From NCBI GenBank assembly GCA_015520605.1, contig WAPT01000025.1, positions 1-39,104 on the forward strand: DNA of 39,104 nucleotides, read 5' to 3'. Source of the DNA: Nanobdellati archaeon. GTDB taxonomy: Archaea; EX4484-52; WAPT01. The notes beneath the pieces are model-generated. The model did not search any database, was not told where the DNA came from, and was given only the letters and a program-made list of their open reading frames with translations. The translations under genes and the position numbers were made by a program. Positions within the stretch are counted from its first letter, which is position 1, and the number at the start of each line of letters is the position of its first letter. Shown one piece after another: positions 1 through 39,104 of this stretch.

Positions 1-2
1 AG

Positions 3-170
3 GACACATGGCTGGAACTAAGGTATGTGGTAAGGAATGAGTTTTCTGGGAAATCAAAGCAGGGAGTGCTTTACTGCAGACCATCGGAAAGAGAAAAAGA
101 AGAGGCCTATACAGTTGTGCGCTCTGCGCTTTCTAACGGCGGTGTGGTGAGTTTGCAGGAGGTTATCTAG
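3..170 (+). CDS. C-terminal end of an unidentified protein (partial)
   Basis: An open frame enters from the left edge and stops at TAG (168-170), giving 55 residues that begin DTWLELRYVV and end VVSLQEVI. The composition (charged, with a hydrophobic strand near the edge) looks like genuine coding sequence, but I do not recognise the family. The pattern of a beta strand followed by a short helical tail would fit several families. The gene would converge with the DUF4346-like/glyA pair on the other strand. It could also be a chance open frame, because only 168 bases are visible. Confidence 0.4.
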   Translation, partial: DTWLELRYVVRNEFSGKSKQGVLYCRPSEREKEEAYTVVRSALSNGGVVSLQEVI

Positions 171-328
171 TATTTCATCGGTTTTACCAAGTTCCGGATG
201 GGGCGGAGTTCACGGAGTTTCTCTACCGGCATGGAAGAGAGAGAAATCAAGTTGAGAGTAAAGCACTGTCCTTCGAAACTGAAGTAACAAACAAGCCGGT
301 AGCTGCAGAATAAGGTAAATTTATCCAT
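171..328. other. Short intergenic stretch, no recognised gene
   Basis: This stretch lies between the left-edge partial gene and the end of the DUF4346-like gene. A plus-strand frame runs from about 137 to the TAA near 312 and reads like protein (…VPDGAEFTEFLYRHGRERN…). It has no start codon with a ribosome site and no family I recognise. A minus-strand frame (328 to 167) also opens with ATG straight after the DUF4346-like stop. I cannot support either as a gene. Confidence 0.3.
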
Positions 329-661
329 CTACTCCATCTCATCCTGCACGTATTTTCTACCAGTTTTGAGACATTCTTCTGCTCTGGCAAGTTCATAACC
401 GAGATAAGCGGCATGATCCAGCATTGTCACAAGATCGTATTTTAGTATGGTACGGAACAGATCTATACTGTTTTTTCCTCGGAAAACAAACTTGAGCCTC
501 CCACTTCCCGGCTTTTTATCATCTCCCACATATTCATAAGCTTCAACAACGATCTCCTTTGCCTCGTGATCCACATTTATGACGAAGAAATGTCTATCAA
601 GCTTTATCTCAGATTCATCATGCTTCTCGGCCCTTATCTCAAAAATCCTGTGGGGAAGCAT
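329..661 (-). CDS. Small DUF4346-like protein coupled to glyA
   Basis: A 110-residue soluble protein. The N-terminal half is beta-rich (HFFVINVDHEAKEIVVEAYEY). The C-terminal half ends in a helical motif (LDHAAYLGYELARAEECLK) followed by KYVQDE, which resembles my memory of DUF4346, a small domain found alone or attached to dihydropteroate synthase-like proteins in archaea. Its ATG overlaps the TAA of glyA in a TAATG arrangement, so translation is probably coupled and the two products are likely made together. That placement suggests a role linked to pterin or C1 metabolism, but this is inference. The biochemical function is unknown. The gene ends in TAG. The family assignment is moderate and from memory only. 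Confidence 0.6.
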   Translation of the reverse strand: MLPHRIFEIRAEKHDESEIKLDRHFFVINVDHEAKEIVVEAYEYVGDDKKPGSGRLKFVFRGKNSIDLFRTILKYDLVTMLDHAAYLGYELARAEECLKTGRKYVQDEME

Positions 662-1908
662 TAGCAGTAGTGCACCTCCCTAAAGCTTTTTCTGAACTCC
701 ACAACATCATCCCTAACATTTTCATCCTTAACGATTACACGATGTATGAATTCTGCTATCACTTCCATGTCACTTTCCTTACACCCCCATCTCGTCATTT
801 CCTGTGTGCCTATCCTTATGCCAGAGGGGTTCTTCATTGTCTCAGCGTTTGTTTCATCCCCAGGAATCATGTTCTTATTGGCTATTATGTTATTCTCTTC
901 CAGCTTTTCAGCGTTAATCTTACCCCCTCCATACTCCCTCACATCTATAACAACTTGATGGCTCTCGGTGTATCCGTATGGTTCTCCAAGAACCCTAAAA
1001 CCAAATTCTGCTAGCCTTTCTGCAAGCTTCTTAGCATTCTTTATGGTCTGCCTGGCGTAAGCCTCGCCATACTTCCACATTTCCCATGCTGTTTGCGCCA
1101 GAGCAGGAAGCCTGTGAATGTGATGGTTGCACACCAGCCTTGGAAATATGGCTTTTTGCACTCTTTCAAATTCGACATTTTCAGCAGCCATTACAACTCC
1201 TCCCTGGGGGCCGGGAAACGTTTTGTGAGTCGAGCTGGTGACTATGCTCGCGCCTTCCCTGAAAGGTTGCTGAAATTGCCCTCCTGCTATCAAACCAAGG
1301 ACGTGTGCGGCATCATAAACTACCAAACCTCCATAACTCTTTGCCGCATCGCTTATCTCCTTTATCGGGTGAGGGAAGAGGAAAAGCGAAGCTCCAAGTA
1401 TGACCATCTTTGGCTGCTCTTTCTCAATGATTTTCACCGCCTTATCCTCATCTATGTTCATCCTCTCCCTATCAAACGGAAGCTGCAGGACTTCCACACC
1501 CCTCAAACCAAGTGCGCCATGAATTGTGTGAGAGACGTGCGCTCCTGCAGGAACATCCAGAGCAGCAACTTTATCCCCATTTTCCAGAAAAGCAACGAAT
1601 ACGGCAAGGTTTGCTATTGTGCCGCTCAGGGGGCGGAGATCAACGTGATCAGCATCGAAAAGCACGGATATGATTTTTTGAGCCCTGACCTCCACCTCGT
1701 CCAAGTACTTGTGCCCTTGGTAGTATCTTTTGAAGGGTAAGCCTTCAGCATATCTGTGCATCATATCATTGAGATAAAGCCTCTCTGCCACTGGAGACAT
1801 GACGTTTTCGCTTGCTATGAGGTTTATACACTCGTATTTGCGCCAGAGATCATGGTGTTTGGTCAGATAAACAATCTCTCCTATCAGCTCCTCTGGACTT
1901 TTCTTCAT
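661..1908 (-). CDS. glyA: Serine hydroxymethyltransferase
   Basis: PLP enzyme that interconverts serine and glycine and moves the C1 unit onto a reduced pterin (tetrahydrofolate or a methanopterin-type carrier in archaea). It is cytoplasmic. About 415 residues, normal for the family. Visible hallmarks are the substrate-binding start region (YECINLIASEN), the PLP-site stretch SSTHKTFPGPQGG whose lysine forms the Schiff base, and DAAHVLGLIAGG. I chose the ATG at 1908. GTG 1917 is possible, because an AT-rich box at 1936-1948 would place the transcript start close to it. It heads a two-gene unit with the overlapping DUF4346-like gene and is divergent from the ThyX-like gene. With ThyA nearby it can supply methylene-pterin for dTMP synthesis (inference). 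Confidence 0.95.
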   Translation of the reverse strand: MKKSPEELIGEIVYLTKHHDLWRKYECINLIASENVMSPVAERLYLNDMMHRYAEGLPFKRYYQGHKYLDEVEVRAQKIISVLFDADHVDLRPLSGTIANLAVFVAFLENGDKVAALDVPAGAHVSHTIHGALGLRGVEVLQLPFDRERMNIDEDKAVKIIEKEQPKMVILGASLFLFPHPIKEISDAAKSYGGLVVYDAAHVLGLIAGGQFQQPFREGASIVTSSTHKTFPGPQGGVVMAAENVEFERVQKAIFPRLVCNHHIHRLPALAQTAWEMWKYGEAYARQTIKNAKKLAERLAEFGFRVLGEPYGYTESHQVVIDVREYGGGKINAEKLEENNIIANKNMIPGDETNAETMKNPSGIRIGTQEMTRWGCKESDMEVIAEFIHRVIVKDENVRDDVVEFRKSFREVHYC

Positions 1909-1935
1909 CAGCACCACAGGGATGGTTTAGGGGAG

Positions 1936-2046
1936 TAATAAATTTAAAATGGATGGAAAGTGCAGTTATACTCCGTTTTCACACAAACCGTCCACAGAGC
2001 CTCGGCTTTGAATGGAGAACTGGCAGAGGGACAAACATAAATTTTT
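1936..2046. promoter_or_regulatory. Divergent promoters of glyA and the ThyX-like gene
   Basis: Two AT-rich boxes lie back to back. TTTAAATTTATTA, read on the minus strand, occupies 1936-1948 and is centred about 25 nt before the glyA GTG at 1917. ATAAATTTTT occupies 2037-2046 and is centred about 25 nt before the ThyX-like ATG at 2066. This spacing fits archaeal TATA boxes with leaderless or near-leaderless transcripts. No Shine-Dalgarno site precedes ATG 2066. Confidence 0.6.
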
Positions 2047-2065
2047 TCCTGCGGGATAAGAACTT

Positions 2066-3361
2066 ATGAAAGCCGTGCGAGAGATTGTAAGAGCAGAACC
2101 CATTGACTATGCTCCGGTTTTTGAAGGTTTCGGGCCTGATGAAATAGTAACGGTATCGGGCATTCTCACGGCAAAGCGGGGCAGCTTCAAAGAGATGCTC
2201 AACACGCTTGATCCAGGTGTTGTAAAAAAGTTCCATCGGGAAGCGACAAGAAGGGGACATGCAAGTCTGCTAACAACACCCACATTCTATTTTTGGGTTG
2301 AGGGAAGCAGACTTATAGATCTCTTTTTCACAGCTTTTCCCTTTGGATCCTACCTGATGTTTAGTTCGCGCCGAATTGAGGTTACCAAGGAAAACATGAT
2401 CATCCCGGATGCTGTTGCAGGGACACCTTACGAAAAGGGTTATGTTCGGGTCTGCGAGAAGCTACTGAAAGTTTATAAGGAGCTTCTAAAGATTGGATAC
2501 GACCAAGCGAGGAACATACTCCCACTCGGATTCAGTTCTTATGGGTTATTTTCATTCCCAATGCAGACGATCCTCACGGCCATCAAAGAATGCGAACTAA
2601 ATCCTGAAATTCCTGAAGAAATACAGCTTATTTCCAACTTTTTCAAAGAGATTTTGAAGGAAAAAACACCATTCATCTTTGGCGCTTCCGAGAAAGCACA
2701 TTCCACGGGTTACCCGTTTCCCAACATATTTGGACGCCATGAAATAATGGAATCTCCTTCCATAGATGTTGTTCATGCAGGTGATATAAAAAGCGTCATT
2801 AAGCTGGTTTCTGAGAGGGGCTGGAAAGAAGCTGCAGAGCATGCGCAGACAGAGATTCTTGTCAAATGTGTGAGCACGCTATCCATAGCGGCGTGGAACG
2901 AGATAAAAAGGCACAGAACGGTCAGGCAATTCGTCGAGCCGATCTATGTTGCAGCGGAGCGATACCTCAGGGATCCGAAGGAAGAGTATTTTCACATCCC
3001 TCCGGATGCGGGTAAAAATTACATTGAGGCATTTCATGAAGCTATGGTGTTCTATGAGAGGCTTGTTGATGAGGGTGTGGATAGAAAACATGCGGTCTAC
3101 ATAGTGCCGCATGCTCTTAAAATAAAATTCAAGCTGCTCTTGGATGGGTATCATCTGCTGAACCCCTTCGGTTTTCTGGGTGTGAGGTGCTGCACCACGA
3201 CCCATTACGAGGTGAGGAACTTTGCCGGAGAAATAATACGTGCACTATCTGATTCTTTTCCGGAGCTGGAACCCTTGCTTGGACCCAAGTGCAAGACGGG
3301 TGTGTGTCCTGAGAGGAACCCATGCGGTAGGGTTAATCTTTACAGAAAAAACAAAAATTAA
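2066..3361 (+). CDS. Tandem ThyX-like (flavin-dependent thymidylate synthase family) protein
   Basis: 431 residues, about twice a normal ThyX (roughly 220-250). Two ThyX-like halves are visible. The N-terminal half keeps GHAS (64-67), TFYFWVEGSR (72-81) and QARNILP (147-153), but the RHR…S…RY flavin/dUMP signature is degenerate (FGSYLMFSSRR, 93-103). The C-terminal half has KRHRTVRQFVEPIY (281-294) with RY at 299-300, YIVPHAL (345-351) and a final THYEVRNFAGEI (379-390). These match the order of motifs in ThyX. A cysteine cluster (C409, C414, C420) closes the protein. ThyX makes dTMP from dUMP using FAD, NADPH and methylene-tetrahydrofolate. Whether this protein does so is unproven. It is divergent from glyA, and a thyA gene lies 4 kb away. 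Confidence 0.75.
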   Translation: MKAVREIVRAEPIDYAPVFEGFGPDEIVTVSGILTAKRGSFKEMLNTLDPGVVKKFHREATRRGHASLLTTPTFYFWVEGSRLIDLFFTAFPFGSYLMFSSRRIEVTKENMIIPDAVAGTPYEKGYVRVCEKLLKVYKELLKIGYDQARNILPLGFSSYGLFSFPMQTILTAIKECELNPEIPEEIQLISNFFKEILKEKTPFIFGASEKAHSTGYPFPNIFGRHEIMESPSIDVVHAGDIKSVIKLVSERGWKEAAEHAQTEILVKCVSTLSIAAWNEIKRHRTVRQFVEPIYVAAERYLRDPKEEYFHIPPDAGKNYIEAFHEAMVFYERLVDEGVDRKHAVYIVPHALKIKFKLLLDGYHLLNPFGFLGVRCCTTTHYEVRNFAGEIIRALSDSFPELEPLLGPKCKTGVCPERNPCGRVNLYRKNKN

Positions 3362-3367
3362 AAATAA

Positions 3368-3403
3368 TTAAAATCAGTTTTAATGAGGAGTTTCTCATTT
3401 TTT
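3368..3403 (+). terminator. Hairpins and T-run after the ThyX-like gene
   Basis: Two inverted repeats follow the stop codon. One is ATTAAAA…TTTTAAT (3368-3384), and the other is AATGAG (3382-3387) paired with CTCATT (3394-3399) followed by a short T-run to 3403. The second overlaps the last codons of the convergent membrane-protein gene. T-rich ends are the usual archaeal termination signal. The hairpins may serve both converging transcripts. Confidence 0.45.
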
Positions 3404-3688
3404 CAGGTTTTCTTCTAAGAAATCTCCTATTACTGTCCCGACAACGAAGATCAGAGCATAGATTATGGCTATTATTGCGAGTCCTATGCCTGCCCCTACC
3501 GCCGAAGCTATCGCCAAGATCCCGGGCATCACCAACCCAAATACAAGTCCCAGCACGACTCCAACCGCAAGTCCCGCAATTCCTGCCTTCTTGAGTATTC
3601 CCATTCTGTCCTCCTTGCCGGCTCTACTGTACCCGTACAACACTCCTGTTATCAGGAGTACAAGTCCCGTTAAGCCACCCAACACCAT
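3395..3688 (-). CDS. Small glycine-rich membrane protein, unknown function
   Basis: 97 residues from ATG 3688 (MVLGGLTGLVLLITGVLYGYS…). There are three hydrophobic stretches: one at the N-terminus, then a charged loop (RAGKEDRMGILKKAG), then two strongly hydrophobic glycine/alanine/isoleucine-rich segments, and a short charged tail ending EENLKK. It resembles small archaeal integral membrane proteins with glycine-zipper-like helices, but I do not recognise a family. An upstream ATG at 3757 exists. The box TTAAATTT about 28 nt before 3688 and the absence of conserved-looking sequence upstream favour the shorter form. It converges on the ThyX-like gene with a 33-base gap. Confidence 0.6.
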   Translation of the reverse strand: MVLGGLTGLVLLITGVLYGYSRAGKEDRMGILKKAGIAGLAVGVVLGLVFGLVMPGILAIASAVGAGIGLAIIAIIYALIFVVGTVIGDFLEENLKK

Positions 3689-3852
3689 ATCTTTACCCTG
3701 CGGATACAAACCGTTAAATTTCTTTGCATTTCTTGCTTGAGACCGTATGGGTAACAAAATAAAGCTTCAACGCTTCGGGGATGAAACATCAAAACACAAT
3801 CCATGATTTTTGAATATTGATGGAAAAGGTAATCTTTTGAAAGAGTAAAAGG

Positions 3853-3859
3853 TTTAAAG
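3853..3859 (+). promoter_or_regulatory. TATA box of the Lrp gene
   Basis: TTTAAAG is centred 24 nt upstream of ATG 3880, with no Shine-Dalgarno site between. This fits a leaderless transcript starting at or near the start codon. Confidence 0.55.
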
Positions 3860-3879
3860 CAAGTCGACCAACATATATC

Positions 3880-4299
3880 ATGGTTCTGATGGATGAAATT
3901 GATGAAAAAATTATCGAAATGCTCAAGGAAGATTCGCGTACACCTTTTTTGAAAATAGCTCAGACACTCGGAATAAGCGAGGGTGCTGTGAGAAGCAGGG
4001 TAAAGAAACTCGTAAAATCAGGGGTAATAAAAAAATTCACAATAGAAGTTTCGGAACCCGAAAATGTAAAGGCCATTGTGCTCGTTAAGACTTCTCCCGA
4101 AATGGACACCGCAGAGGTAAGAGAAAATATTTTACGAGTATGCAGGAACGTGACGTGGTGTTTTGAGATTTCCGGGAGTTATGACATAATTCTCCTTCTT
4201 TCCGCGAGAAACATTTCCGAGATGAATACCGAGGTGGAGAAGATAAGAAAAATTAAAGGTGTCTCCGAAACCCTTACGAATTTCGTAATGAATGAGTAA
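3880..4299 (+). CDS. Lrp/AsnC-family transcription regulator
   Basis: 139 residues, a typical length. The N-terminal winged helix (IDEKIIEMLKEDSRTPFLKIA, then ISEGAVRSRVKKLVKSGVIKKF) binds DNA. The C-terminal RAM domain (ISGSYDIILLLSARNISEMN) normally forms the dimer or octamer and binds amino acids. ATG 3880 follows a TATA box at leaderless spacing; ATG 3889 (MDEID) is an alternative. It is the first gene of a tight three-gene unit with a GNAT protein and an M20 hydrolase, so it probably controls amino-acid or N-acyl-amino-acid metabolism and may regulate its own operon. The effector cannot be read from sequence. Confidence 0.9.
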   Translation: MVLMDEIDEKIIEMLKEDSRTPFLKIAQTLGISEGAVRSRVKKLVKSGVIKKFTIEVSEPENVKAIVLVKTSPEMDTAEVRENILRVCRNVTWCFEISGSYDIILLLSARNISEMNTEVEKIRKIKGVSETLTNFVMNE

Positions 4300-4330
4300 A
4301 CTATTTAAAGATATTCGTAAAATTTTCTGC

Positions 4331-5254
4331 ATGCTTTCTCAGAAAATCGAAGAAATCGATAGGGAATGGAAAGAGTATTTAGGTATGGAGGATCTGGCTG
4401 GCGTCCCAATGTTGATAGATATGAGTAACAAGAGAGCTAAACCGCTGGGAATATACATTCTCAACTACGTGGAAGAGGACGAGATCGACCCATGGCTGGA
4501 AAAATGCGCATATGAATGCAGGGAGAGAGGCTTGAGCAGAGTTGGAGAGATTTACATACCTTCCAATATTGAGCTGAATCCCTCCCTGCCAAAAGGATGG
4601 CACCTCGTTAAAGAATGCAGTCTGGATGGCGTTTGCGAATACGCTCTTTTGAACGAGGAAAGAGAAAAGTACAGGGGCACTCCTGAATGCTGGAAAGAAG
4701 ATGCAAAAAGAGTCATTGAAAATGAGTTGAAAAAACTTGAGAACAGGAAATACAGAGAGATCTTAAGGGAAAATATCGAAGAACTTGCCGTCGAGCTTGT
4801 GGACTTCGAAAAGAAAAGGAAGGAAGGAAAAGAAGTTCTGAAGAGAATAAACACAGAGTGCTTTTACAACTATTCTCTCCATGAACCTTCAGAATTTACA
4901 GAAACTCTGCTGTGCTATAAAGATAACAAAGCAGTGGGAGTGATATCTCTGGAGTACATGCCGAACGGAATCGTCGAATATTCCATCAGTGTATTACCTT
5001 CAGAACAAAAGAAAAATACAGGAACTGCCATGCTTTCCGCGCTGCTGGAAGAAAAAGAGTTCAACATCCTTTACGGGGATATAACCAACACACCTTCGGC
5101 AAAAGCGCTGATAAGAGCGCGATATCTTTCCGGAAAAAATTATGCACTATCCTACGGGGTACACAATCTGCAGGCAGATATAAATTCCGTTACAATGGAC
5201 TACATGAAATATGGAAGATATATTGACACACTCCCAATCTATCTTCGGAGGTGA
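4331..5254 (+). CDS. GNAT-like acetyltransferase-domain protein
   Basis: About 307 residues from ATG 4331. The N-terminal 170 residues are charged and helical with no family I recognise. The C-terminal part looks like a GNAT fold: beta strands CYKDNKAVGVISLEY and IVEYSISVLPSEQ, a pyrophosphate-loop-like KKNTGTAMLSALLEE, then ITNTPSAKALIRARY. GNAT enzymes transfer an acyl group from acyl-CoA. ATG 4292, overlapping the Lrp stop, is an alternative start. TATTTAAAG (4302-4310), centred 25 nt before 4331, supports the later start and a possible internal leaderless promoter. It sits between an amino-acid regulator and an M20 deacylase, so an N-acylated amino acid or peptide substrate is a reasonable guess. 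Confidence 0.6.
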   Translation: MLSQKIEEIDREWKEYLGMEDLAGVPMLIDMSNKRAKPLGIYILNYVEEDEIDPWLEKCAYECRERGLSRVGEIYIPSNIELNPSLPKGWHLVKECSLDGVCEYALLNEEREKYRGTPECWKEDAKRVIENELKKLENRKYREILRENIEELAVELVDFEKKRKEGKEVLKRINTECFYNYSLHEPSEFTETLLCYKDNKAVGVISLEYMPNGIVEYSISVLPSEQKKNTGTAMLSALLEEKEFNILYGDITNTPSAKALIRARYLSGKNYALSYGVHNLQADINSVTMDYMKYGRYIDTLPIYLRR

Positions 5255-5259
5255 ATGAA

Positions 5260-6336
5260 ATGCCCGACGAACTTTTAAACCTGCTCTCCGAACTCGTTTC
5301 AATACCTTCCGTAACAGGAGAGGAGCTGGAAATAGCGAAGTTTGCCAGATCGTGGCTTGGAGAACACGGAATAGAGGCAAAACTCCAGAAAGTTGAAAAC
5401 AACAGGTTCAATGTGATCGCGCGAAGCGGAGATGCGGACAAAAAAATACTCATCTCTGGACATCTCGACACCGTTGCTCCTGTGCGTGGATGGAAAACAA
5501 ACCCATTCGAACTTGTTGTCAGAGGAGATAAGGGCTTTGGTTTAGGGGCACTCGACATGAAAAGCGGTGTTGTGATTCTGATGAACTTAATTTCTGAAGT
5601 AAAAAGAAAGGATATGGAAATAATTTGTGTCCTTACCATAGATGAGGAAATGCATTCTTGCGGAATGTACAGGTTCCTTGAAGAAAGTAGAGAAAAATTT
5701 TACGGTGCCATTTTTACGGAACCTCTACCCGGAAATAAAATCGCTCTTGTTACGCGCTGTTTTGGAAGGTATGCCGTTGATGTAAAAATACCTCTTAAAG
5801 GAGGACATGCTGCATTTCATGGAGCGGAAAATGTTTCGGAAGTGATAAGAAACTTGGCATCATGTATCTCGCGCTTAAAAAGCTACGAAAAAGAAGGAAA
5901 AATAGGAAAGTGCGAATATTCCGTTTCGATGGTTAAGATGGGAGACGAGTTTCTTTCCCTGCCGTCTGAAATTTTACTCAGAATTAACCACAGAGCCGTT
6001 GAGGGGGAGAGCCTTGAATCCACCGTAGAAGAAGTCAAGGAAGCGTTTTCTATCTTCAACGGAGTTGAAGTTCAGCCCATAGAAAGGCCCACACCTTTTT
6101 TAGAGCCGTTTTGCTTTGATGAGAGTGCGGAATTCGTAAGAAAATGCATGAGTATTATTGAGGAAGTTGCTGTTTCGCCCTCTGTTTTTGACGGAAACTT
6201 AACCGCAATGTACGGTATTCCTACGGTAAACGTGGGTCCCGTAGGCGAGAATCTCCACAGGGAAAATGAATATGTGGTTATTTCCAGCATGAAAAAAGTT
6301 TATAGGATTTTGAAGCATCTCCTCAATACGTTGTAG
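5260..6336 (+). CDS. M20-family metallopeptidase/deacylase (ArgE/DapE/LysK-like)
   Basis: 358 residues. The two-metal signature is present: GHLDTV (H68, D70), the bridging aspartate in GALDMKSG (D99), the catalytic DEE (E129, E130), TEP (E154) and a C-terminal histidine in VGENLHRENE. Family members hydrolyse N-acyl amino acids, succinyl-diaminopimelate, small peptides or LysW-bound lysine/ornithine. The exact substrate is not readable, and no lysW/lysX/lysZ genes are nearby. The start is fixed by a strong GGAGGTGA (5247-5254) five bases before ATG 5260. That ribosome site contains the TGA stop of the GNAT gene, so the two are translationally linked. It ends in TAG. Confidence 0.88.
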   Translation: MPDELLNLLSELVSIPSVTGEELEIAKFARSWLGEHGIEAKLQKVENNRFNVIARSGDADKKILISGHLDTVAPVRGWKTNPFELVVRGDKGFGLGALDMKSGVVILMNLISEVKRKDMEIICVLTIDEEMHSCGMYRFLEESREKFYGAIFTEPLPGNKIALVTRCFGRYAVDVKIPLKGGHAAFHGAENVSEVIRNLASCISRLKSYEKEGKIGKCEYSVSMVKMGDEFLSLPSEILLRINHRAVEGESLESTVEEVKEAFSIFNGVEVQPIERPTPFLEPFCFDESAEFVRKCMSIIEEVAVSPSVFDGNLTAMYGIPTVNVGPVGENLHRENEYVVISSMKKVYRILKHLLNTL

Positions 6337-6575
6337 CAATAGTTTTGAATTAAGTATCAACCATCTCTTCTTTTAAGAATCCTTCTCTACATCGTTTTCA
6401 TTTCCAAGGATAAAAACAAGCATTCTTCGTCAGGTTTTTTAAACTCTTTTCGATAGGTTCCAGTTACAACCATAAATATTTCCTACTGCTGGAGTAGGTC
6501 TAACAACAATTTCCAAAATGTTCGTATTTTAACTTAAAAATGAATGAATCGGAATCATTAAACTATTCTGCTCTA
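6337..6575. other. Convergent intergenic region with T-rich tracts and a small hairpin
   Basis: This 239-base gap lies between the ends of the M20 and flavin-reductase genes. The plus strand has pyrimidine/T-rich stretches (around 6366-6380 and a T6 near 6434-6440) suited to archaeal termination. A perfect 6-bp inverted repeat, CCTACT-GCTGG-AGTAGG, lies at 6482-6498. No open frame, tRNA or repeat array is seen. Confidence 0.4.
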
Positions 6576-7055
6576 CTATAAATTCATTATGTATCTGTCT
6601 TCAGTAACATGCGAGAGTGGCACAAAGTCCTTCCTTCTAATATGTTCTTCCACAACCTCTCCTACAACTATGTAATGATCTCCGTGCCTGTACATCCCAT
6701 CAACAACACACTCGAAGCTTATCGGCGCTTCCCTTATACACGGTGCGCTGATTTTTCTTGACGGCTCTTTTGTCAGATTGGCAAGTTCAAACTTGTCAAC
6801 ATACCTGCCAGAATGAGTGCCGCAGATTTCTGCAGCTTTTTTCATGCTCACATCACACACATTAATGGTTAACTCCTTCGTTTCCTTCAGGTTCTCGAAG
6901 GTGTATCTCTGCGGAGCTATGGAAACCGCCAGATATTTCGGTTCAAAACTCACCGGCATAACGAAGCTTGCGGTCATGACGTTCGGCTTTCCTTCTCTAT
7001 TCACAGAGCATACAAGTACAACGGGCCTCGGCCATATCTGCTGGGAGATGCGCAT
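6576..7055 (-). CDS. Flavin reductase-like FMN-binding protein
   Basis: 159 residues with the split-barrel flavin-reductase fold: PRPVVLVCSVNREGKPNVMTASF at the N-terminus, FEPKYLAVSIAPQRYTFENLKET (flavin-binding loops) and a late ADHYIVVGEVV-like strand (GDHYIVVGEVV). Members bind FMN and act as flavoredoxins or NAD(P)H:flavin reductases. ATG 7055 is preceded by AAGGTG eight bases upstream; the GTG at 7061 is less likely. It begins about 20 bases after the thyA stop on the same strand, so the two are probably co-transcribed. A flavin protein is not needed by ThyA itself, but could serve the ThyX-like enzyme or reduction of the pterin product (inference). It ends with TAG TAG. Confidence 0.85.
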   Translation of the reverse strand: MRISQQIWPRPVVLVCSVNREGKPNVMTASFVMPVSFEPKYLAVSIAPQRYTFENLKETKELTINVCDVSMKKAAEICGTHSGRYVDKFELANLTKEPSRKISAPCIREAPISFECVVDGMYRHGDHYIVVGEVVEEHIRRKDFVPLSHVTEDRYIMNL

Positions 7056-7076
7056 CCGCACTACACCTTTCCAGAT

Positions 7077-7772
7077 TTACTCCCTTACAGATTCAGCAAC
7101 TCTCCTTGCGGTTTCAAAGTCCCTGCTATAAATATGAGCTGAAACAGAATAGCTATGTAGCTCTCCCATGAAAACTCTCTCACCAAGTCTCTTTCCAACT
7201 TCTTCCGCAACATACTTCTGGAGGTGTGTCAAAGCTACCCAGTTAGCGTAGCTCGCTCCAAAAATATCGTGGCTTCTGAAAAGCACGTCCATGTGTAGCT
7301 TTTTTACCGCGGGTAGCATTGGCGCTTCCTTCTCTTCCCTTATATTGAAGCAGATCACACGGAGGCAGGGGGGATCCCTTATCCTGTTAGGGAAGTGGTC
7401 TAAGGTCGGAATGGTGAGGTCGATAACTGCACGCCTGGTGAAAGGACTTTTGCTGAGTCTTTCTATGACGGCTTCCACTTGATTAACCTTTTCATCCCAT
7501 TTCCATATTCGTTCGCCGTATGTGTACTGAAAGCCCCACCTATTCTCCGGAGTCATAAGCTGATCGACATAGTCCTGCAAAGCTTTTCCGTGAAACGGAT
7601 ATTCCGCGGGAGCTTCATCTATACTTATGGTGGGCTTTTTTATCCTGACTGCAAGCCCTATAATCTCTTTCGTTTCGTCACCATCTTCTGTGACCATAAT
7701 TTTTCCGTGCTCCATAACCGCTTTGACGGCTTTCCTCCATGCATCCTCCGTAGTGTTTGCAACTATCAGCAT
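7077..7772 (-). CDS. thyA: Thymidylate synthase, archaeal ThyA type
   Basis: 231 residues from ATG 7772 (MLIVANTTEDAW). It makes dTMP from dUMP with a methylene-pterin donor. Visible marks are the catalytic cysteine in RDPPCLRV (C136), an arginine pair before it (FTRRAVIDL), the substrate-contacting RSHDIFGASYANW and a late HSYSVSAHIY. Archaeal ThyA proteins are shorter than bacterial ones, as here. The frame stays open back to a GTG at 7886, but that extension (IKISVLPAICLATLPAK…) has no family likeness, and an AT-rich box about 25 nt upstream of 7772 supports a leaderless ATG. A flavin-reductase gene follows at once. Having both ThyA and a ThyX-like gene within 5 kb is unusual. Confidence 0.88.
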   Translation of the reverse strand: MLIVANTTEDAWRKAVKAVMEHGKIMVTEDGDETKEIIGLAVRIKKPTISIDEAPAEYPFHGKALQDYVDQLMTPENRWGFQYTYGERIWKWDEKVNQVEAVIERLSKSPFTRRAVIDLTIPTLDHFPNRIRDPPCLRVICFNIREEKEAPMLPAVKKLHMDVLFRSHDIFGASYANWVALTHLQKYVAEEVGKRLGERVFMGELHSYSVSAHIYSRDFETARRVAESVRE

Positions 7773-7856
7773 AACATAATCAAAGCATGAAAAATTTTTT
7801 AGGGTTCGCGACTTTGCCGGGAGAGTTGCGAGACATATTGCCGGCAATACGGAAAT

Positions 7857-7865
7857 CTTTATATA
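7857..7865 (+). promoter_or_regulatory. TATA box for the HTH-surface protein unit
   Basis: CTTTATATA would put a transcript start near 7888, about 50 nt before the ATG at 7938. It is the only strong box before the HTH gene and so probably drives the giant surface-protein gene too. Confidence 0.5.
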
Positions 7866-7937
7866 CAACTCATCATTCTTATTCACTCTATAGCTCGAGA
7901 TTTCGAAATGCGAGTATGGCGAGGTGCTTTGAAGATC

Positions 7938-8159
7938 ATGAATATCTGTGAAAGAATTGTTGAGGAGCTTTCAAGGAAGCCAATGTCTGTTTCTGAGTTA
8001 GCTAAACGTCTCAATCTGAGGAGGGAGTTCTTGACGGGATACCTTGAAGCGATGAGGCAACAGGGTCTGTTGGAAAGAGTGGTGGTGGGGAGAGCACACG
8101 TTTACATCCCAAAACAGACCGTTTCGCTTAGTGGTGTGAGTGATGGTGAAGAGGAATAA
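7938..8159 (+). CDS. Small winged-helix DNA-binding protein
   Basis: 73 residues from ATG 7938, chosen because GAGGTG (7921-7926) lies 11 bases upstream; ATG 7908 has no such site. The protein is one winged helix: helix 1 ICERIVEELSRK, helix-turn-helix SVSELAKRLNLRREFLTGYLEAMRQQ, and a wing GLLERVVVGRAHVYIPK, with an acidic tail (SDGEEE). It resembles MarR/ArsR-like single-domain archaeal regulators or the helix-turn-helix half of larger factors. Its 3' end overlaps the start of the giant surface-protein gene by 17 bases, so the two are translationally coupled. It is a good candidate for a regulator of that surface protein (inference). Confidence 0.75.
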   Translation: MNICERIVEELSRKPMSVSELAKRLNLRREFLTGYLEAMRQQGLLERVVVGRAHVYIPKQTVSLSGVSDGEEE

Positions 8160-11100
8160 ATGGTTTATGGTGAAGGTAACAGTACTGTTGCTGGTAGTGC
8201 TCACAGTAGTGAACTTTAGCGCTCATGTTGCTTTTGCTCAGCCCAGCATAACATTAGTTCCACCAACTCCAAAGAATGGATCCGTAATCAACGTGTCGTG
8301 GTTTGAGGTGAATGCATCAAGTGTGGCTGCAAATCTCACACAGCTAAACCTGACGCTCGATGGTGTGAATTATTCAGTTTATGATAACTCAATTGTACTC
8401 TATCTCGGTTTCAACAACGTCTCGGCCATAGGGGAGAACAGCACGAATTTTGTTGACATCTCGCTCTACGGTAACAACGGTACATGTAACATAACCGCCG
8501 GAACATGTCCGGAATATGCTGTCGGGATCTTCGGCAATGCCCTGAGCTTTGACGGGGTGGATGATTATGTGGAAGTGCCGGACGGTTCTGAGTTTAATTT
8601 TACGGCTTCAGACAAATTCTCTGTTTGTGCTTGGGTAAATTTACCTGAAACTTCGAGCTACGAGGCTGTAGTCTCACAGGGTGATTATTCCGGATGGAGG
8701 CTTTTTGTATATAACACTTCATACTTTTTTGGATTTAATGGAACTGATGGTGTGTATCGTCAGACAGGTGCGCCGTTTGTTTACGGGAGTTGGCAGTTTA
8801 TTTGCGGGGAATATAATGGAACACACATACTCTTGTATAGAAACGGGGATTTAGATTCAGCTTACTTTACGAACGCGACGCCAATAGATCCAAATGCACC
8901 CGTAATTGTAGGCGCAACTTACACCGGTGCCTCTGCGGTTTTAAGGTGGTTCGCCAACGGCACAATCGATGAAGTCCGCATTTACAACAGAGCTTTGAGC
9001 GATGAGGAGATAAAGCTTCTCTATCGATCGTACCTCGCAAAATTAAACGCCACAGTATGGAATTTTTACGCGAATATCACGAACCAGAGCGATGGTCTGC
9101 ACACCTTCTCATTAACCCTTGAGGACAATGGAAGCGCAGTGGCAACCACCGGCACGAGATACGTGATAGTGGACACAAAACCACCCCGGATAATCGTGAC
9201 ATCCCCCGTTAATATGAGTGAATACAGCTCAAGAAATGTTACTCTGAACGTAAGCGTAGCGGATGTAACACCAGCCAACATAACTTATGAGGTGGACGAC
9301 AACGGCACGATCTTAACCCTCTGCACAAACTGCTACGGTGGCAGCGCCGTCCTCAGCAATCTAAGCGATGGTCTGCACACGGTGAAAATCACAGCAGTGG
9401 ATGCGGCTGGCAGGCAAAACGAAACAAGAGTGTACTTCAGAGTCGGAGCCACTCCGGTACATTTCATTATCGTTGATGGGCAGAACACATCACTTTCTGT
9501 GGTGGGGGCTCTCATCACCCTCGTGGGGAACGAAACATTCATTCCTTCGATTTACTCCAATCTCACAAACTCATCCGGCATGGTAACATTCCTCGTGGAC
9601 TCGAGCCAGGAATATTCCATCATCGTTTCAAAGGACGGATATCGCACCATAGTTCTTAACAATGTTGTGTTCAAAGCAGGCGATGTGATCAACCTCACCC
9701 TGTGGGGTAACACCACGATAAACGGCACGGTTTTGGACATCCTAACAAATCTTTCCATAAAAAACGCAACGGTGAAAATCTACAACGCTTCTGATTATCA
9801 GCTGAAATATGTAGTAAGAACTGATGACAATGGCTGGTTCTCGGCTGAGATCCCGTCCACAATGGACTATATCATAGAGATTTCGAGCATCAATTTTGTT
9901 ACCCGAAGCTGGTACTTTGATGCAGGAACGAACCTCAACAACTACACTTTCGAACTTTATGAGACGGGATGGGGCAGTTTTGAGGTATGGGTTGTTGATT
10001 ACCAGAACCACGCACCGATCGAGAACGCAACGGTAACCTTCGTACTTTCTGCAAGCGAGAACTTCACAGGAACAACGGACTCTAACGGCTATGCCAGAGT
10101 ATTTGTTAAAGCAAATTTAATCGACGGATATCCAGCAAGATATGGAATCGTGATCAAAAAAGACGGTTACAGAGAATATGAAAACCTAAGCGCCAATTTG
10201 ACCATTGAAGAAGGTGAGAATGTTCTTGTTGGAGAGTTCGAACTAAAGGGCTGGTATGTTATAAACGGCACGGTTACGGACGAATTCAACCCGTCACTTG
10301 CGGTCAGCAACGCTTCGGTTGAGCTGTGGTGGATGGATGGTGGAACGCTGGATGCTCCGGTCAATATCAACGGCTACAGATATTATACGATGACTGACGA
10401 GAGAGGACACTTTGAGATTTACGTTCCAAAACTGCTGCTCGAAAACAGAACCTTCGCTCTGAGGATTGACAGAGCCGGATATCAGCACCTCGATTACCCT
10501 TCGAATGGTGTTGGTCTATCGGCAGGAGAACAGGGTGTATTTAACCTCAATATAAAAATGAAGGGCACGATAAATATCAAGCTGACGGTTAAGGATGAGG
10601 GTAACGGGGCTCCGGTTCCGGATTTACCTGTGGTGATCAAGGAAAACAGTACGGAAGGGTACAATTACATTGCTCCCGCAACGTACACCTTCCGCACTAA
10701 CGGGGACGGAACGATAAATGTGTATATCAGGGGGAACGATGGCTACACTGTTGTGGTGGACGGGAGCTCGAACGGTTATCAGACACCATCACCTATAGAA
10801 GTTAACACGGGGACTGATTTGGATAGAGTGGTTTATCTCAGGGGCAGTTTGCAGATAACGGGGAGAGTTATTGATGTTAACACGGATGAAAACGGTTACA
10901 CAATAACTCTACCGGGCATAAGGGTCGTGCTATGTCCTGTATCGGGATCAACGTCCTGCTATGTTACGGAAACCAGCTCCTCAGGAATATTCTCCGTTTA
11001 CGTTAAGGGTTATGAGGATTATGAGATTACCGCGGACGGTAAGGAAAGCGGGTACAACACCACAACTATTCTAGTTAACAGTGCAGCAACCACATCTTTA

Positions 11101-14100
11101 GATGTGGGCGACATAGTGTTGGAGGGCAGATGCACAATAACCGGAAGAGTCATCGATAAATATTCAAGGTACATTCCGAAAGGCGTGTCCCCATACATTC
11201 CGAACCCGAGAGTTATAGTGGTCATGAACTTCAACGGAAAACTCATACGGTACTCTGTTGTTGGGGACGATAACGGTTACTTCACCATAAAGGTGCCCGC
11301 CGGTCAGATTGCCAGTAGCATCCGGATAGAAGTATTGGGTTACTATCCGTATCTCCTCGAGAATGTGGGCACAGTTGATGGCACCAAAAATCTCAGCACC
11401 ATTTCTCTTGTGGGGGCAACGCATTTGGAAGGCAAGGTTGTGGATGCCCACAACGGGAAGTCGCTGGGTGGTGTGAGTGTTAAAATTTATGAACCAGAGA
11501 ACGGTTCTTCAAAGCTCAGATACGAGCTCACAACCAATGATAGCGGACAATTCAACATAGATCTTGGTGTAACAACCGAATATACCGTGGAGCTGAGCAG
11601 AGCAGGATACACAACTGCAAGCTTTGAGGAAACACCATTCGAGAATATAAGCAGGACTTATTTCATGACGGGTGCAGGAAAAATAAGCGGAGAGGTACTT
11701 GATTACTACACAGGCACGCCCCTGCAGAACTTTACCGTAGAGCTATACGCGGAGGGAGACACAACTCCCACCTATAAATTCAGCAACCTTCATGGGAGCT
11801 TTACGATGTTTGTCGACAGCACGAAGTGCTACCGTATACGGGTTTACCAGTACGGATACCCCGTATTGTGGGTGGGGGGTGGGAAGTGTTACACACCACC
11901 AGTTGATTTTAGCGGGAGTAACGCGATAAAACTGAGGGCTTACTTTGAGACCTTTGTCTGCGATCGTTACAGTTACGATCCCGATAGTGAAAGTCCCTGT
12001 TATCCTCACAGACCCATCAAAAATGCCGATGTTGTCCTCTATTTCCGCACGAATGAGACCGGAAACTACGAAATAAATGGGCTCAATGTGACCAAGGTGA
12101 GAATCGATCTTAGCACGAAATACTGCTCGAATTCAAGCGCAAAGATCACCCTGACAAAGCTCGACGGATGCACGCAGGCACAGCAGAACCACAACCTCTG
12201 CACGATGACCGGTACTACAAACTCAACCGGTTACGCTTCCTTCCTTTACGTGCCGGTTGGAAAATACAGAGTCACTGTTGATGCGGTTAGTCAGGGATGC
12301 GGCATAAAGGAGGAGGAATTCAATATCTCAACAGAGAATGCGGGCAAACTCAACGTATGGAAAATCGAGTTTGTCAGGACATGGCTGGAAATTAACGTGA
12401 CCGATGGGCAGTACCCTATCGGTGGAGTGAATGTAACTTTATGGAACGGCTCCGTGATAGCGAGGAACACCGTTGGTGATCCGCTAACCGCCATAACAGG
12501 GATTGACGGCAAGGTTGTTTTTGACATGATGAGTCCCGGCACCTATACCCTCACAATGAAAAAGACCGATGCGGGAATAGATATTGTTAGAACAGTTGAG
12601 GTAAAAGAGGGCAATAATACACTTGTTTTTGATGTGCTACCACCCAGAATAACGGACACATACCCGAAGGACGGGGATATCATAATTCACGGCTGCGCGC
12701 TTTCCCCGCCACAACCCCTAACCCTTTGGGTTGCGACGAGCGAACCGACAACTGCAAACATAACTCTGGAGAAGTACGACGGCACGCTTCAACTACCCTT
12801 GATCACCAGCAATGTCACCGAGACCAACCACAGCTGGGAGCTTGCTCTGAGCTGCGGTGATTGGGTGTGGAACATAACTGCATGTGATTCTGCGGGAAAC
12901 TGTAATCACACGCACGTAACTTTCATACTTGCAAACGGGACCTCAACCGTGGCATTCACAATTCTCGATAACGGGGTTGCGGTGAGCGGCGCAAACGTAA
13001 CAATGTGGACCGCTACCGGAAAAATAGCCGAGAACACCACCGGTGCGAACCTCACCGCCATAACAGGGATTGACGGCAGGGTTGTTTTCACCGGTGTGAT
13101 TCCCGACAGTTACAACATCACCGTAAAGAACGCCACGAAACCCGTACTGACATTCATGAGAGGTATTTACAATACCAATTATAACTTTATTGTGGATTAT
13201 CAGAGACCAAGTATAACCGCGGTAGAACCCGAAAACAACACAAAATACTATGTCGCCTGCGGTGTGGACAAAGGTGCTAACGTAACTTTCAGTATCAACA
13301 CATCCGAGAGCACCAATTTCAGTGTTGATCTGGAGGGTGTCCAGACCATCCATTGGGGAAATCAAGAAGTATCGAACTCAACTCTGTTCAACCTGACACT
13401 TCCCTGTGGCAAGTGGAAATGGAATGTGACGGTCTGCGATCTCACTGGTAATTGCACAAATAAGACCAATCTTATCTTCGAGATTGTGGACACAAGCTTC
13501 ATAGTCAACGTGACTGATGAATACGGCAGACCGCTTGACAACATTTCCGTAACAGTGAGTAACGCCACGTATGCAGAGACAATACGTACAACCAATGGTC
13601 TGGCGATTTTCGGAAAGCTGGAAAATAATACACTCTACAACATAACTGTCAATGGCACTCTTCAGGGATATGGAAATGCGGTATTTACAAACCACGATGT
13701 TATCTGGGGTGATGTGCTAGGAGTTAGCCTCAACGTCACAACACTTACAGTTCTCGTCTATGATCCCTCGGGAAATCCGGTCAGCGGAGCCGAAGTAAAG
13801 GTGTATGAAAATTCCTCGGGTAGCTGGACGCTGGCAAGAGATGCAAACGGTAATCCGCTGATAAATACAACCGGAATTGATGGGAAGGTTGTGTTTACTA
13901 GAGTACTGCCATGCGATTACTGCAATGTTACCGTAAACAAGACAGGAACTATAAACTCCACAATTTTGAGCATCAGGGCAGGCGAGAAGGAACAGGTAAA
14001 TCTGGACCCGGAGATAATTTCGGGGGAAACTCCATTTGAACCTATCAATTCCTCTTCTGGGGAAAGATTTTTGGTTATACTCAAAATCCTTGACGAGTTC

Positions 14101-17100
14101 AACAAAACCGTTTTTGAAAATGTTACTGTGAAGTTAATCTCCACAACAACCGGTAAGGAATATGTTAACCGCACGGATAATAACGGGGTGGTGACCTTTA
14201 ATGTTACCTCCGACAGGTTCGATGTTATTGTTGATGGCTCTGATATGGGCTACGGGATTCTCACACTCAAGCGGGCAATAGCCATCGGATGGCTGAAGAT
14301 TAACGAGGGCAAAACCTATGCCAATGGTTACGTACGGCTTGATGTTGACGGGCAGCGCTATTATTATGTATTGGTGAAGGCGCCCGGTTATGAGGAATAT
14401 GACTCTAGAGATGAAGGCAAGGTGTATTTCGGTACACACACGATGGGTGATCATAATAACATTAATCTAAGTGGAACTGTAGAGGTGATGGGCCACGTTT
14501 ATGATACCTATTTTTCAAATCCCATCGACGCCAGAAAGAACATTTCTGGTGCGGATGTTTATCTCTATAGCTTAACCGGAACACCTTATGTAAGATACAG
14601 ATTCACAACGGACTCTAACGGTAACTTTTATGGTAGAATTTCTCCATATGTGGAGGGATCATCCATCCATGATAAAAGCTTGGACACATACAAACTTGTG
14701 GTTAAAAGGAAGGGATACATTACTTATACATACATAAACAGTACTACAGGTAATTCCAGAATCATTTTTGGTGATGACGAAAAAAAGTACTTCAACATAG
14801 GTATGACTGGTGTCGGAAGAGTTTACGTGCACCTTTACGATAAGGTAAATGGAGCACCCATAACTAACTACTCAAGCTTTAAACTTATTGATAGCAATGG
14901 GGTGGAACTTTACAGAAACATAGGCAGGGAAGGAAATCTGCTTTACGGTATTTACAATCCAGACTACAACCCTGCTCATCTTGTGGTGGAGGCCAGCGGG
15001 TATTGTCCGGCAGATATACCCGTAACATCTTTCGGTAACCTCATAAACATTCCCGTTTACCTGTACACATACGAAACATCGCAGCTGCTCATAACCGTAA
15101 GGGACATGCTGACCAGTCAGCCTGTTTCAGGTGCCACGATAACCTGCTATTACCTCGGCACCGACGAGAAGGTGTGTGAGGCGAGAACGAATTCCAGCGG
15201 CATGGCTCTGGTAACGATAAGTAAAAGCGGAACTTTAAACATTAAAATTAATGGGACATCCACATATCACGGAATCAAAATGATAGAGAATGTGAAAATC
15301 AATCCATGCGATGGGATCAAAATCAAAATCATAAATACAACTCTAATCCCGACGGGAGCGATAATCAGGGCGGTGAATGATCTCAATGAATACATCGATG
15401 GAAGGGTTCGCATGGTTAACACAAGAACGGGAAGAAGCTACGAGGTTCACATCAAGAATGGCGAAGCCATTTTTGCACCCATTCCGCCGGGTAATTACTC
15501 AATTGATTATGAACTTGGCCTGGTATATCTGCCGGCGAACGTATCCAATTATGTAAACATAACATCTTACGGTCAGCTTAAAAATGTAATTTCCATATTT
15601 AACGAGACCAGATTCGAAGTAAAGTTGGTTGATAACCAGACCTCTCTACCTGTGCGGGATATTAAAGTGTGTCTTGGCACCACATGTCTGTTTACAAATT
15701 CGGATGGAATTGCTTTGTTCAGGAGAGTCATACCCGGAAATTACACTTTGACCTTTGATAAGCTAAGTTCTTATAAAGCTGGATATTTCCCACACAACGA
15801 TGTTAACGTGAGTGTTGTTCGTGGTAAAAACGAGAATACAGGTAATAAGTTGGTGGTTAACCTTACACCAACTAAGGGATATAGCATTCTTCATATTAGG
15901 GTCAGAAATATCTACGCGAAGAACACCATGATCTATGTCTATGCCGATGGTGCAAGACTATATGCTCTTAATACAAGCAGAAACGGACTCGAGGCGTTTA
16001 TTCCTCTGATATATCCGCGAGAGGCAATGAAGGTCAAGGTTAAGGCCACACATCCTGGCTGTGGTATGTTTGTTTTTGGTCCTGTAGACCTAACAGAACA
16101 AGAGGTCAGGGATGTTTACATAACATTCAAATGCAGATCTGCAAGTTCCGAGGAGGGGTATAGACCATTAACTACTACCTCAATTAACGGAACGGGTAAT
16201 TTTCCTCAGAACAAACCTTTTTTTGCGCTCACCGTTGTTCCAAATCCAGTCGAGATATCTCCGGGCGGGTGCGCAACCGGAGAGTTAAGTTTAGAGAACA
16301 CGGGAGAAAAAATAATCACAAATGTGGTTTTGCGGAGTATAAAAACACCATACTACGCAATCAATGGTATTGGTCACATAGTAGCACTACTTCCGGATGA
16401 CAGGGAAATAATAAGATACTCGCTATGTATTTTCCGACCAGTAAACGAAGTTACAGCGACTCTTCTTTCCGATCAGTTGACAAAGGAGGTCACGATACCA
16501 GTGACATTAGTCCCTGAGACCATCAATGAAACGGAAACCAAGTCAATGCTTCTCGAAGACCTCAACGAGCTTAGGATGAAGTTGCTGAGCATTAACAGGA
16601 GCGCATTGCCTCCCGAGTTGCAACGAGAATATGATGAGGTGCAGGCACATTTGCAATTTGCGAGCAATTACGTAGCGAGTGGCAACTACGCACTCGCGAG
16701 AAATGAAACAGAGGAGGCGAGAAGAATATTGGAAAATCTGGAAAGTTACATGGTGTCCACTAAACAGAATGGATTGAATAAAAAAAGAGGAATTTCAAAA
16801 GAAACGATAATAATATTGTCCTTTATAGGGGTCTTTGGGATCTTAATACTGATTTATTTGAAGGAAACAAGAAATATTTTCAAACAAGCGTCATCTGGAT
16901 CTGCAAGTTTACTCTCAAAAATAGTGAAAGATATACCTGCGGGATTCGTAAAGAGAGCTGAAAAAAATAGAGGGACGTATCGCACATCCTCGATCCCGTC
17001 CAGATCATCCATACATCCCGTTCCCCGGTTCACCGCTGAAAACGTACCAGTTGTGATGGAGGGAGGAAAAGATATTCATCCTGAGCATTCAGATTTTCTT

Positions 17101-17226
17101 TATTTCACGGAGCCCGTTGCAAAACAGGAATACATATCTTACCTCAAAAAAGTAATAGAGAGCACGGAACGCTGCCCTTACTGTGGAATGAGGAAGGTCA
17201 ATGGAAGGTGTCTTAGATGTGACTGA
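8143..17226 (+). CDS. Giant cell-surface protein with LamG, CarboxypepD_reg repeats, TM anchor and cytoplasmic zinc ribbon
   Basis: 3027 residues from ATG 8143 (GTG 8140 precedes it directly). In order: signal peptide 1-32 (VTVLLLVVLTVV core, likely cut after AFA); a LamG/concanavalin-like domain about 85-295 (GNALSFDGVDDYVEVP, WQFICGEYNG, GTIDEVRIYNRALSDEEI); Ig-like sections (SDGLHT repeated); then more than 2000 residues of CarboxypepD_reg/Cna-B-like beta domains, each with a G-x-V-x-D…T-D-x-N-G-x-F pattern; cysteine-paired Ig units near 1500-1780; a CARDB/Ig-like domain about 2692-2795 (VPNPVEISPGGCATGELSLENTGE); a coiled coil about 2800-2871; one membrane helix 2889-2906; a basic cytoplasmic tail of about 120 residues; and a terminal CPYC…CLRC zinc ribbon (C3011, C3014, C3023, C3026). 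N-x-S/T sequons are very frequent, implying heavy N-glycosylation. Likely adhesin or surface sheath; partner unknown. Confidence 0.9.
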   Translation: MVKRNKWFMVKVTVLLLVVLTVVNFSAHVAFAQPSITLVPPTPKNGSVINVSWFEVNASSVAANLTQLNLTLDGVNYSVYDNSIVLYLGFNNVSAIGENSTNFVDISLYGNNGTCNITAGTCPEYAVGIFGNALSFDGVDDYVEVPDGSEFNFTASDKFSVCAWVNLPETSSYEAVVSQGDYSGWRLFVYNTSYFFGFNGTDGVYRQTGAPFVYGSWQFICGEYNGTHILLYRNGDLDSAYFTNATPIDPNAPVIVGATYTGASAVLRWFANGTIDEVRIYNRALSDEEIKLLYRSYLAKLNATVWNFYANITNQSDGLHTFSLTLEDNGSAVATTGTRYVIVDTKPPRIIVTSPVNMSEYSSRNVTLNVSVADVTPANITYEVDDNGTILTLCTNCYGGSAVLSNLSDGLHTVKITAVDAAGRQNETRVYFRVGATPVHFIIVDGQNTSLSVVGALITLVGNETFIPSIYSNLTNSSGMVTFLVDSSQEYSIIVSKDGYRTIVLNNVVFKAGDVINLTLWGNTTINGTVLDILTNLSIKNATVKIYNASDYQLKYVVRTDDNGWFSAEIPSTMDYIIEISSINFVTRSWYFDAGTNLNNYTFELYETGWGSFEVWVVDYQNHAPIENATVTFVLSASENFTGTTDSNGYARVFVKANLIDGYPARYGIVIKKDGYREYENLSANLTIEEGENVLVGEFELKGWYVINGTVTDEFNPSLAVSNASVELWWMDGGTLDAPVNINGYRYYTMTDERGHFEIYVPKLLLENRTFALRIDRAGYQHLDYPSNGVGLSAGEQGVFNLNIKMKGTINIKLTVKDEGNGAPVPDLPVVIKENSTEGYNYIAPATYTFRTNGDGTINVYIRGNDGYTVVVDGSSNGYQTPSPIEVNTGTDLDRVVYLRGSLQITGRVIDVNTDENGYTITLPGIRVVLCPVSGSTSCYVTETSSSGIFSVYVKGYEDYEITADGKESGYNTTTILVNSAATTSLDVGDIVLEGRCTITGRVIDKYSRYIPKGVSPYIPNPRVIVVMNFNGKLIRYSVVGDDNGYFTIKVPAGQIASSIRIEVLGYYPYLLENVGTVDGTKNLSTISLVGATHLEGKVVDAHNGKSLGGVSVKIYEPENGSSKLRYELTTNDSGQFNIDLGVTTEYTVELSRAGYTTASFEETPFENISRTYFMTGAGKISGEVLDYYTGTPLQNFTVELYAEGDTTPTYKFSNLHGSFTMFVDSTKCYRIRVYQYGYPVLWVGGGKCYTPPVDFSGSNAIKLRAYFETFVCDRYSYDPDSESPCYPHRPIKNADVVLYFRTNETGNYEINGLNVTKVRIDLSTKYCSNSSAKITLTKLDGCTQAQQNHNLCTMTGTTNSTGYASFLYVPVGKYRVTVDAVSQGCGIKEEEFNISTENAGKLNVWKIEFVRTWLEINVTDGQYPIGGVNVTLWNGSVIARNTVGDPLTAITGIDGKVVFDMMSPGTYTLTMKKTDAGIDIVRTVEVKEGNNTLVFDVLPPRITDTYPKDGDIIIHGCALSPPQPLTLWVATSEPTTANITLEKYDGTLQLPLITSNVTETNHSWELALSCGDWVWNITACDSAGNCNHTHVTFILANGTSTVAFTILDNGVAVSGANVTMWTATGKIAENTTGANLTAITGIDGRVVFTGVIPDSYNITVKNATKPVLTFMRGIYNTNYNFIVDYQRPSITAVEPENNTKYYVACGVDKGANVTFSINTSESTNFSVDLEGVQTIHWGNQEVSNSTLFNLTLPCGKWKWNVTVCDLTGNCTNKTNLIFEIVDTSFIVNVTDEYGRPLDNISVTVSNATYAETIRTTNGLAIFGKLENNTLYNITVNGTLQGYGNAVFTNHDVIWGDVLGVSLNVTTLTVLVYDPSGNPVSGAEVKVYENSSGSWTLARDANGNPLINTTGIDGKVVFTRVLPCDYCNVTVNKTGTINSTILSIRAGEKEQVNLDPEIISGETPFEPINSSSGERFLVILKILDEFNKTVFENVTVKLISTTTGKEYVNRTDNNGVVTFNVTSDRFDVIVDGSDMGYGILTLKRAIAIGWLKINEGKTYANGYVRLDVDGQRYYYVLVKAPGYEEYDSRDEGKVYFGTHTMGDHNNINLSGTVEVMGHVYDTYFSNPIDARKNISGADVYLYSLTGTPYVRYRFTTDSNGNFYGRISPYVEGSSIHDKSLDTYKLVVKRKGYITYTYINSTTGNSRIIFGDDEKKYFNIGMTGVGRVYVHLYDKVNGAPITNYSSFKLIDSNGVELYRNIGREGNLLYGIYNPDYNPAHLVVEASGYCPADIPVTSFGNLINIPVYLYTYETSQLLITVRDMLTSQPVSGATITCYYLGTDEKVCEARTNSSGMALVTISKSGTLNIKINGTSTYHGIKMIENVKINPCDGIKIKIINTTLIPTGAIIRAVNDLNEYIDGRVRMVNTRTGRSYEVHIKNGEAIFAPIPPGNYSIDYELGLVYLPANVSNYVNITSYGQLKNVISIFNETRFEVKLVDNQTSLPVRDIKVCLGTTCLFTNSDGIALFRRVIPGNYTLTFDKLSSYKAGYFPHNDVNVSVVRGKNENTGNKLVVNLTPTKGYSILHIRVRNIYAKNTMIYVYADGARLYALNTSRNGLEAFIPLIYPREAMKVKVKATHPGCGMFVFGPVDLTEQEVRDVYITFKCRSASSEEGYRPLTTTSINGTGNFPQNKPFFALTVVPNPVEISPGGCATGELSLENTGEKIITNVVLRSIKTPYYAINGIGHIVALLPDDREIIRYSLCIFRPVNEVTATLLSDQLTKEVTIPVTLVPETINETETKSMLLEDLNELRMKLLSINRSALPPELQREYDEVQAHLQFASNYVASGNYALARNETEEARRILENLESYMVSTKQNGLNKKRGISKETIIILSFIGVFGILILIYLKETRNIFKQASSGSASLLSKIVKDIPAGFVKRAEKNRGTYRTSSIPSRSSIHPVPRFTAENVPVVMEGGKDIHPEHSDFLYFTEPVAKQEYISYLKKVIESTERCPYCGMRKVNGRCLRCD
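12487..13078 (+). repeat. Internal 567-bp duplication unit in the giant surface gene
   Basis: A 25-base block is identical at 12487-12511 and 13054-13078, an offset of 567 bases (189 codons). It encodes TAITGIDG followed by K/R-VVF in each copy. The surrounding protein is also repeated: N-V-T-x-W…, an Ig unit with C-G-x-W-x-W-N-x-T-x-C, then the next copy. A third, more diverged copy (NTTGIDGKVVFTRV) lies at about 13861-13905. This marks relatively recent tandem expansion of one 189-residue double domain. Confidence 0.8.
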
Positions 17227-17263
17227 CCAAAAAAACAAAAAACTACCATTCAAACCTATTACA

Positions 17264-18151
17264 TCACAGCTCAAGCCCGTAGACCTGAATAAAACGAGAG
17301 TTTCTTTCCTCCACCAGCATTTCCACAAAGGCGGTCGCGTCAAACACATACCTTGCATTTTCTATTGGGCCGTAGAGAACAAAATCCGCACCGAATAGAA
17401 CTGGCAGTACACTCGATGCCACATCAACATGCTTGCAGCTTTCTCTTTTTTTTATCCAACTCCACGAACTCACAGCATTATGCATCCCGCAACCGGTGGG
17501 ATAACCGTACCTCGCTTTCAGCGTGACCAGAGCCTCCAGAGACGTGGCCGCACCACGTTTTAGCGGTGTGGTGGCGGTATCCATCATAAGATTCTCGGCA
17601 CCGATCTCCCTGACATTTTCAAGCAGTCCCTTACCGAGAGCACCGTCCTTCTCAAGACACGATATCTTGTCCTCAATACTTTCTCCCCCGACAGCATGCG
17701 CAAGGATCAGAACATTTTTTAATCCAATTTCTGTAAGTTTTTCCTTTTCATCCCTGTTAAGGGTTATGTTTATGGAGTTGTACACAATTCTTGAGAGAAA
17801 CCCGGTTTCCTTTGCAAATTTTATTGCCTCTACTCTGGCCTTATAGCTGAGAGAGTCCACGAGAATGGGATTCCCGTCCCTTTCAGCCACAAACTCGAGC
17901 CGTTTGAGCAAGGAGGTGCTATCTTTTCCATAAACATTGGTCATGTAAGGGATTCTGGTTTCATCGCTTCTCTCCTGTTGCAGAACGAGAAGTTCTTCAG
18001 CCTTGTCGCTATCGAATTCACCGTTTTGCTTCACTATTTTATGTCCTTCATAAAAAATCGTTCCGATCATGACTGGCGGCGTTTCTCCGGGCTGACCTCC
18101 AAGCACGATATTTCCTATTTTCATTTTTTTCTGATCCGGATAGAGGAACAT
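17264..18151 (-). CDS. mtrH: MtrH-like methyltetrahydropterin:corrinoid methyltransferase
   Basis: 295 residues. In methanogens MtrH moves the methyl group from methyl-tetrahydromethanopterin to the cobamide on MtrA. Its TIM-barrel signature is visible: IGNIVLGGQPGETPPVMIGTIFY near the start, PIL-VDSLS for a strand/active-site loop, and GCGMHNAVSSW near residue 230. ATG 18151 follows GAGAGGTGG seven to eight bases upstream; ATG 18184 has weaker support and no family match. It follows mtrA by 54 bases and stands 38 bases past the end of the giant surface gene. MtrB-G are absent here. That points to a soluble methyl-transfer role (for example between a pterin and another methyltransferase or the acetyl-CoA pathway), not a sodium pump. 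Direction and partner are inferred. Confidence 0.9.
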   Translation of the reverse strand: MFLYPDQKKMKIGNIVLGGQPGETPPVMIGTIFYEGHKIVKQNGEFDSDKAEELLVLQQERSDETRIPYMTNVYGKDSTSLLKRLEFVAERDGNPILVDSLSYKARVEAIKFAKETGFLSRIVYNSINITLNRDEKEKLTEIGLKNVLILAHAVGGESIEDKISCLEKDGALGKGLLENVREIGAENLMMDTATTPLKRGAATSLEALVTLKARYGYPTGCGMHNAVSSWSWIKKRESCKHVDVASSVLPVLFGADFVLYGPIENARYVFDATAFVEMLVEERNSRFIQVYGLEL

Positions 18152-18205
18152 GCGTTTTCCACCTCTCTGCGGAGGAAGATCCAAAATTCAAAGCAACATC
18201 AAAAA

Positions 18206-18844
18206 CTAATTCTCACACAATCTTTCCATCATGTTTATTTTAAAAGTTAGCGGATCCAGAATAGTAATCTCGTTGAGGTAAATGACCTCGCTTTTTCCTG
18301 AGTAGATTTCGCATCTCTTCGTATCTTTTGTCTTGTGCCCGAAGGTATGCAGCACTTCATCAACATCCACTTTTTTGGGAAACTGCTGTGGTTTTTCCTT
18401 TTCAAGTTCCGTCAAAACCTCCTCAATTTTGGACACGGAAACGTTGCCTACGAGATCAACAACCTCCAGTATCTGCTGTCTGAAGTGTTCTACCCATTCC
18501 CTCCTTATGTTTTCAAGATAAGGAATGGCACCTCTTGCCCCGACAATTCTACCTTCTCCATCCACCCCATTTTCAACGAGCTTTATCAGTGCGTCTCCGG
18601 GATAATGTCCTTTCGATTCCTCGCCGTATAGTACGAGATAGCGGATGTTGGGATTGGTTATCACGTTGACTATTATTTTTTCAACTCCCAGATTCTCCGT
18701 TTTGACACTGCCGAGTATGGCGATAGAAACGTGATGGAGAAGATCTGTGAAACTCTCCGGTTTGGTATTGAGGGTTGCTACAGCGATCCAGCCTTCCGGG
18801 TTGTTTACAATATAGTCCCCGATTAGTGGGGGCCAATTTTTCAT
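18206..18844 (-). CDS. mtrA: MtrA-like corrinoid protein, soluble (no membrane anchor)
   Basis: 212 residues. The corrinoid-binding MtrA domain is clear: WPPLIGDYIVNNPEGWIAVATL at the N-terminus, GVEKIIVNVITNPNIRYLVLYG, then SKGHYPGDAL whose histidine (H80) matches the cobalt ligand of methanogen MtrA, followed by NGVDGEGRIVGARGAIPYLEN. Methanogen MtrA usually ends in a membrane helix. Here the C-terminus (KRCEIYSGKSEVIYLNEITILDPL…) has none, so the protein should be cytoplasmic. A GAGGT site precedes ATG 18844, and it starts 11 bases after the dCMP deaminase stop. With MtrH downstream it forms a minimal pterin-to-corrinoid methyl-transfer pair. It ends in TAG. Confidence 0.92.
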   Translation of the reverse strand: MKNWPPLIGDYIVNNPEGWIAVATLNTKPESFTDLLHHVSIAILGSVKTENLGVEKIIVNVITNPNIRYLVLYGEESKGHYPGDALIKLVENGVDGEGRIVGARGAIPYLENIRREWVEHFRQQILEVVDLVGNVSVSKIEEVLTELEKEKPQQFPKKVDVDEVLHTFGHKTKDTKRCEIYSGKSEVIYLNEITILDPLTFKINMMERLCEN

Positions 18845-18855
18845 CGAACCTCACA

Positions 18856-19422
18856 TTATATTTTCTTTGTAGGAAACGATGGATTTGGTTGGGAAATAGC
18901 CAACCCTCCAAGAAGATGTGAGACATCGACGAAATCCACTTTTATTCCCGCATCTTTGAGAATCTCGAGCCCTTCGGTATCGCTGTATTCTCCGCAGACC
19001 ACAACCCTTTTTATTCCCGCATTAACCGTCATTCTGGCACACAGCTTGCAGGGAAACCCGTTTACATAAAGAGTTGCACCTTCTGCATTTCTGCCTGCCT
19101 GCATCAAAGCGTTCATTTCGGCATGAACAGCTATGCACTCCTCATGCATCATTCCGCTTGTACCACCTTTGGCCCTCTTCGGGCAGTATCCGAGTTCTAT
19201 GCAGTCTTTCATACCTCTCGGGGCTCCATTATAACCTGTAGATATGACTTGTTTGTTCTTCACCACCACCGCACCGTACTGCCTTCCAGGGATTATGCAG
19301 GTGGATCTCTGCGCAACAACCCAAGCCATTAAAGCGAAGTATTCGTCCACGCTTAATCTGGTTCTGCGCAGTGGTAAACTCTTTTCGTTTTCTCTTCCCA
19401 TAATCTCGGTTTTATCCCTCAT
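18856..19422 (-). CDS. dCMP deaminase (zinc-dependent cytidine/deoxycytidylate deaminase family)
   Basis: 188 residues. It deaminates dCMP to dUMP, the substrate of thymidylate synthase. The zinc site is complete: HAEMNALMQAG (zinc histidine and proton-shuttle glutamate) and PCKLCARM (two zinc cysteines). RLSVDEYFALMAWVVAQRSTC near the N-terminus and NKQVISTGYNGAPRGMKDC are typical of ComEB-type dCMP deaminases. ATG 19422 follows GAGGTG with five bases spacing; the GTG at 19437 lies inside the upstream region. It leads mtrA and mtrH with an 11-base gap, so it is probably co-transcribed with them. It fits the thymidylate theme of the region. A riboflavin-type deaminase is less likely given the motif spacing. 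Confidence 0.9.
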   Translation of the reverse strand: MRDKTEIMGRENEKSLPLRRTRLSVDEYFALMAWVVAQRSTCIIPGRQYGAVVVKNKQVISTGYNGAPRGMKDCIELGYCPKRAKGGTSGMMHEECIAVHAEMNALMQAGRNAEGATLYVNGFPCKLCARMTVNAGIKRVVVCGEYSDTEGLEILKDAGIKVDFVDVSHLLGGLAISQPNPSFPTKKI

Positions 19423-19488
19423 ATTGACACCTCTCACGCACAGGACTTTGACTCCTTAGGTTCTTTAACCATATTTCAACTCATGATA

Positions 19489-20715
19489 TTACATTCCCAT
19501 AACTGGGGGAAACCACCTCTTTGCTTTTTTTCTTTCCTCCTCTTCCTCTTTTTTCATTACCCTCCACACGGGCTTGAGAACCTTCTCGAGATTTCTGACC
19601 TCGTCAGCTGAATTTCCCACACCGCATGTATTTCCCACACCCACGACCAGAATATTTCTGTGAGGGCTGAGCTTTATGAGTTCCTTAACTTTTTCCAGGG
19701 CTACAGGAGCAGCTCTGTATATCTCCCTCTTCATGGGGATGGATGCTTCAACATCCGACATTTTTATTATGACCCCGTCAAGCTCTATGCCATGCTTCGT
19801 GGCTATCTCCTCCACGAAAGGTCTATCAACTCCATAAGGAGACATGACAAAACCAACACCTTCCGCCACACTGCCCGTCTTCTCACCCTCCAGTTTAAGG
19901 CTGGCATCAATAGAAATAATGTGCTTTATCTTTTCCTTCTTTACAATCTTCTCTATCGCTCTCCACATCTTTGTCTGGGAAATTTCGGCGCCCTTTCCCT
20001 TGGCCTTCAAAACAAAAACATCCTTACCGTCTATTTTCTCCTTACTGACAACAACATCTGGCTCTATCTCCTCCCCTTCCTTGCTCTTCATCATCGTGGC
20101 CACAAGCGGTCCTATACCGTCCCCTATCGGTATCCCGTCCAGAAAAGCTTTTGTTGCTTTCAGATTTGCCTTGGCGGCTTTCATGATTTCAGGAAGCATC
20201 ATCTGAATTATGAGTCCGAGCTGAATGTTATTGGTCCTTTTTATGGTTTCCACGTAGTGTCTCATAATCTTATAGATCATAACAACACTCATCGCCCCAA
20301 GCAACCCGAACTTGACGTTTTTCTTACTGTCCCTCTCTTCGATTTCTGCTATGCGAGACACGAACCTTTCTATTCTTGACTCGGCAAGTTTGGTTATATG
20401 TTCTATTTTGTTGAGTATCCCGTAGGGATCTATGTCTACAGGAGAAACAGCAAAAAAGTCCATGAACGCACTGATTTTTTTTCTTAGTGTAACGGTGCTA
20501 GCTCCTTTCTTTCCTTTTAGTTTCTTTATTTTCTTCACGACATCATTCTGAGATTCTATAGCGTATTCTTCCAGTTTAACGAGCTCAGATTCAAGTGTGT
20601 TGAGTATCTGCCATAAATATAATTTTGGATAGAAATAAAGAAATACTAAAAATAATAAAAATGAAAACAAATCTCCACCTCCGAAAAGATTACCATTCAT
20701 TTTTAAAACGTTCAC
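19489..20715 (-). CDS. DUF1512 family protein
   Basis: About 408 residues from GTG 20715, which lies three bases after GGAAGGTGAT. One N-terminal membrane helix (LFSFLLFLVFLYFYPKLYLW) is followed by a long helical region with coiled-coil character (ESELVKLEEYAIESQNDVVK) and a mixed alpha/beta C-terminal domain with a glycine-rich loop (ILVVGVGNTCGVGNSADEV). The layout and sequence match my memory of DUF1512, an archaeal family of unknown function. The soluble part should face the cytoplasm if the short N-terminus stays outside. It sits upstream of the dCMP deaminase-mtrAH unit on the same strand with a 66-base gap that could hold a promoter. Confidence 0.75.
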   Translation of the reverse strand: MNVLKMNGNLFGGGDLFSFLLFLVFLYFYPKLYLWQILNTLESELVKLEEYAIESQNDVVKKIKKLKGKKGASTVTLRKKISAFMDFFAVSPVDIDPYGILNKIEHITKLAESRIERFVSRIAEIEERDSKKNVKFGLLGAMSVVMIYKIMRHYVETIKRTNNIQLGLIIQMMLPEIMKAAKANLKATKAFLDGIPIGDGIGPLVATMMKSKEGEEIEPDVVVSKEKIDGKDVFVLKAKGKGAEISQTKMWRAIEKIVKKEKIKHIISIDASLKLEGEKTGSVAEGVGFVMSPYGVDRPFVEEIATKHGIELDGVIIKMSDVEASIPMKREIYRAAPVALEKVKELIKLSPHRNILVVGVGNTCGVGNSADEVRNLEKVLKPVWRVMKKEEEEERKKAKRWFPPVMGM

Positions 20716-20894
20716 GCTATCACCTTCCAATATCTCTACACAAACGAATGCTATGCAGGCACTTTTTCTAAAATATAGTGTTACATGAAGATTACAATAA
20801 TAACCGAACAGATAATTTTATAAAAGGTTCTCATTTCAGTTCCACATCTATGTTGTTTGTTTAACGTATGGTCGTCTCATATTCGTGATAAAAC

Positions 20895-20903
20895 TTATTT
20901 AAG
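20895..20903 (+). promoter_or_regulatory. Candidate TATA box for the 20972 gene
   Basis: TTATTTAAG would set transcription near 20926, leaving a leader of about 45 nt that holds GAGAGG before ATG 20972. A second AT-rich box (TTTTATAAAAGG, about 20815-20826) lies further up. The rest of the 20716-20971 gap holds no recognisable gene. Confidence 0.4.
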
Positions 20904-20971
20904 CATTGAGTCACAAGAATAAAATAATAATTATGGGCTATATCCCAAACAACCTTTAGAGAGGATGTTTC

Positions 20972-21703
20972 ATGAATTCGAAGGTAGCAGCGTTTGTTGT
21001 TCTTGGTGTAATCTTTCTGCTGGCTGGAGTTTTCAATATGGTCTTTGAAAAAATGAAGTCTTTAGACGTCAATATGTACTCTTCAGATTTGCTATCTGGA
21101 TTATTCTCGAGGATAACAGGTTTCATCGCTGGTGCTACCAGAACTGCCACATCTGAAATAGAAGCTAATTTTACTCTTCCATCGGAGTTCCAGCAGGACT
21201 TTGACGATCTTAAAGCTAATTCTTTGAGAATAGTTACCTGTAGCAGAGTTTCATCCATCCAGATAAAGCCGGTGGTGGGTTCTCCATACACTCTTGAACT
21301 TATGCCATCAACATCGGTAGACATCCAGGGATATATTGGAAATTTCATCATTGATGATGGACTCAAGATCGATGGCAGAGCTTCCTCAATCCAGTCAAAG
21401 GAAATAGAACTCAAGGCCGAAAATTCCGTTCTCAGAGTGAGCAGTACGCCTATAAAGTTCAGGAATCTAATACTCAACAATGTTTCCATCGACTCTCTTG
21501 AGCTTGTAAATGTGAAGGGAAGCATAACAATTAAGGAGGGGAAGGATTCTATTATTCATATAATTTCACAGTCCAGAAATATCGTACTGAGAAACTTTAT
21601 TGGGGATGTAATAATAAGTGGAAATAAAATTTTCATAAAGGGCAGAGCATCATACAATCCAGCGGCACTTTTCTCACCACCTATAAACATTCCTGTGAAG
21701 TAA
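20972..21703 (+). CDS. N-terminally anchored beta-rich protein, unknown function
   Basis: 243 residues. An N-terminal membrane helix (VAAFVVLGVIFLLAGVFNMVF) acts as signal anchor. The rest is beta-strand rich with short alternating hydrophobic strands (NFIIDDGLKIDGRASSI, LILNNVSIDSLELVNVKGSI, IIHIISQSRNIVLRNF, DVIISGNKIFIKG). This is the pattern of a small beta-helix or DUF4097/bactofilin-like solenoid, probably outside the cell. GAGAGG precedes ATG 20972. The next gene starts within 20 bases on the same strand and encodes a polytopic membrane protein, so the two may form a complex. No family is recognised. Confidence 0.6.
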   Translation: MNSKVAAFVVLGVIFLLAGVFNMVFEKMKSLDVNMYSSDLLSGLFSRITGFIAGATRTATSEIEANFTLPSEFQQDFDDLKANSLRIVTCSRVSSIQIKPVVGSPYTLELMPSTSVDIQGYIGNFIIDDGLKIDGRASSIQSKEIELKAENSVLRVSSTPIKFRNLILNNVSIDSLELVNVKGSITIKEGKDSIIHIISQSRNIVLRNFIGDVIISGNKIFIKGRASYNPAALFSPPINIPVK

Positions 21704-21722
21704 AAAACGGGTGCACACTCTA

Positions 21723-22193
21723 ATGGGTTTGCCATTGGAAATATTAACTGGAAATGCTAGTATCAGGGTGTATTTATTTTTTCTTTTCATAATTTTCGTG
21801 GTAATATCTTATCTAACCGTTAAGTTTATGTTACGTACCCTTATGTTCATGATGATCGGAGCAACATTCCCTTTTTTTCTAAAATACGCACTCAGTTTAA
21901 ACATCAAGATAACGGCACTTACCGTGCTGGGATACGCGGTTCTGGGTGGGGTTCTTTACCTGTGTTACGCCGTTCTAAAAGCATTATTTACCACAGGAAA
22001 GGTTGTGCTTTTCATTATTCGAATTATTTCCTTCCCTTTCAGGCTTGGGTTTAGAGTTGTGATGTTCCTTGTAAAAAAGGTCGGAGGAGGTGGAAAGCAG
22101 AAAAGCAGGGTTGAAAAGGAGCGGCTTGAGGTCATAAAAAGTGTTGATGACAAGGAAGAAGAGCGAGAGGGGAAAGAAGAAGTGAACAACTAA
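21723..22193 (+). CDS. Polytopic membrane protein with charged C-terminal tail, unknown function
   Basis: 156 residues from ATG 21723; GTG 21711 is the alternative. Hydrophobic segments are VYLFFLFIIFVVISYLTV, a second around MFMMIGATFPFFL, a third TALTVLGYAVLGGVLYLCYAV, and a fourth around VLFIIRIISFPFRLGFRVVMFLV. The last 40 residues are highly charged and lysine/glutamate-rich, likely cytoplasmic. It is co-oriented with, and close behind, the anchored beta-rich protein. Its stop codon overlaps the stop of the convergent GTPase gene by four bases. I do not recognise the family. Confidence 0.6.
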   Translation: MGLPLEILTGNASIRVYLFFLFIIFVVISYLTVKFMLRTLMFMMIGATFPFFLKYALSLNIKITALTVLGYAVLGGVLYLCYAVLKALFTTGKVVLFIIRIISFPFRLGFRVVMFLVKKVGGGGKQKSRVEKERLEVIKSVDDKEEEREGKEEVNN

Positions 22194-23314
22194 ACCTCAC
22201 TGACGTGCACTTCGACAATATCCCCATCGTTGAGCACGTGATCAAGCCCCACTTTCTGCCCGTAAAACTTGACGGATGTGCCGTAAACTTTCGCGAATTT
22301 AAAACGCGAGACAAAATCACTCCTTATCCTCTCACAGACGTCTTTAACCGTTGAACCCTTTTTCAATATCATCGGTTCTTCGAGGTTTGCCGGCTTACCC
22401 GGTTTTTTTGTGTAGATTCTCATGAATTCGCACACTTCAAATATCTTATTAACAAGCTCCTCTAACCCATCCTTCTTCTCCACCGAGATGAAGACAACAT
22501 CCATTTTTATGGGGAGGTTTTCTTCGAGCCAGCGATTTATCTTTTCCAATTCTTCTTTACCGACCATGTCTATTTTGTTCACAACCAGCACCCCCCGAAG
22601 GTATGCTCTGTTAGCGAGGAGCGCGTCTATTAACCTCTCAGCATCGATATCCTCCTCAATTATTACCTCCGCGTTGTGTACCTTAAACTCCCTTAGTATG
22701 GATTTTATCGTTTCCTCATCAAGCTTCGTGAGCTTAACCTTACTGAATATGTTTATTGAGCCGCGATCCTTCTTGATGATCTTGATTGCCGGTGGGCTCT
22801 GGTTTATTCTTATCCCGACCCTGTGTAGATCTTTCAGAATCGCTCCTATTTGGTTGTATGTGAGCACATCAACCATAATCAGTAAGACATCGCCCATCCT
22901 GACATATGACAAGATTTCTCTCCCACAACCTACATCATCAGCTGCGCCGCTGAGCAGCCCCGGAATGTCAAGGATCTGTATTCTTGCACCCCCATACTCG
23001 AGCATACCTGGAATGACTGTCGTGGTGGTGAAAGTGTATTCGCCAACTTTTGATTCAGCATGCGTGAGCGTGTTAAGCAGGCTGGATTTCCCAACGGAGG
23101 GAGGACCAACAATCACAGCTGTGGCATCTCCGGTTTTCTTTACACCCTCACGGGAGCGAGAAGCTTTTCTTTTTGCGCGCTGTATTTCCAGTTCTTCCTT
23201 CAGTCTTGCGAGCTTTGCCTTTAGTCTTGCGAGATGAGCTTCCGTACCCTTATTTACGGGTGTCTTTCTTATCTCCTCCTCAATTTCCCTTATCCTTTCC
23301 TCCAGCCTGTCCAT
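22190..23314 (-). CDS. DRG-family (Obg-like) GTPase with TGS domain
   Basis: About 374 residues. In order: a helical N-terminus (EERIREIEEEIRKTPVNKGTEAH), the G domain with P-loop GPPSVGKSS, switch region TTTTVIPGM, DIPGLL (G3) and NKIDMV (G4), a DRG-specific insertion (RVGIRINQSPPAIKI), and a C-terminal TGS domain (EEPMILKKGSTVKDVCERI … VLNDGDIVEVHV). DRG proteins bind ribosomes or polysomes and are near universal in archaea and eukaryotes. The start at ATG 23314 aligns with other DRG proteins (MxxEE-K/R-I); an ATG at 23320 and the upstream frame are less likely. It follows the HemK2-like gene, a usual translation-linked neighbour. It ends in TAG. Confidence 0.93.
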   Translation of the reverse strand: MDRLEERIREIEEEIRKTPVNKGTEAHLARLKAKLARLKEELEIQRAKRKASRSREGVKKTGDATAVIVGPPSVGKSSLLNTLTHAESKVGEYTFTTTTVIPGMLEYGGARIQILDIPGLLSGAADDVGCGREILSYVRMGDVLLIMVDVLTYNQIGAILKDLHRVGIRINQSPPAIKIIKKDRGSINIFSKVKLTKLDEETIKSILREFKVHNAEVIIEEDIDAERLIDALLANRAYLRGVLVVNKIDMVGKEELEKINRWLEENLPIKMDVVFISVEKKDGLEELVNKIFEVCEFMRIYTKKPGKPANLEEPMILKKGSTVKDVCERIRSDFVSRFKFAKVYGTSVKFYGQKVGLDHVLNDGDIVEVHVSEV

Positions 23315-23358
23315 AATCATCACGTATGAGGATGGTTCTGGTGGAAAAAGACACATAA

Positions 23359-23937
23359 TTACTTTTTATTACTCTCAGAATTTTTATCTCGCTTAATTTC
23401 AAGAATCTTCAGTTCCTCAAAAAACAGCCTCCTTCTTTCCATTAACTTCCACTTCATTCCGTGAGCATTCAGAGTGGCTCTGAGCCCTTCATCCACGCTA
23501 TAGCTTGAGATTAAAAGATAAGCGGCACAAAACCTTCTGAGCCTTGCAAGGGATTCAGCAAATTTTTTCAGAACATCTTCACCGTTAGGCGTGTTCTGGT
23601 GGATGGTAACATCGAACTTTTCACCGTTCTCCCGCCAGAGGTATGGGGGATTGAACACGACAATGTCCGCCTCTTTTATAAAGTCCACGAAGTTGCCAAG
23701 CACGATGCTTACATTTGAGGGGAGGGATCCTTTCTTCCTTTTTTCTTTTAGCAATCTTATAGCATCCCTGCTTATATCCGAAGCAACAACATGCTTTGTC
23801 ATGCTGGATAACACTTCGGCCAGTATCCCGCTACCGCTACCAACGTCAATTGCAGTGTTAATTTCACATTTCTCCAACTTTTTCTCAAGAAATTCCAACA
23901 TGAAAAAGGAATCCTCTCTCGGCTGATATACATGCAT
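23359..23937 (-). CDS. HemK2/Mtq2-like N5-glutamine methyltransferase
   Basis: 192 residues. SAM-dependent class I methyltransferase: YQPREDSFFMLEFLE at the N-terminus is the HemK2-type motif, AIDVGSGSGILAE is the SAM-binding loop, ASDISRDAI is the acidic loop, and NPPYL is the signature of enzymes that methylate an amide or amine. It lacks the N-terminal helical domain of bacterial PrmC, as do eukaryotic and archaeal HemK2/Mtq2 proteins, which modify the GGQ glutamine of release factor aRF1/eRF1, usually with Trm112. Lysine- and serine-rich end (DKNSESNKK). It stops 44 bases before the GTPase gene. Confidence 0.85.
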   Translation of the reverse strand: MHVYQPREDSFFMLEFLEKKLEKCEINTAIDVGSGSGILAEVLSSMTKHVVASDISRDAIRLLKEKRKKGSLPSNVSIVLGNFVDFIKEADIVVFNPPYLWRENGEKFDVTIHQNTPNGEDVLKKFAESLARLRRFCAAYLLISSYSVDEGLRATLNAHGMKWKLMERRRLFFEELKILEIKRDKNSESNKK

Positions 23938-24025
23938 AGGAAACAGCCCTTATGTGGTTTTTTCAAGATATGAGAATAAGAAAAGAAATTTGCTGTGTTC
24001 TCGTTCCGGATTATTATTTAGGGTA

Positions 24026-24211
24026 TTATTTGGAGATGTCCCTGTCAAGAACTTCCAGAACCTTAGCATTCTGCAATATTCCCTTGCCTCCGGTGTTTTT
24101 CATAAGGACAGCATTGCAGACGAGGCATCTAACCTCCGTTGCAGGCTTACTAAATATGTTCTGCTCGTTGTTGCACTTGTAACATTTAACTCTCAAAAAC
24201 CTGCCCACCAT
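24026..24211 (-). CDS. rps27e: Ribosomal protein eS27
   Basis: 61 residues from ATG 24211. GAGGTG lies six bases upstream, and the frame continues back only to a GTG at 24220. The zinc ribbon is visible as CYKC ([15 protein letters not shown]) CLVC, followed by GGKG and a short helical end. This is the small-subunit protein shared by archaea and eukaryotes. It follows eL42 by 22 bases, the usual archaeal pair. In many archaea aIF2-alpha and Nop10 come next, but here they lie 9 kb away in a separate block. Confidence 0.93.
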
Positions 24212-24233
24212 AACCCACACCTCGAAAATATTT

Positions 24234-24536
24234 TTACTGGCTAACGAGCTCGAATCTTTTGAAGCGCTGCGCCCTCTTTATGAGGTGGGCCTTCCCGCAC
24301 TGAGTACAGATAAACTTGAGACAGATCTTCCTAACCGCTTTGGCACCATGTTTCCTGCCGTGCTCTATAAGGGGGTAGGGTGAGCTTCCGTAACCCTTTT
24401 CAAGCTTCTTTTTCCTGTATCGAGTGCCCGCTTTCAGGGATGATGTCTTTCTTCGGCCGGCAGTTTTTACTATCTCTATTTTGTGTACCGTGTGCGTCTT
24501 GCAGTACGGACAGTGTCTCTTAACCTCTTTTGGCAT
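24234..24536 (-). CDS. rpl44e: Ribosomal protein eL42 (L44e)
   Basis: 100 residues from ATG 24536 ([16 protein letters not shown]). The zinc-binding cysteines CPYC near the N-terminus and CTQC near the C-terminus ([23 protein letters not shown]) are intact, with the family's basic centre ([17 protein letters not shown]). GTG 24551 would add five residues and cannot be excluded. It sits near the peptidyl-transferase E site of the large subunit in known structures. It leads the eS27 gene and follows Gins51 on the same strand, an arrangement common in euryarchaea. Confidence 0.93.
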
Positions 24537-24617
24537 CTTAATTTTAACCACCCCGTAAAAACAGGATAAGCTAATTGCTAATCCCCAAACTTTATAAGTT
24601 TTTTGTCAGCCTCTTTT

Positions 24618-25376
24618 TTAAACCCGTAACTCCCTCGCCCTGCCAGTTTTAACGAGAGCTCTCGCTATTTTTTCTGGCACCGCCACTATCTGCCCTTTCT
24701 TCCACGGACCGTACTTGTTGAGGTCTATGCCTATAAAGGCGGGAACATCCTTTATTATTTCCAGCCTCATAAATTCACGGGACGGGGTTTTATTACTTGT
24801 TTTTTCCCCTTTTTCTTTCTCAGCTTCAGTCTCCCTATTCTCTTTATCCTTCTCTATTTCCTTTCTCCTAACACTTTCCGCTAGTTTCTCAGCTTCTTTC
24901 TCCATTTCGTGACCCGTTTTCACATCCCTGTTGACAGCTTCCTCCCCACTATTTTGTACTTCCAACTCCCTATCTATCAGCTGCAGTGAGTTACGGTGGA
25001 GGGGGTCTATCAGCATGAGAATATCATCCAGCAGCAATCTGTTCTTCACAATCTCGTGCTTCAGCGCATTAAACAGAGCTTCCTCGTGAGGGAGCATGTT
25101 CTTGGGTTTTATCCCGGTCCTAGCGGCATGTAGGGCGGCCCTGACTATCTTTTGCTCCCTTCTTTCGAAAATGCACTTTATCACGGGTTTAAGATTCTCT
25201 ATCTCCTTCTTTTCAGCGAACGTCAACATCTCCGGCTTGGAAAGCAGTTCAACCTTTCTCTTTATGTAATCCCTTAGCTGATCTATGAAATCGTCAGGTA
25301 GCTTCTGTAGTTCCGGGCTTTCTCTTTCCTTTCTCTGAAGCTCCCGGAGGAAACGAAAATTGATCTCACCACCCAT
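24618..25376 (-). CDS. GINS complex subunit, Gins51 (Gins15) type
   Basis: 252 residues. Replication factor that joins MCM and Cdc45/RecJ-like protein in the archaeal helicase complex. The N-terminal A domain is helical (RFLRELQRKERESPELQKL, then KIVRAALHAARTG, a GINS hallmark, and LPHEEALFNALKHEI). A charged, glutamate/lysine-rich linker follows. The C-terminal B domain is short and beta-rich (VPAFIGIDLNKYGPWKKGQIVAVPEKIARALVKTG). The A-then-B order is that of Gins51, not Gins23. An AT-rich box about 23 nt before ATG 25376 suggests a leaderless transcript. It sits upstream of eL42 and eS27, as in several euryarchaea. Confidence 0.88.
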   Translation of the reverse strand: MGGEINFRFLRELQRKERESPELQKLPDDFIDQLRDYIKRKVELLSKPEMLTFAEKKEIENLKPVIKCIFERREQKIVRAALHAARTGIKPKNMLPHEEALFNALKHEIVKNRLLLDDILMLIDPLHRNSLQLIDRELEVQNSGEEAVNRDVKTGHEMEKEAEKLAESVRRKEIEKDKENRETEAEKEKGEKTSNKTPSREFMRLEIIKDVPAFIGIDLNKYGPWKKGQIVAVPEKIARALVKTGRARELRV

Positions 25377-25390
25377 GGATAATGGCTGGG

Positions 25391-25408
25391 AATTTAATTT
25401 TTAAATTT
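25391..25408 (-). promoter_or_regulatory. Promoter box of the Gins51 gene
   Basis: On the minus strand the run AAATTTAAAAATTAAATT is centred about 23 nt upstream of ATG 25376. There is no Shine-Dalgarno site between them. This fits leaderless transcription. Confidence 0.5.
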
Positions 25409-25503
25409 GGAAGCCCCCAAACATGCCGTTAATGTTGCATAATTTCTACGGAATCTTCCCTGATTTGTTAACCAATCGTCGAATTGGAATACACGTATCT
25501 TGA

Positions 25504-25521
25504 AAACATTTAAAAATGTTT
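25504..25521 (+). promoter_or_regulatory. Perfect palindrome spanning the TATA box of the acidic zinc-protein gene
   Basis: AAACATTT-AA-AAATGTTT is a perfect 8-bp inverted repeat with a two-base centre. It contains a TATA-like TTTAAAAA (25509-25516) that would set transcription near 25537. A dimeric repressor bound here would block TBP, so it looks like an operator. It may instead be a chance AT-rich palindrome. Confidence 0.5.
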
Positions 25522-25572
25522 GCATGTGGTGTATATCAACCAACTAATAATATGTCCAGATAGGTGAGTGAA

Positions 25573-25803
25573 ATGCCTGTCTGCGAGATATGCGGGGAAG
25601 ATGTGAGCGAGGTCAAGGAGTGCAAGATGTGCGGGGTTATTTTCTGTCAGGATTGTGGTGATTTCGAGAGAGAGCTTTGCGAGGACTGCATATTTGAGAT
25701 GGAGAACGGAGAGGATGAAGAAGATTTTGATATGGATGACGAGGAAAATTTCTTTGATGAAGATGAAGAGGACTTTTTTGAGGATGAAGATGAGGAGTGG
25801 TGA
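25573..25803 (+). CDS. Eight-cysteine zinc-finger protein with very acidic tail
   Basis: 76 residues from ATG 25573, preceded by GGTGAG at good spacing; the GTG at 25564 is less likely. The first 38 residues carry eight cysteines in four CxxC pairs (C4/C7, C16/C19, C24/C27, C35/C38), a spacing expected of two zinc ions in a cross-brace or B-box/treble-clef fold. The last 35 residues are almost all aspartate and glutamate with regularly placed phenylalanines (EENFFDEDEEDFFEDEDEEW). Such a tail could mimic nucleic acid or bind a basic protein. No family name is claimed. The palindrome over its promoter suggests tight control, perhaps by itself. It converges on RNase J with a 65-base gap. Confidence 0.7.
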   Translation: MPVCEICGEDVSEVKECKMCGVIFCQDCGDFERELCEDCIFEMENGEDEEDFDMDDEENFFDEDEEDFFEDEDEEW

Positions 25804-25868
25804 GCCCTACTTCCCTGTTTTTTATTTTTTGAATTCCAAATATAATTTGTTATATCAACCTTGTTTAT

Positions 25869-27185
25869 TCATTTTATTTCCGTAACGGCACCGTTATAGA
25901 GTATTCGGACGGTGTCCCCTATCCTGTAGCCTTCCTCAAGCGCCATGGACGCATAGCTCGCAAGTCTTTCCGTTTCCCCATGGCTCGGGATCACATATTC
26001 TGGCCGGAGCATTTTGAGGAGCTCTCTGTGATCTTCTCTCCTCGCATGTCCCGAAACGTGAACATCATCGATTATCTTCGCTCCCTGCTCCTTGAGAAGC
26101 TCGATTACCATGTATTTACTCGCTCTATTTATTGGGTGGGGGATAGTCTCGGATGCAAAGATAACAACATCATCCTTCCTTATCTTGAACTCGTACTGCT
26201 TTCTGGCCATCCTCCACAACACGGAGTTCTCCTCACCCTGGTTGCCGGTGCAGACAACAAGGTATTCTTCTGGATGTTCTGCGACCTTTTTCATCGTCCT
26301 CTTTATTCCCCTCTTTCTCCCGAAGACTCTTACACCCCTGAGATTTATTAGACCGAGTTGCGAAGCAGGAATGACGTAATTATCGAGGGATCTCCCAACC
26401 ATCACAACTTTCCTTTTGTCTTTGTTTTCCTCTATTATGCTTTTCAGCCTCGCTATGTGAGATGCAAAGGTTGTAATTATCACAGCTGATTTTTCATAAT
26501 CGTATGCTTTGTTTAGCGCATATCTCACAAGGTGCTTTGCCACGCTTTCGGGTGGGGTTATCGAAGGTTCTGTTACTCTCACACACTCGGAAATTAGAAG
26601 TTTTACCCCTTCTTTGCCAAGAGCTTTTATGCGCCGGTAATCCGGTTTTTTCTCCAGCACCGGTTCGTCATCCAGCTTGTAGTCGTTGGCGTAAACCACA
26701 GTCCCCTCTTTTGTGTGAAGTACTGAGAGCACCGTCTGGGGTATACTGTGGGTTATGTGCACGAATTCCAGCTGAAGGTTTTTACTCAGCTCGACGGTAT
26801 CGTTGGCGTTCATGGGGTAAAGCCTGCTTTTAAGGTAACCTTTGCCTTCATCATCCAGCAGATTTTTTATGACCTCAAGCGTGTAGGGTGTGGCATAAAT
26901 TTTACAGTTATACTTCTCCGCAAGCCGGGGGACAGCTCCACAATGATCTAAGTGACCGTGATTTATGACTATACCGACAACATTTTTTCCTTCAAGTATT
27001 CTGTCGTTGGGTATGGCCCCCATCTCTTTCATCGCTTCCGTGGAGGCTGCCCTCTCCTCGTCTTCCATGGATACTATCTTTTCCATAGAATAGCCCATGT
27101 CAAATATCACAACCTCTCCATCAACTTCCACAGCCGTCATGTTCTTTCCAACTTCGTTGTAACCTCCTATTGCGTATACCTTCAT
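25869..27185 (-). CDS. Archaeal RNase J (beta-CASP metallo-beta-lactamase ribonuclease)
   Basis: 438 residues from the second of two ATGs (27185), four bases after GGTGAG. It opens with VYAIGGYNEVGKNM, typical of RNase J. The metal-binding motif NHGHLDHCGAVP, the distal histidine in HITHSIPQ, YANDYKLDDEP and a final SGHARREDH…PSHGE complete the beta-lactamase/beta-CASP set. Length matches archaeal RNase J, which lacks the bacterial C-terminal domain. It degrades RNA 5' to 3' and may act in RNA maturation. In archaea it sometimes neighbours GGPP or mevalonate genes; here its upstream neighbour is MEMO, on the same strand with a 61-base gap. Confidence 0.92.
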   Translation of the reverse strand: MKVYAIGGYNEVGKNMTAVEVDGEVVIFDMGYSMEKIVSMEDEERAASTEAMKEMGAIPNDRILEGKNVVGIVINHGHLDHCGAVPRLAEKYNCKIYATPYTLEVIKNLLDDEGKGYLKSRLYPMNANDTVELSKNLQLEFVHITHSIPQTVLSVLHTKEGTVVYANDYKLDDEPVLEKKPDYRRIKALGKEGVKLLISECVRVTEPSITPPESVAKHLVRYALNKAYDYEKSAVIITTFASHIARLKSIIEENKDKRKVVMVGRSLDNYVIPASQLGLINLRGVRVFGRKRGIKRTMKKVAEHPEEYLVVCTGNQGEENSVLWRMARKQYEFKIRKDDVVIFASETIPHPINRASKYMVIELLKEQGAKIIDDVHVSGHARREDHRELLKMLRPEYVIPSHGETERLASYASMALEEGYRIGDTVRILYNGAVTEIK

Positions 27186-27246
27186 CATTCTCACCTTTTC
27201 CGTGCTTTTCAAAGGAGCTTTACCCGTACATTCCCCTAAGGGAGTA

Positions 27247-28092
27247 TCAATCGCTATTTTTTTCTTCCCTCACGAACCCGACAGAAGCATAACCCACTAT
27301 CATATCCTTATTGCGCGATACATCGTAAGATGTCGAGTAATGGAGCAGCTTGCCGTTCACATTCATACCTTTCATGGTATTGATAAGCGTCGCTATAGCT
27401 CCGCTCCCACAGATGGTGGTTGTCCTCGCTATATTCAAAAATTCATCGTCATCGAGTCTCAGAATGGCGTCGACAGCTTTAAGATCGGTTTTTCTCACCC
27501 ACTCAACGGGGTCTCCGTTTGTTGGCACAAAACCATAACCCTCCCCAAAGTGCGTGAAATCGGAGCTCGCTATTATGAGAGCGTTGAGATCCTTGGTACA
27601 GGTTTTAATCGCATTACCTATTTCAGTATAGAATGCTGGGTTGCTGTTGCTCATGATTGTTATGGGGACAAAACGAAAATCCTTGAGTCTGTACTGAAGG
27701 AAGGGCAGTTGCACTTCGATGCTGTGTTCGTAAAGATGAGCGAGCTCATCCGCCTTTATGTGAGGACACACATCCATAAGAGCGTCAGCAAGCTCAAGGT
27801 CAACTTCAACAACGCCGAGCGGAGTTTCCCATAGCTCTCTGGAAATAGCAGCTTTCTCTCCGAGTCCCGTGTGATTTGTTCCCAGTATTATCACAACATC
27901 ATAGCTATCGGAAATATTCTTGTAAAAATGAGCAGCCGTCAGTCCAGAGTACATATAACCCGCATGAGGAACAACACCTCCAATAATGTGTCCGATGTCC
28001 ATTTTTTCAGATTTTTTGAAAAGATCTTCAAGCATGCTGAGAAGTTCGTCTCTCCTCCACGGGTAAAAGCCCTGCGCCACAGGATATCGCAT
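27247..28092 (-). CDS. MEMO1 family protein (AmmeMemoRadiSam protein B)
   Basis: 281 residues, normal for the family. Conserved blocks are VAQGFYPWRRDELL at the start, GGVVPHAGYMYSGLTAAH, IILGTNHTGLG, HSIEVQLPFLQY, SSDFTHFGEGYG and TTICGSGAIATL. The histidines and cysteine in these blocks are the residues that bind metal in human MEMO1. The cellular role in archaea is unclear; it is often near AMMECR1 and a radical SAM gene, neither of which is here. ATG 28092 is centred 25 nt from a TATATATA box shared with the divergent transporter pseudogene, so the transcript is probably leaderless. Confidence 0.93.
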   Translation of the reverse strand: MRYPVAQGFYPWRRDELLSMLEDLFKKSEKMDIGHIIGGVVPHAGYMYSGLTAAHFYKNISDSYDVVIILGTNHTGLGEKAAISRELWETPLGVVEVDLELADALMDVCPHIKADELAHLYEHSIEVQLPFLQYRLKDFRFVPITIMSNSNPAFYTEIGNAIKTCTKDLNALIIASSDFTHFGEGYGFVPTNGDPVEWVRKTDLKAVDAILRLDDDEFLNIARTTTICGSGAIATLINTMKGMNVNGKLLHYSTSYDVSRNKDMIVGYASVGFVREEKNSD

Positions 28093-28111
28093 ACTCTAAA
28101 TTTTAAGCAAG

Positions 28112-28126
28112 GTATATATAAATATT
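28112..28126. promoter_or_regulatory. Bidirectional TATA box between MEMO and the MFS pseudogene
   Basis: GTATATATAAATATT contains a self-complementary TATATATA. On the minus strand its centre is 25 nt before the MEMO ATG (28092). On the plus strand it would start a transcript near 28142, just before the pseudogene ATG at 28157. One box could serve both directions. Confidence 0.55.
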
Positions 28127-28156
28127 TCCAGGGGATGTTATTGCTCCTATGCGAGG

Positions 28157-29285
28157 ATGTTCACGCCTCTCCAGCAAAAACTGAACCGTAAGAAGATTAG
28201 TCCTCCTCACGCTTGTTTCATCCCTCTCCGTTTTTGCAGGCTCACTCTTAGTCCCGATTAAATCAAGGTTCACCTATTCTCTCTGTGGTGACACCAGAAT
28301 CGTGGGGCTTATATTTTCTGTAGGTATCATCATTTCCTTCCTCTTTTCCCTACTGATCGGCAGAAAAAGTTTAAAGTGGGGCAAAAAAGAGCAACACTCC
28401 TCGGTATGCTTGTGGGAATTGTCTATCTTGATAAACGCGATCTTTCAGAGACACGGTTAAATCGGCAAAAAACATTGCCGAGTTCTTTGGCTATGGGTTT
28501 TCCGCATGGAGCATACATAGTTAGCAGTGCCGGCTCATTCCTTGAAGGTTATCTTAGTGATACTTACGGGTTGAGAGCACCTTACTTTCTGCTCCCGCTG
28601 GTCTACGCACTAATGATGGCTATTATGATTTACACTCTCAAGAACTACAGAGAGTGGAAGGTGGCTGATGGGAGAAAACACAGCATCACATCCTCACTCA
28701 GAAACATCATGTTCAACTCCTTTCTATTTTTAAGATTCTTTACGGAGGGAATAACATAGTCACACTGGGCTATGGAACCGATAGTATTTCCCTTTGCTAT
28801 CTATGCCATCACATCCAGCAACACAGCAACAGGTATCGTGTTCTCTCTCATGGGGTTGATAGCCATGTTTGCCCTCCCGCTCACAGGAAAGTTCGTTGAC
28901 AGGTACTCAGCCATTGTGGGACTTAAGGTAATTTCTCCTTTATGTTCTCGCACTTATCACCCTATCCTTTGCGCACAGCCTGCCTCTTTCCGTTGTGGGC
29001 GCACTCCTCCTGTCGATTGGAAAAACCTTCAACGGACCGTCGGTGGCTAGGATAGAAACACTCCACATCCGCGACGAGGTCAGAGCGGAATACTTTGGAT
29101 ACTTTCAAGCATACGACACGATAACAGGAGCGTGCGCAGCGTTCATTACCGGCGTCCTGCTCAGGTATCTATCCCCCTGGCAAGTGCTGTTTGGTTACGG
29201 GATTTTAACGCTTTCGGGCTTTATTGTTGGGTATGTCCTCTTCCTGAAGAAGCTCGGGAGATGGAAGGGTGACAAAGTCTGCTGA
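28157..29285 (+). pseudogene. Degraded major facilitator superfamily transporter
   Basis: Pieces of one MFS protein lie in order but in different frames. A start MFTPLQQKLNRKK is followed, after a shift near 28195, by LVLLTLVSSLSVFAGSLLVPI and GLIFSVGIIISFLFSLLIG. A second shift near 28383 in an A-run leads to GQKRATLLGMLVGIVY, GYLSDTYGLRAPYFLLPLVY. A TAG at 28757-28759 interrupts EGIT/SHWAMEPIVFPFAIY in the same frame. A third shift near 28930-28945 leads to ALITLSFAHSLPLSVVGALLLS, AYDTITGACAAFITGVLL and FGYGILTLSGFIVGYVLF. Re-joined, it would have most of a 12-helix exporter. Neighbouring genes are intact, so inactivation is specific. Clustered sequencing errors are the main alternative. 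Confidence 0.85.
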
Positions 29286-29323
29286 AAACTATATAATGTC
29301 ACATGCTGATAGAATCCGGGGGG

Positions 29324-29896
29324 TTATCTTCCCCCACCAAGCCCAAGCCTGAGAATGTGAAGCACTTCATCTTTATCAACAGCCGTGTCAACACAACCTG
29401 CTTTTAAGAGTGGAACCGCTTGGATAGGTATGCCAATAAGACTAAGTTTTTCCGCAGCTTCCACAAGCTCCGGAACGCACGCAACACCCACCGCTGCGAG
29501 TATGTTGTGGGACTCAACACCTCTTTTTATTATTCTTATGACCATACTTCCCCCCGGTACAATATAAACGTGTCTGTAGCCCAGACTCTCAGCACCCTCT
29601 ATGATTTCCTTGATGACACACGCACCGCACCTCTTACAAACATAACCGGCATCGCTCCTAAGCTCTGCTCTACAAGTTTTTGAATTTCTGAGGCATGCTG
29701 GCAGAAAAAGAGCTCTTTTTTTCACAGGCACCTTGGAAAATCTCTCCCGGTAGGCACGGTTTTTTACAGCTATGTAGATCATATCAAGGGCGTCATCATC
29801 CTCCACAATACCTCTCAGAACTTTCTTAACCGCCATCCTTGTGCTTAAGTCAGCGCCAGCAGCTATAAGCCTCGATACTATCCCCTCTATGTCCAT
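29324..29896 (-). CDS. DUF116 family protein
   Basis: About 190 residues from ATG 29896, which follows GGTGAG by seven bases; GTG 29914 would be further up. Family motifs are clear: ALFLPACLRNSKTCRA, GYVCKRCGACVI, YIVPGGSMVIRII, VGVACVPELVEAAE and VPLLKAGCVDTAVD. The several conserved cysteines suggest metal or iron-sulfur binding. The biochemical role is not established. It lies just downstream of the COG2426-type membrane protein on the same strand with a 52-base gap. Confidence 0.88.
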   Translation of the reverse strand: MDIEGIVSRLIAAGADLSTRMAVKKVLRGIVEDDDALDMIYIAVKNRAYRERFSKVPVKKRALFLPACLRNSKTCRAELRSDAGYVCKRCGACVIKEIIEGAESLGYRHVYIVPGGSMVIRIIKRGVESHNILAAVGVACVPELVEAAEKLSLIGIPIQAVPLLKAGCVDTAVDKDEVLHILRLGLGGGR

Positions 29897-29948
29897 AGCG
29901 AAGCTCACCGTCACGAGACGCTCGGAAGATCCACACCCCTCTTAGACA

Positions 29949-30437
29949 TTACAGAGCTACATTTTTAAGCAGCTCCACTACACCATATCCCGTGAGAAGC
30001 GTTATCATTCCTGCCATCATGATTCCCAGCGATATTATGATACTGCTCTTTTTGAAGTTCATTCCCAGAAAGGATGCTATCAGCAACCCTGTGTAGCCTC
30101 CAGTCCCGGCCATTGGTACGGCAACGAACAGCAACAGCGCAACCTCTTTATATTTTTCCAGCTTTTTTCTGTTTCCAACGAGTTTCTTTTCAACATACCT
30201 GTGGGAGAGAGCGTGTGCTATCCTGCCCACAAATGAGCGCTCGATCAGATAGTAAGTGGTGACAACACATGCTATGTTGATGGCCGTAGCAAGCGAATAC
30301 GCAAGTAAAGGGTTCTCACCGTGAGCAAGAGCATAGATTATTGCACCTCGGTTCTCGCTTACCGGCAGGGCAGCAAGAAGAGCAACCGTGATCCAGAAGT
30401 TGTTTGAAAGAGCAGGGAGGATATTTTCCATAAACAT
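29949..30437 (-). CDS. COG2426/Sm_multidrug_ex-type small membrane protein
   Basis: 162 residues with about four to five membrane helices. The signature region is ALLAALPVSENRGAIIYAL near the start, then LLAYSLATAINIACVVTTYYLI, a basic loop (EKKLVGNRKKLEKYKE), LFVAVPMAGTGGYTGLLIASFLGM and IIISLGIMMAGMITLLTGYGVV. Proteins of this type were named small multidrug exporters, but transport has not been well shown; glycine/proline loops after charged residues suggest a DedA-like channel or carrier. ATTAAATAATT is centred about 26 nt before ATG 30437 within the end of the upstream Nudix gene, so it may have its own leaderless promoter. Confidence 0.85.
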   Translation of the reverse strand: MFMENILPALSNNFWITVALLAALPVSENRGAIIYALAHGENPLLAYSLATAINIACVVTTYYLIERSFVGRIAHALSHRYVEKKLVGNRKKLEKYKEVALLLFVAVPMAGTGGYTGLLIASFLGMNFKKSSIIISLGIMMAGMITLLTGYGVVELLKNVAL

Positions 30438-30463
30438 AACTAAGGAATGAAGCCCAAAATTAT

Positions 30464-30961
30464 TTAATGTGTCGGTCCACCCAGCTCGGTAAGGTCTTTC
30501 AGCTGAAAGACTCTACCTCCTTTTAGTTTCCACTCCTCGAAAAGAAAGGACGCAAAAACTTTCTCACCCTTAAGAACAGGTGGCAACCAGTAAATATCAT
30601 CCTCCCACATTATATCAAAAGGGATCTCGTTTATTTTCACCCATACTGGCCTCGCTTCTTCCGTCTCCACCGGCGTGCCCTCCCAATCTTTTGCCAGGAA
30701 AACATGAACATATATGACTTCTCTTGATCCATCAGCTTTCTCATTGATGAATTCAAGCAGAGCCATCCATTCGGGGTTTAAGGGCTTAACACAAACTTCC
30801 TCCTCACACTCCCTTATGGCAGCACCCAGGATATTCTCGCTGGACTCAACCTTTCCACCCACTCCGTTATAAAGACCGGCACCGAGCCCGCGTTTTTTCA
30901 CTATGAGTAGCACTTCCTCATCTCTCACAAGGTAAAGCAGAGTCTGGATCTCGGCCTTCAT
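30464..30961 (-). CDS. Nudix hydrolase (MutT-like)
   Basis: 165 residues from ATG 30961; a GTG at 30988 is upstream. It opens TLLYLVRDEEVLLIVKKRG and has NGVGGKVE followed by the Nudix box (about 36-58: G…E…RECEEEV), with the last conserved glycine replaced by cysteine (EEVCV). Such proteins clear oxidised dGTP or other nucleoside diphosphate derivatives; the near-N-terminal LGAGLYNGVGGKVE resembles 8-oxo-dGTP hydrolases of the MTH1 type. Its closest upstream neighbour is the uS2 gene, 120 bases away on the same strand. Substrate is not readable. Confidence 0.9.
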   Translation of the reverse strand: MKAEIQTLLYLVRDEEVLLIVKKRGLGAGLYNGVGGKVESSENILGAAIRECEEEVCVKPLNPEWMALLEFINEKADGSREVIYVHVFLAKDWEGTPVETEEARPVWVKINEIPFDIMWEDDIYWLPPVLKGEKVFASFLFEEWKLKGGRVFQLKDLTELGGPTH

Positions 30962-31081
30962 AACCTTATTCCCGTTCAGAACAACCACCCGGGTGCCATG
31001 TCCTTAATGTTCCAGCTTTTTGAAGATGTTAGAAATGGGTGCGGTCGCAAAAGTTAATAAACATTTTCATCGTTCTTACTG

Positions 31082-31729
31082 CTACTGCGTCTGCGGTGGC
31101 ATCATGAAGTCATCCACGCTATACTTGAACTCCGCATCCCCTTTGATTACACCCTTTGCTTTCAGGTATTCCCTTGCGAGTATCCAGTAGATGAGCGCAA
31201 GAGCCCTCCTCCCCTTATTGTTGCAGGGTACGACGAGGTCTATGTTCGCTGGGTAATTAAAGCTGTCGCAAAGCGCCACAACTGGTATGTTGCTCCTCAC
31301 CGCTTCATCAAGAGCCTGTCTATCAGCCATTATGTCGGTGATAAAAACAACTTTTGGTTCGAGATATACTTCCTGGTAGGGATTGGTAAGCGTGCCCGGT
31401 AAAAACCTACCATAAATTGCCCTCGCTCCTGTCGCTTTGGCAAACTTGACCACAGGCTTGTGAGAGTTGGGCTTCCTTCCAACAACGAGAATGTCAGCGG
31501 GATCATAATTTGCGAGGAACTTTGCGGCCACCCTAAGCCTTTCGTCTATCTTCTGCACATCGAAGACACATATCCTGTTGGGTCGTATCTTGTAGATGAA
31601 TTTCGTCATGTATTTTACTCTGAATCTCATGCCTATGTGAACGCCTGCAGCAAGATAGGTGTTGAGAGGTACAAGCAATTCTTCCTGTGCCTGCTGTTCC
31701 TCAACATTCTGAGCAGTTTTCTCACTCAT
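31082..31729 (-). CDS. rps2: Ribosomal protein uS2
   Basis: 215 residues. Family motifs are LLVPLNTYLAAGVHIGMRFR, IYKIRPNRICVFDVQKIDERLRVAAKFL, ILVVGRKPNSHKPVVKFAKATGA, RFLPGTLTNP and the late CDSFNYPANIDLVVPCNNKGRRALALIYWILAREYL, typical of archaeal/eukaryotic uS2. An acidic N-terminal extension (AQNVEEQQAQEE) is normal in archaea. ATG 31729 follows AAGGTGAT. It stands downstream of RpoK, as in the conserved archaeal order, but the enolase gene usually found between them is not here. It ends TAG CAG TAA. Confidence 0.95.
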   Translation of the reverse strand: MSEKTAQNVEEQQAQEELLVPLNTYLAAGVHIGMRFRVKYMTKFIYKIRPNRICVFDVQKIDERLRVAAKFLANYDPADILVVGRKPNSHKPVVKFAKATGARAIYGRFLPGTLTNPYQEVYLEPKVVFITDIMADRQALDEAVRSNIPVVALCDSFNYPANIDLVVPCNNKGRRALALIYWILAREYLKAKGVIKGDAEFKYSVDDFMMPPQTQ

Positions 31730-31767
31730 TCAATATCACCTTATGAGCCTTAAACATCGTTAAGATT

Positions 31768-31787
31768 ATTATATACCTTTTTAAAAC
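31768..31787 (-). promoter_or_regulatory. Promoter of rps2
   Basis: On the minus strand TTTTAAAAAGGTATATAAT lies 40-58 nt upstream of ATG 31729. A transcript from it would have a short leader holding AAGGTGAT. The rpoK gene ends just above it, so uS2 can be expressed separately. Confidence 0.5.
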
Positions 31788-31804
31788 TTTCCTCACGAAT
31801 GCGC

Positions 31805-32005
31805 TTAGAGGAGCCACCCGAGCGTTTTTCTCTCTCCTCTATTGATTATAGTTATGGGTAACACGCCTTTCTCGAACTCCATTCTTGCAATCTTTATCGG
31901 ATCAATCTCTCCCGTTTTTATCAAAGGAAGTGCACCCATTGAGAGCTGTAGGGCCCTTGCAGCAATTATCCTTGCCCGTTCATACCTGTTATAGCTCTCC
32001 ACCAT
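31805..32005 (-). CDS. rpoK: RNA polymerase subunit RpoK (Rpb6)
   Basis: 66 residues from ATG 32005, four bases after GAGGTGAT; the GTG at 32014 lies in this ribosome site. The typical RpoK sequence is complete: [44 protein letters not shown] and a short end ([10 protein letters not shown]). It helps RNA polymerase assembly, clamping RpoA'. Its usual archaeal partner RpoN is not in the window. It precedes rps2 with a 75-base gap on the same strand. Confidence 0.95.
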
Positions 32006-32130
32006 TTGTATCACCTCTCATGTTGGGGGAAATTGATACAGGTGTTGTGAGTAAGTATGAGATATGATACCGGCAAAGGTCTGAAGATAGTAAGGAAGCA
32101 AAATAATCCAACGGAATATAATTCCTCTGA

Positions 32131-32147
32131 GGGATCCGAACGGATCG
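32131..32147. other. GATCCG-AA-CGGATC inverted repeat between rpoK and the PAC2-family gene
   Basis: The repeat 32133-32146 pairs GATCCG with CGGATC around a two-base centre. It lies between the end of the PAC2-family gene and the start of rpoK. It could be part of a terminator for the first or an operator for the second. The rest of the 178-base gap (32006-32183) holds no recognised gene. Confidence 0.35.
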
Positions 32148-32183
32148 TAACTTTATTATTAGTTTTCATTTTTACCGTCCTTC

Positions 32184-33038
32184 TCACCCTATGTACTGCA
32201 GATCCTTCTCTTCACTCTTTTTCTCACCCCTTCTGGTCTGTTGCTGCATTAAGCTTGAGAGGAGTTGCTCCTGCAGATTCTCTATCTTCTTTATTATTTT
32301 ATCAAGCTCTTTGACCCTTTCCTCTATCTTGGAGAAGTCAAGTCCGAGGTTCAGATATCCGTCGAGCACCTTGAGCACAGCCTCGGTCGCCTTTGGATCT
32401 GAGACGAGCATACCCGAAGTCTCGCCCATGAGACACACTCCACTCATCTTCCTGTGCTTTGCAACCGCGAGCACAAGACCAGCGGCACCGATTATCTGTC
32501 CTATAGCTGTGTCCTTAAATTTCACTCCGAGCTTCTCGAATGGAGCCATATCTTCCTCGTGTACGGTAGCACCATAAACCTTTGGATCATTCTCAACAAG
32601 CTCACCCGTACCGAATCCACCGAGGGTTATGATTTCTTTAACACCCAGAGACTCGATAACATCAACTATCTTCTCAGCTATGAGGTAGTGTCCTTTGGGA
32701 TCCATACTTTGCGCATCCCCAATCAAAATAATGAGATCCCTTTGCCCCTTTTTCTTTGCCTTCCAGAAAAAGAACTCGAGCTTGAGTTCTCTTATCATAC
32801 CCCTCTTGTTTGGATCAACAAGAACCACATGTGGAAAATGGTAAGAGTACATTTCCGCGAACTTCTCGGCACCAAGCTCATCAACGAGGTAACCCGCGGC
32901 GTTTCGACCCACATAACCTACGCCCGGCAGACCTTGGATAAAAACGGGATTTTTGAGCTTCGGTTTTTTGATCCACCTTATAAATGTGCCGCCTTCCTTA
33001 AAGCTTCCTTCGTACACGTCCTTAACATTTTCCGCCAT
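32184..33038 (-). CDS. PAC2-family protein (archaeal proteasome-assembly chaperone homologue)
   Basis: 284 residues. Core PAC2 fold: NPVFIQGLPGVGYVGRNAAGYLVDELGAEKFAEMYSYHFPHV at the N-terminus, LIILIGDAQSMDPKGHYLIAEKIVDV, EIITLGGFGTGEL and GVCLMGETSGMLVSDPKATEAVL. The last 50 residues are a coiled coil (ERVKELDKIIKKIENLQEQL) with a charged end. Archaeal PbaA/PbaB are related and assist or substitute for proteasome activators. Its start is only six bases after the Nop10 stop, so it belongs to the aIF2-alpha-Nop10-PAC2 block that is widespread in archaea. Confidence 0.92.
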   Translation of the reverse strand: MAENVKDVYEGSFKEGGTFIRWIKKPKLKNPVFIQGLPGVGYVGRNAAGYLVDELGAEKFAEMYSYHFPHVVLVDPNKRGMIRELKLEFFFWKAKKKGQRDLIILIGDAQSMDPKGHYLIAEKIVDVIESLGVKEIITLGGFGTGELVENDPKVYGATVHEEDMAPFEKLGVKFKDTAIGQIIGAAGLVLAVAKHRKMSGVCLMGETSGMLVSDPKATEAVLKVLDGYLNLGLDFSKIEERVKELDKIIKKIENLQEQLLSSLMQQQTRRGEKKSEEKDLQYIG

Positions 33039-33044
33039 TTCACA

Positions 33045-33221
33045 TCACATCCGTGGTTGATTCACCCCCCTGCTGAGCTTGGCCAACCTCCTCCACTTGC
33101 CGTACCTATCTTCAGGTGAAAACCTCGGTGGGAGGGGCCTTACCGCCTCGCTTCCACACCTTGGACACTTTTCTTTAAGCGTGTATTCATTACATTTTAA
33201 ACATTTATAAATGTGCGGCAT
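33045..33221 (-). CDS. nop10: H/ACA ribonucleoprotein protein Nop10
   Basis: 58 residues from ATG 33221 (MPHIYKCLKCNEYTLKEKC). The zinc ribbon CLKC…CPRC and the linker PLPPRFSPEDRYGKWRRL are complete. It joins Cbf5 and L7Ae in rRNA pseudouridylation guided by H/ACA RNAs. The upstream frame extends to 33278, overlapping the aIF2-alpha end, but the family start is at 33221 and GTGAT is just before it. It lies between aIF2-alpha and the PAC2-family gene, its usual place. Confidence 0.95.
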   Translation of the reverse strand: MPHIYKCLKCNEYTLKEKCPRCGSEAVRPLPPRFSPEDRYGKWRRLAKLSRGVNQPRM

Positions 33222-33274
33222 CGATATCACGGGATGGTGTCTGGTTGACCGACTCTGATGACTTTTAATTAGCA

Positions 33275-34069
33275 TCAATAACTTTCTATTTCTCCGACAA
33301 CCTTGCAGTAACCATCATGCCCGGACAGGTTTCTATTCACCCTTTCCACAAATTCTTCGAGCACAGCCTCACAGGCCTTGTAATCCCTCCCCTTCACACG
33401 GAAGTAATAATGCGGAGATGATATGTACTTTATTTCCATCCCTTCCTTAATGTTGTTCAGAATGGCTTCTTTCACCCACTTTATACCGCGTCCATCTCTG
33501 CTCAGGATCTCGAGTTTTCTCCTGATCAAAACTTCCCTCTCTTTTATGTATTCTTTTGCAAACTCTTCTATCTTCTCTGCCCACTCGGTCGGGATGCCCT
33601 CCTTTATCAGCGCATCTTTTCCTTCCTCTTTCGCTATTTCAAAAGCGGTGTACATCAGATCAAACTTCCGTTGAAGTGGAAAACCAATCTCCTCATAAAT
33701 TTTGTTTTCGTCCTTTCCGAGATCCTTCGCTATCATTTTGAGCCATTTTTCCGCCCTCACTTCATTATTAAACTCCTTCTGCTTCTCTCTACGGGCTGCT
33801 GAGCTCACTCTTTTTATTGAGAGATTTATGAGCTTTCTCTCCTTGTCCACCTCAAGGATCTTTGCAACCCACCTCTCTCCCTCTCTCACAAAATCCCTTA
33901 TGTTCTTTACCCACTTGGGAGAGATTTCGGAGATGTGAATCATACCTTTTCTACCGGGATACTCCTCAAGCTCCACTATGGCGCTATTTGGCCTTATCTC
34001 GACTATCCTGACGATTACAAGCTCACCCCTCTCGGGCCATTCCTCGTATCTTCTGATATCTATCACCAC
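33275..34069 (-). CDS. Translation initiation factor aIF2 subunit alpha
   Basis: 264 residues. An S1 domain fills the first 85 (PERGELVIVRIVEIRPNSAIVELEEYPGRKGMIHISEISPKWVKNIRDFV). A helical middle (EIGFPLQRKFDLMYTAFEIAKEEG) and an alpha/beta C-terminal domain (EGMEIKYISSPHYYFRVKGRDYKACEAVLEEFVERV) follow. It binds aIF2-gamma and helps bring Met-tRNAi to the ribosome. It starts with GTG (34069 or 34066), 16-19 bases after the uL16 stop. No good ribosome site is seen, so it may rely on coupling. Nop10 and PAC2 follow. Confidence 0.95.
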   Translation of the reverse strand: MVIDIRRYEEWPERGELVIVRIVEIRPNSAIVELEEYPGRKGMIHISEISPKWVKNIRDFVREGERWVAKILEVDKERKLINLSIKRVSSAARREKQKEFNNEVRAEKWLKMIAKDLGKDENKIYEEIGFPLQRKFDLMYTAFEIAKEEGKDALIKEGIPTEWAEKIEEFAKEYIKEREVLIRRKLEILSRDGRGIKWVKEAILNNIKEGMEIKYISSPHYYFRVKGRDYKACEAVLEEFVERVNRNLSGHDGYCKVVGEIESY

Positions 34070-34085
34070 CAGAAGAAGTTTTGAA

Positions 34086-34667
34086 TCATGATTTCGTGGG
34101 AGTTGCCGCTTCGGCCGATGCAGTGGCTGGCTTGTCTATTGGTCCGCTCCACGGTTCGACAACTACCTTTGTTGTGCATGGTAGCTTGTATCCCGCTCTC
34201 TTCATCGCTATCTTGGCCTTTTCGAGGAACTCCTCTATTGTCCATACCGTCATTATCTTCTGCCCCCTATCTATCTGAGCTGCTCTGCCGACCGGTTTAC
34301 CGAAGGGCCTCCTCATTCCTTGGTAGTATCTGTCCGCCTGCGCAACAGCAGCCTGAGCATGCTCCCTCAAAACGTGGTGGGGGTAAATTCTTATCTTCAG
34401 GAAGTAGTTTTTATCACCGATGTTCTTTCTCATGTAACTGTTCGCCATGACTCTTGCAGCTTCCAGAGCATTATGCCTTATCTGGATCTTGTCCTCCGAA
34501 ACAAGGTGAACCACTACCGTATAGTTGTTTTCTTTTGTTCCCATCTCAAATATCCTGAGTTTTATACCCGGAACACCCTTTATGTACGCCTTTTTGGGAA
34601 CCCTTATCGCAACTCTAGTGTAGGGCCTTTTCCATTCCCTGTAACATCGAGCAGGTCTCAAACCCAT
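34086..34667 (-). CDS. rpl10e: Ribosomal protein uL16 (L10e)
   Basis: 193 residues. Typical sequence: RPARCYREWKRPYTRVAIRVPKKAYIKGVPG, then ENNYTVVVHLVSEDKIQIRHNALEAARVMANSYM, FLKIRIYPHHVLREHA and FGKPVGRAAQIDRGQKIMTVWT. The end is alanine/threonine-rich (ATASAEAATPTKS). GGTGGTGAAG stands just before ATG 34667. An AT-rich box near 34755-34772 would give a leader of about 70 nt. It is the first gene of a run to aIF2-alpha, Nop10 and the PAC2-family protein. Confidence 0.95.
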   Translation of the reverse strand: MGLRPARCYREWKRPYTRVAIRVPKKAYIKGVPGIKLRIFEMGTKENNYTVVVHLVSEDKIQIRHNALEAARVMANSYMRKNIGDKNYFLKIRIYPHHVLREHAQAAVAQADRYYQGMRRPFGKPVGRAAQIDRGQKIMTVWTIEEFLEKAKIAMKRAGYKLPCTTKVVVEPWSGPIDKPATASAEAATPTKS

Positions 34668-34887
34668 ACTTCACCACCACAGGAGGATGAGCGCCTGACC
34701 ACAAGCACCCGTACAAAAAGCTAAGATGTGATCTTTGTCGGCTTCATACTCTTTGGATGGGATAATTTTTAAAATTTAATCCCTCCCGTCTAATATACCT
34801 AAAATATATGTTTGCAGGCTTTAACCAACCCAGCTGACCAAAACCGTGCTACTAAAATGAAGATTAAAAAACATGACGGTGCACATA

Positions 34888-35700
34888 ATGTATCCTGATA
34901 ACATCATCAAAATCGGTAGGGTGGAGGGATACATTCTTGATTCTCTTAAGAGGGACGGAGCACTGCATTTCACGCTTCTCGACCCGGAGTACGACGATAC
35001 GGAATTCGTTAGAAGGGTGGTGGAGGCAGCGGATAACGCGGGCACAGATGCCTTCATGGTCGGCGGTTCTCTCGGAGTTGGGTCAATGTCGGCCGAGAAG
35101 GTTGTTAAAGTGATAAAGGAAACAACATCCAAGCCGCTCATAATCTTTCCGGGAAATGTGGATAACGTGACAAGACATGCAGATGCGATATTGTTTATGA
35201 GTCTGCTCAACTCCAGAAACACGTATTGGATCAGCGGCGCTCAGGCTCTGGGGGCACCGATAGTAATGAAGTTAGGAATCGAGCCCATACCTATGGCTTA
35301 CATCATCATTGAACCAGGCGGGACGGTCTCGTTCATAGGAGATGCGAAGCCCATCCCGCGTAAAAAACCGGACATAGCTGCCGCATACGCTCTTGCCGGT
35401 CAGTATCTTGGAATGAGATTGGTGTATCTTGAATCCGGATCCGGAGCTGAAGAGCCAGTGCCGACGAAACTTGTTCAGAGGGTTAGAAGCGTTATATCCG
35501 TGCCCATCATCGTTGGCGGAGGTATCAGGAAGCCAAAACAGGCTGCAAAGCTGATAAGGGCGGGGGCGGACATAGTAGTCACAGGAACCCTCGTAGAGAA
35601 GTCAAAGGAGCCAAAAGAAGTTCTTAAAAAGGTGATAAAAGCCATAAAATCTACCGGTAAAAGAAGGACGAAAAGAAGGGAAGAAAAAAGAAACGAATAG
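34888..35700 (+). CDS. Geranylgeranylglyceryl phosphate synthase
   Basis: About 270 residues from ATG 34888; GGTG lies six bases upstream, and ATG 34873 would add five residues. It joins geranylgeranyl diphosphate to glycerol-1-phosphate, the first ether bond of archaeal membrane lipids. The (beta/alpha)8 PcrB/GGGPS family is recognised by HFTLLDPE, DAFMVGGSLG, IIFPGNVDNV, DAILFMSLLNSRNTYWI, LGIEPIPMAYIIIEPGG, YLESGSGAEEPVP and VPIIVGGGIRKPKQA. The C-terminus is unusually basic (GKRRTKRREEKRNE). It converges with lysS, and divergent promoters with uL16 fill the 220-base gap upstream. Ends in TAG. Confidence 0.95.
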   Translation: MYPDNIIKIGRVEGYILDSLKRDGALHFTLLDPEYDDTEFVRRVVEAADNAGTDAFMVGGSLGVGSMSAEKVVKVIKETTSKPLIIFPGNVDNVTRHADAILFMSLLNSRNTYWISGAQALGAPIVMKLGIEPIPMAYIIIEPGGTVSFIGDAKPIPRKKPDIAAAYALAGQYLGMRLVYLESGSGAEEPVPTKLVQRVRSVISVPIIVGGGIRKPKQAAKLIRAGADIVVTGTLVEKSKEPKEVLKKVIKAIKSTGKRRTKRREEKRNE

Positions 35701-35722
35701 GTCTTGAATAGGTCTTTTGCAT

Positions 35723-37384
35723 TCATGCTAAATTCTCGATAGTTCTCAGTACTTTTGCCACTTTTGCGGGTGTAATGCTTAATATGAGTGTCGTAGCTCT
35801 CGGGCCTCTTTCCTTTCCAAGCAGACAGAGGTAGAACGCCCTGAAGAATTTTTGGGGGGTCAGGTTGTGATTTTTTATGACTTCGGTAAACAGTTCTTTA
35901 AGATCGCTGTCTGTAATGTCGCCCTTTTTCTCTGCCACATTCTCAAGTTTCTCCGCAAGCTCGAGCATCGCCTCAAGCTCTCTGTCTTCAAGTATATGCT
36001 TTATACCCTCGTTAACCATTTCTTTCACTTCTATTCTGTACTCCTGTGGAGCGTGCTTCCTTGCCCATGTACCGGCTTGTTTTACCCTTTTCATTATCAA
36101 ATCGTGTTTTTCCTCATCATAATGTCCGGTTCTTTTGAGAGCGTTGACTATATCCTCATCGGTGGTGAAAATCTGCGCCACCATCGCGGCGTGCGCATAG
36201 CTTACGGGAACAACGGGAAGAATGTTACGAACCATGGACATCTCGTAAAGCCTTTTCAGGTGCTTCTCCTCCTTTTCGTTGTCCGCCTTTTCCATCCCAT
36301 GGTAAATTCTGGCAACGGTATCAAACTCGTCATAGAGGTTTGGCAGCATCTTCCAGGAGAAGCTTCTCATCTTCATCAGCTTCTTACAGTAGAGATACCT
36401 TAACACTTCTGGTCTTGCAACCTCTAGCCAGTCCCTTGGATATATCACGTTGCCGAGTGAGGCGGACATCTTCTGACCATCTATCATTATGTGCTCGTAA
36501 AAGATTGGTACCGGCGAGGGGTGACCAAGTACCCTCTCCACAAGCTCCGCATTCACCCAGAAAGCGCTCGTGGGCACCTGATATTCTTTGCCAGCTCCTT
36601 CAGCAACCACCCTCCATCTTGCCCACTGCGCAGCCCACTCGCTCTTCCACATAAGCTTGCCATTTCCACTTAACGGGTCTGCATAGCCCTCATATCCGCA
36701 TCCCTTTGCCACGTGTTTCTCAAACTGATAGTCTTGGCAGATGTAATGAACCTTACCATCCTCGATACCTATAACACGGGGGGTTATTATCTTCCCGCAG
36801 TTTTCACATATCGGCACCCAGGGACTCCAACCTGCTGGCAAAGGCGTGGTGCGGTACTTGTTCATTATCTCCTTGGCAAGTTCAATGCTTTCAAGGAACT
36901 TCTTTATGTATGGATTGAAACTGCCCTTTTTGTATTCCTCCCTCATGGAATACTTGGGCATCTCAACTCCGACAAACTCCTCGAGAACCCGAAAGTACTC
37001 ATCCTTGTGGTGATCGGCATAGCTATCGTGACAACCCCACGGATCCGGGACATCGCTCACGGGCATACCTATGTACTCCTCGTATTCCTTCGGAACGCCG
37101 GCGGGAATCTTACGCAAGGGATCCATATCTTCAGCAACCCAGATCAGTCTGGCATCATAACCCGCATCCCTTAAAGCCCTCACCACAGCCTCTCCTCTTA
37201 TGGTATCGCTCAGCCTTCCGATGTGCAGTACGCCAGATATTGATGCTGAGGTCTTAACGATCAGCGGCTCTTTTAGTTCCACCTCTCTATCGATGTACCG
37301 AAACTTAGTCCTCGTAATTATCTCCCTCGCTATGGAGTCCGCCCAGAATACGGCATCATCAGCTTTCTTTTCCTTCAGACCCAT
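35723..37384 (-). CDS. lysS: Lysyl-tRNA synthetase, class I
   Basis: 553 residues from ATG 37384. HIGR (54-57) stands for the class I HIGH motif and KMSASLGN for KMSKS. A zinc-type CENCGK and CQDYQFEKH precede the C-terminal alpha-helical anticodon part (…LKELFTEVIKNHNLTPQKFFRAFYLCLLGKERGPR). It charges tRNA-Lys; class I LysRS is found in most euryarchaea and few bacteria. The start overlaps the end of the Nudix gene by 26 bases, with AGAGGG six bases before the ATG, so the two are translated as a pair. An upstream ATG-frame extension to 37429 (LSRSLLRRG) is unlikely. Confidence 0.95.
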   Translation of the reverse strand: MGLKEKKADDAVFWADSIAREIITRTKFRYIDREVELKEPLIVKTSASISGVLHIGRLSDTIRGEAVVRALRDAGYDARLIWVAEDMDPLRKIPAGVPKEYEEYIGMPVSDVPDPWGCHDSYADHHKDEYFRVLEEFVGVEMPKYSMREEYKKGSFNPYIKKFLESIELAKEIMNKYRTTPLPAGWSPWVPICENCGKIITPRVIGIEDGKVHYICQDYQFEKHVAKGCGYEGYADPLSGNGKLMWKSEWAAQWARWRVVAEGAGKEYQVPTSAFWVNAELVERVLGHPSPVPIFYEHIMIDGQKMSASLGNVIYPRDWLEVARPEVLRYLYCKKLMKMRSFSWKMLPNLYDEFDTVARIYHGMEKADNEKEEKHLKRLYEMSMVRNILPVVPVSYAHAAMVAQIFTTDEDIVNALKRTGHYDEEKHDLIMKRVKQAGTWARKHAPQEYRIEVKEMVNEGIKHILEDRELEAMLELAEKLENVAEKKGDITDSDLKELFTEVIKNHNLTPQKFFRAFYLCLLGKERGPRATTLILSITPAKVAKVLRTIENLA

Positions 37385-37826
37385 TCTTATCCCTCTTCTC
37401 AGCAAGCTTCTTGACAATCCCGTGCGCAAATTTTAAAGCCTGTTTATCGTTTTCCCACGTCAGTAGCTTCATAGCTTCCTCATACTTCACCCACCTGTAA
37501 GCATCATGCTCCACCACCGGCTCTCTCTGTAGCACGACGGCCTGAGAGGAGTCCGCCCTTACCAAGTATTGCTTGTAGGAATAAGATGTCCCGCCTTCCG
37601 CTTTCCACTCCGACTTCGGTAGCTCTGTGATAATTTCATTAACCTCCAGTCCGGTCTCCTCCTTTATTTCCCGCTTAAGCGCTTCAATATGATCCTCGTC
37701 CTCTTCCACACCTCCTTTTGGAAACTCCCATCCCCGCCAGTTCAGCACACGGTGAAGAAGAAGATATATAGGTTCACCGTTCCTAATATCGAACACAACA
37801 CCCTTCACACCACGTCTCACGTCCAT
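37359..37826 (-). CDS. Nudix hydrolase, Ap4A hydrolase-like
   Basis: 155 residues from ATG 37826. VKGVVFDIRNGEPIYLLLHR, WEFPKGGVE and the Nudix box at 39-61 (G…EALKREIKEETGLEV) are those of bis(5'-nucleosyl)-tetraphosphatase-type enzymes, which split Ap4A, a side product of aminoacyl-tRNA synthetases such as LysRS. That fits its overlap with lysS: one enzyme makes Ap4A and its neighbour removes it (inference). An AT-rich box is centred 26 nt before ATG 37826 and there is no Shine-Dalgarno site, so the message is probably leaderless. The upstream start at 37847 lies inside the box and is rejected. Confidence 0.88.
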   Translation of the reverse strand: MDVRRGVKGVVFDIRNGEPIYLLLHRVLNWRGWEFPKGGVEEDEDHIEALKREIKEETGLEVNEIITELPKSEWKAEGGTSYSYKQYLVRADSSQAVVLQREPVVEHDAYRWVKYEEAMKLLTWENDKQALKFAHGIVKKLAEKRDKNGSEGKES

Positions 37827-37846
37827 ATACAATCTAACCCGAGACA

Positions 37847-37860
37847 AATATTTATTATTA
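37847..37860. promoter_or_regulatory. Shared divergent promoter of the Nudix-lysS unit and the 37879 gene
   Basis: An AT-rich run (AATATTTATTATTA) is centred about 26 nt before the Nudix ATG (37826) on the minus strand. It is also about 25 nt before ATG 37879 on the plus strand. Both would be leaderless transcripts sharing one region. Confidence 0.5.
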
Positions 37861-37878
37861 TTTCATTCAATAAAAAAC

Positions 37879-38172
37879 ATGGTTTATCGGGAAATAAAAA
37901 GCGTTGAGCCATTCAGCATGGCAATCGTTACGGGAATAATCCTTGGTCTGCTCGCGCTAATAGCGGCGATTCTGTTACTCGCAGGGATGGAAGGTGTGCT
38001 CTACACAATTCCCTACGTTCAGCTCACAGCTAAAACGTTCGGTAAAAAAGCAGTTGTATGGACGCTACCCTTGCTTTACTTTGCGATAGGGTTCGTGGTT
38101 GCATATCTCGTCGCTGTAATTTATAACTTCGTTTCACGAAAGTACAGGGGAATACGGATAGAGCTGGAATGA
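37879..38172 (+). CDS. Small two-helix membrane protein, unknown function
   Basis: 97 residues. A basic N-terminus (MVYREIKSVEPFSMA) is followed by a long helix IVTGIILGLLALIAAILLLAG, a loop (TIPYVQLTAKTFGKKAVV) and a second helix WTLPLLYFAIGFVVAYLVAVIYNFV, then SRKYRGIRIELE. This hairpin layout, with both ends cytoplasmic, resembles DUF3566-like small proteins, but I cannot assign a family. The AT-rich promoter at leaderless spacing supports the start. It stands alone, with no close neighbour on its strand. Confidence 0.7.
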   Translation: MVYREIKSVEPFSMAIVTGIILGLLALIAAILLLAGMEGVLYTIPYVQLTAKTFGKKAVVWTLPLLYFAIGFVVAYLVAVIYNFVSRKYRGIRIELE

Positions 38173-38441
38173 TCGTGCGGTTTCAGCAGGACAAATGACG
38201 GACAAGTTTTCAGAAATCCTAGTATCATCAGTGTTGGGTTCAAAAGAGCAGGAGAGGAGAAGCACCGGTACAAGAAAAACCGGGAAGTGTTAAAGAACGT
38301 ATCAAACTGAAAGTAATGAGGCAGGACCGAAAGTAGAACGCTGGTTATGAGAATGGGATCTCCGACAGTACCGGGTTCGGTTTTCCGTAACTAAAGCACC
38401 TGAATTAACGGTCGCCGGTATTCCCGCTGGAAGTGAATCCT
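38173..38441. other. Gap without an intact gene
   Basis: This 269-base gap lies between the small membrane protein and the end of the MBF1 gene. Unlike other gaps here it is not AT-rich. One plus frame reads SVTKAPELTVAGIPAGSESF near 38385-38445 but is cut by TAA and TGA upstream. It may be an eroded gene end or an unannotated RNA. No tRNA fold or known RNA motif was found by eye. Confidence 0.3.
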
Positions 38442-38933
38442 TTATTCCTTTTCCATCTTTTTGAGCTTTATGAGATCCCCGAGGGTTATTCCATAACCAC
38501 TCTTCTTTTTCCTGCTCTCCTCGTCTTTCTCCTCTGTAGTAACTTCAGAGGGTTGAAGCTTTTCTAGGAGCTTTATGTTAAGAACTTTCTCTATTTTCCT
38601 AGCAAGCTTGATATCTGGAGTTATTTCTTCCCTCTCTATCTTGGAAAGAAGAGTTGTTTTTATCATCAGCTTTGCCGCAAGCTCCTCCTGTGTCATGCCT
38701 TTGGATTCTCTTGTTTTCTTTATCAGCTGGCCGTAGTTTTCAACCAAATCCTCGCTTGTCACTTCATCCCCAGAAGAAAGAACCCGCTCACCTTTTATTC
38801 TTGTTACCTTCTTTGGTGAGGACTTATCACCAAAGGCAGCACATTTTTCACACACAAGAAGAGTACTGCCCTCAATTTCGACCTCAACGAGCTTGCCGAA
38901 CCTTCCGCAGAGTTCACATTCACCCTCTTCCAT
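38442..38933 (-). CDS. Archaeal multiprotein bridging factor 1 (MBF1)
   Basis: 163 residues. An N-terminal zinc ribbon (CELCGR…LLVCEKC, residues 6-31) is followed by a short linker and a Cro-like helix-turn-helix (NYGQLIKKTRESKGMTQEELAAKLMIKTTLLSKIEREEITPD). A lysine/glutamate-rich C-terminus ends the protein. Archaeal MBF1 carries the ribbon that eukaryotic MBF1 lacks; it is linked to ribosomes and possibly transcription with TBP. ATG 38933 has GGGTGAG three bases upstream and an AATTAAAA box farther up. It is divergent from the methyltransferase that starts at 38988. Confidence 0.92.
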   Translation of the reverse strand: MEEGECELCGRFGKLVEVEIEGSTLLVCEKCAAFGDKSSPKKVTRIKGERVLSSGDEVTSEDLVENYGQLIKKTRESKGMTQEELAAKLMIKTTLLSKIEREEITPDIKLARKIEKVLNIKLLEKLQPSEVTTEEKDEESRKKKSGYGITLGDLIKLKKMEKE

Positions 38934-38987
38934 AAACTCACCCAGGGCATACTAAGCTTTTAATTTGGGGTCGAAAAATTTAAATGC

Positions 38988-39104
38988 ATGGTTAAATGTC
39001 CTGAAAAAATCTTCAGAGTACATGTTAAAGAAGCGTACGAATCCATAGCGGAGGAGTTCAGCAGAACAAGATCTCGCGCATGGCGAGAAGTTGAGGAGTT
39101 TCTG
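38988..39104 (+). CDS. Start of a Trm9/ABH8-like class I methyltransferase (partial)
   Basis: ATG 38988 opens a frame to the right edge (39 codons): MVKCPEKIFRVHVKEAYES, then IAEEFSRTRSRAWREVEEFL. The IAEEFSxTRxxxWxEVEEFL signature is the start of Trm9-like SAM-dependent methyltransferases that modify wobble-uridine side chains in tRNA in eukaryotes, with related archaeal proteins. The SAM-binding loop must lie beyond the window, so catalytic identity cannot be checked. It is divergent from MBF1. Confidence 0.7.
   Translation, partial: MVKCPEKIFRVHVKEAYESIAEEFSRTRSRAWREVEEFL

Follow-up and report, generated by a model that had tools for sequence, protein, structure and literature searches.

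The window analyzed here, a stretch of 39,104 nucleotides (contig WAPT01000025.1 of the Nanobdellati archaeon assembly GCA_015520605.1), contains a gene predicted to encode a tandem ThyX protein, herein referred to as the double ThyX. This protein is likely a flavin-dependent thymidylate synthase with the ThyX fold, consisting of two fused domains with complementary active-site losses. Two fused chains probably make up the working dimer, with two active sites instead of four. The features of the gene and its neighbor are listed in Table 1.

Table 1. Positions in the window of the double ThyX gene, its halves and active-site residues, and the adjacent gene.
Feature	Positions	Strand	Details
Double ThyX gene	2066..3361	+	431 aa + stop; Thy1 (PF02511) in both halves
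N-terminal ThyX half, ~aa 1-232	2066..2761	+	retains dUMP-side residues; Thy1 39.8 bits
GHAS, aa 64-67, GHxS motif (T. maritima H53 region, Mtb S71), N-half	2255..2266	+	G64 and H65 invariant in 15 doubles
R82, SRx-motif arginine (Mtb R87)	2309..2311	+	invariant in 15 doubles
S100-S-R102-R, equivalent of S88-x-R90-(Y91)	2363..2374	+	dUMP-binding loop retained in N-half; lid Tyr replaced by Arg
R149, equivalent of R147	2510..2512	+	N-half only
C-terminal ThyX half, ~aa 233-431	2762..3358	+	retains flavin-side residues; Thy1 61.6 bits
R282-H-R284, RHR (T. maritima 78-80), flavin motif	2909..2917	+	C-half only; first Arg in 19/19 C-halves, 0/19 N-halves
VEPIYVAAER, in place of the SQRY loop, C-half	2933..2962	+	E291, Y294, A296, and R299 largely conserved in the family
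R374, equivalent of R174	3185..3187	+	C-half only; direct pairwise alignment of R374 onto R174 and residue table
C-terminal GPKCKTGVCPERNPCG tail	3281..3328	+	ordinary ThyX tail
Serine hydroxymethyltransferase (SHMT)	661..1917	-	divergent neighbor, makes the one-carbon donor; NF000586 444 bits

Thy1 is the sole Pfam family found on the 431-aa protein (102.9 bits for the whole protein, in two stretches). In a search of the genome with this family, the N-half was matched at nt 2177-2671 (39.8 bits) and the C-half at nt 2774-3265 (61.6 bits), and each half separately exceeds the curated cut-off of 24.8 bits. No second ThyX was found by this search in the genome (863 kb, 91% complete). Additionally, a profile of 15 doubles matched the ThyX of T. 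maritima, for which the structure is solved, through the N-half (E=1.4e-15) and the Thermus ThyX 6j61 through the C-half (E=2.2e-9). Full-length homologues were found at 93, 42, 40, 39, and 38% identity to the window protein. The closest of these belongs to G002, and the other four (G051, G068, G065, and G064, 38-42%) belong to another phylum of the same domain. Together with a broader set of 15 doubles that can be aligned, these homologues indicate that the tandem architecture is no local artefact.

The AlphaFold model of the N-half is weak (pLDDT 61, pTM 0.53), and its best 50 matches in the PDB, at a TM-score of ~0.5, all belong to the ThyX family, including PolB. The model of the full-length protein is poor (pLDDT 44). 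The alignments used for modeling were thin and contained viral ThyX; thus, the models carry little weight, and the N-half model, which is consistent with a ThyX fold, provides no independent proof of it. In the preliminary description, a missing ThyX fold in one half was to count against a double ThyX; the weak N-half model, matching ThyX-family structures throughout, gives no such refutation.

Each active site of ThyX is assembled from several subunits. In Mtb ThyX, one site is formed by RHR and R199 of subunit A, S71 and R190 of subunit B, and R87, S105, R107, and Y108 of subunit C, where R199 corresponds to R174 of T. maritima and Y108 is the lid tyrosine (PMC6514825). In PBCV-1 ThyX, Q75 and R182 are located on one monomer and S88 and residue 89 on another (PMC3498832), in agreement with the Mtb assignments. 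For comparison, 17 archaeal doubles were cut into halves and aligned with 26 single ThyX; with the doubles from Thermomicrobium and a faecal phage added, 19 doubles were analyzed (R78, S88, R90, R147, and R174 are given in T. maritima numbering). All 26 single ThyX have R78, R174, the SRx arginine, S88, R90, R147, and H53. Among the N-halves, S88, R90, and R147 are present in 19/19, the SRx arginine and H53 in 18/19, and R78 and R174 in 0/19. Among the C-halves, R78 and R174 are present in 19/19, R90 and R147 in 0/19, and the SRx arginine and H53 in 1/19 each.

In the window protein, R78, R174, the SRx arginine, S88, R90, and R147 each occur once across both halves. A contiguous RHR...S.RY is absent from either domain, with RHR found only in the C-half and S-x-R only in the N-half. 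Five arginines, R82, R102, R149, R282, and R374, are invariant in the 15 doubles, and each corresponds to an active-site residue. When a profile of the 15 doubles was aligned independently with T. maritima ThyX, S100, R102, and R149 likewise fell on S88, R90, and R147. The loss of RHR...S...RY from the N-half, as claimed in the preliminary description, is thus correct for RHR, but S100-S-R102-R and R149 are kept. The C-half was rightly recognized as ThyX by its RHRTVRQFVEPIY (R282-R284), but it is incomplete, the SxR part and R147 having been lost.

Judging from these residues, the active site is incomplete in both halves. The halves have lost complementary residue sets, the remaining residues forming one complete class of composite site, with the reciprocal class gone. 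Because the losses differ and are complementary, the evidence points to one shared site class built from both halves, which most likely must act together. The earlier proposal of a pseudo-dimeric ThyX with active sites at the interfaces is supported. If either half can keep the copy of each of four key arginines, a complete site remains in 2 of the 16 possible patterns, and chance would give such a split in 1 of 8 cases after one fusion; the weight of the argument therefore comes from the fixed conservation over highly diverged lineages and not from the first event. Comparison of the window gene with that of G002 gave dN/dS values of 0.20 and 0.15 for the two halves and ~0.18 for the whole gene; both halves are under purifying selection.

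Two residues of the site are less conserved, a point against the proposed enzyme, as is the lack of any NCBIfam match for the relative G051. The lid Y91 is replaced by Arg in 11/19 N-halves and the R165 equivalent is absent in 12/19; neither residue is retained in the clade A doubles. In the N-halves of clades A and B (aa 103 of the window protein), the replacement of the lid tyrosine occurs as SSRR and SLRR. This change could alter the chemistry or be offset by the conserved Y294 of the C-half.

In the proposed assembly, two chains would form a ThyX-like pseudo-tetramer. Each working site would comprise one C-half (position A) and N-halves at positions B and C; position B is also assigned to an N-half because GHxS, which belongs to this position, is found in nearly all N-halves. 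By 222 symmetry, four domains would have two complete sites, and the other two interface sites would be dead. dUMP would be methylated with the methylene group of a reduced pterin, no dihydrofolate being made, and this pterin would be charged by the neighboring SHMT.

Genes adjacent to the double ThyX were compared among its relatives. In 10 loci, SHMT and the double ThyX are adjacent; depending on the locus, the two genes diverge, converge, or lie on the same strand. SHMT also adjoins a single ThyX in L007. CTP synthase was found near the double ThyX in 3 loci (L081, L083, and L084). In L088, the gene immediately upstream of the double ThyX is a dTMP-kinase homologue. In four genomes (G051, G064, G065, and G068), the double ThyX is the only ThyX and ThyA is absent, and three genomes of the same family as G051 (G066, G067, and G069) have ThyA and no ThyX. 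The one-sided chance of this replacement (4 vs. 3 genomes in one family, drafts 72-90% complete) is 1/35. In the phylum of G148, ThyA was found in 0/19 genomes, while the double ThyX was found in 6 and a single ThyX in 7 of them, never together. DHFR was found in 0/9 tested genomes with the double ThyX, and it adjoins ThyA in G066, which would fit a ThyX-type chemistry that yields no dihydrofolate.

The case for thymidylate synthesis is stronger for the family than for the window genome. Besides the double ThyX, a methanogen-type ThyA is encoded in the window genome (G000) and in G002; in G001, from the same genus, ThyA is the only one of the two. In the window, ThyA (7077-7886, minus strand) lies a few kb from the double ThyX, scores just above the TIGR03283 cut-off, and is adjoined by a flavin-reductase-like gene (6576-7061). 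Inspection by eye revealed the conserved cysteine (PPC) and the RSxD stretch, and this ThyA looks intact. The double ThyX of this genome therefore need not be its thymidylate synthase.

With dTMP supplied by ThyA, the double ThyX of this genome could be a flavoenzyme with the same double ThyX fold and split site that acts on another substrate (UMP or another pyrimidine nucleotide) or catalyzes a reduction, which we consider unlikely. Besides ThyA in both G000 and G002, this reading is favored by the replacement of the lid tyrosine by Arg and by the low ThyX equivalog score: at 47 bits, the window protein falls below the TIGR02170 cut-off of 87.9, which is passed by two clade-B doubles and by those of G044 and Thermomicrobium roseum. 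The structural matches include the UMP/dUMP methylase PolB (4p5b), and an atypical ThyX from Corynebacterium is described as unnecessary for thymidylate in the title of 3ge9. On the other hand, every dUMP-contacting arginine is retained, the clade-A relatives with the same SSRR loop have neither ThyA nor another ThyX, and SHMT, CTP synthase, and dTMP kinase are neighbors of the double ThyX in relatives. Another pterin or nucleotide substrate, as suggested in the preliminary description, is possible though unlikely for the window genome, which also has a ThyA; the neighbors and the gene replacement in relatives favor thymidylate synthesis.

A working ThyX domain formed by the C-half alone, with the N-half as a structural or regulatory pseudo-domain, is very unlikely. 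The C-half does score higher with Thy1 (61.6 vs. 39.8 bits) and carries RHR, but it lacks R90, R147, and, in 18/19 cases, the SRx arginine. Moreover, R90 and R147 are present in all 19 N-halves, and a merely structural half would not retain exactly the dUMP-side residues. The earlier notion of one active and one regulatory or structural site accordingly did not hold, as neither half is complete and each has lost different, complementary residues. Very unlikely, too, is a redundant gene being lost, that is, an inherited fusion inactive in the window genome: ThyA is present and G001 has no double ThyX, but the low dN/dS is alike in both halves and all family-invariant residues are intact in the window and G002.

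In the window, a stand-alone small pterin-binding DUF4346 protein (329-661, minus strand) adjoins SHMT. Genes for MtrH, MtrA, and a protein of the dCMP/cytidine-deaminase family are located in a row (17264-19437, minus strand); MtrH and MtrA are parts of a methanopterin methyltransferase, here in a DPANN-type genome, and the deaminase is a possible source of dUMP. The window also encodes a predicted surface protein of 3028 aa (8140-17226, plus strand) made up of carboxypeptidase-regulatory-like and Ig-like repeats. It carries a laminin-G-like domain and, toward the C-terminus, a hydrophobic stretch, and it terminates in CxxC...CxxC.

The cysteines C409, C414, and C420 were correctly located in the preliminary description, but they are no added cluster: the tail is that of an ordinary archaeal ThyX, and the single ThyX of other archaea finish in GPxCxxxGYCPEGxxxCG. 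A new metal site was rejected on the same ground. In total, the double ThyX resembles known ThyX (PF02511, TIGR02170) in the family profile found in both halves, the catalytic residues taken together, and the C-terminal cysteine tail. It differs in having two domains, each without the opposite part of the site, in the Arg at the lid position, and in the score below the TIGR02170 cut-off. The double from Thermomicrobium roseum (WP_012643046, 557 aa, "FAD-dependent thymidylate synthase") has the same tandem layout and residue split; in contrast to the window protein, it is bacterial, longer, keeps the lid tyrosine, and scores above the TIGR02170 cut-off. A long and divergent ThyX homologue from chlamydiae reportedly works as a thymidylate synthase. 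ThyX without ThyA was found in all 6 chlamydial genomes counted in a review (PMC5954106). PolB (PDB 4p5a/4p5b) is likewise a ThyX-family enzyme acting on UMP/dUMP; it differs from the window protein in its single domain and is not its closest relative.

A profile search of 394 genomes revealed additional doubles in G347, G129, G110, G148, and G281, in G037, G320, G253, and G236, and in G230. Further doubles were found in G044, Thermomicrobium roseum, and a faecal phage. The last is encoded by 470 codons on an unannotated contig (L123, MT835736.1) and has the same residue split. Long ThyX ORFs L017 (553 aa) and L121 (490 aa) were left out as single ThyX split by intein-like inserts; these inserts, which look like inteins or homing elements, are large and located inside or just after the RHR...SxRY motif. 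L096 was also left out, being a single ThyX.

In the phylogenetic tree, 15 N-halves form one well-supported clade (99/96) and 15 C-halves another (100/99), which indicates that the archaeal family arose by one duplication and fusion. G044 and G230 could not be placed with confidence, and a single clade of all C-halves was not rejected by the AU test (p 0.39). A single origin of all doubles is thus neither shown nor rejected, and convergence is not claimed; the same applies to a shared origin of the Thermomicrobium roseum double, which is of the G044 type, with the archaeal family. The C-half of G230 retains GHxS and NAR, which hints at a separate fusion event. No viral source of clade A was found in a scan of viral contigs, and ThyX in phage records is mainly single. 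Tentatively, ThyX may have been fused repeatedly (in archaea, in G044/Thermomicrobium, in G230, and in the faecal phage), the same site class being kept each time, with flavin-side residues in the C-half and dUMP-side residues in the N-half. Formation of the reciprocal site may be blocked by the linker; if so, domain fusion would repeatedly convert a homotetramer with four sites into a pseudo-tetramer with two.

Tandem ThyX is already present in databases under the ThyX name, as for T. roseum; the complementary loss, as a variant of ThyX, appears to be new. No report of complementary residue loss in tandem, fused, or DPANN ThyX was found in the open-access literature searched. The double ThyX suggests a thymidylate route in small-genome archaea that is partly missed by automated annotation, as for the relative G051, whose double ThyX has no NCBIfam match whatsoever and hence no name. 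The double ThyX would provide a natural separation of flavin- and nucleotide-binding halves, in which each can be mutated within one gene with its copy untouched; in a homotetrameric ThyX, by contrast, every mutation strikes all four sites. It is also a clear example of complementary loss after domain duplication that can be read residue by residue.
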